Origin: Roseovarius marisflavi
GTDB taxonomy: Bacteria; Pseudomonadota; Alphaproteobacteria; Rhodobacterales; Rhodobacteraceae
DNA length: 64,000 bases
Reading direction: 5' to 3'
Assembly (NCBI RefSeq): GCF_900142625.1
Contig: NZ_FRBN01000001.1
Location: 62,001 to 126,000, forward strand
In this document: piece by piece, positions 1-64,000 of the stretch
Layout: each line of letters opens with the position of its first letter
Numbering within the stretch: position 1 is the first letter of the stretch
The notes under the pieces: generated by a model
What the model saw: only the letters and a program-made list of their open reading frames with translations
Database searches by the model: none
Told to the model about the DNA's origin: nothing
Made by a program: the position numbers and the translations under genes

Positions 1-1622
1 ATCTGCCCGCCGCGCGCCATCACCTCCTGCATGTTCGACACGGTCTTGTCGAACAGAGTATCGCAGGGCGCCAGAACGATCACCGGCATGGTGTCATCAA
101 TCAGGGCAATGGGGCCATGTTTGAGTTCACCTGATGCATAAGCTTCGGCATGTATATAGCTGATTTCCTTAAGTTTTAGCGCGCCCTCAAGGGCCAGTGG
201 ATACATCAGGCCGCGACCCAGAAAAAGCGCGTTGTCATAGGTGGACAAAAGCCGCGCGGCGGTCTTGAAGTCTCCATCCCGTTCCATCGCGGTGTTCAGT
301 GCCGCAGGCATGGCGCGCAGCGCCGAGAGCAGATCGGCAAGACGGTCATCACTGATCATGCCGCGCGCCTGAGCCGCCTTGAGTGCCAGAAGCAACAGCA
401 CGGTGAGCTGACAGGTAAATGCCTTGGTCGAGGCAACGCCAATCTCGACGCCGGCATGGATCGGCAGGGCGAGGTCGCTTTCGCGCGCGATCGAGCTTTC
501 GGGCACGTTGACAACCGATACGATCGCATCCGCGCGCCCCTCGCAATAGCGCAGGGCGGCCAGGGTATCGGCGGTTTCGCCGGACTGGCTTACGAAAAGG
601 GCAACGGTGCCGGACGTTACGGGCGGCTCGCGATAGCGGAATTCCGAGGCGATATCGACGTCGACCGGCAGGCCGGCAATCTGTTCAAACCAGTATTTCG
701 CCGTCAGGCAGGCATAGTAGGCAGTGCCGCAGGCGACCATTGTAAGGCGATTAATCGCAGTGAAATCAATGCCTTCACCGGGGAGGTTAATCTGGCGCCC
801 ATCCTCGCTCAGGTAATGGCCAAGAGCCCCGCCAATCACGGCGGGCTGCTCGGCGATTTCCTTGGCCATGAAATGCTTGTGACCGGCCTTGTCGACGCGG
901 GTAGTGTCGATCTCGATGGTCCGGGCCTCGCGGTTGACCGGGGTGTGGGTGTGATCGGTGATCACCAGGCTGGAGCGGGTGACAACAGCCATATCACCTT
1001 CCTCAAGATAGGTGATGCGATCGGTCATCGGGGCAAGCGCAATGGCGTCAGAGCCGACATACATTTCGCCGGTCCCATGGCCGATGGCCAGCGGGCTGCC
1101 TTTGCGCGCGGCAATCAGAAGGTCAGGCTCGCCGTCAAACAGAAAGCACAGCGCATAGGCGCCTTCAAGCCGGGCAATGGTCGCGCGCGCCGCGCCAACC
1201 GGGTCAAGACCCTGGCCAAGATAGTGATCCGCCAGAAGAGCAACGGTTTCGGTATCGGTATCGGTTTCATGGCCGATGCCCTCGGCGGCGAGATCGCTGC
1301 GCAGTTCGCGGTAATTCTCGATGATGCCATTGTGCACCACGGCCACCTTTCCGGCACGATGGGGGTGGGCATTGGCAACATTGGGCGCACCATGGGTGGC
1401 CCAGCGGGTGTGACCGATCCCGATCTTGCCCGCCAGCGGGTCATGCACCAGCAAATCCGACAGGTTGACCAGCTTGCCAACGGCGCGGCGGCGGTCAAGT
1501 TTCCCGTTCTCGATGGTCGCAATTCCGGCGCTGTCATAGCCGCGATACTCAAGCCGCTTGAGGGCCTCAACCAGAATAGGCGCAACCTCGTGCTGGCCCA
1601 GAACCCCGACGATACCGCACAT
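1..1622 (-). CDS. glmS: Glutamine-fructose-6-phosphate aminotransferase (isomerizing), 3' part outside the window
   Basis: GlmS makes glucosamine-6-phosphate from fructose-6-phosphate and glutamine, the first step towards UDP-GlcNAc for peptidoglycan and LPS. The start is fixed by MCGIVGVLG: Met1 is removed in this family and Cys2 is the glutaminase nucleophile. Next come the class II amidotransferase signatures (RGYDSAG, GHTRWATHG, HNGIIENY) and, after about residue 240, a SIS-domain isomerase region (CGTAYYA, SQSGETADT). About 540 of the usual ~605 codons are visible; the C-terminus lies beyond base 1. Its ATG shares one base with the glmU stop (TGATG), so the two are probably translationally coupled, GlmU first. 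Confidence 0.97.
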   Translation of the reverse strand, partial: MCGIVGVLGQHEVAPILVEALKRLEYRGYDSAGIATIENGKLDRRRAVGKLVNLSDLLVHDPLAGKIGIGHTRWATHGAPNVANAHPHRAGKVAVVHNGIIENYRELRSDLAAEGIGHETDTDTETVALLADHYLGQGLDPVGAARATIARLEGAYALCFLFDGEPDLLIAARKGSPLAIGHGTGEMYVGSDAIALAPMTDRITYLEEGDMAVVTRSSLVITDHTHTPVNREARTIEIDTTRVDKAGHKHFMAKEIAEQPAVIGGALGHYLSEDGRQINLPGEGIDFTAINRLTMVACGTAYYACLTAKYWFEQIAGLPVDVDIASEFRYREPPVTSGTVALFVSQSGETADTLAALRYCEGRADAIVSVVNVPESSIARESDLALPIHAGVEIGVASTKAFTCQLTVLLLLALKAAQARGMISDDRLADLLSALRAMPAALNTAMERDGDFKTAARLLSTYDNALFLGRGLMYPLALEGALKLKEISYIHAEAYASGELKHGPIALIDDTMPVIVLAPCDTLFDKTVSNMQEVMARGGQ

Positions 1623-2977
1623 CAGATCACCCCCTTGTCGCGTTTTGCCTTTTTGGTCTTCAGCAGGTCCATAAGCCTGCGTGCCATGCCCGCCTTAACA
1701 GTTTGACGCGCACGCGCAATCGCAAGAGCGCCCGCCGCTACATTCTCGGTTATGACAGAGCCCGAGGCGGTCATCGCCTCGTCGCCCACGCTGACCGGGG
1801 CGACAAGCATGGTATTCGAGCCGATGAAGACCCGGTTGCCGATGCTGGTCTGGTGTTTCATTACCCCGTCATAGTTGCAGGTGATCGTGCCCGCGCCGAT
1901 GTTGCTTTCGGTGCCAATCTCGGTATCGCCGACATAGCTCAGGTGGTTGATCTTGCTGCCCTCGCCAATCAACGCATTCTTGATCTCGACGAAATTGCCA
2001 ACCCGCGTATCCTCGGCCAATTCGGTGCCCGGCCGCAGGCGTGCATAGGGCCCCACCACTGCGCCGCGCGCCACATGACAGCCCTCAAGATGACAAAACG
2101 CGCGGATATGCGCGCCGGTTTCAATCGTGACGCCGGGGCCAAAGACCACGTTCTGATCAATCACCGTGTCGCGGCCCACATGGGTGTCAAAGGCGAAATG
2201 CACGGTTTCGGGCGCGGGCATGGTAACCCCAAGATCCAGCGTGGCGGCGCGGGCGCGGGCCTGAAAGGCGGCCTCGGCCTGGGCAAGCTCGGTGCGGGAA
2301 TTGACGCCAAGGGTTTCGGATTCGTCGCAGGTGACGGCGGTCGCGTTAAGGCCACGCGCCCGCGCGATGCCGATGATGTCGGTCAGGTAGTATTCGCCAT
2401 TGGCGTTGTCATTGCCGACCTCTGCAATCAGATCGAACAAAAGCGGTGCCGAAGCCATCACCACGCCGCTGTTGCACAGGCGAATCGCGCGCTCATGCTC
2501 ATTGGCGTCCTTGAATTCCACGATCCGCTCAAGGCTGTCGCCGGTCATGATCAGGCGGCCATAGCGGCCCGGATCGGCGGCCTCGAACCCAAGCACGACA
2601 ACATCATGGGTGGCGCGCGCCTTGGTCATGCGTTCAAGCGTTTCAGGCTGGATCAGGGGAGTGTCGCCATAAAGCACAAGCGCGTCGCCGGAATAATCGC
2701 CAAGCGCCGCTGCGGCCTGGGCCACGGCATGGGCGGTGCCAAGTTGCTCGGTCTGCAAAACCACCTGCGCGCCCTCGTCATACTCCTGCGCCGCCGCAGT
2801 GACCGCATCTGCGCCATGGCCTGCGATAATGATCGTGTGATCTGGCTCGAGCGCCTGACCGGACCGCATGGCATGCACAAGCATCGGTGCCTGCGCGACC
2901 CGGTGCAGCACCTTGGGCAGATCAGAGTTCATGCGGGTGCCTTTGCCGGCGGCAAGAAGGATCAAAGCGGTTGTCAT
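1622..2977 (-). CDS. glmU: Bifunctional UDP-N-acetylglucosamine pyrophosphorylase / glucosamine-1-phosphate N-acetyltransferase
   Basis: GlmU acetylates glucosamine-1-phosphate and transfers UMP to give UDP-GlcNAc. The 451-aa product is of normal length. The N-terminal half is a nucleotidyltransferase with LLAAGKGTRM at residues 7-16 and LPKVLHR just after it. From about residue 230 the protein becomes a left-handed beta helix of hexapeptide repeats, ending with acetyltransferase signatures such as INHLSYVGD and GAGTITCNYDG. It is first in a two-gene operon with glmS, so enzymes on both sides of glucosamine-6-phosphate are co-expressed. The mutase step (glmM) is not in the window. Confidence 0.97.
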   Translation of the reverse strand: MTTALILLAAGKGTRMNSDLPKVLHRVAQAPMLVHAMRSGQALEPDHTIIIAGHGADAVTAAAQEYDEGAQVVLQTEQLGTAHAVAQAAAALGDYSGDALVLYGDTPLIQPETLERMTKARATHDVVVLGFEAADPGRYGRLIMTGDSLERIVEFKDANEHERAIRLCNSGVVMASAPLLFDLIAEVGNDNANGEYYLTDIIGIARARGLNATAVTCDESETLGVNSRTELAQAEAAFQARARAATLDLGVTMPAPETVHFAFDTHVGRDTVIDQNVVFGPGVTIETGAHIRAFCHLEGCHVARGAVVGPYARLRPGTELAEDTRVGNFVEIKNALIGEGSKINHLSYVGDTEIGTESNIGAGTITCNYDGVMKHQTSIGNRVFIGSNTMLVAPVSVGDEAMTASGSVITENVAAGALAIARARQTVKAGMARRLMDLLKTKKAKRDKGVI

Positions 2978-3121
2978 ATGAATTCTCTTTGTAATTTGGC
3001 CGCCCCCGTTCTATCGGGTTGCCAGCCTTGTGCAAGGGTGCACTCTCTTCGTCAACGTCAAGGAATGTCCCGGCAGTGGGCGGAAACCCGCAAAGATTCT
3101 GAACACAAAGGAAATAGGCCG

Positions 3122-3787
3122 ATGCGCACAGTTGTTTTTGACCTGGATGGCACCTTGGCCGATACCAGCGGTGATCTTGTTGCGGCGGCCAATGCCTGCT
3201 TTCGCGCGATGGGCGAGGGGGATTTGCTTGATCCGGCCTGCGATGCGGGCACTGCGTTGCGTGGCGGGCGGGCGATGCTCAAGCTTGGGCTTGAGCGGTT
3301 GGGCCGCCCGGATGACACCGCCGAGATCGACCGCAACTATCCGCTTTTGCTAGAGGCTTACGCGGGGGCGATTGACGTTCACACCACGCTGTACCCCGGT
3401 GCGATGGACGCGGTCGAGGGGCTGCGCGCGACGGGCTACGGCGTTGCGATCTGCACCAACAAGCCCGAAGGGCTGGCCCGGCTTTTGATGGGTCGGCTTG
3501 GGGTTCTGGATGCCTTTCATGCCCTTACCGGCGCCGATACGCTTGCGGTGCGCAAACCCGACCCCGAACACCTGCGCGAGACCGTGCGCCGGGCCGGGGG
3601 CGATCCGGCGCGCTCTTTGCTGGTGGGCGATACGGCGACCGACCGAGACACCGCGCGCGCGGCGGGGGTGCCCTCGGTGCTTGTGACCTTCGGGCCAAAT
3701 GGCGCCAGTGTGACCGAGTTGGACCCCGAGGCGACGATTGCCCATTATGACGAACTGGCCGGGGTGGTGGCGCGGCTGATTGGCTAG
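3122..3787 (+). CDS. gph: HAD-family phosphatase, probable phosphoglycolate phosphatase
   Basis: This 221-aa haloacid-dehalogenase hydrolase most resembles phosphoglycolate phosphatase, which removes 2-phosphoglycolate formed by DNA repair or Rubisco oxygenation. Motif I is VFDLDGTLADT, with the nucleophile and acid at Asp7/Asp9; motif II is ICTNKP; motif III is the lysine in VRKPDP; motif IV is LLVGDTATDRD. An alpha-helical cap lies between motifs I and II. The start puts the DxD motif at the very N-terminus, as in the family, and is preceded by an AAGGAAA-type ribosome site. It is divergent from glmU. Substrate is inferred from family resemblance only; other small HAD substrates are possible. 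Confidence 0.85.
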   Translation: MRTVVFDLDGTLADTSGDLVAAANACFRAMGEGDLLDPACDAGTALRGGRAMLKLGLERLGRPDDTAEIDRNYPLLLEAYAGAIDVHTTLYPGAMDAVEGLRATGYGVAICTNKPEGLARLLMGRLGVLDAFHALTGADTLAVRKPDPEHLRETVRRAGGDPARSLLVGDTATDRDTARAAGVPSVLVTFGPNGASVTELDPEATIAHYDELAGVVARLIG

Positions 3788-3896
3788 GCCTGCATTTTCC
3801 GACAGGCGATAGCGCGCTTTCGGATTTCCTGAACAAGCGGGGGCCTGTGCATGCAAACCATTGACCTGCGCCCGCTTGCGCCCCAAAACATACCTC

Positions 3897-5093
3897 ATGA
3901 CAGAGGTTTTCAAAGGTAAGTTCACCCAGCAGGAGCCGATCCCCGACGAGGGGATCGAGGCCGCGCTTGAGGTGCTCAGAAGCGGGCGGTTGCACCGCTA
4001 TAATCTGGTGGGGGACGAGCCCGGCGAGGTCGCCCTGCTGGAGCAGGAATTTGCCGCCTATACCGGGGCGCGCTATGCGCTCGCCGTGGCCTCGGGCGGC
4101 TATGCCATGGGCACGGCGCTGCGCGCTATCGGGGTTGTGCCCGGCGACCGGGTGCTGACCAATGCCTTTACGCTTGCCCCGGTGCCCGGCGCGATTGCCA
4201 GTGTCGGCGCGGTGCCGGTCTTTGTTGGCGTGACCGAAGACCTGACCATTGACCTCGACGATCTGGCCGCCAAGGCCGATCAGGCCGATGTTCTGATGCT
4301 AAGCCATATGCGCGGCCATATCTGCGATATGGAGCGCCTTATGGCGGTTTGCGACGCGGCTGGCATCACCGTGATCGAGGATTGCGCCCATACCATGGGC
4401 GCCGCCTGGAATGGGCGTGCCTCGGGTCGCTGGGGCAAGATCGGCTGTTATTCGACCCAGACCTACAAGCATATGAATTCCGGCGAGGGCGGCTTTCTTG
4501 TCACCGATGACGACGAGGTGGCGGCGCGTGCGATCATTCTGTCGGGCTCTTACATGCTCTATAATCGCAATGGCACCGTGCCCCCCGCCGAGGTGTTCGA
4601 GCGGGTGAAATACGAAACGCCGAATGTCTCGGGGCGGATGGATCATCTGCGCGCGGCGATCCTGCGCCCGCAATTGCGCGCGCTTGATGCGCAATGCGCG
4701 AAATGGAATGCCCGTTACCGCGTGGTCGAGGATGGCCTGCGCGGCACGCCGGGCCTGCGCGTGGTCGAGCGGCCGACAGAGGAAACCATGGTTGGCTCGT
4801 CGATCCAGTTCCTGTTGCTGGATTGGACGGACATGGCGGTCGCCGAGGTGCTCAAGCGCTGTCTTGATCGCGGCGTCGAGCTCAAGTGGTTCGGCGGCGC
4901 CGAGCCGAGCGGCTTTACCAGCCGTTATGACAGCTGGCGCTATGCCCCAAGCACGCCGATGCCCGCCAGTGACCGTATCCTGCGCGGGATCATCGACATG
5001 CGCCTGCCGCTGACCTTCAGCCTTGAGGATTGCGCCCAGATCGCGCGGATCATCCGGGCCGAGGTGGGAACGGTGTTTCAGGCACAGACTTGA
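3897..5093 (+). CDS. DegT/DnrJ/EryC1/StrS-family PLP-dependent aminotransferase
   Basis: This 398-aa protein belongs to the sugar-aminotransferase family that works on nucleotide-linked keto sugars, though some members dehydrate or act on non-sugar substrates. The PLP Schiff-base lysine is Lys191 in YSTQTYKHMNSGEGG, and the ring-nitrogen Asp is Asp162 in VIEDCAH. The N-terminal PDEGIEAALEVLRSGRL segment is the usual family opening. No other sugar-nucleotide genes lie next to it, so the substrate cannot be named. A second, truncated gene of the same family is at 51.3-51.5 kb, but the two N-termini differ and they are not copies of each other. Confidence 0.85.
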   Translation: MTEVFKGKFTQQEPIPDEGIEAALEVLRSGRLHRYNLVGDEPGEVALLEQEFAAYTGARYALAVASGGYAMGTALRAIGVVPGDRVLTNAFTLAPVPGAIASVGAVPVFVGVTEDLTIDLDDLAAKADQADVLMLSHMRGHICDMERLMAVCDAAGITVIEDCAHTMGAAWNGRASGRWGKIGCYSTQTYKHMNSGEGGFLVTDDDEVAARAIILSGSYMLYNRNGTVPPAEVFERVKYETPNVSGRMDHLRAAILRPQLRALDAQCAKWNARYRVVEDGLRGTPGLRVVERPTEETMVGSSIQFLLLDWTDMAVAEVLKRCLDRGVELKWFGGAEPSGFTSRYDSWRYAPSTPMPASDRILRGIIDMRLPLTFSLEDCAQIARIIRAEVGTVFQAQT

Positions 5094-5152
5094 CTTTGAG
5101 GTCAAAATGACCTAATTGTTTGGCTCAAATGACCCGTTTATTGCGGGGTCAT
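5090..5152 (+). promoter_or_regulatory. Probable autoregulatory operator/promoter of the Xre-RES module
   Basis: Two inverted repeats built from the same half-site (GGTCA/TGACC) sit upstream of the antitoxin gene: AGGTCA-AAA-TGACCT at 5099-5113 and ATGACCC-N10-GGGTCAT at 5129-5152. TTGACT at 5090-5095, overlapping the DegT stop codon, is a candidate -35; with a 17-base spacer the candidate -10 is TAATTG at 5113-5118, which is weak. Xre-type antitoxins usually repress their own operon, so binding across this promoter is a natural inference. The repeats are seen directly; the binding protein is inferred. Confidence 0.6.
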
Positions 5153-5206
5153 CCCCCAAGCACGGCCACCCCGAGGGGATGTGCCGAGATATCAAAGGGT
5201 CAAGCC

Positions 5207-5659
5207 ATGCCGTTCGACATCGCCAGCCGCGAAGAACTTGAACATTCCTGGAAATACCTTGACCGCAAAGGCCCGGTGCCGCGCACCGCATTTGATGTGC
5301 ACCGCGAGATTGAAAAAGGTCTGCCCGCCAAGATGCTGGCAAGTTTTCGCGCCGCCCTGACCGAGCTGCCGGATCGGACATGGGCCGAAATCCTTGCCAT
5401 AAGCGTCTCGCAGCTCAAGCGCCTGAAGGGGGCCGAGCGCCCCTTGTCCAGCGGTGTCAGCTCGCAACTCGTGCTCTTCGCGATCCTTCTGACGCGGGCC
5501 GAGGATGTGTTCGGCGGGCGCGACGCGGCGCTTGACTGGATGCGCAGCGAACAGATGGCGCTTGACGGTCAGCGCCCGATCGACCTTTTGGATACCTTCA
5601 TCGGTGCGGCGCTTGTCGACCGGGTGTTGCGCCAGATTGATTACGGCGTCTATCTGTGA
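5207..5659 (+). CDS. Xre/MbcA/ParS-type antitoxin (DUF2384 toxin-binding domain)
   Basis: This 150-aa protein is the antitoxin of a type II RES-Xre module. The N-terminal part holds a degenerate helix-turn-helix region (TWAEILAISVSQLKRL). The C-terminal ~60 residues match the MbcA/ParS toxin-binding domain: LTRAEDVFGGRDAALDWM, then RPIDLLDTFIGAALV and a terminal GVYL. AAAGGG about eight bases before the ATG supports this start; an upstream in-frame ATG would run through the operator repeats. Its TGA overlaps the GTG start of the toxin, the usual coupling that keeps antitoxin in excess. Confidence 0.88.
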   Translation: MPFDIASREELEHSWKYLDRKGPVPRTAFDVHREIEKGLPAKMLASFRAALTELPDRTWAEILAISVSQLKRLKGAERPLSSGVSSQLVLFAILLTRAEDVFGGRDAALDWMRSEQMALDGQRPIDLLDTFIGAALVDRVLRQIDYGVYL

Positions 5660-6162
5660 CGCCGCTGCCCGAGGCTTTGGGTGGAGGCGGTGTCTGGGCG
5701 CATCGGCTTGATCGGGCGAAACATGCGCCGACATGGTCGGGCGGCGAGGGCGCGTTTCAGGCCGGTGGCCGCTGGAACCCGGTTGGGACGCGGGCGGTCT
5801 ATTGCGCGCTTGATCCAAGCACCGCGATTCTCGAAGTGGCGGTGCACAAGGGCTTTCGCGTGCTTGACACACAGCCGCATGTGATGACCGCCTTTCAGGT
5901 GGCCGATCCGACCCGCATCAAGGTGTTCGCGCCCGATGATCTTCCTGATGTGGACTGGCTTGACCCCGGTAATGCCACGCCAGAGCGGCGCGCCTGGGGG
6001 GGCGAGCAATTGCACAAACACGGGATCATCGTGATCCCTTCGGCGGTGTCGCGACAAAGCTGGAACCTGATTTTTCTGGCGCCGATGGTGCCTGAAACCT
6101 TTCAGAACCTTAGCCAGACCCGCTTTGTTCTCGACCCGAGATTGAACGCGAAACAGAGCTGA
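5656..6162 (+). CDS. RES-domain toxin of a RES-Xre toxin-antitoxin system
   Basis: RES toxins such as MbcT and Res break down NAD+ and stop growth unless bound by their Xre-type antitoxin. The 168-aa protein has the domain signature GGRWNPVGTRAVYCALDPS around residues 37-55. Family-conserved Arg39, Tyr49 and Glu60 are all present, and a PSA motif with a conserved serine lies near residue 129. Length is normal and the frame is intact, so it looks functional. The start is GTG overlapping the antitoxin stop by four bases. The NAD-degrading activity is known for the family, not shown for this protein. Confidence 0.9.
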   Translation: MTPLPEALGGGGVWAHRLDRAKHAPTWSGGEGAFQAGGRWNPVGTRAVYCALDPSTAILEVAVHKGFRVLDTQPHVMTAFQVADPTRIKVFAPDDLPDVDWLDPGNATPERRAWGGEQLHKHGIIVIPSAVSRQSWNLIFLAPMVPETFQNLSQTRFVLDPRLNAKQS

Positions 6163-6174
6163 CGCCCAAGCCTG

Positions 6175-6219
6175 TTGACCCGACTCGGGATGTATGGCTA
6201 TAAAATGAACAAGTGTTCA
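6175..6219 (+). promoter_or_regulatory. Promoter of ivd with overlapping palindromic operator
   Basis: TTGACC (6175-6180) and TATAAA (6199-6204) are separated by 18 bases and form a good sigma-70-type promoter. Directly downstream, at the expected transcription start, is the perfect palindrome TGAACA-AG-TGTTCA (6206-6219). A repressor bound there would block initiation. Such short palindromes are typical of TetR- or MerR-family regulators of acyl-CoA catabolism. No regulator gene lies in the cluster, so the binding protein is unknown. Confidence 0.65.
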
Positions 6220-6247
6220 ATAAATTCCGACGAAGAGGGAGAGGGCG

Positions 6248-7411
6248 ATGTTCAACGCAGTCATGCAATTCGATCTGGGCGAGGATGTGAATGCCCTGCG
6301 CGAGATGGTGCATCGCTGGGCGCAGGAGCGCGTCAAGCCGATGGCGGCAGAGATCGACACCAGCAACGCCTTTCCCAACGAACTCTGGAAAGAAATGGGC
6401 GATCTTGGCCTCTTGGGCATCACCGTGCCCGAGGAATTCGGCGGCGTCGGCATGTCCTATCTGGCGCATGTGATCGCGGTCGAGGAAATCGCGCGTGCCT
6501 CGGCCTCTGTCTCGCTGAGCTATGGCGCGCATTCCAACCTCTGCGTCAATCAGATCAAGCTTAACGGGACGCCCGAGCAAAAGGCGAAATACCTGCCGGG
6601 GCTGGTCTCGGGCGATCATGTCGGCGCGCTTGCCATGTCAGAGGCGGGGGCCGGAAGCGATGTGGTGTCGATGAAGCTTCGGGCGGAAAAGCGCAACGAT
6701 CACTTCAAGCTCAACGGCAGCAAATACTGGATCACCAACGGCCCGGATGCCGACACTTTGGTGGTTTATGCCAAGACCGATCCGGATGCAGGCAGCAAGG
6801 GCATAACCGCCTTTCTGATCGAGAAGAGCATGAAAGGCTTCAGCACAAGCCCGCATTTCGACAAGCTTGGCATGCGCGGCAGCAACACCGCCGAGCTGAT
6901 CTTTGACGATGTCGAAGTGCCGTTCGAGAATATCCTTGGCGAAGAGGGGCGCGGCGTGCGCGTACTCATGTCGGGGCTGGATTACGAGCGTGTGGTGCTT
7001 GCGGGCATCGGCACCGGGATCATGGCCGCCTGTCTGGATGAAATCATGCCCTACCTCGCCGAGCGCAGGCAATTCGGCCAGCCGATTGGCAGCTTTCAGC
7101 TGATGCAGGGCAAGATCGCCGATATGTACACCGCGATGAATTCGGCGCGCGCCTATGTTTACGAGGTCGCCAAGGCCTGTGACCGCGGCGATGTCACCCG
7201 TCAGGATGCGGCGGCCTGCTGTCTTTATGCCTCTGAGGAGGCGATGAAACAGGCCCATCAGGCGGTGCAGGCCATGGGCGGCGCGGGTTTCCTGAATGAT
7301 GCGCCGGTCGGGCGGTTGTTCCGCGATGCCAAGCTGATGGAAATCGGGGCCGGCACCTCCGAAATCCGCCGCATGCTGATCGGTCGAGAGTTGATGGGGG
7401 CGATGGCATGA
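6248..7411 (+). CDS. ivd: Isovaleryl-CoA dehydrogenase
   Basis: This 387-aa acyl-CoA dehydrogenase oxidises isovaleryl-CoA to 3-methylcrotonyl-CoA in leucine breakdown, passing electrons to ETF. The specific assignment rests on the catalytic base: in this subfamily it lies in the [11 protein letters not shown] helix (Glu247 here), while the usual C-terminal glutamate site reads GAGTSEIRR with Gly instead of Glu. The FAD-binding segments [14 protein letters not shown] and [10 protein letters not shown] are present. Both methylcrotonyl-CoA carboxylase subunits, a hydratase and HMG-CoA lyase downstream complete the pathway. The ATG follows a GAGGGAGAGGG ribosome site. The next gene overlaps its stop by four bases. 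Confidence 0.95.
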
Positions 7412-7893
7412 AACGCCTGATCGCCGCGCTTGTGCTTTTGCCTGCGCCATTGGCGGCGCAGGATCTGGTGTTTGATATCGCCCCGGTCACGGCCTGTCTT
7501 GCGGCCGGGGGCGGCGAGGAATGTGCGGGCGGTGCGGCCGAACTCTGCATCGAGGCCACGCCCGGCGGCTATACCACCGTCGGCATGGGGGCCTGTGCCG
7601 ATCGCGAACGGCAATGGTGGGATGCGCGGCTGAACGTGGTTTACAAGGACCTGCGCACCCGGTTGCGTGCGCAGGATGCCGAGGCCGAGAGCTATTCCAG
7701 CCATGTACCAAAACAGGCCGAGGCGCTCTTGGCGATGCAGCGCGCCTGGATCGGCTTTCGCGACGCGAAATGTGACTTTGAACGGTCCCAATGGGGCGGG
7801 GGAACGGGCGGTGGCCCGGCGGCTGTCAGTTGTCATTTGCATGAAACCGCGCGCCAGACCCTCTATTTGACCAACGGCGTGTTGGGCGAGTGA
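7408..7893 (+). CDS. Secreted LprI/DUF1311-like protein
   Basis: This 161-aa protein has a clear signal peptide ([18 protein letters not shown], cleavage after AAA/AAQ). The mature part resembles the lysozyme-inhibitor LprI N-terminal domain (DUF1311): an early [13 protein letters not shown] helix, a later [19 protein letters not shown] helix, and paired cysteines. Some family members inhibit lysozyme; most have unknown roles in the periplasm. Its ATG overlaps the ivd stop (ATGA), so it is co-transcribed with ivd despite having no obvious part in leucine breakdown. Confidence 0.8.
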
Positions 7894-7897
7894 GCTC

Positions 7898-8203
7898 ATG
7901 CCGCGCTGGATGCTCTTTGTGCCCTTGATGGCCTTGGTGGCGGCGGTGGCCGGGATCGGCCTCATGCTCGGCGGGCGATCCGTGGGCACGACCGAAACCG
8001 AGGTGATCGAACGTTTTGCCGCCCGCTATCTGGCCGAGGCGGGCGCGGGGGCCGCGCTCTCTGACTGTATGGCGCGTCCGGCGCAGAGCGAGGGGCTCTG
8101 GCTGGTGGTGGCCTGCGATCTGCGGGGCGGGTCGCGCTATGAATATTTCGTCGATGCCTATGGTCGCCTTGCCCATGCCAACCGCGCGGAGGGGCGCTCA
8201 TGA
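7898..8203 (+). CDS. Small membrane-anchored protein of unknown function
   Basis: This 101-aa product has one N-terminal hydrophobic segment (about residues 5-27, ending LMLGG) that could be an anchor or uncleaved signal. It is followed by a soluble part with two cysteines (SDCMARP and VACDLRGG). I do not recognise a family. It starts four bases after the LprI-like gene and its stop overlaps the acyl-CoA synthetase start (ATGA), so it belongs to the same transcription unit. The tight coupling and codon use support a real gene. Confidence 0.65.
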   Translation: MPRWMLFVPLMALVAAVAGIGLMLGGRSVGTTETEVIERFAARYLAEAGAGAALSDCMARPAQSEGLWLVVACDLRGGSRYEYFVDAYGRLAHANRAEGRS

Positions 8204-9777
8204 CCGGGATGCGCCCAACCCTGCGACAGGCGCCTTACGCGGCGCTTTGTGACAGCTTTGCCTGGGATATTCCGGCGCGGCTTAACATGGCGGTGCAGGT
8301 TTGCGATGACTGGGCCGCACGCGCACCCGACCGGGTGGCGATTGTCGACCTTTCGGGTGAGGGCGCGCGCGATATAAGCTATGGCCAGCTGCGCGATATG
8401 GCCGACCGGCTGGCACTTGCGCTTGTGGCGCGCGGTGTGGAGCGCGGTGACCGGGTCGGCGTGCTGCGCAGTCAGGGCGCATGGTGCGCCGCGGCTCATA
8501 TCGCGATCTGGAAAATCGGCGCGATTTCAATACCTTTGTTCAAGCTCTTCAAGCATGATGCCCTGGTGAGCCGGGTCGGTGATGCCGGGGCCAGGGTGAT
8601 CGTGACCGATGGCGAGGGTGTCGGGCTTTTGAAGGGGTTGGAACAGGTCGAGGCGCTTGTACCCGAGGAGTGCGCGCTGCCCGAGGGGCGGTATGAGACT
8701 GTCGATACGGGGGCCGAGGAACCGGCGGTGTTGATCTATACCAGCGGAACCACCGGCGCGCCCAAGGGGGCGCTGCACGGCCATCGCGTATTGATGGGCC
8801 ATCTGCCGGGGGTCGAGATCAGCCATGATTTTCTGGGCCAGCCCGGCGATTGCCTCTGGACGCCCGCCGACTGGGCCTGGATCGGGGGGTTGTTTGACGT
8901 GCTGATGCCGGGGTTGGCGATCGGGGTGCCCGTCGTGGCGGCGCGTATGGCCAAATTCGGCCCCGAAGAATGCATCAGGATTGTCCGGCAAGGGCAAGTA
9001 AAAAATGTATTTTTTCCGCCAACGGCCCTGCGGCTTTTGAAGGCCGAAGGCAGCCATATCGCGGGCCTGCGCAGTGTGGCCAGCGGTGGCGAGCCGCTTG
9101 GTGCCGAGATGCTCGATTGGGGGCGGCGGGCCTTTGGTCTGACGATCAACGAGTTTTACGGCCAGACCGAATGCAATATGGTGGCCAGTTCCTGCGCGGC
9201 CCTTTTCAGCCCGAAGCCGGGCTGCCTCGGGAAGGCGGTGCCCGGCCATGATCTGGCGGTTCTGGATGAAAACGGCATGCCTACGCAGGCCGAGGGCGAT
9301 GTTGCCATAAGGCGAGGATCGGCCTCTATGATGCTGGAATATTGGAATAAACCGGAGCAGACGGCCGACAAGTTTAGGGGCGATTGGATGCTGACCGGGG
9401 ATCGCGGCATCTGGGAGGGGGATTATCTGCGCTTTGTCGGGCGCGAGGATGATGTGATCACCAGTGCCGGCTATCGCATCGGCCCCGCCGAAATCGAGGA
9501 CTGTCTTTTGACCCATGACGCGGTGGCCACCGTTGGTGTGGTCGGCAAGCCCGACCCGGTCAGAACCGAGATCGTCAAGGCCTATGTGGTGCTCAAGGAT
9601 GGGGTGAGCGCCTCGGAGGCACTTGCATCAGAGTTGCAGGCATACGTTAAGGAACGGCTTGCAACTTATTCATATCCAAGGGAAATCGAATTTATAGCAA
9701 GCCTGCCGATGACGGTCACCGGCAAGGTGATCAGGCGCGACTTGAAGGTGCGCGCGGCGGCGGAGGGTCGCGCATGA
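8200..9777 (+). CDS. AMP-forming acyl-CoA synthetase
   Basis: This 525-aa ANL-superfamily enzyme would activate a carboxylic acid to its CoA thioester through an acyl-AMP. The AMP-binding P-loop YTSGTTGAPKGALHGH starts at residue 180. NEFYGQTE, the LTGDRG segment and the C-terminal catalytic lysine (Lys509 in MTVTGKVIRRDL) are all present. It resembles acetyl- and medium-chain acyl-CoA synthetases. Lying between ivd and the methylcrotonyl-CoA carboxylase genes, it may activate isovalerate or another short branched acid, or recycle acetoacetate. The exact substrate is not determined by the sequence. Confidence 0.85.
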   Translation: MTGMRPTLRQAPYAALCDSFAWDIPARLNMAVQVCDDWAARAPDRVAIVDLSGEGARDISYGQLRDMADRLALALVARGVERGDRVGVLRSQGAWCAAAHIAIWKIGAISIPLFKLFKHDALVSRVGDAGARVIVTDGEGVGLLKGLEQVEALVPEECALPEGRYETVDTGAEEPAVLIYTSGTTGAPKGALHGHRVLMGHLPGVEISHDFLGQPGDCLWTPADWAWIGGLFDVLMPGLAIGVPVVAARMAKFGPEECIRIVRQGQVKNVFFPPTALRLLKAEGSHIAGLRSVASGGEPLGAEMLDWGRRAFGLTINEFYGQTECNMVASSCAALFSPKPGCLGKAVPGHDLAVLDENGMPTQAEGDVAIRRGSASMMLEYWNKPEQTADKFRGDWMLTGDRGIWEGDYLRFVGREDDVITSAGYRIGPAEIEDCLLTHDAVATVGVVGKPDPVRTEIVKAYVVLKDGVSASEALASELQAYVKERLATYSYPREIEFIASLPMTVTGKVIRRDLKVRAAAEGRA

Positions 9778-9794
9778 GACGGTCGGGGAACAGC

Positions 9795-9820
9795 AAAAGG
9801 GCCGATCAGATAACCGGCCC
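9795..9820 (-). terminator. Rho-independent terminator of ompW
   Basis: On the minus strand, GGGCCGGT and ATCGGCCC (9813-9820 and 9799-9806) form an 8-bp stem with one G-U pair and a 6-base loop, followed by TTTT. It lies about 25 bases after the ompW stop and also separates ompW from the convergent acyl-CoA synthetase gene. Confidence 0.8.
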
Positions 9821-9845
9821 CTGCAACGATTACTTTAAAAATGTA

Positions 9846-10445
9846 TCAGAACTTGTGGACGTAGGCGACGCCAAACACCCAAGGGTCAAGCTTGACCGAG
9901 CCTGCGGATACGCCGCCGATTGTAGCGTCAGTGTCGATGTCGATATAACGCACGTCGGCGCGCAAGGAGCCCTGTTGGCTGACTGCGATGTCAACACCGC
10001 CGTGCAGGGCGATGCCCCAGGAATCGTCAAGGCTGACCGGTGTGCCATTATCGAGTTTTTCGTCCCAGAAGTGGGTATAGTTCAGGCCAACGCCGACAAA
10101 GGGTGTCATGACAGAGCTGTTGGTGAAGTGATACTGGATCGAAACGGTGGGCGGCAGGTGCTTTGTCGAGCCGATATCACCGGCACCTTGTGCCTGAAGG
10201 TCATGCTTGAACGGCCAGGCGGCAAGAACCTCGATGCCGACATTGTCCATGACGAAATATTCGAACGTCAGCGACGGGCGGATGTTTTCGCCAACGCGCA
10301 CCGTCGACGGGGCGCTGTAGCTGTCGGTCGGATCAATGTAGTGTGCGCCGAGGCCAAGGGTCATGTCACCTTGGGACTGGGCAAAAACCGGGGCTGCGGT
10401 GCTTGCAAGGACAGCAGCAAGGGTGAGGGCTGTGATCTGTTTCAT
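9846..10445 (-). CDS. ompW: OmpW-family outer-membrane protein
   Basis: This 199-aa protein has a signal peptide (MKQITALTLAAVLASTAAPVFA) and then the alternating pattern of a small beta-barrel, ending in an aromatic residue (YVHKF) as outer-membrane porins do. Family motifs include YIDPTDSYSAP, ENIRPSLTFEYFV, and TPFVGVGLNYTHFWDE. OmpW forms an eight-stranded barrel with a narrow hydrophobic channel, linked to uptake of small hydrophobic molecules and to anoxic or stress adaptation in other bacteria. It is divergent from mccB. An FNR-like site lies about 60 bases upstream of its ATG. Confidence 0.92.
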   Translation of the reverse strand: MKQITALTLAAVLASTAAPVFAQSQGDMTLGLGAHYIDPTDSYSAPSTVRVGENIRPSLTFEYFVMDNVGIEVLAAWPFKHDLQAQGAGDIGSTKHLPPTVSIQYHFTNSSVMTPFVGVGLNYTHFWDEKLDNGTPVSLDDSWGIALHGGVDIAVSQQGSLRADVRYIDIDTDATIGGVSAGSVKLDPWVFGVAYVHKF

Positions 10446-10503
10446 AGTTTTTCCATTCTTGAGTTTACGAGCGGGACAATGCGTCGAAACCGGACGCATC
10501 ACT

Positions 10504-10517
10504 TTGATGTGAGTCAA
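10504..10517. promoter_or_regulatory. FNR/FnrL-like binding site between ompW and mccB
   Basis: TTGAT-GTGA-GTCAA matches the FNR consensus TTGAT-N4-ATCAA at nine of ten positions. Its centre is about 65 bases upstream of the ompW ATG, fitting activation of ompW under low oxygen; ompW is FNR-linked in enterobacteria. It is about 95 bases upstream of mccB, so an effect there cannot be excluded. The match is direct; use by FnrL is inferred. Confidence 0.55.
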
Positions 10518-10606
10518 ATCGCGAGGCGGATGCCGCGTTGCGGCAAAAATGCAACAGGCGGGAGGGTGCGACGCATTGCACGCCCGGCAAGTCAGGAGTT
10601 TTGGGG

Positions 10607-12211
10607 ATGAAGCTAGGCACATCGGCACTGCCCGGATCGGAAGGCTTTCGGGCCAATCGCGAGGCGCATCTTGCGGCCCTTGGCGTGGTCGCAGAGGCCG
10701 CAGCCCTTGCGGCGGCAGGCGGCGGTGAGGCCGCGCGCGAGCGTCACCTGAGCCGGGGCAAGATGGCCCCGCGCGACCGGGTCGCAAACCTGCTTGATCC
10801 CGGATCGCCGTTTCTTGAAATCGGCGCCACGGCGGCGCATGGGCTTTATGACGGGGCCGCGCCCTGCGCCGGGGTGATCGCGGGCGTTGGCCGCGTGCAG
10901 GGCATAGACTGTATGATCGTGTGCAATGACGCCACCGTGAAGGGCGGCACCTATTACCCGATGACGGTCAAAAAGCACCTGCGCGCGCAGGAGATTGCCG
11001 AGGAATGTCATCTGCCCTGCATCTACCTGGTCGATAGCGGCGGCGCCAACCTGCCCAATCAGGATGAGGTCTTCCCGGATCGCGACCATTTCGGGCGGAT
11101 TTTCTATAATCAGGCCCGGATGAGCGCCAAGGGCATTGCCCAGATCGCCGTGGTCATGGGATCGTGCACGGCCGGGGGCGCCTATGTGCCCGCGATGAGC
11201 GATGTGACGATCATCGTCAAGGAGCAGGGCACGATCTTTCTGGCCGGGCCGCCCCTGGTCAAGGCCGCCACCGGCGAGGTGGTGAGTGCCGAGGATCTCG
11301 GCGGTGGCGATGTGCACACGCGCCTGTCGGGCGTGGCCGATTACCTGGCCGAGGATGATGCGCATGCTCTGGCACTGGCGCGTCAGGCGGTTGGTTCGTT
11401 GAACCGCTCAAAGCCCGCAACCGTGAATTGGGCCAGCCCCGAAGAACCGGCTTATGACCCCGAAGAGTTGCTTGGCGTGGTGCCCGCCGATCTGCGCACG
11501 CCCTATGACATCCGCGAGGTGATCGCGCGGGTGGTGGATGGCAGCCGCTTTGACGAATTCAAGCCGCGCTTTGGCGAAACGCTTGTCACCGGCTTTGCCC
11601 ATATCAAGGGCTGCCCGGTGGGAATCGTGGCCAATAACGGCGTGCTGTTTTCCGAAGCGGCCCAGAAGGGCGCGCATTTCGTCGAGCTCTGTTCACAGCG
11701 CAAGATCCCGCTGGTGTTCCTGCAAAACATCACCGGCTTCATGGTCGGACGAAAATATGAAAACGAGGGCATCGCGCGTCACGGTGCCAAGATGGTGACG
11801 GCGGTGGCGACGACCAGCGTGCCCAAGGTCACGATGGTGGTTGGCGGCTCTTTCGGGGCGGGCAATTACGGCATGTCAGGCCGCGCCTATCAGCCGCGCT
11901 TTATGTGGAGCTGGCCAAGCAGCCGGATCAGCGTGATGGGCGGCGAACAGGCGGCCGGCGTTCTTGCCACCGTCAAGCGCGATTCGATCGAGCGCAAGGG
12001 CGGGGAATGGTCGGCCGAGGAAGAGGCGGCCTTTAAACAGCCGACGGTCGAGATGTTCGAGCGCCAGAGCCATCCGCTCTATGCCAGTGCGCGGCTTTGG
12101 GATGACGGCATCGTCGATCCGCGCAAGACCCGTGATGTGCTGGCGCTGAGCCTGAGTGCCGCGCTTTGCGCGCCGATCGAGGAGACGCGGTTTGGCGTCT
12201 TTCGGATGTGA
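10607..12211 (+). CDS. mccB: Methylcrotonyl-CoA carboxylase beta subunit (carboxyltransferase)
   Basis: This 534-aa carboxyltransferase moves CO2 from biotin to 3-methylcrotonyl-CoA in leucine catabolism. Subunit signatures include [33 protein letters not shown] and [14 protein letters not shown], with the usual glycine-rich oxyanion segments. The MCC assignment rather than propionyl- or acetyl-CoA carboxylase follows from these motifs and from the neighbouring ivd, mccA and HMG-CoA lyase genes. The ATG at 10607 has AGGAG eight bases upstream; a longer open frame upstream lacks a ribosome site. A foreign-looking gene separates it from mccA. Confidence 0.94.
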
Positions 12212-12240
12212 GGGGGCGCTCTGCGGAAGCCTTGGAGTTT

Positions 12241-12262
12241 GAGTATTTGAGCCAAGAAGAAG
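12241..12262 (+). repeat. GAGTATTT-type leader motif, divergent copy upstream of the inserted gene
   Basis: GAGTATTTGAGCC followed by a purine-rich AAGAAGAAGG run lies just before the gene at 12273. It resembles the elements at 15544 and 36726 in having GAGTATTT followed by a purine-rich segment next to a start codon. It is the weakest copy of the three. Confidence 0.35.
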
Positions 12263-12272
12263 GACGCGCGTG

Positions 12273-12902
12273 ATGCGATTTTATGCGAGGACTTGGAAGG
12301 CGGGCGACATAAGTTTTCCGAAGTCGCGCTATAAGGAAGATTGGCGCGACTTACGCTCTCAAATTGAGCATGAAGACGGATTGGTAAATCAGCGGCTTCT
12401 TTGGATGTTGGCATTTAGCGGCTTCCTTTTTGCAGCTTATGGATATTCTCTTACAGCAGAGGCGACACTAGTCCCAAAGGTGTCATTTTTTGAGCCCATT
12501 GAGAGGTTGAATGCCTCTATGAGGAATATCAAATTGCTGCGACTGGCGATTTGTGCGGCTGGGGTCGGGGTTGGAATTGCCTCTCTTTTTGGTGCAGCGG
12601 CGGCATTCTTTGCGATCAAAAGCCTTGTCGCCGAATTCGACCTTCCAAGCGCCAAGGGGGGATACGGACAGCCGGTGGGACCGGGGTTGGCAAGTAAATT
12701 TGGAATGTTAAGCGGGCTTGCATTCCCATGTATTACGATTGGCGTCTGGCTGTTTCTGGGTCTTGTACAGATCGAATGGGCTGCACTCTCGGCAGTGATT
12801 TGTGCCTTGGGTGTTTCATTCGCCATGCTGATCATAAGCTACGACGCGGTAGCGAATGCCGAAGGGACGTTGAGTGGCGAGACAGAAGGCAAAAAGGGAT
12901 GA
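12273..12902 (+). CDS. Unknown membrane protein inserted between mccB and mccA
   Basis: This ~209-aa product has about four hydrophobic segments: near residues 43-62, 88-117, 138-162 and 166-187 (for example LLWMLAFSGFLFAAYGYSL and WAALSAVICALGVSFAMLI). The N-terminal ~40 residues are charged and cytoplasmic-looking. I do not recognise the family. The coding sequence is visibly more AT-rich than its neighbours and uses rarer A/T-ending codons, suggesting recent acquisition. The ATG at 12273 is chosen; a GTG lies three bases earlier. Its TGA overlaps the mccA ATG (ATGA), so it is now part of the operon. Confidence 0.7.
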   Translation: MRFYARTWKAGDISFPKSRYKEDWRDLRSQIEHEDGLVNQRLLWMLAFSGFLFAAYGYSLTAEATLVPKVSFFEPIERLNASMRNIKLLRLAICAAGVGVGIASLFGAAAAFFAIKSLVAEFDLPSAKGGYGQPVGPGLASKFGMLSGLAFPCITIGVWLFLGLVQIEWAALSAVICALGVSFAMLIISYDAVANAEGTLSGETEGKKG

Positions 12903-14857
12903 CCAAAATGTTTGAGCGGATTTTGATGGCGAACCGGGGCGAGATTGCTTGTCGGGTGATTGCCACGGCGCAGGCGATGGGGGTTGAGGTGGTGGCGGTT
13001 TATTCCGACGCCGACCGGGACGCGCGCCATGTGGCGATGGCCGACAGGGCGGTACATATCGGCGGGTCGGCACCGGGCGAGAGTTATCTGCGCGGTGATG
13101 TGATCATCCGGGCGGCGCTTGAGACTGGCTGCGGCGCGATCCATCCCGGCTATGGCTTTTTGTCCGAGAACCCTGAATTCGTGGATGCTGTCGAGGCGGC
13201 GGGGCTCGTCTTTATCGGGCCCTCGGCCGATGCCATTCGCGCCATGGGTCTCAAGGACGCCGCCAAGGTCTTGATGGAAGAGGCCGGCGTGCCCGTGGTG
13301 CCGGGCTATCACGGCAAGAACCAGGACCCCGAACATCTGGAGGGGGCTGCGGATGCGATTGGCTATCCGGTCCTGATCAAGGCGGTTGCGGGGGGCGGTG
13401 GCAAGGGCATGCGTCTTGTCGAGCGGGCAGAGGAGTTTCCCGACGCGCTTGAGAGCGCCAAGAGCGAGGCGAAAACCGCCTTTGGCAATGAGGCGGTATT
13501 GATCGAGAAATACATCCAGAAGCCGCGTCATATCGAGGTGCAGGTGTTTGGTGACGGGCAAGGCGCGGTGCATCTGTTTGAGCGCGATTGTTCGTTGCAG
13601 CGTCGTCATCAGAAGGTGATCGAAGAGGCCCCGGCGCCCGGCATGACGGCCGAGATGCGCGCCGCCATGGGACAGGCCGCCGTGCGCGCCGCCGAGGCGA
13701 TCGGATACAAGGGGGCGGGCACGGTTGAATTCATCGTCGATGGCAGCCGTGGGCTGCGCCCCGATGGCTTTTGGTTCATGGAGATGAACACCCGCCTTCA
13801 GGTCGAGCATCCGGTGACCGAGGCGATCACCGGCGTTGATCTGGTGGAATGGCAGTTGCGCGTCGCCGCGGGCGAGGCCTTGCCCAAGCAGCAGGGCGAA
13901 CTTGCCATCACGGGTCATGCCTTTGAGGCGCGCCTTTATGCAGAGGATGTGCCGAAGGGCTTCTTGCCCGCAACCGGGCATCTGGCGCATCTGCGCTTTC
14001 CCGACGGGGTACGCGCCGATAGCGGCGTGCGCGCGGGCGATGAGATCAGCCCGTTTTACGACCCGATGATTGCCAAGGTGATCACCCACGGCCCAACCCG
14101 CGCCATTGCCTTGCGCCGTCTGGCGGCCGCGCTTGAGGGCACCGAAGTGGCGGGCACGGTGACCAACCTTGCCTTTCTGGGGGCCCTGGCGCGCCATGAG
14201 GGCTTTGGCGCCGGGGATGTCGATACCGGTCTTATTGCGCGCGACATTGACAGGCTTGTTGTCGCGCCAGAGCCGTGGGTCGACGGTATTGCCATGGCGG
14301 CCCTCGCGGCCTGTGGGCTTTTGGACAAGGCGGACCCTGAGACCGGGTTTGCGCTTTGGGCACCGCTTGCACGCGAGGTGGTGCTGCGCCGCAATGACGA
14401 AGAGGTCAACGTGCGGATTCACAGCCTTGGGGCGGGCGCGCATGACCTTGACATCGCGGGCCGACGGGTTGAGGCGCGCCGCGCGGGAGACGGCTGGCGG
14501 ATTGATGGGCAACCTGCGGCGCCGGTGGCCGTACACGGGGCGGACATTACTGTATTCACGCAGTATGGCGTTGGTTTCCAGGCGATTGACCCGCTCGAGC
14601 GCGATAGCGCGGCGGGGGGCGATACGGCCCTGATCGAGGCCCCGATGCCGGGGCTGGTCAAGGCGGTCTTTGCGCGCCCCGGTCAGAGCGTGGCCAGGGG
14701 CGACCGGCTTGCGGTGCTTGAGGCGATGAAGATGGAACATTCGCTTCTGGCGGCGCGCGACGGCGTGGTGGCCGAGGTTCTGGTCGCCGCAGGCGAGCAG
14801 GTCACGGCAGGCGCGGCGCTTGTACGCCTTGAGGCCGAAGCGGAGGTGGCGGCATGA
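12899..14857 (+). CDS. mccA: Methylcrotonyl-CoA carboxylase alpha subunit (biotin carboxylase + biotin carrier)
   Basis: This 652-aa subunit carboxylates its own biotin using ATP and bicarbonate, for transfer by MccB. Order of domains: N-terminal ATP-grasp biotin carboxylase (ILMANRGEIACRV, KAVAGGGGKGMR, RRHQKVIEEAPAP, MNTRLQVEHPVTE), a linker domain, then the C-terminal biotinyl domain with EAMKMEHS and target lysine Lys611. The start overlaps the preceding stop; an ATG nine bases downstream (MFERILMANRG) is an equally plausible start. The stop overlaps the next gene (ATGA). It requires biotinylation, presumably by the BirA encoded at 36.7 kb. Confidence 0.94.
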   Translation: MTKMFERILMANRGEIACRVIATAQAMGVEVVAVYSDADRDARHVAMADRAVHIGGSAPGESYLRGDVIIRAALETGCGAIHPGYGFLSENPEFVDAVEAAGLVFIGPSADAIRAMGLKDAAKVLMEEAGVPVVPGYHGKNQDPEHLEGAADAIGYPVLIKAVAGGGGKGMRLVERAEEFPDALESAKSEAKTAFGNEAVLIEKYIQKPRHIEVQVFGDGQGAVHLFERDCSLQRRHQKVIEEAPAPGMTAEMRAAMGQAAVRAAEAIGYKGAGTVEFIVDGSRGLRPDGFWFMEMNTRLQVEHPVTEAITGVDLVEWQLRVAAGEALPKQQGELAITGHAFEARLYAEDVPKGFLPATGHLAHLRFPDGVRADSGVRAGDEISPFYDPMIAKVITHGPTRAIALRRLAAALEGTEVAGTVTNLAFLGALARHEGFGAGDVDTGLIARDIDRLVVAPEPWVDGIAMAALAACGLLDKADPETGFALWAPLAREVVLRRNDEEVNVRIHSLGAGAHDLDIAGRRVEARRAGDGWRIDGQPAAPVAVHGADITVFTQYGVGFQAIDPLERDSAAGGDTALIEAPMPGLVKAVFARPGQSVARGDRLAVLEAMKMEHSLLAARDGVVAEVLVAAGEQVTAGAALVRLEAEAEVAA

Positions 14858-15522
14858 TTACACTGCATCATGTGCCGCAAAGCCGCTCGATGCGGGTGTT
14901 GTGGTTGTTGCACGAGTTGGGGGTCGAGTTTCGGGTGGTCGAGCGCGCCTTTGACAAATCCCTGCGTGCGCCGGAATTCCTGTCGCTTTCGCCCGCAGGC
15001 AGGGTGCCGGCGCTTGAGATCGACGGCGAGCGGATGTTTGAATCCGGCGCGATGATGGAATATCTCTGCGAGCGGTTTCCCGAGCCGGGGCTTGGCCGCG
15101 CGCCGGGGGATATGGACAGGATGGGCTGGCTTGTCTGGCTGCATTTTGGCGAAACCATCAGTCAGCACGTGGCGGCCCTGACGCAGCAACATATCGTGCT
15201 TTATGAGGATGCTATGCGCAGCCCGATCGTGATGCAGCTTGAGGCGGCGCGCATCGCCAAATGCTATCGCGCGATCGAGGCCCGCTTGTCGACGCCGGTC
15301 GAGAACCGCGATTATCTTTTGACCGGTGGCTTTTCGGCCTGTGATATCGCGGTCGGGCAGGCGGTTTACATGGCGCGTCACTTCGTCAGGCTGGATGGCT
15401 ATCCCGAGACCGAAAAGTGGTATGAAAGGATCGGCGAACGTCCAGGGTTTCAGGCAAGCCTGCCGGGGCCGCAAAGCGCAAGGGTTTTTGAGCAGCCGTT
15501 TTATGAGCCTTGGACGGGCTGA
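14854..15522 (+). CDS. Glutathione S-transferase family protein
   Basis: This 222-aa protein has a thioredoxin-like N-terminal domain (about residues 1-80: MITLHHVPQSRSMRVLWLLH, then GRVPALEIDGERMFESGAM with the cis-proline and ESGA glutathione-binding motifs) and an all-helical C-terminal domain. The likely catalytic residue is a serine in PQSRS. It overlaps mccA by four bases, so it is made with the catabolic enzymes. It could remove reactive alpha,beta-unsaturated acyl-CoA by-products, but that role is only suggested by position. Confidence 0.85.
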   Translation: MITLHHVPQSRSMRVLWLLHELGVEFRVVERAFDKSLRAPEFLSLSPAGRVPALEIDGERMFESGAMMEYLCERFPEPGLGRAPGDMDRMGWLVWLHFGETISQHVAALTQQHIVLYEDAMRSPIVMQLEAARIAKCYRAIEARLSTPVENRDYLLTGGFSACDIAVGQAVYMARHFVRLDGYPETEKWYERIGERPGFQASLPGPQSARVFEQPFYEPWTG

Positions 15523-15543
15523 CTGCGTGGCGGGGCCGGAATT

Positions 15544-15566
15544 GAGTATTTTTGGAACGGTGAAAG
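15544..15566 (+). repeat. GAGTATTTTTGGAA leader motif upstream of HMG-CoA lyase
   Basis: GAGTATTTTTGGAACGGTGAAAG lies 10 bases before the mvaB ATG. Its first 14 bases are identical to those of the element at 36727-36740 that runs into the birA start. The purine-rich tail may contribute to ribosome binding. Elements of this form appear to recur upstream of genes in Rhodobacteraceae; that broader statement is from memory. Confidence 0.5.
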
Positions 15567-15575
15567 GGAAAGGTC

Positions 15576-16436
15576 ATGGGCGAGCGGGTCGAGATATTTG
15601 AGGTGGGCCCGCGCGACGGGTTGCAGAATGAAAAACGGCGCATTCCCCTGAGCGAAAAGATTGCCTTGGTGAATTGCCTGAGTGGCACCGGTTTTCGCCG
15701 GATCGAGGTTGCCAGTTTCGTCAGCCCAAAATGGGTGCCGCAAATGGCCGACTCTGGCGAGGTGCTGCGCGGCATTCGGCGTGCCGAAGGGGTGAGCTAT
15801 GCCGCGCTGACCCCCAATCTGCGCGGCTTTGAGGATGCGATGCAGGCCAACGCCGATGAGGTTGCAATTTTCGGTGCCGCCTCTGAGGGGTTTTCCAAGG
15901 CCAATATCAATGCCACGATCGAGGAAAGCCTTGCGCGGTTCGCGCCGGTGATGGAGGCCGCCAATGCGCAAGGGGTGCGGGTGCGCGGCTATATCTCTTG
16001 CGTGGTCGAGTGCCCCTATGACGGGCCGGTGGCCCCGGCGCAGGTGGCGATGGTGGCCGAGCGCCTCTGGGCGATGGGCTGCTATGAGATAAGCCTTGGC
16101 GACACCATCGGGCAGGGGCGCCCCGAGGCGGTTGAAGCGATGCTTGCCGCCGTGAGCGACGTGGTGCCGGTGGCGCGGCTTGCGGGGCATTTTCACGACA
16201 CCTCCGGGCGGGCGCTTGAGAATATCGAGGTCTCTCTGGCCAAAGGGCTGCGGGTGTTTGATGCGGCCGTTGGCGGGCTGGGCGGCTGTCCTTATGCGCC
16301 GGGGGCGGCGGGGAATGTGGCGACCGAGACGGTGCATCAGAAGCTGGAGGAGCTTGGCTATGATACCGGCCTTGAGCGGGATGTGCTTTTGAAGGCGGCC
16401 GAAATGGCGCGGGCGATGCGCGGCGGGCGAGACTGA
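15576..16436 (+). CDS. mvaB: Hydroxymethylglutaryl-CoA lyase
   Basis: This 286-aa enzyme cleaves HMG-CoA to acetyl-CoA and acetoacetate, the last step of leucine breakdown. It is a DRE-TIM metallolyase: the metal/substrate motif EVGPRDGLQNE is at residues 9-19, metal-binding histidines are in AGHFHDT, and the active-site loop GLGGCPYAPGAAGNVATE carries Cys238. Length and motifs fit HMG-CoA lyase rather than homocitrate synthase. It follows the GST gene after a short gap and precedes the hydratase in the same direction. Confidence 0.95.
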   Translation: MGERVEIFEVGPRDGLQNEKRRIPLSEKIALVNCLSGTGFRRIEVASFVSPKWVPQMADSGEVLRGIRRAEGVSYAALTPNLRGFEDAMQANADEVAIFGAASEGFSKANINATIEESLARFAPVMEAANAQGVRVRGYISCVVECPYDGPVAPAQVAMVAERLWAMGCYEISLGDTIGQGRPEAVEAMLAAVSDVVPVARLAGHFHDTSGRALENIEVSLAKGLRVFDAAVGGLGGCPYAPGAAGNVATETVHQKLEELGYDTGLERDVLLKAAEMARAMRGGRD

Positions 16437-16476
16437 GGGTTTTCGCAGGAAATTCTTGCAGGGACAGGGGATAGCG

Positions 16477-17268
16477 ATGTTTGAGACACTTGAGATGACG
16501 CGCGACGGGCGCGGTGTGGTGACGCTTTGGCTCAACCGGGCGGACAAGCATAATGCGATGTCGGCGCAGATGATTGCCGAGCTGCACAGCGCCGCCGATG
16601 ATCTGGGCCGCGATGAGAGCTGTCGCGCCGTGGTCTTGGCGGCGCGGGGCAAAACCTTTTGCGCGGGTGGCGATCTGGCCTGGATGCGGCAACAGTTCGA
16701 GGCCGAGCCCGGCGTGCGCGGCAAAGAGGCTGGCAAGCTGGCCTATATGTTGCAGGCGCTCAATACTCTGCCCAAGCCCTTGATCGGGCGGCTGCATGGC
16801 AATGCCTTTGGCGGCGGCATCGGGCTGGCTTCGGTCTGTGATGTGGCGATTGGCACCGACTGCATCGTGATGGCGCTGACCGAAACGCGCCTTGGGCTTA
16901 TCCCGGCCACCATCGGGCCCTATGTGGCCGCCCGGATGGGCGAGGCCAATGCGCGGCGGGTGTTCATGTCGGGGCGACGCTTTGATGCCGCCGAGGCCGT
17001 CACGCTTGGCCTGTTGGCCCGCGCGGTGCCCGAGGGCGATCTGGACGCGGCCATCGAGGCCGAAATCGCGCCTTACCTCGAGTGCGCCCCCGGTGCCGTG
17101 GCCCGCGCCAAGGCGCTTTTGCGTGGTTTTGGACCGCGCATTGATGCCGATGTCATTGCCCGTACTATCGACGAACTGGCCGCCTGCTGGGCCGGTGAAG
17201 AGGCCCCCGAGGGGATCGGTGCATTCTTTGAGCGCCGCAAGCCAAGCTGGCAGAGCGGCGGCGCCTGA
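16477..17268 (+). CDS. liuC: Enoyl-CoA hydratase family protein, probable methylglutaconyl-CoA hydratase
   Basis: This 263-aa crotonase-fold protein would hydrate 3-methylglutaconyl-CoA to HMG-CoA, the one step otherwise missing from the cluster. The oxyanion-hole segments are AARGKTFCAGGDLAWM and LHGNAFGGGIGLASVCD; a catalytic glutamate lies in the TETRLGLIPATIGPYV segment. The start at 16477 has AGGGG six bases upstream; an earlier in-frame ATG at 16456 lacks one. Function is assigned by context, since crotonase members differ in substrate with little motif change. Confidence 0.88.
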   Translation: MFETLEMTRDGRGVVTLWLNRADKHNAMSAQMIAELHSAADDLGRDESCRAVVLAARGKTFCAGGDLAWMRQQFEAEPGVRGKEAGKLAYMLQALNTLPKPLIGRLHGNAFGGGIGLASVCDVAIGTDCIVMALTETRLGLIPATIGPYVAARMGEANARRVFMSGRRFDAAEAVTLGLLARAVPEGDLDAAIEAEIAPYLECAPGAVARAKALLRGFGPRIDADVIARTIDELAACWAGEEAPEGIGAFFERRKPSWQSGGA

Positions 17269-17411
17269 AAAGATTCGCCGGGGCCGCCGCGAGTGCCGGG
17301 CGGTCCTGAGCTGGTCAGGTTTCATGGCCAATCTGGCGTATCTGCGGCATACCGTGGCATACAAAACACTAAAATCGTCTGTTTCCGACCCGCGTTTCTG
17401 TGCGCGCTCGG

Positions 17412-17440
17412 TTGACCCCATGCAGGGGCAGGTTTAAACC
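17412..17440 (+). promoter_or_regulatory. Candidate promoter region of the nuo operon
   Basis: The 229-base gap before nuoA holds TTGACC (17412-17417), a small inverted repeat CCCC-ATGCA-GGGG (17416-17428) and the perfect palindrome GGTTTAAACC (17431-17440). With a 17-base spacer the -10 would be TAAACC, which is weak. The palindromes may be operator sites. The rest of the gap shows no gene. Confidence 0.35.
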
Positions 17441-17497
17441 CGGAATAGATTTGCAGCCATCTGAATGCGTGTGCACGCGCATGAAAGGAGCCACCCC

Positions 17498-17863
17498 GTG
17501 GAAGAGATGCTGAGGGAATACCTTCCCATCCTCGTTTTTCTGGCCATCGCCATTGCATTGGGCCTTGTCCTGATCCTTGCAGCGGTCGTTCTGGCCGTTC
17601 GCAACCCGGACTCTGAAAAAGTAAGCGCCTATGAATGCGGTTTCAACGCATTCGACGATGCGCGGATGAAGTTCGATGTCCGATTCTACCTGGTCTCGAT
17701 CCTGTTCATCATCTTTGATCTTGAAATCGCGATGTTGTTTCCCTGGGCGGTTGCCTTCAAGGATGTCAGCATGGCCGGGTTCTGGTCGATGATGGTCTTT
17801 CTGGCCGTCCTGACCGCCGGATTTGCCTATGAGTGGCGCAAAGGAGCGATGGAATGGGAGTGA
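17498..17863 (+). CDS. nuoA: NADH-quinone oxidoreductase subunit A
   Basis: NuoA is a three-helix membrane subunit near the quinone-binding junction of complex I. Three hydrophobic segments are visible in the 121-aa product. The conserved loop [19 protein letters not shown] between helices 1 and 2, and [19 protein letters not shown], are diagnostic. The GTG at 17498 is chosen because AAAGGAG ends seven bases upstream and gives the family's normal length; an ATG three codons later is the alternative. It opens the 14-subunit operon. Confidence 0.95.
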
Positions 17864-17867
17864 TGCA

Positions 17868-18401
17868 ATGGGTGTGATGACAGGCGCCAACACGGCGGGG
17901 CCGGATCGCGAAGTGGCGACACAGGCCCTGAATGCCGACTTGCAGGACAAGGGTTTTCTGCTGACCTCGACCGAGGACATCATCAACTGGGCGCGCACCG
18001 GGAGCTTGCACTGGATGACCTTTGGTCTGGCCTGCTGCGCGGTCGAGATGATGCACACGGCGATGCCGCGCTATGATGTCGAGCGGTTCGGCTTTGCCCC
18101 GCGCGCCAGCCCGCGCCAGTCGGACGTGATGATCGTGGCCGGCACGCTGACCAACAAGATGGCCCCGGCGCTGCGCAAGGTTTACGACCAGATGCCGGAA
18201 CCGCGCTATGTGATCTCGATGGGCTCCTGCGCCAATGGCGGCGGTTATTACCACTATAGCTATTCGGTGGTACGCGGCTGTGACCGGATTGTGCCGGTCG
18301 ATATCTACGTGCCCGGCTGTCCGCCGACCGCAGAGGCGCTTGTCTATGGCATCCTGCAATTGCAGCGTAAAATTCGCCGGACGGGGACAATTATCAGATG
18401 A
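17868..18401 (+). CDS. nuoB: NADH-quinone oxidoreductase subunit B
   Basis: NuoB carries the terminal [4Fe-4S] cluster N2, which passes electrons to quinone. The 177-aa product shows all N2 ligand motifs: the adjacent cysteines in [11 protein letters not shown], the cysteine in [16 protein letters not shown] and that in [12 protein letters not shown]. The start lies four bases after the nuoA stop. The N-terminal ~35 residues are a variable extension typical of alphaproteobacteria. The stop overlaps nuoC (ATGA). Confidence 0.97.
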
Positions 18402-19006
18402 GTCAGGCACTGAAAGAACTGGGCGGCTATGTCGAGGCCAAGCGTGGCGATTGCGTGATCGGCTGGGAGATTGCCCATGGCGAGCTGAACGTAGATGTGG
18501 CCCTGTCCAACATCGCCGGGCTGGTCGAGTTTCTGAAAACCGATCAGAACTGTGCGTTTTCCTCGCTGGTGGATATCACCGCCGTCGATTACCCCGAGCG
18601 GGCCAAGCGCTATGACGTGGTATATCACCTGCTGAGCATGTATCAAAACCACCGCATCCGCCTTCGCGTGGCCGTGCGGTCCGATGATATGGTGCCCTCG
18701 ATCACCGAGGTGTACCCGGCCGCCAACTGGTTCGAGCGCGAAGTTTTCGATATGTTCGGCATCCTGTTCTCGGGTCATCCCGATCTGCGCCGTATTCTGA
18801 CAGATTACGGCTTTCGCGGTCATCCGCTGCGCAAGGATTTCCCGACCACCGGCTATACCGAGGTGCGCTATGACGAGGTGCACAAGCGCGTCGTCTATGA
18901 ACCCGTCAGCCTTGTGCAGGAATACCGCCAGTTTGATTTCATGAGCCCATGGGAAGGTGCCGAATACATCCTTCCGGGCGATGAAAAGAAAGAGGGGGCG
19001 AAATGA
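18398..19006 (+). CDS. nuoC: NADH-quinone oxidoreductase subunit C
   Basis: NuoC is a peripheral-arm subunit that packs against NuoD and helps hold the quinone-reduction module together. The 202-aa protein has the 30-kDa-subunit signature [16 protein letters not shown] and later ERE[VAT]FDMFGI-type sequence ([20 protein letters not shown]), then [19 protein letters not shown]. It is separate from nuoD, unlike the fused NuoCD of enterobacteria. It is coupled by overlaps to nuoB before and a tiny gene after. Confidence 0.97.
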
Positions 19007-19224
19007 TGGGCGGTGGATTTGGCATGGGCGGTTACGGCATGGGCGGCGGCGGGCTGATTTTCATGGTGATCTTTGCGGCGCTGTTGGTGATCCCGTTCTG
19101 GCGCTTGCTGCCAAAGTTCGGAATCCTCAACTGGGTGGCGATCGTGGCCGTCATCCCTCTTGGGGCGTTGATCCTTTTGTGGGTCATGGCGTTCCGGGAC
19201 AAGCTTGACGGAGGGCGGTCATGA
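19003..19224 (+). CDS. 73-aa Gly/Met-rich membrane protein in the nuo operon
   Basis: The first 17 residues are almost only Gly and Met with single Phe and Tyr ([17 protein letters not shown]). Two hydrophobic helices follow (about 18-34 and 44-62), then a charged tail, RDKLDGGRS. It overlaps nuoC by four bases and nuoD by four bases, so translation is tightly coupled. I do not recognise a named family. Similar unidentified frames sit in the complex I operons of Paracoccus and Rhodobacter. A role in complex I assembly is only an inference from position. Confidence 0.7.
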
Positions 19225-20441
19225 TGGACGGCACCAAATTCGATGACGCCGTGACCGGCGAACAGAAAATCCGCAATTTCAACATCAACTTCGGCCCGCA
19301 ACACCCTGCAGCGCATGGTGTTTTGCGCCTTGTGCTTGAGCTTGACGGCGAGATTGTCGAGCGTTGCGATCCGCATATCGGCCTGCTGCACCGTGGCACC
19401 GAAAAGCTGATGGAATCGCGCACCTATCTGCAAAATCTGCCGTATTTCGACCGGCTCGATTACGTGGCGCCGATGAATCAGGAACATGCCTGGTGTCTGG
19501 TGATCGAAAAGCTGACCGGTGTCGAAGTGCCGCGTCGCGCCTCGCTGATCCGGGTGCTTTATTCCGAGATTGGCCGTATCCTCAATCACCTGCTCAACGT
19601 CACCACGCAGGCGATGGATGTGGGCGCTCTGACGCCGCCGCTCTGGGGGTTTGAAGAACGCGAAAAGCTGATGTGCTTTTACGAGCGGGCCTGCGGTGCG
19701 CGTCTGCATGCGGCCTATTTCCGGCCCGGCGGCGTGCATCAGGATCTGCCGCCCGACCTGATCGACGACATCGAGACATGGGCCAGGGAGTTCCCGCGCG
19801 TTCTTGCCGATATTGACGGGCTTTTGACCGAAAACCGCATCTTCAAGCAACGCAACGCCGATATCGGCGTGGTGAGCGAGCAAGAGGCGCTGGACTGGGG
19901 CTTTTCCGGCGTCATGGTGCGCGGCTCTGGCATGGCCTGGGATTTGCGCCGCGCGCAGCCCTATGAATGCTATGACGAGTTCGAGTTCCAGATTCCCGTC
20001 GGCAAGAACGGCGATTGCTATGACCGCTATCTTGTCCGGATGGAGGAAATGCGCCAGTCGCTGCTGATCATCCATCAGGCGATTGAAAAGCTGCGCGCCC
20101 CCGAGGGGCAGGGCGATGTGCTTGCCCGAGGCAAGATCACGCCCCCCTCGCGCGGCGAGATGAAAACCTCGATGGAGGCGCTCATTCACCACTTCAAGCT
20201 TTACACCGAGGGCTTTCACGTCCCCGCAGGCGAGGTTTATGCCGCGGTCGAGGCGCCCAAGGGCGAGTTCGGCGTTTACCTTGTGGCCGATGGCACCAAC
20301 AAACCCTACCGCGCCAAGATTCGCGCACCGGGCTTTTTGCATCTTCAGGCGATGGACCACATCGCCAGCGGTCATCAGCTTGCCGATGTGGCGGCGATCA
20401 TCGGAACGATGGATGTCGTCTTTGGGGAGATTGACCGCTAA
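19221..20441 (+). CDS. nuoD: NADH-quinone oxidoreductase subunit D
   Basis: NuoD forms the quinone-binding pocket with NuoB and descends from the large subunit of NiFe hydrogenases. The 406-aa protein contains [35 protein letters not shown] and [12 protein letters not shown], including the quinone-contacting histidine (in GPQHPAAHG) and tyrosine (in DYVAPMNQ). The C-terminus ends in the conserved [12 protein letters not shown]. Length is normal. The stop shares a base with the next gene (TAATG). Confidence 0.97.
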
Positions 20442-20803
20442 TGACGCTGACAAGCCTTGCCATAGCGCTTTCGGGCGCAGGGGTGCTGGTGACGGGGGCG
20501 CTTGCGGCCCTGTTTCTGCGCGACCCGGTGGCAGGGATGGCGCAGACCACGCATCGGCTGGAAAAACTGCCCGAGGTGATGGCGGATCGCTATGTCGGCA
20601 TGGTTGTACTGGCCCTTGCGGCGACGCTTTATGGTGACCTCAAGGTGATTGCGGTGCTGTTTGCGGTGTTTGCCTATACCAGCTTTCACGATGCATGGAT
20701 TTATGCGCGCGGCGGATTTCCGATTGCCAAGCATGTCAGCGCCGGTGTGGCGGGACTGATCGTGGCAATTGTCGCCATGAAAGCAATGGGGCAGGGCGCT
20801 TGA
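20441..20803 (+). CDS. 120-aa polytopic membrane protein in the nuo operon, function unknown
   Basis: Three to four hydrophobic segments are visible: residues ~5-26, ~51-69, ~70-88 and ~97-114. Short charged loops hold HRLEKLPEVMADRY and HDAWIYARGG. The pattern suggests a small integral membrane protein. No family is recognised with confidence. It is joined to nuoD (TAATG) and to the secreted protein that follows (TGATG) by one-base overlaps, so it must be produced with complex I. Confidence 0.7.
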   Translation: MTLTSLAIALSGAGVLVTGALAALFLRDPVAGMAQTTHRLEKLPEVMADRYVGMVVLALAATLYGDLKVIAVLFAVFAYTSFHDAWIYARGGFPIAKHVSAGVAGLIVAIVAMKAMGQGA

Positions 20804-21558
20804 TGAGAAACGTCATGTTTGGACTGGCTTTGGCGACCTTGCCCGCTCTGGTGCAGGCACAAACCGTAAGCTCCGATCGGATCGAGGCCTTTGTCGCGGT
20901 CATGGCCGAAAACGGCTGTCGCATGTCACCGCACCGCGCCAATGTGATCATGCCAGAGGCCGGGTTTGACGATATGGCCGAAACCAAGGCGATCACCGAA
21001 CGCCTGGTCGAGGAAGAGCGCGCGCGCATCATGGATGGGCAATTGGTGGTCTTTGGCGGGGCCTGCGGTGGCAAGCTTGATTATTCCGGGCGCGAACGAT
21101 TTTTCGCGGCCCTGGCCGACAATAACTGCGTGATGACTACCGAGCAGGCACCAACCCTGCTTGGCCGGGTCGGCGTCGAGATGGCCGAAGTGCGTTTGCT
21201 GATGGAAAAGATGCTGCGGATGAGCGAAGTTCGTCTCTCCGAGGATGAGAAGGCGGTCTATCTTGAACAGGGCCTGTGCGACACGTTCAAGGGCCTCTCG
21301 GCGGGCATGGTCAACAGCGCGCCGACCCTCAAGGCCGCGCCGCGCAGTGCTGGGCAACTGCGCCAGGACTTTCTGGCCTTCATGGTGACCGAAGGCTGTT
21401 CCATGACCCGTGGCGAAGCCGATAACAAGCTTCCCGCAGCGGGCTTTTCGGTCAAGGAAATGCGCCCGGTGATTGGCAAGATGCTCGCCGAGGGCGAGGC
21501 TGTCATGGATACCGACGCCGATACACTGACGATTAACAAGGAGCTATGTGCCCAATGA
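20803..21558 (+). CDS. Secreted protein with three tandem two-cysteine modules
   Basis: The 251-aa product has a signal peptide ending near residue 19 (LPALVQAQT). The rest is three copies of a ~65-residue module, each opening with F-x-A-x-M/L-x-x-[NG]-C-x-M and closing with a cysteine near the repeat end: Cys39/Cys88, Cys109/Cys159 and Cys199/Cys249. The intervals are 48, 49 and 49 residues. Each copy also has a G-[FV] followed by an acidic helix and a Met/Leu-rich helix. The regular pairing suggests one disulfide per module in the periplasm. The next gene carries a fourth copy. No described family is recognised. Confidence 0.75.
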   Translation: MRNVMFGLALATLPALVQAQTVSSDRIEAFVAVMAENGCRMSPHRANVIMPEAGFDDMAETKAITERLVEEERARIMDGQLVVFGGACGGKLDYSGRERFFAALADNNCVMTTEQAPTLLGRVGVEMAEVRLLMEKMLRMSEVRLSEDEKAVYLEQGLCDTFKGLSAGMVNSAPTLKAAPRSAGQLRQDFLAFMVTEGCSMTRGEADNKLPAAGFSVKEMRPVIGKMLAEGEAVMDTDADTLTINKELCAQ

Positions 21559-21836
21559 TGCGCAAGACAGTATTCGCCGGGGCCTGCCTTGGACTGACCG
21601 CCGCCTGTGCCCTGCCGCCGCAAGGCGTGTCGACCCAGGACATCGCGGCCTATGACACGGCTGTCGCCAGTGTCGGATGTACGCTGGTCGGTGAATCCGA
21701 TTACCTTCCGGTCGAATTCCAGACCGGGCTGACCCGTCAGCAGGTGCTCGATATCACGGCCTATAAACTTACCTCCGGCGGGGCCGAGCGGCTTGCCGAC
21801 GGGGGCGTCAAACTGACCACAGGAGCCTGTGCATAG
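21555..21836 (+). CDS. Lipoprotein with one copy of the same two-cysteine module
   Basis: The 93-aa product has a lipoprotein signal (GLTAAC, lipidated Cys18). Its mature part has Cys42 and Cys92, separated by 49 residues, exactly as in modules 2 and 3 of the preceding protein. It also shares the GC[ST][LM] opening, an LP then G[LF] segment and an end one residue after the last cysteine. It overlaps the preceding gene (ATGATG). I infer that the two proteins are related in evolution and that one is anchored to a membrane while the other is free or bound to it. Confidence 0.72.
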   Translation: MMRKTVFAGACLGLTAACALPPQGVSTQDIAAYDTAVASVGCTLVGESDYLPVEFQTGLTRQQVLDITAYKLTSGGAERLADGGVKLTTGACA

Positions 21837-23054
21837 ATGCTACGCCGTCTTCATCACGAGCAGCCCGAAAGCTTTGCCTTCACCCCCGCCAACCAGGAGT
21901 GGGCCGAAGGGCAGATCAGCAAATACCCCGAGGGCCGTCAGGCCAGCGCGATCATTCCGCTGCTCTGGCGCGCGCAGGAACAGGAAAGCTGGCTCAGCCG
22001 TCCGGCGATCGAGCATGTCGCCGATATGCTTGGCATGGATTATATCCGCGCCCTCGAAGTGGCGACCTTCTATTTCATGTTCCAGCTTCAGCCGGTCGGG
22101 ACCGTGGCGCATATTCAGGTCTGTGGCACCACCACCTGCATGATCTGCGGCGCCGAGGATCTGATCGCGGTCTGTCGCGAAAAGATCGCCCCGCGCGCGC
22201 ATGAACTGTCGGCGGATGGCAAGTTTTCCTGGGAAGAGGTCGAATGCCTTGGCGCCTGCGCCAACGCGCCGATGGCCCAGATCGGCAAGGATTACTATGA
22301 GGATCTGACCGCCGAGGGTTTCGCGCAGATGATCGACGATCTGGCCGCCGGCAAGGTGCCCACACCGGGCCCGCAAAATGGCCGCTATGCCGCCGAGCCG
22401 AAATCCGGCCTCACCAGCCTGACCGAGTTTGACAGTGGCCGTGCCAAATACAATGCAAGCGCACAACTGGCCAGCGACATTGGCGACACCGTCAAGCGGA
22501 TTGATGGCACCGAGGTGCCGATCCTGACGCCCTGGCGAGACAAGGGGGCCAATCACAAGCCCGCCGCGCCCTCGGTCAAGCAGAATGAGGCGCCGGTCGA
22601 TGTGAGCGCCAAGGCCAAGGCGCCCAAACCGGCGGCCAAGGCAAAGGCCGATGTGACCGGTGCCACCAAGGCCGAGGCACAGGCCAAGACCAAGGCGAAG
22701 CCAGCCGTCAAACCGGCCGCCAAGCCGGTGAAAACCCCGGCAGAGCCAGAGGCGCCGACCGGGCCGGGCAAAAAGCCCCGCATGATGAAAGCCCCGCGCA
22801 AATCAGGGGCGGATGATCTCAAGATGATCAAGGGCGTTGGGCCAAAGCTTGAAAAGCTGCTGAATGACATGGGCTTTTACCACTTTGATCAGATTGCAAA
22901 ATGGACGGAGGACGAGGTTAGCTGGGTCGATCAGAACCTTGAAGGCTTCAAGGGGCGGGTCAGCCGGGACACTTGGGTTGAGCAGGCGAAATTGCTGGCT
23001 GAGGGGAAAGAGACGGAGTTCTCTGCCCGGGCCAAGAAGGGCGGCATTTATTGA
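21837..23054 (+). CDS. nuoE: NADH-quinone oxidoreductase subunit E with C-terminal helix-hairpin-helix extension
   Basis: Residues 1 to ~165 are the normal NuoE thioredoxin-like subunit with the [2Fe-2S] cluster N1a: CGTTTC and [10 protein letters not shown] supply the four ligands. From ~165 to ~320 runs an Ala/Lys/Pro-rich linker. Residues 325-405 form a helix-hairpin-helix-like domain ([17 protein letters not shown] ... [14 protein letters not shown]). This doubles the usual length; long NuoE forms are known in Rhodobacter. The same terminal domain recurs, about 63 of 81 residues identical by eye, in the next gene, and a related domain caps ribosomal protein L21 in many alphaproteobacteria. 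The start follows the lipoprotein stop directly. Confidence 0.95.
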
Positions 23055-23090
23055 CCGCGCCTGCTTGAAATCCACAGGGGGTAACTTGTT

Positions 23091-23774
23091 ATGTTGGACA
23101 GATCGAAATTAGGCACCTGCCAGCTTGTTTGCTGGGGACTGGCCGTCGTGGTCGGCGTGCTGGTTCTATGGTCGACATCCGGCGCGGTTGGCTTTTTGGC
23201 CGCGCTGCTGTTGGGTCTGGCCTGTGCCGCGTTTTTCGGCCTCGTGACCACGCGGTTGATCTGTACCGGCCAGACGTCGGAGGATCGCGGCCGCGAGGGC
23301 ACGGATGCCACGACCCCGGCGGCAGAGCCGACCACCACGGTCGCGACCGCGCCCAGAACAGCCCCCCCGGCGGCAGAGAGCGGCGCGACGGCGGTGAAAC
23401 CGGACACGACGCCAAACGGTGAAGAAAGTGTGTCGGCGCCCAAGGCAAAGCCCGAGGCAAGCGGTTCACCGGCAGGGGCCGGAACGCGCCCCCAGGCCCT
23501 GAGCGCACCCAAAGGCGGCAAGGCCGATGATCTCAAGCAGATCAAGGGCGTCGGGCCGAAACTTGAGCAACTGTGCAACGAGCTTGGCTTTTACCACTTT
23601 GACCAGATCGCCGGCTGGGGTGCAGACGAGGTGACTTGGGTCGACCAGAACCTCAAGGGGTTCAAGGGCCGGGTCAGCCGCGACAACTGGGTCGAGCAGG
23701 CCAAGGTGCTGGCGGCGGGCGGTGAGACCGAGTTTTCCAAACGCGTCGCCAAGGGCGGCGTATACGAAGGATGA
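23091..23774 (+). CDS. Membrane-anchored paralogue of the NuoE C-terminal domain
   Basis: The 227-aa product has two N-terminal hydrophobic segments (about residues 12-28 and 33-54), a Pro/Ala/Thr-rich linker (~60-140), and a C-terminal domain nearly matching NuoE residues 325-405 ([20 protein letters not shown] ... SRDNWVEQAKVLAAG). This looks like an internal duplication in which the NuoE extension was joined to a membrane anchor. Its domain could bind the same partner as the NuoE tail, for example nucleic acid or a protein, at the membrane. Function is unknown. Its stop overlaps the next gene. Confidence 0.8.
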   Translation: MLDRSKLGTCQLVCWGLAVVVGVLVLWSTSGAVGFLAALLLGLACAAFFGLVTTRLICTGQTSEDRGREGTDATTPAAEPTTTVATAPRTAPPAAESGATAVKPDTTPNGEESVSAPKAKPEASGSPAGAGTRPQALSAPKGGKADDLKQIKGVGPKLEQLCNELGFYHFDQIAGWGADEVTWVDQNLKGFKGRVSRDNWVEQAKVLAAGGETEFSKRVAKGGVYEG

Positions 23775-24010
23775 TGCAAGCGATGGGCGAGCGCGAGAAA
23801 GATCAACAGATGGCACGCAAGGGCCGCACCGCCGGTGTGGTCATTGCGGCGACCATGCTGATCTGGCTGGCTGCCCAATGGCTGGGGGGACAGATGGGCT
23901 GGCCGGTACGGTTTGTCTTTCTGTTCGATCTTGCCGCGATTGCCGCGCTCATATGGGCGTTGGTGGTGACCTATCAAATCTGGCGGCTGCGCCAGGATAA
24001 TCAGAGGTAG
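23771..24010 (+). CDS. 79-aa membrane protein resembling DUF5337
   Basis: A charged N-terminus (GEREKDQQMARKGRTAG) is followed by two hydrophobic helices (about residues 22-39 and 46-69) and a basic/polar end. Size, order of segments and position before nuoF resemble the small DUF5337 proteins of Rhodobacterales; this is from memory. Several in-frame ATGs lie within the first 14 codons, so the start is uncertain; the one overlapping the previous stop (ATGATG) is used. Confidence 0.72.
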   Translation: MMQAMGEREKDQQMARKGRTAGVVIAATMLIWLAAQWLGGQMGWPVRFVFLFDLAAIAALIWALVVTYQIWRLRQDNQR

Positions 24011-24016
24011 AGCCTT

Positions 24017-25312
24017 ATGCTGAAGGACCAGGACCGTATCTTTACCAATATCTACGGGATGCACGATCGTAGCCTGAAAGGCGCGATTGCCCGGGGTCAT
24101 TGGGATGGAACGGCAAAGATTTTGCAGAACGGGCGCGACTGGATCGTCAATCAGATGAAGGCCAGCGGGCTTCGGGGCCGGGGCGGCGCGGGTTTTCCCA
24201 CCGGTCTCAAGTGGTCGTTCATGCCCAAGGAAAGCGACGGGCGGCCAAGTTATCTTGTGGTCAATGCCGATGAATCCGAGCCCGGCACCTGCAAGGACCG
24301 CGAGATCATGCGCCATGATCCGCACACCCTGATCGAGGGCTGTCTGATCGCGTCTTTCGCGATGCAGGCGCATGCGTGCTATATCTACATTCGCGGCGAA
24401 TATATCCGCGAGCGCGAGGCGCTTCAGGCCGCGATTGACGAGGCCTATGAGGCTGGTCTTGTGGGCAAGAACGCCTGCAAGTCGGGCTGGGATTTCGACA
24501 TCTACCTGCATCACGGCGCCGGCGCCTATATCTGTGGCGAGGAAACCGCGCTTCTGGAAAGCCTTGAAGGCAAGAAGGGCATGCCGCGCATGAAGCCGCC
24601 GTTTCCAGCAGGCGCGGGGCTTTACGGCTGCCCGACCACGGTCAACAACGTTGAATCGATTGCCGTCGTGCCCACGATCCTGCGGCGCGGCCCGGACTGG
24701 TTCGCGGGCTTTGGGCGGGCCAACAACTCCGGCACCAAGCTTTTCGCGATCAGCGGTCATGTGAACAACCCCTGCGTTGTCGAAGAGGCGATGTCTATCA
24801 GTTTTGAAGAGCTGATCGAAAAGCATTGCGGCGGTATTCGCGGCGGCTGGGATAACCTCAAGGCGGTCATTCCGGGCGGCTCGTCGGTGCCTTGCATCCG
24901 GGGCGAGTTCATGCGCGAGGCGATCATGGATTTTGATTACCTGCGCGAACAGCGTTCGGGCCTTGGCACCGCGGCGGTGATCGTGATGGATCAGTCGACC
25001 GACATCATCAAGGCGATCTGGCGGTTGTCGAAATTCTACAAGCACGAAAGCTGTGGCCAGTGCACGCCCTGCCGCGAGGGCACCGGCTGGATGATGCGGG
25101 TGATGGATCGTCTGGTGCGCGGCGAGGCCGAGGTCGAAGAGATCGACATGCTTCTGGACGTGACAAAACAGGTAGAGGGCCACACGATCTGTGCCCTCGG
25201 CGATGCGGCGGCCTGGCCGATTCAGGGGCTGATCCGCAACTTCCGCGACGAAATCGAGGATCGCATCAAGGCCAAACGCACCGGCCGCGTCAGCGCGGTG
25301 GCAGCAGAGTGA
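24017..25312 (+). CDS. nuoF: NADH-quinone oxidoreductase subunit F
   Basis: NuoF binds NADH and FMN and holds cluster N3, the entry point of electrons into complex I. The 431-aa protein shows the NADH/FMN glycine-rich segment [30 protein letters not shown], the [16 protein letters not shown] motif, and the N3 ligands [15 protein letters not shown] around residues 345-358, with the fourth cysteine in [13 protein letters not shown]. Length and motifs are normal. The ATG follows an AGAGG-like site. Confidence 0.97.
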
Positions 25313-25314
25313 GC

Positions 25315-25413
25315 ATGATGGGCATCTTTGTAACATTCGGGCTCACGATGGCGGGGCTTTGCGCTCTGACCCTGACGCGGCCGACCCTTGCACCGCAGGA
25401 GGCACGGGCATGA
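25315..25413 (+). CDS. 32-aa single-helix membrane peptide after nuoF
   Basis: The reading frame begins three bases after the nuoF stop and overlaps the next gene by four bases (ATGA). It encodes one hydrophobic helix, GIFVTFGLTMAGLCALTL, and a short polar tail. Coupling on both sides argues for translation, but the product is so short that it may simply carry ribosomes from nuoF to the lipoprotein gene. Confidence 0.4.
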   Translation: MMGIFVTFGLTMAGLCALTLTRPTLAPQEARA

Positions 25414-25742
25414 AACATGCGGTGATGATAGCGCTGGCGGTTTTGATGCTTGGTGCCTGCGCCGAGCGGTCGGAACGCGTCTATTTCGAGGGGAATTACT
25501 ATCCTCCCAAGACGCGGGCCGAAAAGGACGACCGCCGCAACTTCACCGCCTCGGTGCGGCGCGCCTCGCGCGGGATTGAGGGCGCGCAGAAGGCCGCTCT
25601 GCATGAGGCGACGCGCTATTGTCTGGAAAGTTTTGGCACCTCCGAAATCGAATGGGTCGGCGTGGCCGAAGGGCAAGGGCCGATCTACGGCCGCTCGGGC
25701 GATACGGTGTCGGTGACTGGAAGATGCATAATATGGTCGTGA
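25410..25742 (+). CDS. Small lipoprotein in the nuo operon, function unknown
   Basis: The 110-aa product has a lipobox (MLGAC, lipidated Cys17). It has a basic middle region (RAEKDDRRNFTASVRRASRG) and two later cysteines (RYCLESFG and GRCIIWS) that could pair. No family is recognised. It overlaps genes on both sides, placing it within the complex I transcription unit. It is one of three lipoproteins encoded there. Confidence 0.68.
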   Translation: MKHAVMIALAVLMLGACAERSERVYFEGNYYPPKTRAEKDDRRNFTASVRRASRGIEGAQKAALHEATRYCLESFGTSEIEWVGVAEGQGPIYGRSGDTVSVTGRCIIWS

Positions 25743-25987
25743 TGCAATTTATACCCGGGGCTGACGCGGCTGTTTCTTCTACGGCAATCGCGTTGCAGCC
25801 GATCTGCGACGCAAAGATCCGGACCTATGTCCGGGGCCGCGATGCAAAGGCATGCCTGTCTGTGCGCGGCGAGAAATACGAAAAATCCAAAGGACTGAAC
25901 CCGTCCGATCCGGCGGCGCTCTGCACTCTCGGCCATAGCGAGAGTGCACGCTCCAGCAGGATCGGGGGTCTTCTGAAAGCAAAGTGA
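25742..25987 (+). CDS. Possible 81-aa hypothetical protein before nuoG
   Basis: An open frame starts at the ATG sharing one base with the lipoprotein stop (TGATG) and ends seven bases before nuoG. It encodes a basic, cysteine-containing sequence (QPICDAKIRTYVRG, DAKACLSVRG, PAALCTLGHS). There is no signal or membrane segment. Position favours a gene; the composition and lack of known relatives leave doubt. If it is not a gene, 25743-25993 is an unexplained spacer in an otherwise packed operon. Confidence 0.35.
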   Translation: MQFIPGADAAVSSTAIALQPICDAKIRTYVRGRDAKACLSVRGEKYEKSKGLNPSDPAALCTLGHSESARSSRIGGLLKAK

Positions 25988-25993
25988 GAACAG

Positions 25994-27982
25994 ATGTCTG
26001 ACCTACGCAAGATCATCATCGACGATCAGGAGATCGAGGTAGAAGGGGCAATGACCCTGATCCAGGCCTGTGAGGTCGCTGGCGTTGAAGTGCCGCGGTT
26101 TTGCTATCACGAGCGGCTGTCGATTGCCGGCAACTGCCGGATGTGTCTGGTCGAGGTCGTCGGCGGGCCGCCCAAACCGGCGGCCAGCTGCGCCATGCAG
26201 GTCAAGGACTTGCGCCCCGGCCCCGAAGGCCAGCCGCCGGTGGTGAAAACCAACAGCCCGATGGTCAAGAAGGCCCGCGAAGGCGTGATGGAATTCCTGC
26301 TTATCAACCACCCGCTGGATTGCCCGATCTGCGATCAGGGCGGCGAATGCGATCTTCAGGATCAGGCGATGGCCTATGGCGTCGACTTCAGCCGCTATCG
26401 CGAGCCCAAGCGCGCCAGCGAAGACCTTGATCTTGGCCCGCTGGTCGAAACCCACATGACGCGCTGCATTTCCTGCACCCGCTGTGTGCGGTTCACCTCT
26501 GAGGTGGCCGGCATCATGCAGATGGGCCAGACCGGTCGCGGCGAAGATGCCGAGATCACAAGCTATCTGGGCCAGACCCTCAACAGCAACCTTCAGGGCA
26601 ATATCATCGATCTCTGCCCGGTTGGCGCGCTTGTCAGCAAGCCCTATGCCTTCACCGCGCGGCCCTGGGAGTTGACCAAGACCGAAACCATCGACGTGAT
26701 GGACGCGCTTGGCAGCAATATCCGGGTTGATTGCAAGGGCCGCGAAGTGATGCGCATTCTGCCGCGCAACCATGATGGCGTGAACGAGGAATGGATTTCT
26801 GACAAGACCCGCTTTGTCTGGGACGGTCTGCGCCGTCAGCGGCTGGACAAGCCCTATATCCGTGAAAACGGCAAGCTGCGCCCGGCCACATGGGGCGAGG
26901 CGCTTGCCAAGGCCTCTGAGGCAATCAAGGGCGCCAGGAAAGTTGCGGGTCTGGTCGGTGATCTGGTGCCGGTCGAGGCGGCGTTTGCGCTCAAGCAACT
27001 GGTCGAGGGGCAGGGCGGACAGGTTGAATGCCGCACCGACAAGGCCCGCTTGCCCATCGGCAACCGAAGCGCCTATGTCGGCAATGTCGCCATCGAAGAC
27101 CTTGATAATGCAAAGAATATCGTTCTGATCGGCACCGACCCGGTGGTCGAGGCGCCGGTGCTCAATGCCCGCATGCGCCGCGCCTGGATCAATGGCGCGA
27201 ACGTCACGGTGGTCGGCCCTGCGATTGATCTGACCTATGACTATGCCCATGCCGGCACCGACCGTGCCGCGCTTGACGGCTTGAGCGTGCCCGAGGACGC
27301 AATCGTGATCGTTGGCCAGGGCGCGCTGCGCGAGGCGGACGGCGAAGCGGTTCTGGCTGCCGCCATGGCACTTTCGGGCCGGATGCTGGTGCTGCACAGC
27401 GCCGCTGGACGGGTTGGCGCGATGGATGTGGGCGCGGTGACCGAGGGCGGTCTTGAGGCCGCCATCGAGGGCGCCGATGTGATCTATAACCTTGGCGCCG
27501 ACGAGGTTGAGATCGCCGCCGGGCCGTTCGTGATCTACCAGGGAAGCCACGGCGATCGCGGCGCACATCGCGCCGACGTGATCCTGCCGGGGGCCGCCTA
27601 TACCGAGGAACAGGGCCTGTTTGTCAACACCGAAGGGCGCCCGCAACTGGCGCTGCGCGCCGGGTTTGCGCCGGGCGAGGCCAAGGAAAACTGGGCCGTG
27701 CTGCGCGCGCTGTCGGGTGAAATCGGGGCGGTGCTTGGCTATGACAGCATCGCGCAACTGCGCAAGGCGCTGATCAAAGAGGTGCCGCATCTCAAAAAGA
27801 TCGACAAGGTGCCCGAAAACGACTGGCAACCGCTAGCCACGGCCAAACTTGGTAGGGCCGATTTCCGCACCGCCGTGTCGGATTTCTACCTGAGCAACCC
27901 GATTGCGCGCGCAAGCGAGGTGATGGGCACGCTGAGCGCCAATGCCAAGGCACGGGCCGCAAGCCCGCTTGCCGCAGAGTGA
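25994..27982 (+). CDS. nuoG: NADH-quinone oxidoreductase subunit G
   Basis: NuoG is the largest peripheral subunit, holding clusters N1b, N4 and N5. The 662-aa product has an N-terminal ferredoxin-like domain ([24 protein letters not shown]1b), the [13 protein letters not shown] segment preceded by the histidine-containing N5 region, and the N4 ligands [11 protein letters not shown]. The rest is a molybdopterin-oxidoreductase-like domain that has lost its cofactor. Length is close to that of mitochondrial and Paracoccus forms and shorter than E. coli NuoG. The ribosome site precedes the ATG in GTGAGAACAG. Confidence 0.96.
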
Positions 27983-27984
27983 AG

Positions 27985-28386
27985 ATGCGCGCGGGCCTCA
28001 TAACGCCTGTGGCGCTCTCCCTTTTGGGGGGGCTGAGTGGCTGCGCCGAGGCCGGCGCAGGCAATGGCGCAGCGTTTCAACCCGATTACGGTGGGGTTGA
28101 GACGCGGCTTTTGGATGGGGATCTGGTGAATTTCCACGTGAGCATGCGCGGTGCGCGTGGCCGCGAGGATGTCGATCGCTATGCCGAATGCGCCGCGGCG
28201 CAATACGCTTTGATCCGCGGCTATGGATTTGCGCGCCATCTGCGCACGAATCTCGCCGAAGAGGGTGGCGTCTGGCGCGGCGATGCGATCTATACCATCT
28301 CGGCGGCATTGCCCCGAGGTCTGAAGACAATCGACGCCGAAGTCGTCGCCGCCAATTGTGCGGAAAATGGAATACCGATGGTGTGA
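27985..28386 (+). CDS. Small lipoprotein between nuoG and nuoH, function unknown
   Basis: The 133-aa product has a lipobox, GLSGC, with lipidated Cys near residue 20. The mature part has two more cysteines (ECAAAQY and AANCAENG) flanking a basic helix ([14 protein letters not shown]). A GTG overlapping the nuoG stop gives a start two codons earlier; the ATG is preferred because it gives a normal signal. No family is recognised. Confidence 0.65.
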
Positions 28387-28393
28387 GGGCCTG

Positions 28394-29431
28394 ATGTCTG
28401 AATTCTTTACAACCCCGCTTGGGATCGCAGTGCTGATCGTGGCGCAATGTCTGGCCGTCGTGGCCTTTGTCATGATCTCGTTGTTGTTCCTGGTTTACGG
28501 CGACCGCAAGATCTGGGCGGCGGTGCAGATGCGGCGCGGGCCCAACGTGGTGGGGGCCTTTGGCATCCTGCAATCGGTGGCGGATGCTCTGAAATACGTC
28601 GTCAAGGAAATCGTGGTGCCCGCCGGCGCCGACAAGGCTGTGTTCATGCTGGCGCCGATGACGAGCTTCGTTCTGGCGATCCTGGCCTGGGCGGTCATTC
28701 CGTTCAACGATGGCTGGGTGCTGTCGGATATCAACGTGGCGGTGCTTTTCGTCTTCGCGGTCTCCTCGCTTGAGGTCTACGGTGTGATCATGGGGGGCTG
28801 GGCCAGCAACTCGAAGTACCCGTTCCTAGGGTCTTTGCGCTCGGCGGCGCAGATGATTTCCTATGAGGTCAGCATCGGACTGATCATCATCGGGGTGATC
28901 ATCTCGACCGGCTCGCTCAACTTTGGCGAAATCGTGCGCGCGCAGGACACCGGATATGGCTTTTTCGGCTGGTACTGGCTGCCGCATTTCCCGATGGTCT
29001 TCCTGTTCTTCATCAGCGCTTTGGCCGAAACCAACCGCCCGCCCTTCGACCTTCCCGAGGCGGAATCGGAACTGGTGGCCGGCTATCAGGTGGAGTATTC
29101 GAGCACGCCCTTCCTGCTGTTCATGGCTGGTGAATATATCGCCATCTTCCTGATGTGCGCGCTGATGAGCCTGTTGTTCTTTGGCGGTTGGCTCTCGCCG
29201 ATTCCGGGACTGCCCGATGGGGTGCTCTGGATGGTCGGCAAGATGGCGTTTTTCTTCTTCATCTTCGCCATGGTCAAGGCGATCACGCCGCGCTATCGCT
29301 ATGACCAACTCATGCGGATCGGCTGGAAAGTGTTCCTTCCGATGAGCATCGGCTGGGTGGTGATCGTGTCGTTCCTTGCGAAGTTCGAAGTCTTTGGCGG
29401 CTTTTGGGCCCGCTGGGCGATCGGCGGCTGA
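28394..29431 (+). CDS. nuoH: NADH-quinone oxidoreductase subunit H
   Basis: NuoH is the membrane subunit that forms the quinone chamber with NuoB and NuoD and links redox chemistry to proton pumping. The 345-aa product has about eight membrane helices with [18 protein letters not shown] near the start, and [20 protein letters not shown], whose acidic residues line the E-channel. An ATG eight bases after the preceding stop is used. The stop shares one base with the next possible small gene. Confidence 0.97.
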
Positions 29432-29577
29432 TGATGGATTGCAAGGTTGAACTCACCCATTATGCAGGCTCAAACGAGGCCATGGTCGGATTTTTTGCCA
29501 ACCCGCAAGAGATCTGCACGCGATTGCATGGCCTCGAAAACGCGGGCAAGACCCGTTTGCAAGACGTTAGGAGCTGA
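29431..29577 (+). CDS. Possible 48-aa protein between nuoH and nuoI
   Basis: The frame starts at the ATG overlapping the nuoH stop (TGATG) and ends three bases before nuoI. It encodes a soluble, mildly acidic peptide (for example KVELTHYAGSNEAMVGFF) with two cysteines. The nuoI ribosome site (AGGAG) lies inside its last codons. Without it a 149-base gap would be left in a packed operon, but no family supports it. Confidence 0.38.
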   Translation: MMDCKVELTHYAGSNEAMVGFFANPQEICTRLHGLENAGKTRLQDVRS

Positions 29578-29580
29578 TCC

Positions 29581-30075
29581 ATGGCAAAGATAGATTACGG
29601 GCGCGCGGCGGGATATTTCCTGCTGTCGGACTTTATCAAAGGGTTTCAGCTTGGGCTGAAATACTTTTTCGCGCCCAAGGCGACGCTGAACTATCCGCAT
29701 GAAAAGGGCCCGCTTTCCCCGCGCTTTCGCGGCGAACATGCGCTGCGCCGTTATGCCAATGGCGAAGAGCGCTGTATCGCCTGCAAGCTCTGCGAGGCGA
29801 TTTGCCCGGCGCAGGCGATCACCATCGACGCCGAACCCCGCGATGACGGATCGCGCCGCACCACGCGTTATGACATCGACATGACCAAATGCATCTATTG
29901 CGGCTTCTGCCAGGAGGCTTGCCCGGTGGATGCCATCGTCGAGGGGCCGAATTTCGAATTCGCCACCGAGACCCGCGAAGAGCTGTTTTACGACAAGTCC
30001 CGCCTCTTGGCCAACGGTGACCGTTGGGAAGCCGAGATTGCCCGCAACCTTGAAATGGATGCACCTTACAGATGA
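29581..30075 (+). CDS. nuoI: NADH-quinone oxidoreductase subunit I
   Basis: NuoI carries two [4Fe-4S] clusters, N6a and N6b, that bridge the chain to N2 in NuoB. In the 164-aa product the ligands are in [16 protein letters not shown] and [16 protein letters not shown]. The N-terminal part includes an amphipathic helix for membrane attachment and the conserved [15 protein letters not shown] precedes the ATG. The stop overlaps the next gene (ATGA). Confidence 0.97.
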
Positions 30076-30485
30076 CCGATCCAAAAAACCCCTTTGAAAT
30101 GATGATGAACCAGGCGCAGGAAATGGCCAAGGCCATGAATCCCGCGCTCGAATCCTTTTCGCCGAAGGGGTTTGAAAAGCTCTGGCCGACCATGCCCAAG
30201 GAATTCATGGAGATGAGTTTCGGCAAGGGCGCGAGCAAGGACGGGCTTGACGCCAAGACCCGGCTTTTGCTGACGCTGGCCGGGCTGACCATGCTGGGCG
30301 CGCAGAGCGACACCCAGATCCGCCTGACCGTGCGCCATGCGCTAGAGGCCGGGGCCACGAAGGAGGAGATCGCCGAAACCATCGCACAGATGTCGATGTT
30401 TGCCGGTATTCCGTCGATGACCCGCGCGATGGATTTCGCGCGCGAGGTGATGGACGAGAGCGAAGAAAAAGGAAAAGACAAATGA
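30072..30485 (+). CDS. Carboxymuconolactone-decarboxylase-like (AhpD-fold) protein in the nuo operon
   Basis: The 137-aa product fits the CMD/AhpD fold: after a Met-rich amphipathic N-terminus ([17 protein letters not shown]) it has [20 protein letters not shown], then [21 protein letters not shown] and a final helix. The CxxC redox pair of peroxidase-like AhpD members is absent, so it is not an obvious alkylhydroperoxidase. It overlaps nuoI and nuoJ by four bases each. A chaperone-like or binding role is possible; the reaction, if any, is unknown. Confidence 0.8.
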
Positions 30486-31090
30486 CGATTGCGGCCATGG
30501 CCTTTTATCTGTTTGCGGTCTCCTTGCTGATCGGGGGGCTGTTCACCGTGATCAGCCGGAACCCGGTGCATTCGGTTCTGTGGCTGATCCTGTCCTTTAT
30601 CTCTGCGGCGGGTCTGTTCGTGCTGCTTGGTGCCGAATTCGTGGCGATGCTTCTGATCATCGTCTACGTGGGCGCGGTCGCGGTTCTGTTCCTCTTCGTG
30701 GTGATGATGCTTGACGTCGATTTTGCCGAACTCAAGGCCGAGATGGCGAAATACATGCCGCTGGCCCTGCTGATCGGTGTGATCCTGATGATGCAGCTTG
30801 GCCTTGCCTTTGGCGCCTGGGATGCCTCCGAGGGCGCGATGGGCGCGCGCGCCGCCGTGGCCCCCGAAGGGGTTGAAAACACCGCCGCGCTTGGCCTGCT
30901 GCTCTATGACAAATACTTCCTGCTGTTCCAGCTTTCCGGGCTGATCCTGTTGGTGGCGATGATCGGGGCAATTGTCCTGACGCTGCGCCATCGCACGGAT
31001 GTCAAACGCCAGAACGTGCTTCACCAGATGTGGCGCGATCCGGCCGAGGCGATGGAACTCAAGGACGTGAAGCCGGGGCAGGGGCTCTGA
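30482..31090 (+). CDS. nuoJ: NADH-quinone oxidoreductase subunit J
   Basis: NuoJ is a five-helix membrane subunit of the proton-pumping arm. The 202-aa product has the conserved [17 protein letters not shown] and [25 protein letters not shown] with the pi-bulge region of helix 3. A longer periplasmic loop (residues ~113-138) precedes the last helix, and a hydrophilic tail ends the protein. The ATG overlaps the previous stop. Confidence 0.96.
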
Positions 31091-31098
31091 GCCGACGG

Positions 31099-31120
31099 CG
31101 CGGTTAAGACGCGATTAAGA
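31099..31120. repeat. 11-bp tandem repeat in the nuoJ-nuoK gap
   Basis: CGCGGTTAAGA and CGCGATTAAGA follow each other directly, differing at one base, so a protein could contact the same face of the helix twice. This is the only sizeable gap in the operon (31091-31195). It also holds short G/C hairpins and TATAAA at 31157-31162, which might be an internal promoter -10, although no -35 is evident at the right distance. Confidence 0.45.
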
Positions 31121-31195
31121 CAAGCGGTTCGGGGCACACCCCCCGCACCGGGGACCTATAAAAAAGACGGACGGGCAAGGCCCGGAGGGACAGAC

Positions 31196-31501
31196 ATGAT
31201 CGGACTTGAACATTATCTAACGGTCGCGGCGGCGTTATTCGTGATAGGCATTTTCGGCCTGTTTCTGAACCGCAAGAACGTGATCATCCTTTTGATGTCG
31301 ATCGAATTGATCCTGTTGTCGGTCAATATCAACTTCGTGGCCTTCTCAAGTTTCCTGGGCGATCTGGTGGGGCAGGTGTTCACGCTTTTCGTGCTCACCG
31401 TGGCCGCCGCCGAAGCCGCGATTGGCCTCGCCATCCTGGTCTGTTTTTTCCGGAACCGCGGCACCATCGCCGTGGAAGACGTCAACGTGATGAAAGGCTG
31501 A
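31196..31501 (+). CDS. nuoK: NADH-quinone oxidoreductase subunit K
   Basis: NuoK is a three-helix MrpC-like membrane subunit with two buried glutamates in the proton path. The 101-aa product starts [20 protein letters not shown]. It has [17 protein letters not shown] (first glutamate) and [14 protein letters not shown] (second glutamate). Length is exactly normal. GGAGGG lies before the ATG. Confidence 0.97.
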
Positions 31502-31505
31502 AGAC

Positions 31506-33632
31506 ATGGAAACCATTCTCCTCTTCGGGCCTCTTGTCGGGGCGATCATCGCGGGCTTTGGCTGGCGGATCATTGGTGACACCGGCGCGCAATGGCTGAC
31601 CACGGGGCTGTTGTTCCTGTCGGCGCTGCTCAGCTGGATCATCTTTCTGGGCCATGACGGCGTGACCCATAGCGTGCATATTCTCGACTGGGTTCAGTCG
31701 GGCACGCTTGATACCGCCTGGGCCATTCGTCTGGACCGGCTGACGGCGATCATGCTGATCGTGATCACCACGGTTTCGGCGCTCGTGCATCTTTATTCGA
31801 TGGGCTACATGGCCCATGACGAGAACTTCAAGGAAAGCGAGAGCTATCGCCCGCGCTTCTTTGCCTACCTGTCGTTCTTCACCTTCGCGATGCTGATGCT
31901 GGTGACCTCTGACAACCTGTTGCAGATGTTCTTTGGCTGGGAAGGGGTTGGCGTTGCCTCCTACCTTCTGATCGGCTTTTACTATCGCAAGCCAAGCGCC
32001 AATGCCGCCGCGATCAAGGCCTTTGTGGTCAACCGGATCGGTGACTTTGGCTTTGCGCTCGGGATCATGGCGCTGTATTTCCTGACCGACAGCATCAAGT
32101 TCGACGACATCTTTGCCGCCGCGCCGCAGCTGGCCGAAACCCAGCTGACGTTTTTGTGGAGCGAGTGGAACGCCGCCAACCTGATTGCCGTCCTGCTGTT
32201 CATCGGCGCGATGGGCAAATCGGCACAGCTTTTCCTGCACACCTGGCTTCCGGACGCGATGGAAGGCCCGACACCCGTGTCGGCCCTGATCCACGCGGCG
32301 ACCATGGTCACGGCGGGGGTTTTCCTTGTCTGCCGGATGTCGCCGCTGATGGAATATGCCCCCGAGGCCAAGATGCTTATCGTCTTCCTTGGCGCCAGCA
32401 CCGCGTTTTTCGCGGCGACCGTGGGCCTTGTGCAGAACGACATCAAACGCGTCATCGCCTATTCGACCTGTAGCCAGCTTGGCTATATGTTCGTGGCCGC
32501 CGGTGTCGGCGTCTATTCGGTGGCGATGTTCCACCTGCTGACGCATGCGTTCTTCAAGGCGATGCTGTTCCTTGGCGCTGGTTCGGTGATCCACGGGATG
32601 CACCACGAACAGGACATGCGCAATTACGGCGGCCTGCGCAAAAAGCTGCCCTATACGTTCATGGCGATGATGATCGGCACGCTGGCCATCACCGGTGTCG
32701 GCATCCCCCTCACTCATATCGGCTTTGCCGGCTTCCTCAGCAAGGACGCGGTGATCGAGAGTGCCTGGGCCGGAACCGCTGGCGGCTATGCCTTCTGGAT
32801 GCTGGTGATCGCGGCGCTGTTCACCAGTTTCTATAGCTGGCGGCTGATCTTCCTGACCTTCTTTGGCAAGCCGCGCGGTGACAAGCACACCCACGAGCAC
32901 GCCCATGAAAGCCCGATGGTCATGCTGGTGCCACTTGGCGTTCTGGCGCTTGGCGCGATCTTCTCTGGCATGGTCTGGTACAACAGCTTTTTCGGCAGCC
33001 ACGAACAGGTCAACAAATTCTTCGGCATGCCTGCCCATGAGGTGACAGCCGATGCCGGGCACGGCGAAGCGGCAACCGGCCACGACGCGCCTGCCGCAGA
33101 GGCCGGGCATGGCGAGGCGGCCACGCAAACGGGCGACGAGCACGCCGCCGCCGCACCGGCAATGGCGCATGGCACAGCCCCCGAGGGCGCGATCTTCATG
33201 CATCCCGACAACACGGTACTGAACGACGCGCATCACGCGCCGACCTGGGTCAAGGTCAGCCCGTTCATCGCCATGTTGCTCGGCTTTGTCACAGCACTGT
33301 GGTTCTATATCTGGAACCCGGGCATGCCGGGCAAACTGGCCGAAAGCCAGCGACCGCTCTACCTGTTCCTGCTCAACAAATGGTACTTCGACGAGATCTA
33401 TGACTTTCTCTTCGTGCGTCCCGCCAAGGCCCTCGGGCATCTCCTTTGGAAGCGCGGCGATGGCGATATCATCGACGGGTCGCTCAATGGTGTGGCGATG
33501 GGGCTTATCCCCCGTCTGACCCGCCTCGCGGGCCGGGCGCAGTCTGGCTATATCTTCACCTATGCCTTCGCCATGGTGATCGGGATCGTGATCCTGGTGA
33601 CATGGATGACGATCTTCGGAGGGGCAAACTAA
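31506..33632 (+). CDS. nuoL: NADH-quinone oxidoreductase subunit L
   Basis: NuoL is the most distal antiporter-like subunit, with a long lateral helix at its C-terminus. The 708-aa product has the conserved [20 protein letters not shown], lysine/histidine-containing helices such as [33 protein letters not shown], and [20 protein letters not shown]. Unusual is a His/Ala/Gly-rich stretch at about residues 515-580, between core helix segments, in addition to [10 protein letters not shown] near 460. It might bind metal or simply be a flexible loop. The stop shares a base with nuoM (TAATG). Confidence 0.97.
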
Positions 33633-35179
33633 TGGACAACCTTCTTTCCATCGTCACCTTCATCCCTGCGGTTGCGGCGGCCATTCTGGCCATCTTCCTG
33701 CGCGGCGAAGATGAAGCGGCACAGAAAAACGCCAAATGGGTGGCGATGATTGCGACATCGCTGACCTTCGTGGTCTCGCTGTTCATCCTGTTTGACTTTG
33801 ACTCCGCGAACACCGGCTTTCAGTTCGTGGAACAGCGCGAGTGGCTGCTTGGGCTGCAATACAAGATGGGCGTCGACGGGATCAGCGTTCTTTTCGTGAT
33901 GCTGACCACCTTCATGATGCCGCTGACGATTGCGGCCTCGTGGAATGTGACCAGCCGGGTCAAGGAATACATGATCGCCTTCCTGCTTCTGGAAACGCTG
34001 ATGCTTGGCGTGTTCATGGCACTTGATCTGGTGCTGTTCTACCTGTTCTTCGAGGCCGGCCTGATCCCGATGTTCCTGATCATCGGCATCTGGGGCGGCA
34101 AGGCGCGGATCTATGCGTCGTTCAAGTTCTTCCTCTACACTTTCCTCGGCTCGGTGCTGATGCTGGTGGCGATGGTGGCGATGTTCTCGGATGCGGGCAC
34201 CACCGATGTTGTGGCGCTGCTCAAGCATGAGTTCGCCAGCGACAGCTTTTCGATCCTCGGGATTCACATCGTCGGCGGGATGCAGACCCTGATGTTCCTG
34301 GCCTTCTTCGCCAGCTTCGCGGTCAAGATGCCGATGTGGCCGGTGCATACCTGGCTTCCGGATGCCCACGTTCAGGCGCCGACGGCCGGCTCGGTGGTTC
34401 TGGCCGCGATCCTGCTCAAGATGGGCGGCTATGGCTTCCTGCGGTTCAGCCTGCCGATGTTCCCGATCGGGGCAGAGGTGCTGACGCCGCTGGTGCTCTG
34501 GATGTCGGCGATCGCGATTGTCTATACCTCGCTGGTCGCGCTTGCGCAGGAAGACATGAAAAAGCTGATTGCCTATTCATCCGTTGCTCATATGGGTTAT
34601 GTCACCATGGGCATTTTTGCCGCCAACCAACAGGGCATCGACGGCGCGATTTTCCAGATGATCAGCCACGGCTTTATCTCGGGCGCGCTGTTCTTGTGTG
34701 TCGGCGTGATCTATGACCGGATGCACACCCGCGACATCGACGCCTATGGCGGTCTGGTGAACCGGATGCCGGCCTATGCGCTGATCTTCATGTTTTTCAC
34801 CATGGCCAATGTCGGCCTGCCGGGCACATCGGGGTTTGTCGGCGAATTCCTGACGCTGGTCGGGATTTTCCAGGTCAACACCTGGGTGGCGGCGGTGGCG
34901 ACCACCGGCGTGATCCTGTCGGCGGCCTATGCGCTCTGGCTGTATCGCCGGGTGGTGATGGGCGATCTGATCAAGGAAAGCCTCAAGACCATCACCGACA
35001 TGAGCAAACGCGAGCGGGCAATCTTTGCACCGCTGGTGGTGATGACGCTGCTGCTCGGGGTTTATCCCCGGCTGGTCACCGATATCACCGGCCCCTCTGT
35101 CGAGGCGCTGATTTCCAACTATGAGACGGCACAGGCCGTGGCGTCGAGCGCCACGCAGGTTGCCGAAACCTCGCATTGA
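33632..35179 (+). CDS. nuoM: NADH-quinone oxidoreductase subunit M
   Basis: NuoM is the middle antiporter-like proton channel. The 515-aa product has [22 protein letters not shown] with the key helix-5 glutamate, [24 protein letters not shown] with the helix-7 lysine, and [19 protein letters not shown]. The start is fixed by TAATG overlap with nuoL; a longer open frame upstream lies inside nuoL. The C-terminus is hydrophilic. Confidence 0.97.
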
Positions 35180-35195
35180 ACCGGAGGCCCTGAAG

Positions 35196-36629
35196 ATGCA
35201 GGCTGATCTGACTGTTATCCTGCCCGAGATCGTGATCTCGGTCTATGCACTGGCCGCCCTGTTGCTGGTCGCCTACACGGGCAAGGACAAGATGGCGGGC
35301 ATGCTGGTCTGGCTGACCGCCGGGCTGTTTTTGCTCATGGCGCTTTGGATTGGCGCCACCGGCAATGGCACCCACACAGCCTTTGGTGGCATGTTCAACG
35401 ATGATGGCTTTGCCCGCTTTGCCAAGGTGACGATCCTTTTGTCGGCCGCCGCCGTTCTGGTGCTGGGACGGGAATATATGCAGCGCCGTGATATCCTGCG
35501 GTTTGAATATCCGATCCTGATCGCCCTGTCGGCGGTTGGCATGATGGTGATGGTCAGTGCCGGTGATCTGATGGCGCTTTACATGGGGCTCGAGTTGCAA
35601 TCGCTGGCGCTTTACGTGGTCGCCTCGCTGCGCCGGGACAGTGCCAAATCGACCGAGGCGGGCCTCAAGTATTTCGTGCTTGGCGCGCTGAGTTCGGGCT
35701 TGCTGCTCTATGGTGCCTCGCTGACCTATGGCTATGCGGGTACGACGCTGTTTTCCGGTATCATCGCCGCCGCAGAGGGGCAGGCGCCGATCGGTCTTTT
35801 GATCGGTCTGGTTCTGGTGATCTCGGGTCTGGCCTTCAAGATTTCCGCCGTGCCGTTCCACATGTGGACGCCCGACGTTTACGAGGGCTCGCCGACGCCG
35901 ATCACCGCGTTTTTTGCCACCGCGCCGAAGATGGCCGCGATGGCGCTGTTCGCGCGGGTTGTGCATGACGCCTTTGGCGGCGTGGTTGGTGACTGGCAGC
36001 AGGTGCTGGCGGCGCTCAGCCTGTTGTCGATGTTCCTTGGCGCCGTGGCGGCGATCGGGCAGACCGATATCAAGCGCCTGATGGCCTATTCGTCGATCGC
36101 TCATATGGGCTATGCGCTCATGGGCTTGGCCTCGGGGACGGTATTTGGGGTGCAGGCAATGCTGATCTACATGGCGATCTATGTGACCATGAATATCGGC
36201 ACCTTTGCCTTTATCCTGTCGATGGAGCGCGATGGCCAGCCAGTGACGGATATCCGCAGCCTGAATATGTATGCCAAGGCCCAGCCGGGCCGGGCGCTTG
36301 CGATGCTGATCTTGTTGTTCAGCCTTGCCGGTGTGCCGCCGCTTCTGGGCTTTTTTGGCAAGCTCTACGTGCTGCGCGCGGCCTATGAGGGCGGGCTTGC
36401 CTGGCTTGCGGTGGCCGGTGTTGTCGCCAGCGTGATCGGGGCGTTCTATTACCTGCGCATCGTGTTCTACATGTACTTCGGCGAAGAGGGCGAAGCGCTT
36501 GAAACCGGGCGTTCCCCGGTACAATGGGCGTTTTTGATGGCCTCGGCGGCGATCATGCTGGTGGGTATCATCAACATGTTCGGGGTCGAGGCGATTGCCC
36601 AGGCGGCAGCGGCAACGCTTGTCAACTGA
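35196..36629 (+). CDS. nuoN: NADH-quinone oxidoreductase subunit N
   Basis: NuoN is the third antiporter-like subunit. The 477-aa product has [20 protein letters not shown] (helix-5 glutamate), [44 protein letters not shown] and [25 protein letters not shown] about ten bases before the ATG supports the start. It ends the operon and is followed within 32 bases by a strong terminator. Confidence 0.97.
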
Positions 36630-36660
36630 CGGCATGTCTTTTCCGGTCTGATCCAAATGT

Positions 36661-36693
36661 GACGCGCCCCAAGGGGCGCGTCGCTTTTATTTT
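36661..36693 (+). terminator. Rho-independent terminator of the nuo operon
   Basis: GACGCGCCCC and GGGGCGCGTC form a perfect 10-bp inverted repeat around AA, followed by GCTTTTATTTT. It lies 32 bases after nuoN. A second GC-rich hairpin (near 36694-36718) follows directly. Confidence 0.92.
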
Positions 36694-36717
36694 GGCGCCC
36701 GGTGCCCGGGTGCGCGC

Positions 36718-36745
36718 CTCCGGCGGGAGTATTTTTGGAAAGATG
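36718..36745 (+). repeat. CTCC-GGCG-GGAG-TATTTTT leader element running into the birA start
   Basis: A 4-bp hairpin (CTCC-GGCG-GGAG) followed by TATTTTTGG and GAAAGATG places a terminator-like structure within 15 bases of the birA ATG. GAGTATTTTTGGAA is identical to the sequence at 15544-15557. The purine-rich end could be the ribosome site. It may act as an attenuator or be a dispersed short repeat. Confidence 0.5.
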
Positions 36746-37507
36746 AAATTGGGGTCTGAATGGGACTGGCCTGAGGGCTATGGGCGGCGTGTGCTGGCCT
36801 CGGTGGACAGCACCAATGCCGAGGCCGCGCGCATAGCGCCGGGGCTTGCGGGGTCGGAGTGGATACTTGCGCTTGAGCAGACCGCCGGGCGCGGGCGGCG
36901 CGGGCGCGCGTGGCGCGACCCAAAGGGGAATTTTTCCGCCAGCCTTGTGATGCGCCCCAATGAGACGCCGGACAAGGTTGCGTTGCGCTCTTTCCTGGCC
37001 TCGCTGGCGCTGTTCGAGGCGCTGGTGGCGGCGACCGGGCGTGCGGATGTCTTTGCGCTCAAATGGCCCAATGATGTGTTGCTGAACGGTGGCAAGTTGG
37101 CCGGGATTTTGCTCGAGAGTGCCGGCAGCGGCGCGGGGCTTAGCCATTTTGCAATCGGCATTGGCGTGAACCTGCGCGAGGCGCCGGAGGGCAGCGCGGT
37201 CGAGCCCGGCGCAGTGCGGCCGGTATCGGTCTTGTCGGGCACCGGCGTGGCGATCAGCCCCGAGGAATTTCTTGATCTTCTGGCCCCGGCCTATGCCCGC
37301 GTCGAGGCGCAATTCGTGACCTATGGGTTTGCGCCCATTCGCAACGCCTGGCTCGCACGGGCGGCGCGTTTGGGCGAGGTGATCACCGCGCGCACCAGCC
37401 GCGACGAGGTGACCGGCACCTTTGAGACGGTGGACGACGCGGGCAATCTTGTTCTATCAACCCCCAAGGGGCGCCATGCGATTGCCGCCGCCGAAGTTTT
37501 TTTCTAA
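36743..37507 (+). CDS. birA: Biotin-[acetyl-CoA-carboxylase] ligase
   Basis: BirA joins biotin to the lysine of biotin carrier domains, here presumably including MccA. The 254-aa product has the substrate motif TAGRGRRGRAW, LKWPNDVLLNGGKLAGIL with the catalytic lysine, and a small C-terminal SH3-like domain (GEVITARTSRDEVTGTFE). It lacks the N-terminal DNA-binding domain of E. coli BirA, so it is not expected to repress biotin genes. The ATG at 36743 matches the family's N-terminus; the longer upstream frame runs through the nuo terminator. Confidence 0.93.
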   Translation: MKLGSEWDWPEGYGRRVLASVDSTNAEAARIAPGLAGSEWILALEQTAGRGRRGRAWRDPKGNFSASLVMRPNETPDKVALRSFLASLALFEALVAATGRADVFALKWPNDVLLNGGKLAGILLESAGSGAGLSHFAIGIGVNLREAPEGSAVEPGAVRPVSVLSGTGVAISPEEFLDLLAPAYARVEAQFVTYGFAPIRNAWLARAARLGEVITARTSRDEVTGTFETVDDAGNLVLSTPKGRHAIAAAEVFF

Positions 37508-37522
37508 GCGAGGAGGCGCGCG

Positions 37523-38293
37523 ATGTTACTGGCGATTGATTGCGGCAATACCAACACGGTCTTTTCGATCTGGGATGGCGAGAGATTTCTGTGCACCCTG
37601 CGCACCTCGACCGAGCATCAGCGCACGGCGGATCAGTATTTCGTCTGGTTTTCCACGCTTCTCAACCATTTCGGCATCGAGGCCGATATCCGGTCTGTGG
37701 TGATAAGTTCGACGGTGCCGCGGGTGGTGTTCAATCTCAGGGTCTTTTCGGATCGCTATTTCAACTGTCGCCCGCTTGTGGTGGGCAAGCCAGAATGCCG
37801 CCTGCCGGTGGATGTGCGGGTGGACGCGGGCACGCAGGTCGGGCCGGACAGGCTTGTAAATACGGTGGCGGGCTACGATCTATACGGGGGCGACCTGATT
37901 GTGGTGGATTTTGGCACCGCCACGACGTTTGATGTGGTGGCAAGTGACGGCGCCTATATTGGCGGGGTGATTGCGCCGGGGGTTAACCTGTCGCTTCAGG
38001 CCCTGCACGAGGCCGCTGCCGCCCTGCCGCATGTGGATATCACCAAACCCGAGCGCGTCATTGGAACCAATACCGTCGATTGCATGCAATCGGGGGTGTT
38101 CTGGGGTTATGTCGGGCTGATCAATGGGATATGTGACCGGATAAAGGCCGAGAGAGGCCGCGCCATGAAAGTGGTCGCAACAGGCGGGCTGGCGCCATTA
38201 TTCCAGCAGGGGCACGCGATTTTCGACGTGTTCAGAGATGATTTGACGATGCACGGACTGACCGTGATCGACGCCTATAATAAGGAGGGCTGA
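37523..38293 (+). CDS. coaX: Type III pantothenate kinase
   Basis: CoaX phosphorylates pantothenate, the first step to coenzyme A. The 256-aa product has the ASKHA-fold phosphate motif MLLAIDCGNTNTVFSIWDG, the second acidic motif VDVRVDAGTQVGPDRLVN and the DFGTATTFDVV segment, then GGVIAPGVNLSLQAL. Length is normal. AGGAGG lies before the ATG. It is arranged birA-coaX-rnj with short gaps, so the three are probably co-transcribed. Confidence 0.95.
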   Translation: MLLAIDCGNTNTVFSIWDGERFLCTLRTSTEHQRTADQYFVWFSTLLNHFGIEADIRSVVISSTVPRVVFNLRVFSDRYFNCRPLVVGKPECRLPVDVRVDAGTQVGPDRLVNTVAGYDLYGGDLIVVDFGTATTFDVVASDGAYIGGVIAPGVNLSLQALHEAAAALPHVDITKPERVIGTNTVDCMQSGVFWGYVGLINGICDRIKAERGRAMKVVATGGLAPLFQQGHAIFDVFRDDLTMHGLTVIDAYNKEG

Positions 38294-38299
38294 CGCCCC

Positions 38300-39967
38300 A
38301 TGAGTAGTGAACGTTTGATTTACCTTCCCCTTGGCGGGGCGGGCGAAATTGGTATGAATGCCTATGTCTATGGTTATGGAAAACCCGGCAAAGAGCGCCT
38401 GATCCTGGTGGATCTCGGCGTTACCTTTCCGGATATGGATGGCACGCCGGGGGTGGATCTTATCCTGCCGGATATCACCTGGCTGGCCGAGCGGCGCAAT
38501 CAGCTTGAAGCGGTGTTCATCACCCACGCCCACGAAGACCATCTTGGCGCGGTGGCGCATTGCTATGAAAAGCTTGGCGCGCCGATCTATGCGCGTGCCT
38601 TCACCTCGAACCTTGCCCGCCGCAAGATGAGCGAATATGGCCATCCCGAAAGCGCGGTCAAGACCGTTTCGCCCTGGCCCGAAGTGACCCAGGCGGGGCC
38701 GTTCAGCGTTGGCTTTGTGCCGATCTCGCATTCGATCCCCGAAAGCTCTGGTCTTGTGATCGACAGTGCGGGCGGGCGAATCGTGCATAGCGGCGACTTC
38801 AAGATCGACGAAACGCCCGTGGTTGGCGAAGCCTTTGATCACGACCTCTGGGCGAGCCTTGCCGCGCCGGGCGTAAAGGCGCTTGTCTGCGATTCAACAA
38901 ACGTGTTCAGCACCAATGAGGGCCGCTCCGAGGCGACCGTGGCGACGCCGATCACCGAGCTGGTCGAGCGATCCAAGGGCATGTTCATCTGCACCACCTT
39001 TGCCAGTAATGTCGCGCGGGTCAAAACCCTTGCCGAGGCGGGGGTACGCGCCGGGCGCTCGGTCTGTCTTATGGGGCGGGCGATGCGCCGGATGATCGAG
39101 GCCAGCGTCGAGACCGGCGTGCTCAAGGGCTTTCCCAGCACCATCAGCCCGGAAGACGCCAAAGGCCTGCCGCGTGAAAACGTGATGCTGATCGTCACCG
39201 GAAGCCAGGGCGAGCGGCGCGCCGCCAGTGCCCAGCTTGCCAATGGAAAATACCAGGGGATGACCCTGAAAGAGGGCGATACCTTCCTGTTTTCGTCCAA
39301 GACGATTCCGGGCAATGAGCGCGGCGTGATCCGGATCATGAACCAGTTCAGCGAAATGGGCGTCGATGTGATCGAGGGCGATGACCGCTATCACGTTTCG
39401 GGCCATGCCAACCGGCCGGACCTTGATATGATGCATAAGCTGATCAAGCCGCAGACGGTTATTCCGATGCATGGCGAACACCGCCATCTGCGCGAGCACG
39501 TGAAACTTGCCAAGTCCAACCGGCTTGGCGGGATGCTGGCCGTGAACGGCATGATGATTGATCTGAGTGGCAACAAACCCAAGGTCGCCGAATATATCGA
39601 AACCGGGCGGACCTATCTTGATGGCACGGTTCAGATCGGGTCGATGGATGGGGTGGTGCGTGATCGCATTCGCATGGCCCTGAACGGGCATGTGATGATC
39701 AACATCATCCTTGACGAAGACGATGATCCGCTTGGCGAACCGTGGTGCGAAACCATGGGTCTTGCCACCACGGGGCGCAACAATGCGCCGCTGGTCGATG
39801 TTCTGGAAGAAGACCTGAGCCAGTTTCTGGGCCGCGCCAATGACAAGACGCTGGCCGATGATGACAAGCTTGAAGAGGGCTTGCGCCGGATCGCGCGCCA
39901 GAGCACGCAGAACGAAGTGGGCAAACGCCCCGAGGTCACCGTGGTGATCAGCCGTCTCAGCGCCTGA
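38300..39967 (+). CDS. rnj: Ribonuclease J
   Basis: RNase J is a metallo-beta-lactamase/beta-CASP nuclease with endo- and 5'-exonuclease activity in RNA processing and decay. The 555-aa product has HAHEDHLGA (His76, His78, Asp80, His81 as zinc ligands), SHSIPESSGLVI, HSGDFKID and the beta-CASP region with VTGSQGERRA, then VSGHANRPDL and MHGEHRHLREH near the C-terminal third. The ATG sits six bases after the coaX stop. A terminator follows. Confidence 0.95.
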   Translation: MSSERLIYLPLGGAGEIGMNAYVYGYGKPGKERLILVDLGVTFPDMDGTPGVDLILPDITWLAERRNQLEAVFITHAHEDHLGAVAHCYEKLGAPIYARAFTSNLARRKMSEYGHPESAVKTVSPWPEVTQAGPFSVGFVPISHSIPESSGLVIDSAGGRIVHSGDFKIDETPVVGEAFDHDLWASLAAPGVKALVCDSTNVFSTNEGRSEATVATPITELVERSKGMFICTTFASNVARVKTLAEAGVRAGRSVCLMGRAMRRMIEASVETGVLKGFPSTISPEDAKGLPRENVMLIVTGSQGERRAASAQLANGKYQGMTLKEGDTFLFSSKTIPGNERGVIRIMNQFSEMGVDVIEGDDRYHVSGHANRPDLDMMHKLIKPQTVIPMHGEHRHLREHVKLAKSNRLGGMLAVNGMMIDLSGNKPKVAEYIETGRTYLDGTVQIGSMDGVVRDRIRMALNGHVMINIILDEDDDPLGEPWCETMGLATTGRNNAPLVDVLEEDLSQFLGRANDKTLADDDKLEEGLRRIARQSTQNEVGKRPEVTVVISRLSA

Positions 39968-39991
39968 GGCCGAACAGTTTGACCTGATATG

Positions 39992-40025
39992 AAAGGGCGC
40001 GGTTGCCAGTCGTCCGCGCCCTTTT
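39992..40025 (+). terminator. Rho-independent terminator after rnj
   Basis: AAAGGGCGCGG (39992-40002) pairs with CCGCGCCCTTT (40014-40024) around an 11-base loop, and the right arm runs into TTTT. The remaining ~185 bases up to the next start hold no gene; an AT-rich tract near 40081-40105 may contain the sulP promoter. Confidence 0.85.
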
Positions 40026-40211
40026 GCACGCCCCTGCGCGGTGTGCCGACGGGCAAGGATGCCGCAAATTTTTCCCAAACTGGCACTATAAGAATTTCTT
40101 TAGATTGAGGTCTCTAAGGCCTATTCTGGTCGCAAGACTGCGTTACCGCCTCTGCTCGTTCGGCGGCGAATGTGCAATTGCCGCGACCGAATGGATTGAA
40201 AGCGACTTCTA

Positions 40212-42095
40212 ATGACTTGGCGTTTTGGACGACCGGCGGATGAAGCGCCACATTTGTTGCCATCGAGTGACAAACAGAAACTGACCGCGCGCGAACGTCT
40301 GCGTGCCATGATGCCTTTTCTCGAGTGGCTTCCTTTGGTCAACCAGAGAACCTTTCGTGCCGATGTTTTTGCCGGCATCACCAATGCCGCGATTGTGCTG
40401 CCTCAGGGGATCGCCTTTGCCGCCATTGCAGGCTTGCCGCCGCAGTATGGTCTTTATACGGCGATGGTCACCCCGGTGATCGCGGCACTGTTCGGAAGCT
40501 CGTGGCATCTTGTCTCGGGCCCGACCACGGCCATTTCCGTGGTGATCTTTGCGACCTTGTCGGAGAGTTTCACGCCCGGCTCGCCCGAATTCATCAGCGC
40601 GGTTTTCAGCATCACCCTCTTGGCGGGGTTCTTTCAGCTGTGCCTTGGCCTCGTCAACCTCGGGCAATTGGTTGGCCTTGTTTCGCATTCGGTCATGGTC
40701 GGCTTTACGGCGGGGGCCGCGATCCTGATTTTCCTTAGTCAGTTGCCGGGTTTCATAGGCAAGTCGCTGCCGCGTCCCGATGACCTTGTCGAATTGGGAC
40801 AAGAGCTTTGGCGCGTCTTGCCGGATCTCAACCCGCATGTTCTGGCGGTTTCGGTCACAACCCTTGTCGCGGCTGTGCTCGTCAAGCGATACCACCCGAT
40901 GTGGCCCAATTACCTGATTGCCCTTGTCGTGGGCAGCGGTTTGGCCTTTGTTCTGAACGCGGGCGCGCATGACGTGGCCTTTGTCGAGGCGATCGACTCC
41001 GGTATTCCGCCTGTTGCGGTGCCGGAAATGTCCTTCGAAATCGTGCGCACGATGTCTCAGGGGGCGTTTGCCTTGGCCCTGATCGGCCTGCTGGAGGCGG
41101 TTTCAATCGCGCGGGCGATGTCGTTGCAATCGCATCAGTCGCTGAACAGCAATCAGGAAATCATCGGGCAGGGCTTGTCCAATATCGGCGGGTCGTTCTT
41201 TTCGGCCTATATGGGCTCGGGCTCGTTCACGCGCAGTTCGCTTAACCTTGAGGCGGGCGCAAAGACCCCTCTGGCGGCGATCCTTGCGGCGGTTTTCCTG
41301 CTGGTGATCCTGCTGCTTGTCAGCCCGCTGATCGCCCATATCCCGATCCCGGCGATGTCGGGACTGATCATGCTGGTGGCCTGGAAGCTGATCGACATCA
41401 GGGAGATCCGGCATATTCTGACCACGAGTCCCTCGGAAACCTCGATCTTTCTGGTGACCTTCATCACGGTTCTTTTGGTCGATCTTGAATTTGCCATCTA
41501 TGCAGGGGTGATTGTCTCTTTGGCGCTGTTCCTGCGCCAGACGATGAGACCGGGGCTTCCGGTGAACGTGCCCAATGGTAATGTCGAGGGACGCCCCTTC
41601 ATGAGCCCGATCCACTGGCGTCTGCCTGAATGCCCGCAAGCGGTGTTTCTGCGGGTTCAGGGGCCGATGTATTTCGGTGCGGTTGAATACCTTGAAAAAG
41701 AATTCCTCAGGCTCGCCAAGCAACGGCCGGGTCAGAAGCATCTCTGCCTGCTGATTGACGGGGCGGTCGGGATTGATCTGGCGGGCGCCGTATGGCTGGT
41801 CGAGGAAAGCCGGAACCGCAAAGACATGGGCGGGTCGCTATCGCTTGTCGGGCGATATCCGCCGCTCCGACGGCAACTGGACCAGTTTCATGTGACCAAA
41901 CGGATCGGGCGACAGAATATCTTTCGCCGCAAACGCGAAATGCTTGAGGCACTCGTGCCCCGGCTCGAGCGGTCGATCTGTGCCACCTGCACGGCGCGGG
42001 TGTTTCTGGAGTGCAAGGCCATGCCCGGCCCGCAACCCGAGGCGCCGGAAGATGTGCAAGCGCCCGCCGCGCCAGAGGCAGCGTCCAGGTCATAG
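40212..42095 (+). CDS. SulP-family inorganic anion transporter
   Basis: This 627-aa protein belongs to the SLC26/SulP family, which carries sulfate, bicarbonate or related anions across the inner membrane. The transport domain has ~10-14 helices, with LPQGIAFAAIAGLPPQYGLYTAM and GPTTAISVVIFATLSE near the start and NIGGSFFSAYMGSGSFTRS in the second half. From about residue 470 a STAS domain follows (GPMYFGAVEYLEKE, LCLLIDGAVGIDLAGAVWLVE). The last ~80 residues include CATCTARVFLEC, a cysteine-rich addition. The ATG lacks a clear ribosome site. The anion is not predictable from sequence alone. Confidence 0.9.
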   Translation: MTWRFGRPADEAPHLLPSSDKQKLTARERLRAMMPFLEWLPLVNQRTFRADVFAGITNAAIVLPQGIAFAAIAGLPPQYGLYTAMVTPVIAALFGSSWHLVSGPTTAISVVIFATLSESFTPGSPEFISAVFSITLLAGFFQLCLGLVNLGQLVGLVSHSVMVGFTAGAAILIFLSQLPGFIGKSLPRPDDLVELGQELWRVLPDLNPHVLAVSVTTLVAAVLVKRYHPMWPNYLIALVVGSGLAFVLNAGAHDVAFVEAIDSGIPPVAVPEMSFEIVRTMSQGAFALALIGLLEAVSIARAMSLQSHQSLNSNQEIIGQGLSNIGGSFFSAYMGSGSFTRSSLNLEAGAKTPLAAILAAVFLLVILLLVSPLIAHIPIPAMSGLIMLVAWKLIDIREIRHILTTSPSETSIFLVTFITVLLVDLEFAIYAGVIVSLALFLRQTMRPGLPVNVPNGNVEGRPFMSPIHWRLPECPQAVFLRVQGPMYFGAVEYLEKEFLRLAKQRPGQKHLCLLIDGAVGIDLAGAVWLVEESRNRKDMGGSLSLVGRYPPLRRQLDQFHVTKRIGRQNIFRRKREMLEALVPRLERSICATCTARVFLECKAMPGPQPEAPEDVQAPAAPEAASRS

Positions 42096-42096
42096 C

Positions 42097-42153
42097 GCGC
42101 GGTCCTCACGGGCCGCGCAAAGAAAAAGCGCCCGGATCTTGCGAACCGGACGC
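42097..42153 (-). terminator. Terminator region between sulP and the polyamine genes
   Basis: For the minus strand, GCGTCCGG and CCGGGCGC (42146-42153 and 42128-42135) make an 8-bp stem with one G-U pair and a 10-base loop, followed by TTTTTCTTT; this ends the carboxynorspermidine operon. A second hairpin (42097-42118, GCGCGGTCC-TCAC-GGGCCGCGC) directly follows the sulP stop on the plus strand but lacks a T-run. Confidence 0.75.
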
Positions 42154-42199
42154 CGGATTTGTCCAGGCAGTGCAGGGTGGCCGCCACTGCGATGCCAGA

Positions 42200-43447
42200 T
42201 CAGGCCAGGGCCTGATCCCATGCGTAATCACCGTCTTCCGTCTTGACGCGCGTCGGAAGGCCGATCTTGTCCAGTAATGAAAACAACGGCTTGGGGTCAA
42301 GTTCTTCGACATTCACCATGGTCGCGGTGTCATAGGTGCCATCGGCAATCAGCATCGCCATCGCAACCGGCGGCACGCCGGCGGTATAGGAAATGCCCTG
42401 ACTTCCGACCTCGTTGTAGGCGTCCTTGTGGTCGGCGACGTTATAGACTAACACCTCGACGTCCTGACCGTCCCTGGTGCCCTTTACCAGATCGCCGATG
42501 CAGGTCTTGCCGGTATAATTCGGCGCAAGGCTGGAGGGATCAGGCAGCACCGCCTTGACCAGTTTCAGCGGCACAACCTCAAGCCCCTCGGCGGTGACAA
42601 CCGGTTGTTCGGACAAAAGCCCGAGATTCTGGAGAACCGTGAAGACGTTGATATAGTGATCGCCAAAGCCCATCCAAAACCGGATATCGGCCTGCGGGTA
42701 ATTGGCCGCCAGCGAATGCACCTCGTCATGGCCCGACATATAGGCCTTTTGCTTGCCCACCACCGGAAGATCCCATTCGCGCCCGACCTCGAACATCTTG
42801 TTGGTCTTCCACGCGCCATCCTGCCAGCTATAGACCGTGCCGGTGAACTCGCGAAAGTTGATTTCGGGATCGAAGTTGGTCGAGAAATACTTGCCGTGAT
42901 TGCCGGCGTTGATGTCGACGATGTCGATGGATTTGACCTCATCCATGAATTCATCGACGGCAAAGCGCGCGAAGGCGTTGACCATGCCCGGATCGAACCC
43001 GGCACCAAGGATCGCGGTGACACCGGCCTTTGCGCAATCCTCGCGGCGCTTCCATTCGTAATTGGCATACCAGGGCGGCGTTTCACAAATCTTGGCAGGG
43101 TCTTCGTGGATCGCTGTGTCGATATAGGCGGCACCGGTGCGAAGGCAGGCCTCAAGTACGGTCATGTTCACGAAAGGCGAGCCGACGTTGATCACGATCT
43201 GCGCGCCGGTCTTTTTCAAGAGGGCCTCGACCGCGTCACTGTCCATGGCATCGACCGCATGCGCCTCGAATACGCCGTCCTGTTTCATCGCCGCCTTGTC
43301 ATGCACGCTCTGAATGATCGCGTCGCATTTTGAAACCGTGCGGCTGGCGATATGAAGGTCACCCAGCACGTCATTGTTTTGCGCACATTTATGCGCCACG
43401 ACCTGAGCGACGCCACCGGCGCCGATGATAAGAACATTGCGTTTCAT
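42200..43447 (-). CDS. Carboxynorspermidine/carboxyspermidine dehydrogenase (saccharopine dehydrogenase family)
   Basis: This enzyme reductively joins aspartate semialdehyde to diaminopropane or putrescine to give carboxynorspermidine or carboxyspermidine. The 415-aa product has an N-terminal Rossmann motif (VLIIGAGGVAQVVAHKC), then NVGSPFVNMTVLEACL and LGAGFDPGMVNAFARFA, typical of this branch of the family. The next gene, the matching decarboxylase, makes the assignment firm. Together they form the spermidine route used by bacteria that lack S-adenosylmethionine decarboxylase. Confidence 0.92.
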   Translation of the reverse strand: MKRNVLIIGAGGVAQVVAHKCAQNNDVLGDLHIASRTVSKCDAIIQSVHDKAAMKQDGVFEAHAVDAMDSDAVEALLKKTGAQIVINVGSPFVNMTVLEACLRTGAAYIDTAIHEDPAKICETPPWYANYEWKRREDCAKAGVTAILGAGFDPGMVNAFARFAVDEFMDEVKSIDIVDINAGNHGKYFSTNFDPEINFREFTGTVYSWQDGAWKTNKMFEVGREWDLPVVGKQKAYMSGHDEVHSLAANYPQADIRFWMGFGDHYINVFTVLQNLGLLSEQPVVTAEGLEVVPLKLVKAVLPDPSSLAPNYTGKTCIGDLVKGTRDGQDVEVLVYNVADHKDAYNEVGSQGISYTAGVPPVAMAMLIADGTYDTATMVNVEELDPKPLFSLLDKIGLPTRVKTEDGDYAWDQALA

Positions 43448-43473
43448 GTATCCAAAAGACCTCTTGTGTTTGT

Positions 43474-44568
43474 TCAGGAAAGGGCGGCCGCAAAGTCGGC
43501 ATAGTCAAAGTCACGCACCAGGCGGATCGATCCGTCAAGTTCGCGGATGGCGATGCCGGGCATCTTTACACCGTTGAACCAGTTCTTCTTGACCATTGTA
43601 TAGCCTGCCGCGTCCTGAAACGAAATCCGGTCACCGGGCTTTAACGGCGCATCGAACTTGAATTCGCCGAAAATATCCCCGGCAAGACAGGATTTGCCGC
43701 AGATCATCCAGTCATGCGTGCCGGTATCAGGGGCAATCTTTGCCGGTTCACGATAGATCAGAAGGTCAAGCATATGCGCCTCGATCGAGCTGTCGACGAT
43801 GGCCAGGTTCTTGCCGTTGTAAAGCGTGTCCAGCACCGTGACCTCTAGCGTGGCGGCCCCGGTGATCGCCGCTTCGCCCGGTTCAAGATAGACCTGCACG
43901 CCATAGGTCTCGGCAAACTGCCTGAGCCGCCCGGCCAGACGATCCAGCGGATACTGCGCGCCGGTAAAGTGGATGCCGCCCCCGAGGCTGACCCAGTTCA
44001 TCCGGTGCAGGGTGTCGCCGAACCGTTCTTCGATCAGTGCAAGCATCTCTGAAAAGCGGTCGAAATCGTCATTCTCACAGTTGTTGTGAAACATCAGCCC
44101 GCTGATCCGATCCGCCACGGCGGCAATCTGTGCCGGGTCATGTTCGCCGAGGCGGCTAAAGGGGCGCGAGGGGTCGGCAATATCAAACTCCGAGGTCGAA
44201 ACGCCGGGGTTCACCCGCAAACCGCGGATGTGGTTCTGCGAGGCGGCATCGAACCGATCAAGCTGCCCGATGGAGTTGAAGATGACCTTGTCGCAATTGG
44301 CCAGAACCTCTGCGATCTCGTGGTCGGCGTAGGCCACGGAATAGGCGTGGGTCTCGCCCGGAAATTTCTCGAACCCCAGTTTCACCTCGTAAAGCGACGA
44401 CGAGGTGGAGCCATCCATATATTGCGCCATGAAGTCAAACACCGACCATGTCGCAAAGCATTTCAACGCCAGCAGAGACTTTGCACCAGAGGCCTCGCGC
44501 AGCCATGCAATCTTTTGCATGTTGGTCAAAAGGCGTGACTTGTCGATGAGATAAAAGGGGGTTTGCAA
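43474..44568 (-). CDS. nspC: Carboxynorspermidine decarboxylase
   Basis: NspC decarboxylates carboxy(nor)spermidine to (nor)spermidine. It is a fold-III PLP enzyme of the alanine-racemase/ornithine-decarboxylase type. The 364-aa product has the PLP lysine Lys36 in LLALKCFATWSVF, followed by GSTSSSLYEVKLG. VSLGGGIHFTG and YLEPGEAAI are cofactor phosphate-binding segments, and MICGKSCLAGDIFGEF carries the C-terminal active-site cysteine. It is transcribed ahead of the dehydrogenase with a 26-base gap. Whether spermidine or norspermidine is the product is not decided by sequence. Confidence 0.93.
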   Translation of the reverse strand: MQTPFYLIDKSRLLTNMQKIAWLREASGAKSLLALKCFATWSVFDFMAQYMDGSTSSSLYEVKLGFEKFPGETHAYSVAYADHEIAEVLANCDKVIFNSIGQLDRFDAASQNHIRGLRVNPGVSTSEFDIADPSRPFSRLGEHDPAQIAAVADRISGLMFHNNCENDDFDRFSEMLALIEERFGDTLHRMNWVSLGGGIHFTGAQYPLDRLAGRLRQFAETYGVQVYLEPGEAAITGAATLEVTVLDTLYNGKNLAIVDSSIEAHMLDLLIYREPAKIAPDTGTHDWMICGKSCLAGDIFGEFKFDAPLKPGDRISFQDAAGYTMVKKNWFNGVKMPGIAIRELDGSIRLVRDFDYADFAAALS

Positions 44569-44699
44569 GGCAGCATCCTGTCATTGGGCGAACGTATGGC
44601 TGGGGTTCCCAATTAGTTTATGTTGCCGGATAAGGCAAACCATGACTTGCCAAAGACAAGCGGGTGGTCGCCCTTAAGCGGGCTGAAAATCCGGCTCTG

Positions 44700-46829
44700 T
44701 CAGCGGGGCGGTGTCGGCGCGCCGAGGAAATTCGCCATGACATTCTCAAGGAGGCGCGACACGTCATTGTCATAGCCGTTCCAGGGCAGGCTGCCGCAAA
44801 AGGTGATTGATCCGGTGGCAAAGACACGACCGCCGCCGGGGTATTCGGCATAGATCATATCGGCATGCATCGCGTCCTTGGCGCTGCCGCCCGTGAGGTT
44901 TGTGAGATGGGTCAGCTGCTCTTCGGGCACCAGCATGAAGCCGGTGTCGCGCGTGACCGAGCGGGCCAATAGAACGGCGCTGTCGGGCGTGCCGATCCGG
45001 TGGTCCATATGGTCAAGCTCGAACCCCGCCGCGCCATGGCCAGAAAACCCGTAATCACCGATCAGGTCGCTTTCGATGCCGTCAAACACCCAGTCAAACG
45101 CCGGGTCGCTGCTCACGCGGCGGTAAGGATCGCCAAAGAACTCGCCCTGCGCGGCAAAGCCGATCCCGACAAGGTCTTGCGGCGCGCGCCCGTTGCGCCG
45201 CCACAAGCCGCCATAACCGCCGTCAAAAGCGTTGTAATATTCGCCCGGTTCCGCCGCCCAGGCCCGGATGCCATCCTCGGCGCGGCGAATTTCAAGCAGG
45301 CTGTCGTTTTCGCCATGCACCGCGATGCGCCAGTAAAACCCGTTGCCGCCCAGATACATCAAGGTTCCGCCACCGTCGCGATAATCGCGCAGCGCATCGA
45401 GGGTGTTGGCCGTGTGATATTCGGGATGGGTGCCGGTGGTCACGGCGGCGTAGCCTTTTATCGCCGCCGCGCCGTCGTCATGCAATTCGCGGTCGGTGAT
45501 CACGTCATAGTCGATGCCCTTGGCGTGAAGCCAGCTTATCAGGTGCATATCGGCCGGAAAATGGCGCAGCCCCGAACAGGTCGCCCCGCCGAAGGTCAGG
45601 AAACCGGGCCGCAGGTTGAACAGCGGGCGATGATGCGAGGCATGGCAAATCCCCGAGCCGTCGGCGTGATAGTTATAGGTCGAAAGCCCATAGTGCGGAT
45701 GCTCTGCGGGATTGTGCGGGTAGGCGTTGCGTTCGGTGATCTTGTCCTGCCAGGACGGGTCATAATCGGGCCGGGCATGATTGCCGTAGATCGTGTAGGT
45801 AAAGGTCGAGATAAGCACGCAGAGCCTGGCCTTGGGGCGCCCAAGCGGCGGGCAGACAAAGAACGGGATCGCGTCCTCATTGCCCTCACATTCCAGCCGC
45901 ATGACATAGACGCCCGAGGGCATGTCTTCGGGCACGGTGAATTCAAAATCAGTGTCCCACTCGAAATCATAGATATCGTCGCCGTGAAAATGGATCGCCG
46001 CGTAATGCGCGGGCTTGTGGGTCCAGTTCATCTCGGACCCGTCCCAGGCCGCGCCGGTCACCGCGCGCGCGGGAAAGTTCACGAGGGTCAGGTCAGGGCC
46101 GGTTGTGGCCGATGCGGTGGTGGTCCTGATGCCGATGGAAAAGTCCCATGCGCAAAGCGGGCGGTCGTCCACGGCAATGGCGGGGGCCTCGATCTTGCCA
46201 CTGAAATGCTGGCTTGCCTGATCGCCGACAAGGCGCGCAGCAATGCTTGGCGTGGCGGTTGTGGCAAGCGGGGCAGTGCCCTTGTGCGTGGCCACGCATG
46301 GCGCGAGGGCAGGGCGCGTCAAGGGCTGTTGTTCAAGGGTGATGGCGCCCGGTGTCACTGTCGCGGTGATCCGGCACCATTGGCGCAGCTTGAGGGGCCG
46401 ACCTGTGCTGATCACCTGATCCCCGAGGCCGAGGCTTGCCGCGCCGCTTTCGTCAAGGCGCAGGTCATAGGCGCCAAAGCCAATCACGGTCTGAACCGTG
46501 CCTGTGGTCAGCGTCGGAAAGATCACCGCCGAAAGGGTGATCGACGCCTCAGGCGCGGCGCGCACTTCGTCCTGCGCCACCCCGTAAGAGCCCGCCGCGA
46601 AGGGGCGGTGGGTGGAGGCAAAGGATTGGGGGACAAAGAAGCCGGATGCGTCTTCTTCGATGATCCCCGGCCCCTCGGGGTTCGGGTCGGCGCTAATGGA
46701 TCGCACAAGGCGCGCGGTAAACGGGCGGCTTGCGGTTGAGGAAACCTTGAAGGCCAGCGTTTCGCCGGGGCGCGCCGACAAGCGGTCGGCATATCCCAAA
46801 AGGGCAAGGTCTTGGGGCTTTGTTGTCAT
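44700..46829 (-). CDS. N,N-dimethylformamidase-like large subunit
   Basis: The 709-aa product resembles the large subunit of N,N-dimethylformamidase, an iron enzyme that hydrolyses small formamides. An N-terminal lectin/laminin-G-like region (to ~residue 240) precedes the catalytic part, which has YTIYGNHARPDYD, STYNYHADGSG and TGTHPEYHT. The known iron centre uses Tyr, His and Glu with a His-x-Glu pair; here His468-Pro-Glu470 fits, with a candidate tyrosine at 385-387. The small subunit that normally pairs with it is not encoded nearby. It overlaps dctM by four bases, so a TRAP-imported amide is the likely substrate. Confidence 0.82.
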   Translation of the reverse strand: MTTKPQDLALLGYADRLSARPGETLAFKVSSTASRPFTARLVRSISADPNPEGPGIIEEDASGFFVPQSFASTHRPFAAGSYGVAQDEVRAAPEASITLSAVIFPTLTTGTVQTVIGFGAYDLRLDESGAASLGLGDQVISTGRPLKLRQWCRITATVTPGAITLEQQPLTRPALAPCVATHKGTAPLATTATPSIAARLVGDQASQHFSGKIEAPAIAVDDRPLCAWDFSIGIRTTTASATTGPDLTLVNFPARAVTGAAWDGSEMNWTHKPAHYAAIHFHGDDIYDFEWDTDFEFTVPEDMPSGVYVMRLECEGNEDAIPFFVCPPLGRPKARLCVLISTFTYTIYGNHARPDYDPSWQDKITERNAYPHNPAEHPHYGLSTYNYHADGSGICHASHHRPLFNLRPGFLTFGGATCSGLRHFPADMHLISWLHAKGIDYDVITDRELHDDGAAAIKGYAAVTTGTHPEYHTANTLDALRDYRDGGGTLMYLGGNGFYWRIAVHGENDSLLEIRRAEDGIRAWAAEPGEYYNAFDGGYGGLWRRNGRAPQDLVGIGFAAQGEFFGDPYRRVSSDPAFDWVFDGIESDLIGDYGFSGHGAAGFELDHMDHRIGTPDSAVLLARSVTRDTGFMLVPEEQLTHLTNLTGGSAKDAMHADMIYAEYPGGGRVFATGSITFCGSLPWNGYDNDVSRLLENVMANFLGAPTPPR

Positions 46830-48217
46830 CGCGTCGGTCCATAAACAAGATTTGGAAGATAGGTCACCCAGTCCGAGTAAAACACCAGAAGCAGGATCAT
46901 CAGGGCATAGGGGATCAACAGCGGCAGAACCCCGACCGAAATGTCCTCGATCGAGATCTTGCTGATCCGCGCGGCGACGAACAGGTTGACGCCGATCGGC
47001 GGCGTCAGGAAGCCGATTTCACAGGTCATCACCGTAAAGATGCCAAACACCACCGGATCAACCCCAAGGCTTGTCACCAGAGGATAGAAGACGGCGGTGA
47101 AGATGATGATCTGCGGAATGCTTTCAAGCCACATGCCGACGATGATGTAGAACACACCGATCAACAACATTACCAGCCAGGGGTAGTCCACCAGCCCCTG
47201 AAACAGCGCCAGAACCGAGCTTGGGATGTCAAACAGCGTGACCAGCTGCCCGAACGCCTTGGTCGAGCCGAGGATGAACAGCACCGAGCCGATGACGATG
47301 GCGGTGAACTTGAAGGCATGAAACAGCTTGGCCCAGGTCAGGCCGCGATGGATGAACATGCCCACGAACAACCCATAGGCGACGGCCACGCCTGCGGCCT
47401 CGGATGGGGTGAAGATGCCCGCATAGATGCCGCCAAGGATGATCACCGGCGCCATGACCGCCCATTTGCCCTCCCAGAACGCGGCGAGCAGCGGCCCCCA
47501 GCGGAATTTTTCGCCGGTGCCGCCATAGCCGTTTTTGGCCGAGATCACGAAGACCACCACCATGAGCATCAGCCCCAGCACGATCCCCGGCACGATACCG
47601 GCCAGAAACAGGCGCGGGATCGACACGTCGGTGACAAGCGCGAAGATGATCAACAGGTTCGAGGGCGGGATCATGCTGCCAAGGGCCCCGGCCGAGGCGG
47701 CAATTGCGCCTGCAAAGCGCGACCGGTAGCCCTCGGCCTGCATCGCGGGGATGGTGATGGAGCCAATCGCGGCGGTGGTGGCCGGACCAGAGCCCGAAAG
47801 CGCGGCGAAGAACATGCAGGCGACGACGGTCACAAGCCCGAGACCGCCCTTATAGGCGCCAACAAGCATTTGCGCGATATTAACCAGCTTTTCGGACATG
47901 CCGCCCTGTTCCATCAGCTGTCCGGCCAGAATGAACAGCGGGATCGTCACCAGCGGAAAGGGCTCGAACGCGGTCCAGGCGGCCTGGGCCATCAGGGTCA
48001 TCGGGATATCGGCAATGATCAGCCCGGCCACCGTGGCGATTCCGGCGGCAAAGGGAATGGGCACGCCGATCGCCATGGTAAAGACAAACACCACCGCCAT
48101 CAGGATAGGCCCGTTGGCCCCCCCCAGAATGGCCGCCAATACCGCGATCACCATCGCGACAAGCACGAGGATCGGGGCCAGCGAGGGGCGGGGTTTGGGA
48201 TCGGTGATATCGCTCAT
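46826..48217 (-). CDS. dctM: TRAP transporter large permease
   Basis: DctM is the main membrane component of TRAP transporters, which drive uptake by a sodium gradient. The 463-aa product has ~12 helices, including GSGPATTAAIGSITIPAM and GALGSMIPPSNLLIIFALVT in the first transport domain, and GFLTPPIGVNLFVAA near the C-terminus, which are family hallmarks. It overlaps dctQ upstream and the amidase-like gene downstream by four bases each. Confidence 0.94.
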   Translation of the reverse strand: MSDITDPKPRPSLAPILVLVAMVIAVLAAILGGANGPILMAVVFVFTMAIGVPIPFAAGIATVAGLIIADIPMTLMAQAAWTAFEPFPLVTIPLFILAGQLMEQGGMSEKLVNIAQMLVGAYKGGLGLVTVVACMFFAALSGSGPATTAAIGSITIPAMQAEGYRSRFAGAIAASAGALGSMIPPSNLLIIFALVTDVSIPRLFLAGIVPGIVLGLMLMVVVFVISAKNGYGGTGEKFRWGPLLAAFWEGKWAVMAPVIILGGIYAGIFTPSEAAGVAVAYGLFVGMFIHRGLTWAKLFHAFKFTAIVIGSVLFILGSTKAFGQLVTLFDIPSSVLALFQGLVDYPWLVMLLIGVFYIIVGMWLESIPQIIIFTAVFYPLVTSLGVDPVVFGIFTVMTCEIGFLTPPIGVNLFVAARISKISIEDISVGVLPLLIPYALMILLLVFYSDWVTYLPNLVYGPTR

Positions 48218-48696
48218 AGTGGCAGCCCCTTAAAGGCGTCAGAGCGCCAGCGCCAATAGACCTGGGCAATACGAAACAGCATCAGGGCAAACAGCATCGG
48301 AATGAACATCTGAACCCAGCGTTGCTCGATCCCCAGACCGGGGGTCTGATAGGTGACGTTGAACAAAAGCTGGGTATAGGTCACGGTCTGTACGATCATG
48401 AAGATCACGAACCCGACCCAGAGTGCATCGGCCAAGATGATGCAGCCCAGCTGAAGCGCGCGGGGCAGGCGGCTTACCAAAAGGGTGATGCGGATATGCG
48501 CGCGTTCGCGCACCGCCATCGTCGCGCCAAGATAGACCGCAAAGATCATGCCATAAACGGCGGTCTCTTCGGCCCAGACCGCAGCGGTGTCAAACAGGAA
48601 CCTCAACACCACCTGCATCAGCACAGAGCCGACAACGACGCAGAGGAAAAAGGCACAGAGCACTTCCTCGAAATACCGGTCAAGCTTGCCGAGCAC
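48214..48696 (-). CDS. dctQ: TRAP transporter small permease
   Basis: DctQ is the four-helix small permease that packs beside DctM. The 160-aa product shows four hydrophobic segments, and WAEETAVYGMIFAVYLGATMAVRERAHIRI, the family signature between helices 2 and 3. It lies 75 bases after dctP and overlaps dctM. Function is inferred from the family and operon. Confidence 0.92.
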   Translation of the reverse strand: MLGKLDRYFEEVLCAFFLCVVVGSVLMQVVLRFLFDTAAVWAEETAVYGMIFAVYLGATMAVRERAHIRITLLVSRLPRALQLGCIILADALWVGFVIFMIVQTVTYTQLLFNVTYQTPGLGIEQRWVQMFIPMLFALMLFRIAQVYWRWRSDAFKGLPL

Positions 48697-48771
48697 GGTG
48701 ACCTCCTGGTCATGAGGGTAAGCGGGCGCGCAGGGATCGCGCGCCCGAAGGTCTTGGGTGACGAGGCGGGT

Positions 48772-49770
48772 TTACTGCGCTGCTGCGCGGATTGCCGTCA
48801 CCAGCGAGGTAAAATCCTCGCCCTTGTCGGCGGCATAATTGTCCTGCACCCGCTGCCCGGCGGCGATGAAATCGGTGCGATCGAACTCGGCGGATTTCAT
48901 GCCGCCTTCGCCGACGAGAAAGGCCCGGATTTCATCCACCTGACGGGTCATTTCCTCTTTCTGATAGATCCCCGCCTCGCGTGCGGCGCGCATCACGGCG
49001 GCGCGTTGGTCATCGTCAAGCTTGTCCATGATCCGCTGGCTGGCAAAGAGCGGCGAGAAATAGGTGAAATGCTCAAGCGCGGTGAAATAGGGCATGATTT
49101 CATAGAATTTCTGCGACTTGATGAACGAGGTGCCATTGTCGGCGCCCTCGACCGTGCCGGTTTGCAAGGCCGTCGGCGTGTCAGCCCAGGGCAGCGGAAT
49201 GGGAGCGGCGCCAAATTCGGTGAAGGTATCAATCATCACCTGGTTCTTGGGCACGCGCACCTTGAGCCCGGCCATATCGGCCATGCTGGTGATCGGGTTG
49301 CGCGAATTGTAAAAATCGCGATCGCCGACAAAACCATAGGTCAGAAGGTAAACCCCGGTGGCCTCGTGCAGCTGATCGGCAAACCCCTGTCCGACCTCGC
49401 CTTCGAGCACGCGGTAGGCGTGGGCCTTGTCCTCGAAAATATAGGGCAGCACAAATGCATCCATCAGCGGGAAGTGGGGCGAGATGTTGTTACCGGTGAT
49501 TACATGCATATCGACCGTGCCAAGCTGCATCGCCTTAAAGGCCTCGTCTTCGCCCATAAGTTGACCACAGCAGCGCACTTTGACGTCGATGGTGCCGCCG
49601 GAATAGTCTTCGGCCAGCTCCTCGAACTTGTCGGCCAGCACAGCGTAAGAGCTGCCTTCGGCGGCGGCATAGCCAAGGTTGATGACAACATCGGCGGCCA
49701 TCGCCGATTGTCCTGCAAGGGCGAGCGTAAGCGCGGATGCCGCGACGGGCAGCGTTTTGAAAGTTGGCAT
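48772..49770 (-). CDS. dctP: TRAP transporter substrate-binding protein
   Basis: DctP captures substrate in the periplasm and delivers it to DctQM. The 332-aa product has a signal peptide (PTFKTLPVAASALTLALAG, cleavage near SAMA-ADVV). Family motifs follow: LADKFEELAEDYSGGTI, MQLGTVDMHV, LKVRVPKNQVMIDTF and GTVEGADNGTSFI. The conserved substrate-binding arginine fits in LKVRVP. Substrate is likely an amide or its carboxylate precursor, judged by the linked dimethylformamidase-like gene. Start at 49770 has GGAGAG upstream; four extra codons are possible. Confidence 0.93.
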   Translation of the reverse strand: MPTFKTLPVAASALTLALAGQSAMAADVVINLGYAAAEGSSYAVLADKFEELAEDYSGGTIDVKVRCCGQLMGEDEAFKAMQLGTVDMHVITGNNISPHFPLMDAFVLPYIFEDKAHAYRVLEGEVGQGFADQLHEATGVYLLTYGFVGDRDFYNSRNPITSMADMAGLKVRVPKNQVMIDTFTEFGAAPIPLPWADTPTALQTGTVEGADNGTSFIKSQKFYEIMPYFTALEHFTYFSPLFASQRIMDKLDDDQRAAVMRAAREAGIYQKEEMTRQVDEIRAFLVGEGGMKSAEFDRTDFIAAGQRVQDNYAADKGEDFTSLVTAIRAAAQ

Positions 49771-49840
49771 TGGTCTCTCCATGTCGTGCGTTTGTTTTTA
49801 TTATCTTCGCAGGTTGGCATGAATGGCCATGCAGGTATAA

Positions 49841-49863
49841 TATCAAATTAGTTGGTTTTGATA
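49841..49863. promoter_or_regulatory. Inverted repeat, probable LysR box between dctP and lysR
   Basis: TATCAAA-N9-TTTGATA is a perfect 7-bp inverted repeat in the 106-base divergent gap, 13 bases before the regulator ATG. Its symmetry and T-N11-A-like core (ATCAAA ... TTTGAT) fit a LysR recognition site. A site here could govern both the regulator and the transporter operon. Binding is inferred. Confidence 0.62.
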
Positions 49864-49876
49864 CTTTGTAGGCATC

Positions 49877-50767
49877 ATGAAGTTTGATCTTCGCCATATC
49901 CGTTATTTTATGGCCGTCGCGGAAGAGCTTCACTTTCGCCGCGCCGCCGAGCGGTTGGGCATCGCCCAGCCCGCCCTGAGCCGCGCCGTGCGCGACCTTG
50001 AGGATCAGCTTGAGGTGAGGCTTTTTGATCGCACGAACCGCAGTGTTCAGATCACGCCGGCCGGAACGACCTTTCTCGAGGGCTGTCGCGGCGTGATCAA
50101 TGCCGTCGAGAACACGGTCGAAAACACCCGCCGCGTGCATGACGGCCAGATCGGACGCTTGCGCATCGGCTATACGGATATGGCGATTGCCGGCCTGCTG
50201 CCGCGTCGGCTCAAGGATTTTCAGGCGCAACAGCCGGGCCTCGTGTTGCAACCGCATCACGATGTCACCACCGCCCAGCTTCACAAACTCGACGCCGGAG
50301 AGCTGGACGTCGGCTTTGTCACCGGCCCGATAAGCCGCCTCGGCTATGACCAATGCCTGATCCAGTCCGAGCGCTTTGTCTGCGTTCTTTATGAACACCA
50401 CCCGCTCGCCAATCGCAAAAGCATTCGCCTTGAAGAGCTGGCGCATGAAGACTTTGTGCATGGAACATCGAAGGACTGGGAGCATTTCCACGCCTATCTG
50501 ATCCCGCTTTGCCGCAGATCCGGTTTCGTGCCACGTGTTGTCCAGGAGGCCTTTAACTCGGCCGGCATCCTGGGCCTTGTCGCCTGCGGCATGGGGGTCA
50601 CGATCCTGACCGACAGCGTGCGTGGCTCCGTGGGTGCCGGGCTTATCGTTGTGCCATTGCAGGACGTGTCAGAGCAGCTTCAGACCGTGGCGATCTGGAA
50701 AAGCGAAACCCCTGACCGGGCAACGGGTCTATTCATAGACTTTTTGCGTGAAGTCGGACCGCCCTGA
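49877..50767 (+). CDS. LysR-family transcriptional regulator
   Basis: The 296-aa product has an N-terminal winged helix-turn-helix (residues ~1-60, DLRHIRYFMAVAEELHFRRA then AQPALSRAVRDLEDQL) and a two-lobed effector domain from ~90. It is divergent from dctP and likely controls the TRAP-amidase operon, as LysR genes usually do for adjacent divergent operons. The effector is probably the imported substrate or its product. Confidence 0.93.
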   Translation: MKFDLRHIRYFMAVAEELHFRRAAERLGIAQPALSRAVRDLEDQLEVRLFDRTNRSVQITPAGTTFLEGCRGVINAVENTVENTRRVHDGQIGRLRIGYTDMAIAGLLPRRLKDFQAQQPGLVLQPHHDVTTAQLHKLDAGELDVGFVTGPISRLGYDQCLIQSERFVCVLYEHHPLANRKSIRLEELAHEDFVHGTSKDWEHFHAYLIPLCRRSGFVPRVVQEAFNSAGILGLVACGMGVTILTDSVRGSVGAGLIVVPLQDVSEQLQTVAIWKSETPDRATGLFIDFLREVGPP

Positions 50768-50882
50768 CCCAATGTCACAACTGAGCCGTGACATTGGTTT
50801 CCTCCGGCTTGTTGTTGCCGCCTTTGCGCAGGGCGCGCCCTGTCCCGTCACGCGCATGGCTTGCACAGGCGCGACAGAGGCA

Positions 50883-51308
50883 TCAGGTGGTTTCAAAGTG
50901 CACACCCGCATCGGTGACCACAGCAGCGGTCAGCCGTCCGGAGGCATAGGCGCCGGTGTCGATGCCAATTCGGCCCTGCTCCATGCGCGGCGCATCAACG
51001 ATCGTATGGCCGTAAATAACCCAAACCTCATCGCGGCGCGGCGTGGTCAGGAAATCCGGATGTCCCCATCGCAGCACGCGTTCGGGCTGTGCATCGAGTG
51101 GAAGGGCGGGGTCGGCCGCGGCATGAACCACCGCGATATTGCCCGCGCGCCAGACCGACTGCAAACCCATCAGCCAGTCGATGAGCGGCTCTCCCATCGC
51201 TCTGACCAATGCGCCATGCGCCTCGCGCAGGCGCTCGTCGGGGCTGGTTTCGGTCAGCCCCGCAATGCCAAAACTGGCCATTGTCTGCAAGCCGCCGTGG
51301 CGGAACCA
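50883..51308 (-). pseudogene. 3' fragment of a metallophosphoesterase (serine/threonine protein phosphatase family)
   Basis: The frame reads WFRHGGLQTMASFGIAGL at its start and ends with VYGHT-type sequence (WVIYGHTIVDAPRM) and GRIGIDTGAYASGRLTAAVV, as in the C-terminal ~60% of bacterial Ser/Thr phosphatases of the calcineurin type. The N-terminal half with the metal-binding GDxHG and GDxVDRG motifs is missing; upstream the frame meets a stop at 51324-51326. It follows directly on the aminotransferase fragment in another frame. No functional start is visible, so it is scored as a remnant. Confidence 0.8.
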
Positions 51309-51534
51309 GCGCCGCCGTGCCGTTCATTGTCGCAACCGCCCGCGCACAGCCTGTAAACTCGGCGATGCGCTCTTCAAATTCGGTGACCCGTGCCCCCACC
51401 GAAGAGACGAAATTCGAATCGATTGTTTCCGTCAGATAGGCGCGTTCATTGCCTTCGAAAACCGGGCGGTGCAGTGGGATTGGGGAGGGCCCAAAGATAT
51501 CATGGACCATGTCGATCAAGGCGTCGGTTGTCAT
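51307..51534 (-). pseudogene. 5' fragment of a DegT/DnrJ/EryC1/StrS aminotransferase
   Basis: The first 76 codons read like the N-terminus of LegC/perosamine-synthase-type aminotransferases: LHRPVFEGNERAYLTETIDS, NFVSSVGARVTEFEERIAEF and ARAVATMNGTAAL. At the end of MNGTAAL the homology stops, and the DNA continues as a phosphatase in a different frame. The catalytic lysine and the rest (~300 residues) are absent. The intact start and start region suggest that the gene was cut by a deletion joining two formerly separate genes. Confidence 0.8.
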
Positions 51535-51782
51535 TGATGTGCCTTATTGTGATGGGCTGGCGCGACAATGCTTGTGTCAGTGCGATCGCAAGGTGCCGAT
51601 TTGCCTGATTATACTCATACTTTCTCGGCCCGTCCTTACACGCCGCCAATCCGTCTTACAAGAAGGGCACGCCAGAGCGGCGGGCACCGTTCGCTCTGGT
51701 CAGGCCACGGCAATGTTTGTGGTGCGATGCTCTGCGCGTGACCCGGCCGACTGGCGGTCGCCTTGCAAAAACAGGAGCAGAT
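51535..51782. other. Gap between the pseudogene scar and the GTA spike genes
   Basis: These 248 bases hold no convincing coding frame. AGGAG-type sequence (ACAGGAGCAG) at 51771-51780 is the ribosome site of the next gene. The gap presumably contains promoters for the spike genes and, formerly, the aminotransferase, but I see no clear consensus. Confidence 0.5.
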
Positions 51783-52046
51783 ATGAACCCCTTTGAAAAC
51801 CGCAGCCTTGCCTTGTCCGGACCCGCGACCGATGCCTTGCCGGTGATCCCTGACGATGTCTCCGACCTGCCGGATGTCGCCGTTGGTCTTTATGTCGAAA
51901 CCGCCGGTACGATCAGCATCGTGACCGTAACCGGCCAGACACGCATCATCGCCGTCGCCGATTTTTCGATCCTGCCTATCGGTGTGCGGCGCGTGAATGC
52001 CACCGGCACGAGCGCAACCGGGCTTCATGCCCTGGTGATTTCATGA
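51783..52046 (+). CDS. ghsA: GTA head-spike base protein (RCAP_rcc01079 / GhsA family)
   Basis: The 87-aa product matches the spike base family described for the Rhodobacter capsulatus gene transfer agent: NPFENRSLALSGPATDALPV at the N-terminus, then VAVGLYVETAGTISIVTVTG and DFSILPIGVRRVNATGTSAT. In RcGTA the base and fibre form head spikes that bind recipient capsule. CAGGAGCAG precedes the ATG. It overlaps the fibre gene by four bases. In R. capsulatus these genes also lie outside the main GTA cluster, as seems true here. Confidence 0.88.
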   Translation: MNPFENRSLALSGPATDALPVIPDDVSDLPDVAVGLYVETAGTISIVTVTGQTRIIAVADFSILPIGVRRVNATGTSATGLHALVIS

Positions 52047-52777
52047 AGATCGTAACGGATATCTCAATCACCTCGACGCCAACGCGCGCGCGCGGGAAGT
52101 GGGATCCGGGGGCGCTTTTCCGGTCCCCCGTGCAGGGGGCGTGGTTTGATCCGTCTGATGTCGCGACCTTGTTTCAGGACAGTGCAGCGACGGTTCCGGT
52201 TGCGGTGGATGGCGATCCTGTCGGGCGGATGCTCGACAAATCGGGCAATGGCAATGACGCGGTCCAGAGCAATGCGGCCAGGCGCCCGAAATGGCGCACC
52301 GATGGGACGCTGTCCTGGATCGAATTTGATGGCGTAGATGATCGGATGGAGACTGCCATTACCGTCCTTGACGGGGCCCCCGTTATGACAAGCTGTGCCG
52401 GGCTATCCTATCTGCCGGGGGGCGCGGCCTGGGGCGCGCTGCGCTCGCTGGTGGATGCCGGAATCTATGTCGGTCTGTCCCACCCGTCGATTACCGGAGC
52501 GGTCTCAAACGTCGGGGGGGCATTCTTTCTCAACGGTGTGCCGGCGCCGAATGATCGCAAAGCCCTGCGCGAGGCGTTGGTTGCACCTGCCGTTTTTGAA
52601 GGTCAGGATATTCAGACCGCGAGCTTATCCGGCCAAAAGTGGCAGGTCTTCAGCTATTGGAACACCTCACCGCCGGGGGGGCGGCTGTTTGGTTATGTCG
52701 ATTACGTCGGCGCTGCGGGGCCAGAGTTAACACAACTGCGCCTCTGGATGGCCAGGCAAACGGGCGTTACGCTCTGA
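52043..52777 (+). CDS. ghsB: GTA head-spike fibre protein (GhsB-like)
   Basis: The 244-aa product pairs with the spike base. It has the segment GAWFDPSDVATLFQDSA followed by GRMLDKSGNGNDAVQ, common in phage tail and spike fibres of Rhodobacterales, and then a lectin-like beta-rich region (SWIEFDGVDDRM). In RcGTA this protein forms the fibre that contacts polysaccharide capsule. The C-terminal half is the part expected to vary with receptor. Assignment relies on pairing and fold pattern; full identity to GhsB is not shown. Confidence 0.8.
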   Translation: MKIVTDISITSTPTRARGKWDPGALFRSPVQGAWFDPSDVATLFQDSAATVPVAVDGDPVGRMLDKSGNGNDAVQSNAARRPKWRTDGTLSWIEFDGVDDRMETAITVLDGAPVMTSCAGLSYLPGGAAWGALRSLVDAGIYVGLSHPSITGAVSNVGGAFFLNGVPAPNDRKALREALVAPAVFEGQDIQTASLSGQKWQVFSYWNTSPPGGRLFGYVDYVGAAGPELTQLRLWMARQTGVTL

Positions 52778-52949
52778 CAGGCGTAATCGTGATGCGTGTG
52801 GCCGCAGCAGAACTATCGAGCCATTTTGGTCTATGCGCAACCGTGGGGCCAGAATGGCTTGACCTGTTGTGTGACCTGCGGGTCGGCTGATTGCCCCTGG
52901 CTGACGAAGGGCGAAGGTCTCGTCCAAGAGAGCGACCGGCGTTATAGCC

Positions 52950-53732
52950 TCAGGCGTCGAGAGTGATCCAGATCGGCACGTGATCCGACGGCTTTTCGCG
53001 CGCGCGAATGTCCTTGTCGATCTGACAATCGGTCAAAAGATCGGCGGCCTGCGGGCTGAGCAAAAAGTGGTCAATCCGAATGCCGTCGTTTTTGTTCCAG
53101 GCCCCGGCCTGATAATCCCAGAACGTATAATGCCCCGGTCCCTGCGTGCGGGCGCGAAACGCCTCGGTAAAGCCAAGGTTGAGGATACGGCGAAAGGCCG
53201 CGCGGCTTTCGGGCAGGGCAAGCGCGTCCTTGGCCCAAACCTCGGGGCGGGCGGCATCTTCGTCCTGCGGGATGATGTTGTAATCGCCCGCCATGACGAC
53301 CGGTTCCTCGCTTGTCAAAAGCTCTTGCGCGCGCAAGCGCAGCCGCTCCATCCAGGCTAGTTTATAGTCGTATTTCGGCCCCGGCACCGGGTTGCCATTG
53401 GGCAGGTAAAGCCCACAGACCCGCACCGCCGTCTTGTCACCGATCACCGTCGCCTCGATCCAGCGCGCCTGTTCATCGCTCTGATCACCCGGCAGACCGC
53501 GGCTGACATCCTCAAGCGGAAGCTTGGACAGGATCGCAACCCCGTTAAAGCCCTTTTGGCCATGGGTTTCGACGGTATAGCCGCGGTCCTCGAATATCTC
53601 GCGGGGGAAGTTTTCGTCGACCGATTTGATTTCCTGCAACAGGGCGACATCCGGCTCGGCCTCGTCAAGCCAGGCGGGCAGCGCCTCGATCCGGGCCTTG
53701 ATGCCGTTGATGTTGAAGCTGGCGATTTTCAT
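52950..53732 (-). CDS. xth: Exodeoxyribonuclease III
   Basis: XthA is an AP endonuclease and 3'-exonuclease of base-excision repair. The 260-aa product has the endonuclease/exonuclease/phosphatase fold motifs MKIASFNINGIKARI, LLQEIKS with the metal-binding Glu, GLYLPNG, AGDYNIIPQDED and KPSDHVPIWITL with the catalytic Asp-His. The start at MKIASFN is the family's normal N-terminus and has GGGAGCG upstream; a longer frame is unlikely. Confidence 0.95.
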   Translation of the reverse strand: MKIASFNINGIKARIEALPAWLDEAEPDVALLQEIKSVDENFPREIFEDRGYTVETHGQKGFNGVAILSKLPLEDVSRGLPGDQSDEQARWIEATVIGDKTAVRVCGLYLPNGNPVPGPKYDYKLAWMERLRLRAQELLTSEEPVVMAGDYNIIPQDEDAARPEVWAKDALALPESRAAFRRILNLGFTEAFRARTQGPGHYTFWDYQAGAWNKNDGIRIDHFLLSPQAADLLTDCQIDKDIRAREKPSDHVPIWITLDA

Positions 53733-53880
53733 GGGCGCTCCCTGTCTGCTTTGCCCCTCTATCGCCCAGCACCGGCGGGCTGACAAGTCGATTGCGGCAG
53801 ATGCGCTGCGCCAGACGCGCGGCGCTCACGCAAGAGCGCAACAAGAAGTTTGGTTTAACTGTAACTTTCAGGCGATTGAT

Positions 53881-54204
53881 TTACATCGAAAAAGATACGC
53901 CGCAGCCACAAGAGCTGCTGGCGTTCGGGTTCTCGATTACAAAGCGCGCGCCAATCAGCTCTTCGCTGAAATCAATCGTGGCCCCGGCCAGAAACGGCAA
54001 GGAGGTGCTATCGACCACGACCTTCTGGCCCTGACCTTCAAGCACAAGATCATCCGCGCCGGGCCGATCCAGCTTGATGTCATATTGAAACCCGGAACAG
54101 CCGCCGCCCTCGACCGCGATGCGAAGCGCGCTGCCCTGCTGATCCGCGCCGATTTCGGCCAGACGGGCAAAGGCGCGGGGGGTCACTTTGGGGGGCAGGT
54201 TCAT
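53881..54204 (-). CDS. erpA: Iron-sulfur cluster insertion protein (ErpA/HesB-IscA family)
   Basis: This A-type carrier passes Fe-S clusters to apoproteins, relevant to the nine or so clusters of complex I encoded nearby. The 107-aa product has the three conserved cysteines Cys36 (EGGGCSGFQY), Cys99 and Cys101 (SSSCGCGVSF). Length is normal. It is divergent from dgt with a 76-base gap. Confidence 0.92.
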   Translation of the reverse strand: MNLPPKVTPRAFARLAEIGADQQGSALRIAVEGGGCSGFQYDIKLDRPGADDLVLEGQGQKVVVDSTSLPFLAGATIDFSEELIGARFVIENPNASSSCGCGVSFSM

Positions 54205-54280
54205 GTGGGTCTCCGGGCTGGTGTTCGACTTCTCTTATAAGGCAATATATGGACGGCGGGAACACTCGACAAGGAGATGA

Positions 54281-55453
54281 ATGATGACGGCCTGCTATGC
54301 CTCTGATCCGGCCCGGACCCGTGGCCGCCTTGTCGCCGAGGAGGAAAGCGCGTTTCGCTCGCCGTTTCAGCGCGATCGCGACCGGATCATCCATTCCAGC
54401 GCCTTTCGCCGCCTCAAGCATAAGACCCAGGTCTTCGTCGAACATGAGGGTGACTATTTTCGAACCCGTCTCACCCATTCCATCGAGGTGGCCCAGGTCG
54501 CACGCACGATTTCCGGCGCGCTTGGCCTCAATGGCGAGCTGACCGAGGCGGTGGCGCTTGCCCATGACCTTGGTCACACGCCCTTTGGTCATGCGGGCGA
54601 GGATACGCTTGATGCGCTGATGAAACCCTATGGCGGGTTTGATCACAACGCCCAGGCCCTGCGCATCGTCACCGCGCTTGAGCGCCACTATGCCGAATTT
54701 GACGGGCTCAACCTGACATGGGAGACGCTTGAAGGGATCGCCAAACACAACGGCCCGGTGACGGGCCCCTTGCCTTATGCGCTTGCTGAATATGACGCCC
54801 GCCATGACCTTGAGTTGCACACCCATGCCAATGCCGAGGCACAGGTGGCGGCGCTGTCGGATGATATCGCCTATAACAATCACGATCTGCATGACGGGCT
54901 GCGCGCCGGGCTTTTCAGTGACGAGGAAATCTGTGTGCTGCCGATCGTGGGCGACTTTTACCGCGAGGTTGACCGGCTCTATCCGCGCCTTGATGCCACC
55001 CGCCGCCGCCACGAGGCGCTGCGCCGGGTGTTTGGCGTCATGGTGGGCGACGTGATCGAGCATTCGCGCGACGAACTGGCCCGCGCCGCGCCGCAAAGCG
55101 CGGCCGGGGTCCGCCATCTGGGGCGCGCGGTGATCCGCTTTTCGCCGGGGCTCTGGTCGGATTTGCAACAGATCCGCAAGTTTCTCTACGTCCGGATGTA
55201 CCGCGCCCCCTCGGTCAACGCGATGCGCGAACAGGTTCATGGTGTTGTCAGTGGCCTTTTCCCCTTTTACCTGGATCAACCGCACTATCTTCCACAAGAA
55301 TGGCGCGATGACGTGGCGCGCGCCGCCGACAAAACAGCATTGGCGCGACTGGTGAGCGATTACATCGCCGGGATGACCGATCGCTTTGCGCTTCAGCAAC
55401 ACGCGCGCCTGCTGGGCGGTCCGGGTGGCCCCGGCGAAAGAGGGAGAGACTAG
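54281..55453 (+). CDS. dgt: Deoxyguanosinetriphosphate triphosphohydrolase-like protein
   Basis: This HD-superfamily enzyme hydrolyses dNTPs to nucleoside and triphosphate, balancing DNA precursors. The 390-aa product has RDRDRIIHSSAFRRLKHKTQ, the HD metal motif ALAHDLGHTPFGHAGE (His95-Asp96) and FDHNAQALRI, with a later DDIAYNNHD supplying the last ligand. The length is that of the shorter dGTPase-like class. AAGGAG precedes the ATG; a second ATG follows directly. Confidence 0.93.
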   Translation: MMTACYASDPARTRGRLVAEEESAFRSPFQRDRDRIIHSSAFRRLKHKTQVFVEHEGDYFRTRLTHSIEVAQVARTISGALGLNGELTEAVALAHDLGHTPFGHAGEDTLDALMKPYGGFDHNAQALRIVTALERHYAEFDGLNLTWETLEGIAKHNGPVTGPLPYALAEYDARHDLELHTHANAEAQVAALSDDIAYNNHDLHDGLRAGLFSDEEICVLPIVGDFYREVDRLYPRLDATRRRHEALRRVFGVMVGDVIEHSRDELARAAPQSAAGVRHLGRAVIRFSPGLWSDLQQIRKFLYVRMYRAPSVNAMREQVHGVVSGLFPFYLDQPHYLPQEWRDDVARAADKTALARLVSDYIAGMTDRFALQQHARLLGGPGGPGERGRD

Positions 55454-55458
55454 CAATC

Positions 55459-57276
55459 ATGGCACTCGAATCGCAGGCCGGGGCCTTGTCGCCGGTGATG
55501 GTGTTTGCGCTCGTGGGCGCATTGGGGGTCGGGGCGCAGTGGCTGGCCTGGCGGCTGCGCATGCCTGCCATCGTGCTGATGCTTCTGGCCGGGCTGGCGG
55601 TCGGGCCGGGTCTTGGCCTGTTTGATCCGGCGCGCGACATTGGCCCGCTGATGGGGCCGATGGTGGCGATTGCGGTGGCGATCATCCTGTTCGAGGGCGG
55701 TCTGACCCTCAATATCCAGAGCCTGCGGGGCGCCGCCGAAGGCGTCTGGCGGCTGGTGCTGATCGGCGCGCCGGTGGGCTGGCTTGGCTCGACGCTGGCG
55801 TTGCATTACGCCGCCGGGCTTGGCTGGGGCATTGCGGCGGTGTTCGGCGGCATCATGATCGTCACCGGCCCGACGGTGATTGCGCCGCTCCTGCGTCAGG
55901 CGCGCCTGGCCCGGCGCCCGGCGCAGCTTTTGCAATGGGAGGCGATCGTCAACGACCCCGTCGGCGCGCTTGCGGCGGTGCTGGCCTTCGAGGTGGTGCT
56001 TGTGCTCAACACCTCGGAAACCGCCGCCTCGGCGGTCTGGGCCATGGCGCGCGGCATCACCATCGCGGTGGCGCTCGGGCTTGCGGCGGGCTGGGGACTG
56101 TCGCGGGCGTTTCGCGACGGCAAAGTGCCCGAATACATGAAAGTCCCGGTGCTTTTCACTGTTTTGCTGGGTGTTTTTGCGCTTTCAGACGAGGTTTTGC
56201 ATGAAAGTGGGCTTTTGACCGTTACGGTGATGGGCGTCTATATCGCCAATGCCAACCTGCCGAGCTATGCCGAGCTGCGCCGTTTCAAGGAGCATGCGAC
56301 GGTCCTGCTGGTTTCGGGGGTGTTCATCCTTCTGGCGGCCTCGATGAATATGGAGGCGCTTGCGCTTCTGGATGCGCGCGCCGCGCTTTTCGTGGTGGTG
56401 ACGATCCTTCTGGTGCGCCCTTCGACGGTGCTGCTGTCGCTGATCGGCACCAAGCTGCCGCTGAACGAGCGGCTTTTGGTGGCCTTCACCGGGCCGCGCG
56501 GCGTGGTTCTGGTGGCGGTGGCGGGGCTGTTTGGCGAACGCCTCGTGGCGCTTGGCTTTGAAGATGCGGCGCGATCGACGCCGCTGGCCTTTGCTTTGGT
56601 GGCGGCCACGGTGGTGCTGCACGGGTTTTCACTGCGTCCGATGGGACAGCTTTTGGGCCTTGCCGGGCAGGGCACGCCGGGGGTGATCATCACCGGCGGC
56701 TCGCAATTCGCCACCTCGCTTGGCAAGGCGCTTCAGGCGCTCGAGGTGCCGGTCCTGATCAGCGATCCGAACCGAAGCCACCTGCGCGCGGCGCGCGAGG
56801 CCGGCCTGCCGACATTTTTCGGTGATATCCTCTCCGAGGCGGCAGAGCATGGCGTCGAGATCATGAATTTCGGCCGCATTCTCGCGGTCAGTGACAATGA
56901 CGCCTACAACACGCTGGTCGCCACCGACCTTGCCCCGGAATTTGGCCGCGACAACGTCTATCAGCTCCGGCGTGCGAAACAGGAATACGCCCGCCATGCC
57001 CTGCCGGCAAGTCTGGGGGGGCGCATAATTCTGGGCGATCTCGGCTATAACGAGCTTGCCCGGCGGATGACTGAGGGCTGGAGCGTGCGCACCACCACCC
57101 TGAGCGCCAGCTATGACTTTGAGGCATGGCAGGCCGACAATTCCGACGCGGTCATCCTGGCGGAATTGCAGAGTTCCGGCGCGCTTGTCTTCGTCACCAG
57201 CGAGACCAAGCCCAAATGGGCCTCGGGGCATAGCGTTATTGCGGTTGCTCCGGCGCGCAAGGAAAAGACGGTTTAA
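55459..57276 (+). CDS. Cation:proton antiporter (CPA family) with C-terminal TrkA-N domain
   Basis: The 605-aa product has ~12 helices with FEGGLTLNIQSL, GIMIVTGPTVIAPLLRQ and EAIVNDPVGAL, the helix region with the conserved Asn-Asp ion site. From about residue 410 comes a Rossmann-type TrkA-N/RCK domain (GVIITGGSQFATSLGKAL ... RILAVSDNDAYNTLVA) that senses nucleotide. It may exchange Na+ or K+ for protons. It starts five bases after dgt, so the two may be co-transcribed. Confidence 0.88.
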   Translation: MALESQAGALSPVMVFALVGALGVGAQWLAWRLRMPAIVLMLLAGLAVGPGLGLFDPARDIGPLMGPMVAIAVAIILFEGGLTLNIQSLRGAAEGVWRLVLIGAPVGWLGSTLALHYAAGLGWGIAAVFGGIMIVTGPTVIAPLLRQARLARRPAQLLQWEAIVNDPVGALAAVLAFEVVLVLNTSETAASAVWAMARGITIAVALGLAAGWGLSRAFRDGKVPEYMKVPVLFTVLLGVFALSDEVLHESGLLTVTVMGVYIANANLPSYAELRRFKEHATVLLVSGVFILLAASMNMEALALLDARAALFVVVTILLVRPSTVLLSLIGTKLPLNERLLVAFTGPRGVVLVAVAGLFGERLVALGFEDAARSTPLAFALVAATVVLHGFSLRPMGQLLGLAGQGTPGVIITGGSQFATSLGKALQALEVPVLISDPNRSHLRAAREAGLPTFFGDILSEAAEHGVEIMNFGRILAVSDNDAYNTLVATDLAPEFGRDNVYQLRRAKQEYARHALPASLGGRIILGDLGYNELARRMTEGWSVRTTTLSASYDFEAWQADNSDAVILAELQSSGALVFVTSETKPKWASGHSVIAVAPARKEKTV

Positions 57277-57354
57277 CCAAAAGGCAAAGTTGAACGGATG
57301 CGACCAGAGTGTTAACGGTTGCTCGGTTAGTGAATTTTAGGTGGTAATTTCAGA

Positions 57355-57981
57355 GTGCAGGGCAATGTATCCGCCAAAACCGTTCTGATTGCGTCGGCGG
57401 GGTGCGCGGCAGGCCTTGCTTTGGCGGGCGGCTTTGCCCGCGCTGGTGCGGGTGTGATCGCGATTGACCGGGATGAAGAACGCAACACTGCTCTGGCCCG
57501 CATGAACCCGAGCCGGATAGAAACCCTGCGCCTTGATGTTATGCGCCCCCGGCAATGCCGGGATCTTGGCAATATATGGCAAAATACCCCGATTGACCTT
57601 TTGATCCACCTTCAGCCATTGCGCGATCCAACCCGGTTGGGCGCGGCGATCACCAGTATCCCGGCGCTGACGCGCGCGCTTGCGCCGGGGTTGCGGCGCG
57701 GACAGGGAAAGGTTCTGCTGGTCTATGACATGGCGGCGAACGGGGCGTCGGCCGAACAGCACGCCTATCGCTCGGCGCTGAATGATCTGGCGCCCTTGAT
57801 GCAATCCGAGATGGGCGCACCCTTTGCGATCAACGCCCTGCGTCTGCACGCCTCTGGCCCGATGAGGCCGAAAATGCGGCGCGCGCCTGCTGCGCTTTTG
57901 CTGGCGGCGATGTATCTTGATCGCTCTGGCGCGGGCGGCGCCTGTGGCTCTGTGCTGACGGTTTGCGCGCCTAGTGATTGA
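57355..57981 (+). CDS. SDR-like Rossmann protein, probably catalytically degenerate
   Basis: The 208-aa product has an N-terminal dinucleotide-fold segment (KTVLIASAGCAAGLALAGGF) followed by an acidic residue after strand 2 (VIAIDRDEERN), as in short-chain dehydrogenases. The catalytic Tyr-x-x-x-Lys is changed to HAYRSALNDL, so the lysine is missing; the nearby YDMAANGAS may replace the usual serine. The start codon is GTG. It may bind a nucleotide without oxidoreductase activity. Alternatively it is a decaying SDR. The gene lies alone before argS. Confidence 0.68.
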   Translation: MQGNVSAKTVLIASAGCAAGLALAGGFARAGAGVIAIDRDEERNTALARMNPSRIETLRLDVMRPRQCRDLGNIWQNTPIDLLIHLQPLRDPTRLGAAITSIPALTRALAPGLRRGQGKVLLVYDMAANGASAEQHAYRSALNDLAPLMQSEMGAPFAINALRLHASGPMRPKMRRAPAALLLAAMYLDRSGAGGACGSVLTVCAPSD

Positions 57982-58032
57982 CGCCCCGGCTGTCAGTGGT
58001 AAACCAGCGCCCAACGCAGCAAGGAACACCCG

Positions 58033-59778
58033 ATGAATCTGTTTACCGATATCCGCAGCCTCGTGCTTGACACTCTGGCCCAGATGCAGGCCCAGGGCAG
58101 CCTGCCCGAAGGGCTTGATCTGGCCAATGTCACGGTCGAGCCGCCGCGCGATCCGGCGCATGGCGACATGGCAACAAATGCGGCGATGGTTCTGGCCAAG
58201 CCTGCGGGCCTAAAGCCGCGTGATATCGCCGATGCTCTGGCGGCGCTTTTGGCCCAGGACGAGCGGATCACAAGCGCCGAAGTGGCCGGGCCGGGGTTTT
58301 TGAACCTGCGGCTGGCGGCCTCGCTCTGGCATGATGTCGCGCGCGCGGCGCTGACCACGGGCAAGGAATTCGGCCGCTCGGACATGGGGCAGGGTAAGCG
58401 CGTCAACGTTGAATTCGTCAGCGCCAATCCCACCGGCCCGCTGCATGTGGGCCACACCCGCGGCGCGGTGTTCGGCGATGCCCTGGCAAGCCTGCTTGAT
58501 TTCGTCGGCTACGACGTCACCCGCGAATATTACATCAACGATGGCGGCGCGCAGGTCGATGTGCTCGCGAGGTCTGTCTATCTTCGCTATCTTGAGGCGC
58601 ATGGCACGGCGGTGGCCTTTCCCGATGGCACCTATCCCGGCGATTACCTGATCGAGGTCGGACAGGCCCTCAAGGACAAGGTCGGCGCGGCCTATGTCGA
58701 TCAGCCCGAAGAGGTCTGGCTGGAAGAGGTGCGCAATTTCGCCACCGAGGCGATGATGGCGCTTATCCGCACCGACCTGAAATCGCTTGGCGTGGAAATG
58801 GACGTATTCTATTCCGAAAAGTCGCTCTATGGCACCGGCCTGATCGAAGAAGCGCTTGCGGCGCTTGACGCAAAGGGGCTGATCTATGAGGGCGTGCTTG
58901 AGCCGCCCAAAGGCAAGCTTCCCGAGGATTGGGAGCCGCGCGAACAGACGCTGTTCCGCTCGACGGCGCATGGCGATGACGTGGATCGCCCGGTCAAAAA
59001 ATCCGATGGCGGCTGGACCTATTTCGCGCCCGACATTGCCTATCACTTTGACAAGATCAACCGTGGCTTTGACATGCTGATCGACGTGCTCGGTGCCGAT
59101 CATGGCGGCTATGTCAAACGGATGAAGGCCGCCGTCAGTGCCTTGTCGGATGCGCGCGTGCCGCTTGATATCAAGCTGTGCCAGCTGGTGAAGCTCTACA
59201 AGAACGGCGAGCCGTTCAAGATGTCCAAGCGGGCAGGGACCTTTGTCACCCTGAGCGACGTGGTCGAGCTTGTCGGGCCGGACGTGACCCGCTTTGTGAT
59301 GCTGACCCGCAAGAACGACGCGCCGCTTGATTTCGATTTCGACAAGGTCCTGGAACAGTCCAAGGACAACCCGGTGTTTTATGTGCAATACGCCAATGCG
59401 CGGGTCAATTCGGTGCTGCGCAAGGCCGCCGAGGCGGGCATTGACGTCAGCGACGCGGCGCTTGCGGCGGCGGATCTTTCCGGTCTGACCCATGAGGCCG
59501 AGTTGAACCTTGCCAAAAAGCTGGCCGAATGGCCGCGCCTTGTGCAAATTGCCGGGCGCACCAACGAGCCGCATCGCGTGGCGTTTTACCTCTATGATCT
59601 GGCCAGCGATCTGCATGCCTTGTGGAACCGTGGCCATGACGATGCTAGCCTGCGCTTCCTTCAGGACGGCGATCCGGACACGTCACAGGCGAAAATCGCC
59701 CTTATACGTGCTGTTACCGTTGTTATTTCCGCAGGTCTTGGTATTCTTGGCGTAACTCCGGCGGAAGAGATGCGATAA
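58033..59778 (+). CDS. argS: Arginyl-tRNA synthetase
   Basis: ArgS charges tRNA-Arg. The 581-aa class I synthetase has an N-terminal tRNA D-loop-binding domain, the HIGH-like motif [15 protein letters not shown] (His138-Val-Gly-His141), the KMSKS-like motif [10 protein letters not shown] (Lys399) and a C-terminal anticodon-binding domain ([20 protein letters not shown]). Length is normal. ACAAGGA-like sequence lies ahead of the ATG. Confidence 0.97.
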
Positions 59779-59862
59779 AAAATCGCACGAACAGAGGCTG
59801 GGGGTGAGGCAGATCATCAACTCCCCGGCGGCCATGTATCGTCGGTGAAAAAGAGGCGGACC

Positions 59863-60801
59863 ATGGCACAGATGCAGCAAGCGCAGTATACCACTGCGCC
59901 GGATCGGGCGAATGTCCTTGTCAAACTGACGAATTTAACAGGCGCGGCCTTGTCGCTGGCGCTGATTGTTGGCGTGGGGGTTTGGGGCTACAAACTTCTG
60001 GTGCGTGACGTTTCCGGCGTGCCGGTGGTGCGCGCCGCCGAGGGGCCGATGCGGGTGCAACCGGCCGATCCTGGCGGAAGTGCAGCCGAGCATCAGGGCC
60101 TTGCTGTGAACAGTGTCGCCGCAGAAGGCACCGCCGCCGCGCCCGCGGATCGGCTTGTGCTTGCCCCGCCGCCGCTTGAGCTGACGCTTGAGGATGTGCC
60201 GACAGCCGCTCTTGAAATCGAGCAACAGGCAGAGGTGACCCCAACCGCAGAGGCGGGCGAAAGCGATCCTCTGGCCGCGCAGGAAACCCTGCAAAATGCC
60301 TCGCTCGACACGCGGGCCGAACAGCTATCCGCAGGCGTGCCCCCGATTTCCGGCCTTGAAGAGGCTCCCGCTGCCACGCCAGAGCCCGAAGAAATTGCCG
60401 CACCGGCCCCGGTCAAGGGCGGCATTGGCACGTCACTCCGCCCACGTGTGCGCCCGGCCAAATTGACCAGCGTCCCCGAGGCCGTGGCCCTTGCCGTCGC
60501 CGCCGCGCAATCGGCGCCCTTGGCCGAAGTGAACCCCGACACCATCCCCGTCGGCACACGTCTGGCCCAGCTGGGCGCGTTTGATAGCCCCGAAGTGGCA
60601 CGCGGCGAATGGGATCGCCTGTCGGCCAAGTTTGGTGATTTCCTTGAGGGAAAACAGCGTGTTATCCAGCGTGCTGAAAGTGGCGGGCGTACCTTTTACC
60701 GGCTGCGCGCCATGGGCTTTGCCGATCTTGGCGATGCGCGCCGGTTCTGTTCTGCGCTTGTGGCGGAACGCGCCGAATGTATCCCGGTGGTCACCCGTTG
60801 A
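59863..60801 (+). CDS. SPOR-domain protein (sporulation-related repeat), cell-envelope
   Basis: The 312-aa product has a short cytoplasmic N-terminus, one membrane helix (LTGAALSLALIVGVGVWGYKLL, about residues 27-48), a long Ala/Glu/Pro-rich periplasmic linker and a C-terminal SPOR domain (TRLAQLGAFDSPEVARGEW ... GGRTFYRLRAMGFADLGDAR). SPOR domains bind denuded peptidoglycan at the division site. The ATG at 59863 has GAGG six bases upstream; a GTG six codons earlier is possible. It overlaps nagZ. Confidence 0.88.
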   Translation: MAQMQQAQYTTAPDRANVLVKLTNLTGAALSLALIVGVGVWGYKLLVRDVSGVPVVRAAEGPMRVQPADPGGSAAEHQGLAVNSVAAEGTAAAPADRLVLAPPPLELTLEDVPTAALEIEQQAEVTPTAEAGESDPLAAQETLQNASLDTRAEQLSAGVPPISGLEEAPAATPEPEEIAAPAPVKGGIGTSLRPRVRPAKLTSVPEAVALAVAAAQSAPLAEVNPDTIPVGTRLAQLGAFDSPEVARGEWDRLSAKFGDFLEGKQRVIQRAESGGRTFYRLRAMGFADLGDARRFCSALVAERAECIPVVTR

Positions 60802-61805
60802 CAGGGTTCGGCGCGAGTATTCTTGACGCCGAAGGCCTGCGCCTGAGCGCCGAGGAAAAGACGTTTTTCGCCAAGGCCGATCCGTTCGGCTTTATCCTGT
60901 TTGCGCGCAATATCGACAGCCCCGAGCAGGTGCGCGCGCTTTGCGCCGAGATGCGCGATGCGGTTGGGCGCAACGCCCCGATCACCATAGATCAGGAAGG
61001 CGGCCGCGTGCAGCGCCTGCGCGCGCCGCTTTGGCGCGAGTGGCCCGCCCCTCTTGATCACGTGCGCGCCGCGGGCGAGCATGCCGAAGAGGTAATGTAC
61101 CTGCGCTATCGCCTGATTGCGAATGAGTTGCATGCCCTTGGCATCGACAGCAATTGCGCACCGCTGGTCGATGTGGCCGGGCCCTCGACCCATCCGTTCT
61201 TGCAAAACCGCTGTTACGGGTTTGACGCCGACACGGTCGCGCGCCTCGGCCGGGCGGTGGCCAATGGCCTGCTCGATGGTGGCGTCTTGCCGGTCGTGAA
61301 ACATATCCCCGGCCATGGCCGTGCAGAGGCTGACAGCCACCTTGATCTGCCAACGGTCGACGCGCCGCATGAGCAGCTTTCACAAACCGATTTCGCGCCC
61401 TTTGCCGCACTCAACGATCTGCCTCTGGGGATGACGGCGCATCTGGTCTATTCCGCGATAGACCCAAAGCCCGCCACCACCTCGGCCAAAATGATGCGGC
61501 TGATCCGCGACGAGATCGGCTTTGACGGGCTGATCATGACCGATGACATTTCGATGAAGGCGCTCAGCGGCTCACTTGGCGATCTGTCGCGCGCCGCGAT
61601 TGTGGCGGGCTGTGACGTGATCCTGCATTGCAACGGTACGCTGGACGAGCGCCGCGAGGTGGCCGAGGCCGCCGGGCGGATGAGCGAGGCCGCGCAAACC
61701 CGCGCAGAGCGGGCGCTTAAGGCGCGCAAAACCCCGGAGTCTGTTGACATTCCGGCCCTATCAGCAAAGCTTGACGCGCTGATAAACGGGCGAGTGGATG
61801 ACTGA
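60777..61805 (+). CDS. nagZ: Beta-N-acetylhexosaminidase
   Basis: NagZ removes GlcNAc from muropeptides in peptidoglycan recycling. The 342-aa GH3 enzyme has FILFARNIDSPEQV, DQEGGRVQRL, KHIPGHGRAEADSHLDLPTV (general acid His-Asp loop) and MTDDISMKAL with the nucleophile Asp. The family's N-terminus is near GFGASI, which a TTG at 60798 overlapping the SPOR stop (TTGA) would give; the ATG at 60777 adds seven residues and is listed because ATG is preferred. The next gene overlaps its end. Confidence 0.93.
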   Translation: MYPGGHPLTGFGASILDAEGLRLSAEEKTFFAKADPFGFILFARNIDSPEQVRALCAEMRDAVGRNAPITIDQEGGRVQRLRAPLWREWPAPLDHVRAAGEHAEEVMYLRYRLIANELHALGIDSNCAPLVDVAGPSTHPFLQNRCYGFDADTVARLGRAVANGLLDGGVLPVVKHIPGHGRAEADSHLDLPTVDAPHEQLSQTDFAPFAALNDLPLGMTAHLVYSAIDPKPATTSAKMMRLIRDEIGFDGLIMTDDISMKALSGSLGDLSRAAIVAGCDVILHCNGTLDERREVAEAAGRMSEAAQTRAERALKARKTPESVDIPALSAKLDALINGRVDD

Positions 61806-62586
61806 GAACGACTTTAGCGACGTGGACAAGCCGAGCGAGGTGGCCGAACGGCTGGCTGCCGAGGCGTTGATCGTCGATGTCGATGGTTTTGAAGGCCCGC
61901 TCGATCTTTTGCTGACGCTGAGCCGCACACAGAAAGTCGATCTACGCAAGATTTCTGTGCTCGAACTGGCACGGCAATATCTGACCTTTGTCGAACGGGC
62001 CAAGGCGCTCCGGCTTGAGCTTGCGGCGGATTACCTGGTGATGGCGGCCTGGCTCGCCTTTCTGAAATCGCGGCTCTTGCTGCCGCCGGATCCGACCGAA
62101 GAAGGGCCATCCGGCGAAGAGCTTGCCGCGCATCTGGCGTTTCAGCTTGAGCGTTTGCAGGCGATGCGCGATTGCGCCGCGCGCCTGATGGGGCGTGACC
62201 GGATGGGGCGGGATTTCTTTGCGCGCGGGGTGCCCGAAGACGTCACCCGCCTGCGCCGCGTGACCTATTCCGCGACGCTTCTGGACCTGATGCAGGGCTA
62301 TGCCCGCATCCGGACCCGCGACGAATTTCGCCCCTTCGTGATGGACCGCGACTCGATCTTCACCATGGAGCAGGCGCTAGAGCGTCTGCGCGGGCTGATC
62401 GGCTATGCTGGCACATGGACGGATATTTCGACCTATCTGCCCGACGGGTTTACCACCGATCCCGCGCGCCGGCGCTCGGCCACGGCCTCGACCTTTGCGG
62501 CCTCGCTTGAACTGGTGAAAGAGGGGCGCGCCGAGCTTCGACAATCAGACGCTTTCGCACCGATCGAACTGCGCCGTAAGGATTAA
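61798..62586 (+). CDS. scpA: Segregation and condensation protein A
   Basis: ScpA is the kleisin that closes the SMC ring in chromosome condensation. The 262-aa product has the N-terminal SMC-head-binding segment FEGPLDLLLTLSRTQKVDL, ISVLELARQYLTFVERAKAL, a middle helical linker and a C-terminal winged-helix region (TFAASLELVKEGRAEL). Overlap with nagZ (ATGA-like) and four bases to scpB show co-transcription. Confidence 0.95.
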   Translation: MTENDFSDVDKPSEVAERLAAEALIVDVDGFEGPLDLLLTLSRTQKVDLRKISVLELARQYLTFVERAKALRLELAADYLVMAAWLAFLKSRLLLPPDPTEEGPSGEELAAHLAFQLERLQAMRDCAARLMGRDRMGRDFFARGVPEDVTRLRRVTYSATLLDLMQGYARIRTRDEFRPFVMDRDSIFTMEQALERLRGLIGYAGTWTDISTYLPDGFTTDPARRRSATASTFAASLELVKEGRAELRQSDAFAPIELRRKD

Positions 62587-62590
62587 GAAT

Positions 62591-63253
62591 ATGCCGGAAG
62601 TTGACGTAAAAAAAGAAGAAAGCCTGTTCGAGGCGCCCCCGATTGCAGAGCAGGAACGCATGGTCGAAGCGATCCTTTTCGCCAGTGCCGAGCCGGTGAC
62701 CACCAAGGAATTATCTGCGCGGATGCCGCATGGCTCTGATCCGGCCGAGGCGCTTGTCTACCTGCGCAAACGCTATGCGGGGCGCGGGGTGCATGTGGTC
62801 AAGGTGGGCGATGCCTGGGCGATGCGCACGGCACCCGATCTTGGCTTTCTGATGAGCCGGGAAACCGTCGAGACCCGCAAACTGTCGCGCGCGGCGATCG
62901 AGACGCTGGCGATCATCGCCTATCACCAACCCGTCACCCGCGCCGAGATCGAGGAAATTCGCGGCGTCTCGGTCAGCCGGGGCACGGTCGATCAATTGCT
63001 TGAAATGGAATGGATCCGGTTTGGTCGGCGCAAGATGACGCCGGGCCGGCCGGTGACCTTCGTGGTGACCCAGGAATTCCTCGATCACTTCGGCCTTGAA
63101 TCGGCGCGCGATCTGCCGGGACTGAAAGAGTTGCGCGCGGCGGGGCTTTTGGAAAATCGCCCGCCGCCGGGGCTTATGCCGCAGATGGGCGAGGGCGATG
63201 AAGACAGCGCCGAGGAAACCGCAGAGGGGCAGAACGAGCTGTTCGAGGACTGA
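62591..63253 (+). CDS. scpB: Segregation and condensation protein B
   Basis: ScpB dimers bind ScpA and regulate SMC. The 220-aa product has two winged helices: MVEAILFASAEPVTTKELSA in the first and LSRAAIETLAIIAYHQPVTR with GVSVSRGTVDQLLEMEWI in the second. The acidic tail (GEGDEDSAEETAEG) is common. It is convergent with rsgA, with only nine bases between the stops. Confidence 0.95.
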   Translation: MPEVDVKKEESLFEAPPIAEQERMVEAILFASAEPVTTKELSARMPHGSDPAEALVYLRKRYAGRGVHVVKVGDAWAMRTAPDLGFLMSRETVETRKLSRAAIETLAIIAYHQPVTRAEIEEIRGVSVSRGTVDQLLEMEWIRFGRRKMTPGRPVTFVVTQEFLDHFGLESARDLPGLKELRAAGLLENRPPPGLMPQMGEGDEDSAEETAEGQNELFED

Positions 63254-63262
63254 ACGCCACAC

Positions 63263-64000
63263 CTAGCGTTTGGTGCGGCCCTTTTTCATGATCTTATTGC
63301 CTCGCGGCCCGGTTGCGACCGGGGTATTCACGCGGTTTTCCTCTGATAGCTTGCGCCAGCGTTCCAAGCGGTCGGGATCAAGCGCGCCCGCCGCCACCGC
63401 CGCCTGCACCGCGCAGCCCGGCTCGTGGGCATGGGTGCAATCGCGAAACCGGCACTCTGGCGCAAGCTCGGCGATTTCGGAAAACAACTTGTCGAGGCCG
63501 ACGCCAATATCGCTCACGTGAAGCGAGCGCATGCCCGGTGTGTCAATCGCCAGCCCGCCGCCCTTGACCCCGTGAAGCGAGCGCGAGGTGGTGGTATGGC
63601 GCCCCTTGGCGTCATCCTCGCGGATGCCGCTTGTGGGCTGCGCCGTCGCGTCATCCTTGGCCGCGAGGGTGTTGAGCAGGGTCGATTTTCCCACACCGGA
63701 GGAGCCGACTAGCGCCACGGTCTGTCCCGGCCCGCACCACCGCGCAAGGGCGGCGGCAGATTCGGTATCCTTGGCGTTGAGGGTGACCACCTCAAGCCCG
63801 CGCTGCAGGGCCGCGGCGCGGCTCTGGTAGCTTGCGGCGTCCGCGACCATATCGGCCTTGGTCAACAGGATCACCGGCGTCGTGCCGGCCTCATTGGCAT
63901 GGGCGAGATAGCGCTCAAGCCGCGCCGGGTTGAAATCGGCATTACACGAGGTGACGATAAACAGCGTGTCAATATTGGCGGCAATCAGTTGCGGCGCGCG
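63263..64000 (-). CDS. rsgA: Ribosome small-subunit-dependent GTPase A, 5' part outside the window
   Basis: RsgA checks 30S subunit maturation. The visible 245 C-terminal residues show the circularly permuted GTPase order: G4 (LLTKAD) before G1 (VALVGSSGVGKSTLLN), then the G3 motif DTPGMR. The zinc-binding finger CRFRDCTHAHEPGCAV follows and the end is basic (KIMKKGRTKR). The N-terminal OB domain lies beyond base 64000; the frame is open to the window edge. Confidence 0.95.
   Translation of the reverse strand, partial: RAPQLIAANIDTLFIVTSCNADFNPARLERYLAHANEAGTTPVILLTKADMVADAASYQSRAAALQRGLEVVTLNAKDTESAAALARWCGPGQTVALVGSSGVGKSTLLNTLAAKDDATAQPTSGIREDDAKGRHTTTSRSLHGVKGGGLAIDTPGMRSLHVSDIGVGLDKLFSEIAELAPECRFRDCTHAHEPGCAVQAAVAAGALDPDRLERWRKLSEENRVNTPVATGPRGNKIMKKGRTKR

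Follow-up and report, generated by a model that had tools for sequence, protein, structure and literature searches.

The nuo/nqo operons of alphaproteobacteria, as known from older work on Paracoccus and Rhodobacter, contain unidentified reading frames (URFs), which are small non-core genes interspersed among the nuo genes, as are the two genes described here. A literature search by loose term matching returned no description of a module such as theirs, either among the URFs or elsewhere. In mitochondria, complex I carries the intermembrane-space CHCH subunits NDUFA8 and NDUFS5, with their twin CX9C motifs. These small, disulfide-held helical proteins outside the membrane arm would be the functional analogue of what an earlier note on this DNA had proposed, namely, a disulfide-stabilized periplasmic repeat that acts with complex I. 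In contrast to the CHCH proteins, the module has no CX9C motif but a single cysteine pair 47 to 51 positions apart, and in our searches it is found in only one bacterial family. In the structure of P. denitrificans complex I, extra subunits (NDUFS4, NDUFS6, NDUFA12, and a PIMT) were described (PMC11522691). They are likewise non-core alphaproteobacterial complex I proteins; in a comparison by subunit list, the extra subunits reported there include no module-like protein (PMC11522691).

Two module genes at the nuoD-nuoE junction

The window analyzed here is a stretch of 64,000 nucleotides from Roseovarius marisflavi. Within it, the insertion site is bordered on the left by a gene at 19221..20441, which served as the anchor and which we take, from its sequence, to be nuoD, and on the right by nuoE at 21837..23054 (PF01257, E = 4.9e-51); these genes and all those between them lie on the plus strand. 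A 120-aa multi-helix membrane protein encoded at 20441..20803, between nuoD and the first module gene, matched DUF4267 (PF14087) with E = 0.005 and 17.2 bits, below the cut-off of 27.8. It is followed by the gene for a 251-aa, putatively secreted protein with three two-cysteine modules (P251, 20803..21558), recognized from its open reading frame, its cysteines, and a database search that yielded 33 rows including the window's own, and by the gene for a single-module lipoprotein (21555..21836, with the ATG at 21555 or 21558), for which 87 database rows were obtained. P251 appears to begin with a type I signal peptide of about 19 residues, the mature protein starting at about residue 20, and in the lipoprotein the sequence LTAAC resembles a lipobox, with Cys18 as the lipobox cysteine (both judged by eye); its only other cysteine outside the module is Cys11, numbered, like Cys18, from the ATG at 21555.

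Module 1 of P251 (Cys39/Cys88) spans 20869..21069, module 2 (Cys109/Cys159) spans 21076..21282, and module 3 (Cys199/Cys249) spans 21346..21552, while module 4, in the lipoprotein (Cys42/Cys92), spans 21627..21833. In a whole-genome search with the module profile A4 (see below), they were matched with E values of 7.6e-20, 4.9e-20, 4.6e-21, and 5.8e-15, respectively, all four being rows already part of that profile. The coordinates, protein lengths, and cysteine pairs given in the earlier note were all reproduced, as were the 48, 49, 49, and 49 residues enclosed by the pairs and a G-[FVL] turn 15, 15, 15, and 16 residues past the first cysteine. Its statement that both genes are coupled into the nuo operon also holds: the ATG of P251 overlaps the preceding stop codon by one base, the ATG of the lipoprotein overlaps the P251 stop by four bases (ATGA), and the TAG of the lipoprotein directly abuts the ATG of nuoE.

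Homology and copy number of the module

The cysteine pattern of both families is not due to chance. Exactly six cysteines were present in all 32 P251-family rows when counting began 22 residues ahead of the first module cysteine (the window's own row included, one fragment left out), and the 50-residue step between the cysteines was kept in 86 of 87 lipoprotein-family rows. By hhalign, modules 1 to 3 of P251 are homologous, with E values of 4e-8 (modules 1 and 2), 4e-11 (1 and 3), and 8e-13 (2 and 3). When only close families were used, the lipoprotein aligned to module 1 with a probability of 28.9% (E = 6e-4), to module 2 with 3.2%, and to module 3 with 22.0%, and homology was not accepted on these values. 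It was accepted on family-wide profile matches. Against a module profile drawn from many genera (42 rows, the six lipoprotein-type rows left out), the lipoprotein family reached 97.1% with E = 5e-11 and a score of 50.9. Shuffling the columns 100 times, with the cysteine columns kept in place, gave scores of at most 16.5. A stricter profile of 29 rows gave 93.2% and E = 2.8e-7, a value that comes without a shuffle control. With hmmsearch, 143 of 145 mutually related lipoprotein sequences outscored every one of 3045 controls made by shuffling or reversal. The two-cysteine module common to P251 and the lipoprotein, in 3 + 1 copies, was thus borne out (E from 4e-8 to 8e-13 among modules 1 to 3 and 5e-11 for the lipoprotein), and its proposed origin by duplication is supported by the profile homology of the modules. 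Judged from their sequences, P251 and the lipoprotein almost certainly form one family of ∼67-residue modules, and the location of this family at nuo is equally firm.

Profile A4 comprises 48 aligned modules. Their cysteine pair is invariant, partly by choice, since rows were chosen for having such a pair, and no other column is even 90% conserved. The cysteines lie 47 to 51 positions apart in the aligned modules and 53 in two others. Read by eye, the hydrophobic pattern fits helix-helix-turn-helix-strand-strand. Because conservation is limited to the cysteine pair and this core pattern, the disulfide is probably structural, and a role in binding rather than catalysis would follow. Each unit may be a small, winged-helix-like domain of three helices and a β-hairpin, in which helix 1 and the hairpin would be clamped together at their ends by the disulfide; such a module would have no catalytic residues and would work by binding. 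The tandem winged-helix domains in the C-terminal part of SelB (1lva) show a succession of helix, helix, turn, helix, and two strands that the pattern read by eye in the module would resemble. The module differs from them in being exported-looking and cysteine paired, and the match of A4 to SelB (E = 0.0021) spans 32 profile positions and is outscored by designed proteins, so that it is no proof of kinship.

At two to ten modules per protein, longer chains occur beside the single-module form, and the latter prevails: 29 of the 40 family genomes with modules had a single module match. A 782-aa protein in the nuoD-nuoE gap of one locus (L118) contains ten modules and a metagenomic protein (P0122) eight, in both cases joined by short linkers, whereas two loci (L063 and L126) have three separate single-module genes each. 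The module is thus a chain unit that duplicates, with one to ten copies per protein. By eye, module proteins appear to be either lipoproteins or carriers of a type I signal peptide. When the ten-module protein was used as the query, the matches among 8000 scored candidates were itself and P0122 only. In four genera, the gap encodes a secreted-looking protein of 186 to 208 aa that was aligned to the module with 90.8% and E = 1.2e-6 (four sequences, without shuffle control) and that may hold an enlarged module. In a poorly resolved tree of the 48 modules, the lipoprotein type was separated from most multi-module rows.

Estimated against four named loci, dN/dS was 0.11 to 0.22 for P251 and the lipoprotein versus 0.05 to 0.09 for NuoD and NuoE, values that are rough because dS exceeded 1 in many of these comparisons; dN of the module proteins was several times that of the two subunits. 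On these rough figures, both module genes appear to be under purifying selection, i.e., maintained, yet freer than core subunits.

In library searches, P251, the lipoprotein, and six relatives had no match that exceeded the cut-offs of Pfam and NCBIfam, a two-module protein from outside the nuo operon (L206) had none in Pfam, and PHROGs matched neither P251 nor the lipoprotein nor the ten-module protein. DUF4148 (PF13663) scored 16.1 against residues 1 to 64 of the lipoprotein, under its cut-off of 27, and tblastn against plasmids gave no match for the two-module or the ten-module protein. Among PDB sequences, P251 and its profile matched at best a designed protein (E = 0.0025) and the lipoprotein none; A4 gave weak partial matches, designed helical proteins first and then the SelB winged helices. 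The PDB sequence matches of both proteins and of their profiles included no complex I chain. As far as searched, in Pfam, NCBIfam, and PHROGs and with no convincing PDB relative, the module is undescribed, as the earlier note had supposed. It is new to these libraries; its boundaries are clear, its cysteine signature is strict, and the evolution of its copy number is visible.

Distribution in the genus, family, and class

Within the genus, NuoE was present in all 30 genomes searched, and 29 of them had a module protein in the nuoD-nuoE gap (own genome included in both counts). Seven gaps encoded the triple-module protein plus the lipoprotein, 19 the lipoprotein only, and 3 a divergent triple only (L018, L019, and L031), leaving a single gap with neither triple nor lipoprotein (L026). 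All 14 loci matched by the triple-protein query carried the triple in the nuoD-nuoE gap, and in 12 of them it was accompanied by the lipoprotein. One Roseovarius locus (L043) had two triples in tandem, and a Maritimibacter locus (L044) had the triple only.

The family was represented by 120 genomes of as many genera, each of which contained nuoE, and the region upstream of nuoE was examined in the 119 other than our own. According to open reading frames, 39 of these 119 loci had module genes in the nuoD-nuoE gap. Among the remainder, the gap measured 60 bases or fewer in 32 loci, under 200 bases in a further 23, and more in 24, and one locus had no nuoD in reach; in total, 80 of the 120 genera were without the module at nuo. 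The stop codon of the last module gene overlapped the start of nuoE by one base in 11 of the 39 loci. What looks, by eye, like a further diverged module at one locus (L129) was left out of the counts. At another locus (L093), the nuoD-nuoE gap encodes a secreted-looking protein of a different kind, which contains an internal repeat (L093:932-1447); by eye, the gap of L083 encodes a relative.

A six-frame whole-genome search with A4 detected modules in 40 of the 120 family genomes at E ≤ 0.001, with up to 50 candidates per genome scored in a first look (up to 20 in the class-wide set below). An initial profile, A1, under-counted the family, with matches in 10 of 40 relatives (one match being weak), and A4 took its place. 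Of 66 module places, 59 (in 39 genomes) lay within 2.1 kb of nuoE, just upstream of it, a proportion to be read with the caveat that A4 was built from nuoD-nuoE gap sequences and may favour such relatives. The possibility that homologues reside mostly away from nuo genes, raised in the earlier note, was thus checked and did not hold. Seven places were elsewhere (two each in G157, G110, and G066 and one in G114). One module counted by open reading frames in the gap (L135, genome G094) had no match in the A4 genome search. In our own genome, only the four nuo modules matched A4 well, the next match having an E value of 0.10. Neither the rest of the window nor 60 stretches of 19.9 kb, each beginning 900 bases ahead of nuoE, contained a further module. 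Class-wide, 3 of 289 genomes matched, all of the window's family and our own included; one of them (G168) had two module places far apart, which stand outside the seven mentioned above. Among the genomes searched, the module is confined to the GTDB family of R. marisflavi.

In three of the genera with module places away from nuo (L205, L206, and L207), a module protein is encoded inside a conserved two-component cluster, with two modules in L205 and L206 and one in L207. This cluster (L206:1002-7818, also in L205 and L207) comprises a VWA protein, a protein with a molybdopterin-binding domain match, a histidine kinase, a response regulator, the module protein, and a 193-aa secreted-looking protein. 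At L208:7016-8344, three modules with proline-rich linkers (PPPPRMNQ repeats) lie on a contig other than that of nuo.

Further small genes of the nuo cluster were compared by tblastn in 60 family loci, half of them from genomes with a nuo module (30 of the 38 besides our own) and half from genomes without one. A lipoprotein gene (by eye) at 27979-28386, between nuoG and nuoH, encodes two further cysteines without a module match and occurred in 48 of the 60 loci (26 of the 30 module-bearing loci and 22 of the 30 others); its protein is a candidate complex I partner, and a broader one than the module. A third lipoprotein (by eye) is encoded at 25359-25742, between nuoF and nuoG, and was found in 28 of the 60 loci. 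Between nuoI and nuoJ (30072-30485), a carboxymuconolactone decarboxylase-type protein (PF02627, E = 2.2e-16) was present in 51 of the 60. Between nuoE and nuoF, a 227-aa protein (23091-23774) resembles, at a score under the cut-off, the C-terminal part of NF009040, a model for long NuoE (E = 2.5e-41), and it adjoins a DUF5337 gene at 23771-24010 (PF17272, E = 3.4e-36).

Possible roles of the module

A complex I role of the module is a guess from gene position. Since the module proteins are made with complex I and look exported, they would most likely assist the enzyme from its periplasmic side without being essential to it. We tentatively favor, at somewhat short of an even chance, a dispensable, noncatalytic, periplasmic binding module serving complex I. 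It would act at the periplasmic face of the enzyme or of its assembly intermediates, with the lipoprotein holding one module at a membrane and P251 presenting three in tandem. With 80 of 120 genera without the module at nuo and 32 of 119 gaps of 60 bases or fewer, complex I does not need it, and co-occurrence does not tie the two together (nuoE in 120 of 120 genomes, the module in 40). A coupling to the membrane arm was rejected on the length of NuoL, which did not differ with the module's presence or absence (medians of 710.5 and 705 in 28 and 30 genomes of the 60-locus set; P = 0.73). Among the 13 genes whose lengths were compared, NuoG (677 against 672; P = 5.8e-5) and DUF5337 (P = 0.03) differed, with P values that are uncorrected and not phylogeny-aware. 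What stood of the earlier interpretation is a repeated, duplicated, exported-looking module in the nuo operon; that it acts with complex I is unsupported so far, given its absence from about two-thirds of the genera, its 25 gains or losses on a quick NuoD+NuoE tree, the indifference of NuoL length, and the paralogues in a two-component cluster.

The main alternative is a passenger at a permissive site, which we regard as quite possible, if not what we favor. The nuoD-nuoE gap would tolerate inserts, envelope proteins would settle there for steady expression, vertical inheritance would keep their position, and the module's job in the envelope would be unrelated to complex I. The 24 loci with gaps of at least 200 bases and no module point this way: unrelated genes are found there too, 10 of the gaps holding a relative of the 120-aa membrane protein (by eye), a few other secreted proteins, and some no convincing gene. 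On a quick NuoD+NuoE tree, module presence changed state 25 times (27 to 39 times, mean of 33.6, in 200 label shuffles), and the NuoL lengths and the two-component paralogues are in keeping with it as well. However, in the stretches examined, module genes occurred only in this nuo gap, often touching nuoE, and with 59 of 66 places still at nuo, relocations have been few. A historical location at nuo is part of another explanation, an extended cell-envelope scaffold or adhesin in which tandem disulfide beads would act by length and avidity. Bead numbers of 3, 8, and 10, the short linkers of the eight- and ten-module proteins, and the secreted and lipid-anchored forms seen by eye would suit such a function, but the single match in 29 of 40 genomes makes it unlikely.

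A redox module, whose cysteine pair would change between its thiol and disulfide states in response to respiratory activity and would report on or relay electrons from the periplasm, appears very improbable. The pair is present in all rows of both families except one, the genes are colocated with a respiratory enzyme, and in three genera a module protein gene has genes for a histidine kinase and response regulator as neighbors; yet the cysteines, 47 to 51 positions apart (53 in two cases), do not form a CXXC motif, and the remaining columns are unconserved, as for a structural disulfide. Returning to a complex I binding module, a more specific version would see family-specific periplasmic clamps whose bead number, from one to ten, sets the hold in supercomplexes or in the assembled state, a proposal to which we give little chance. 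If true, these proteins would share the role of the mitochondrial disulfide-held intermembrane-space subunits by independent origin, with a bead number that evolves quickly.

In a large bacterial family of ecological importance, the module keeps a nearly fixed address within the complex I operon. Should it make contact with complex I, it would represent a periplasmic accessory that is not among the subunits described in the P. denitrificans structure. If it is unrelated to complex I, the nuoD-nuoE junction would be a long-lived landing site for envelope genes, an outcome that would caution against inferring function from operon position.
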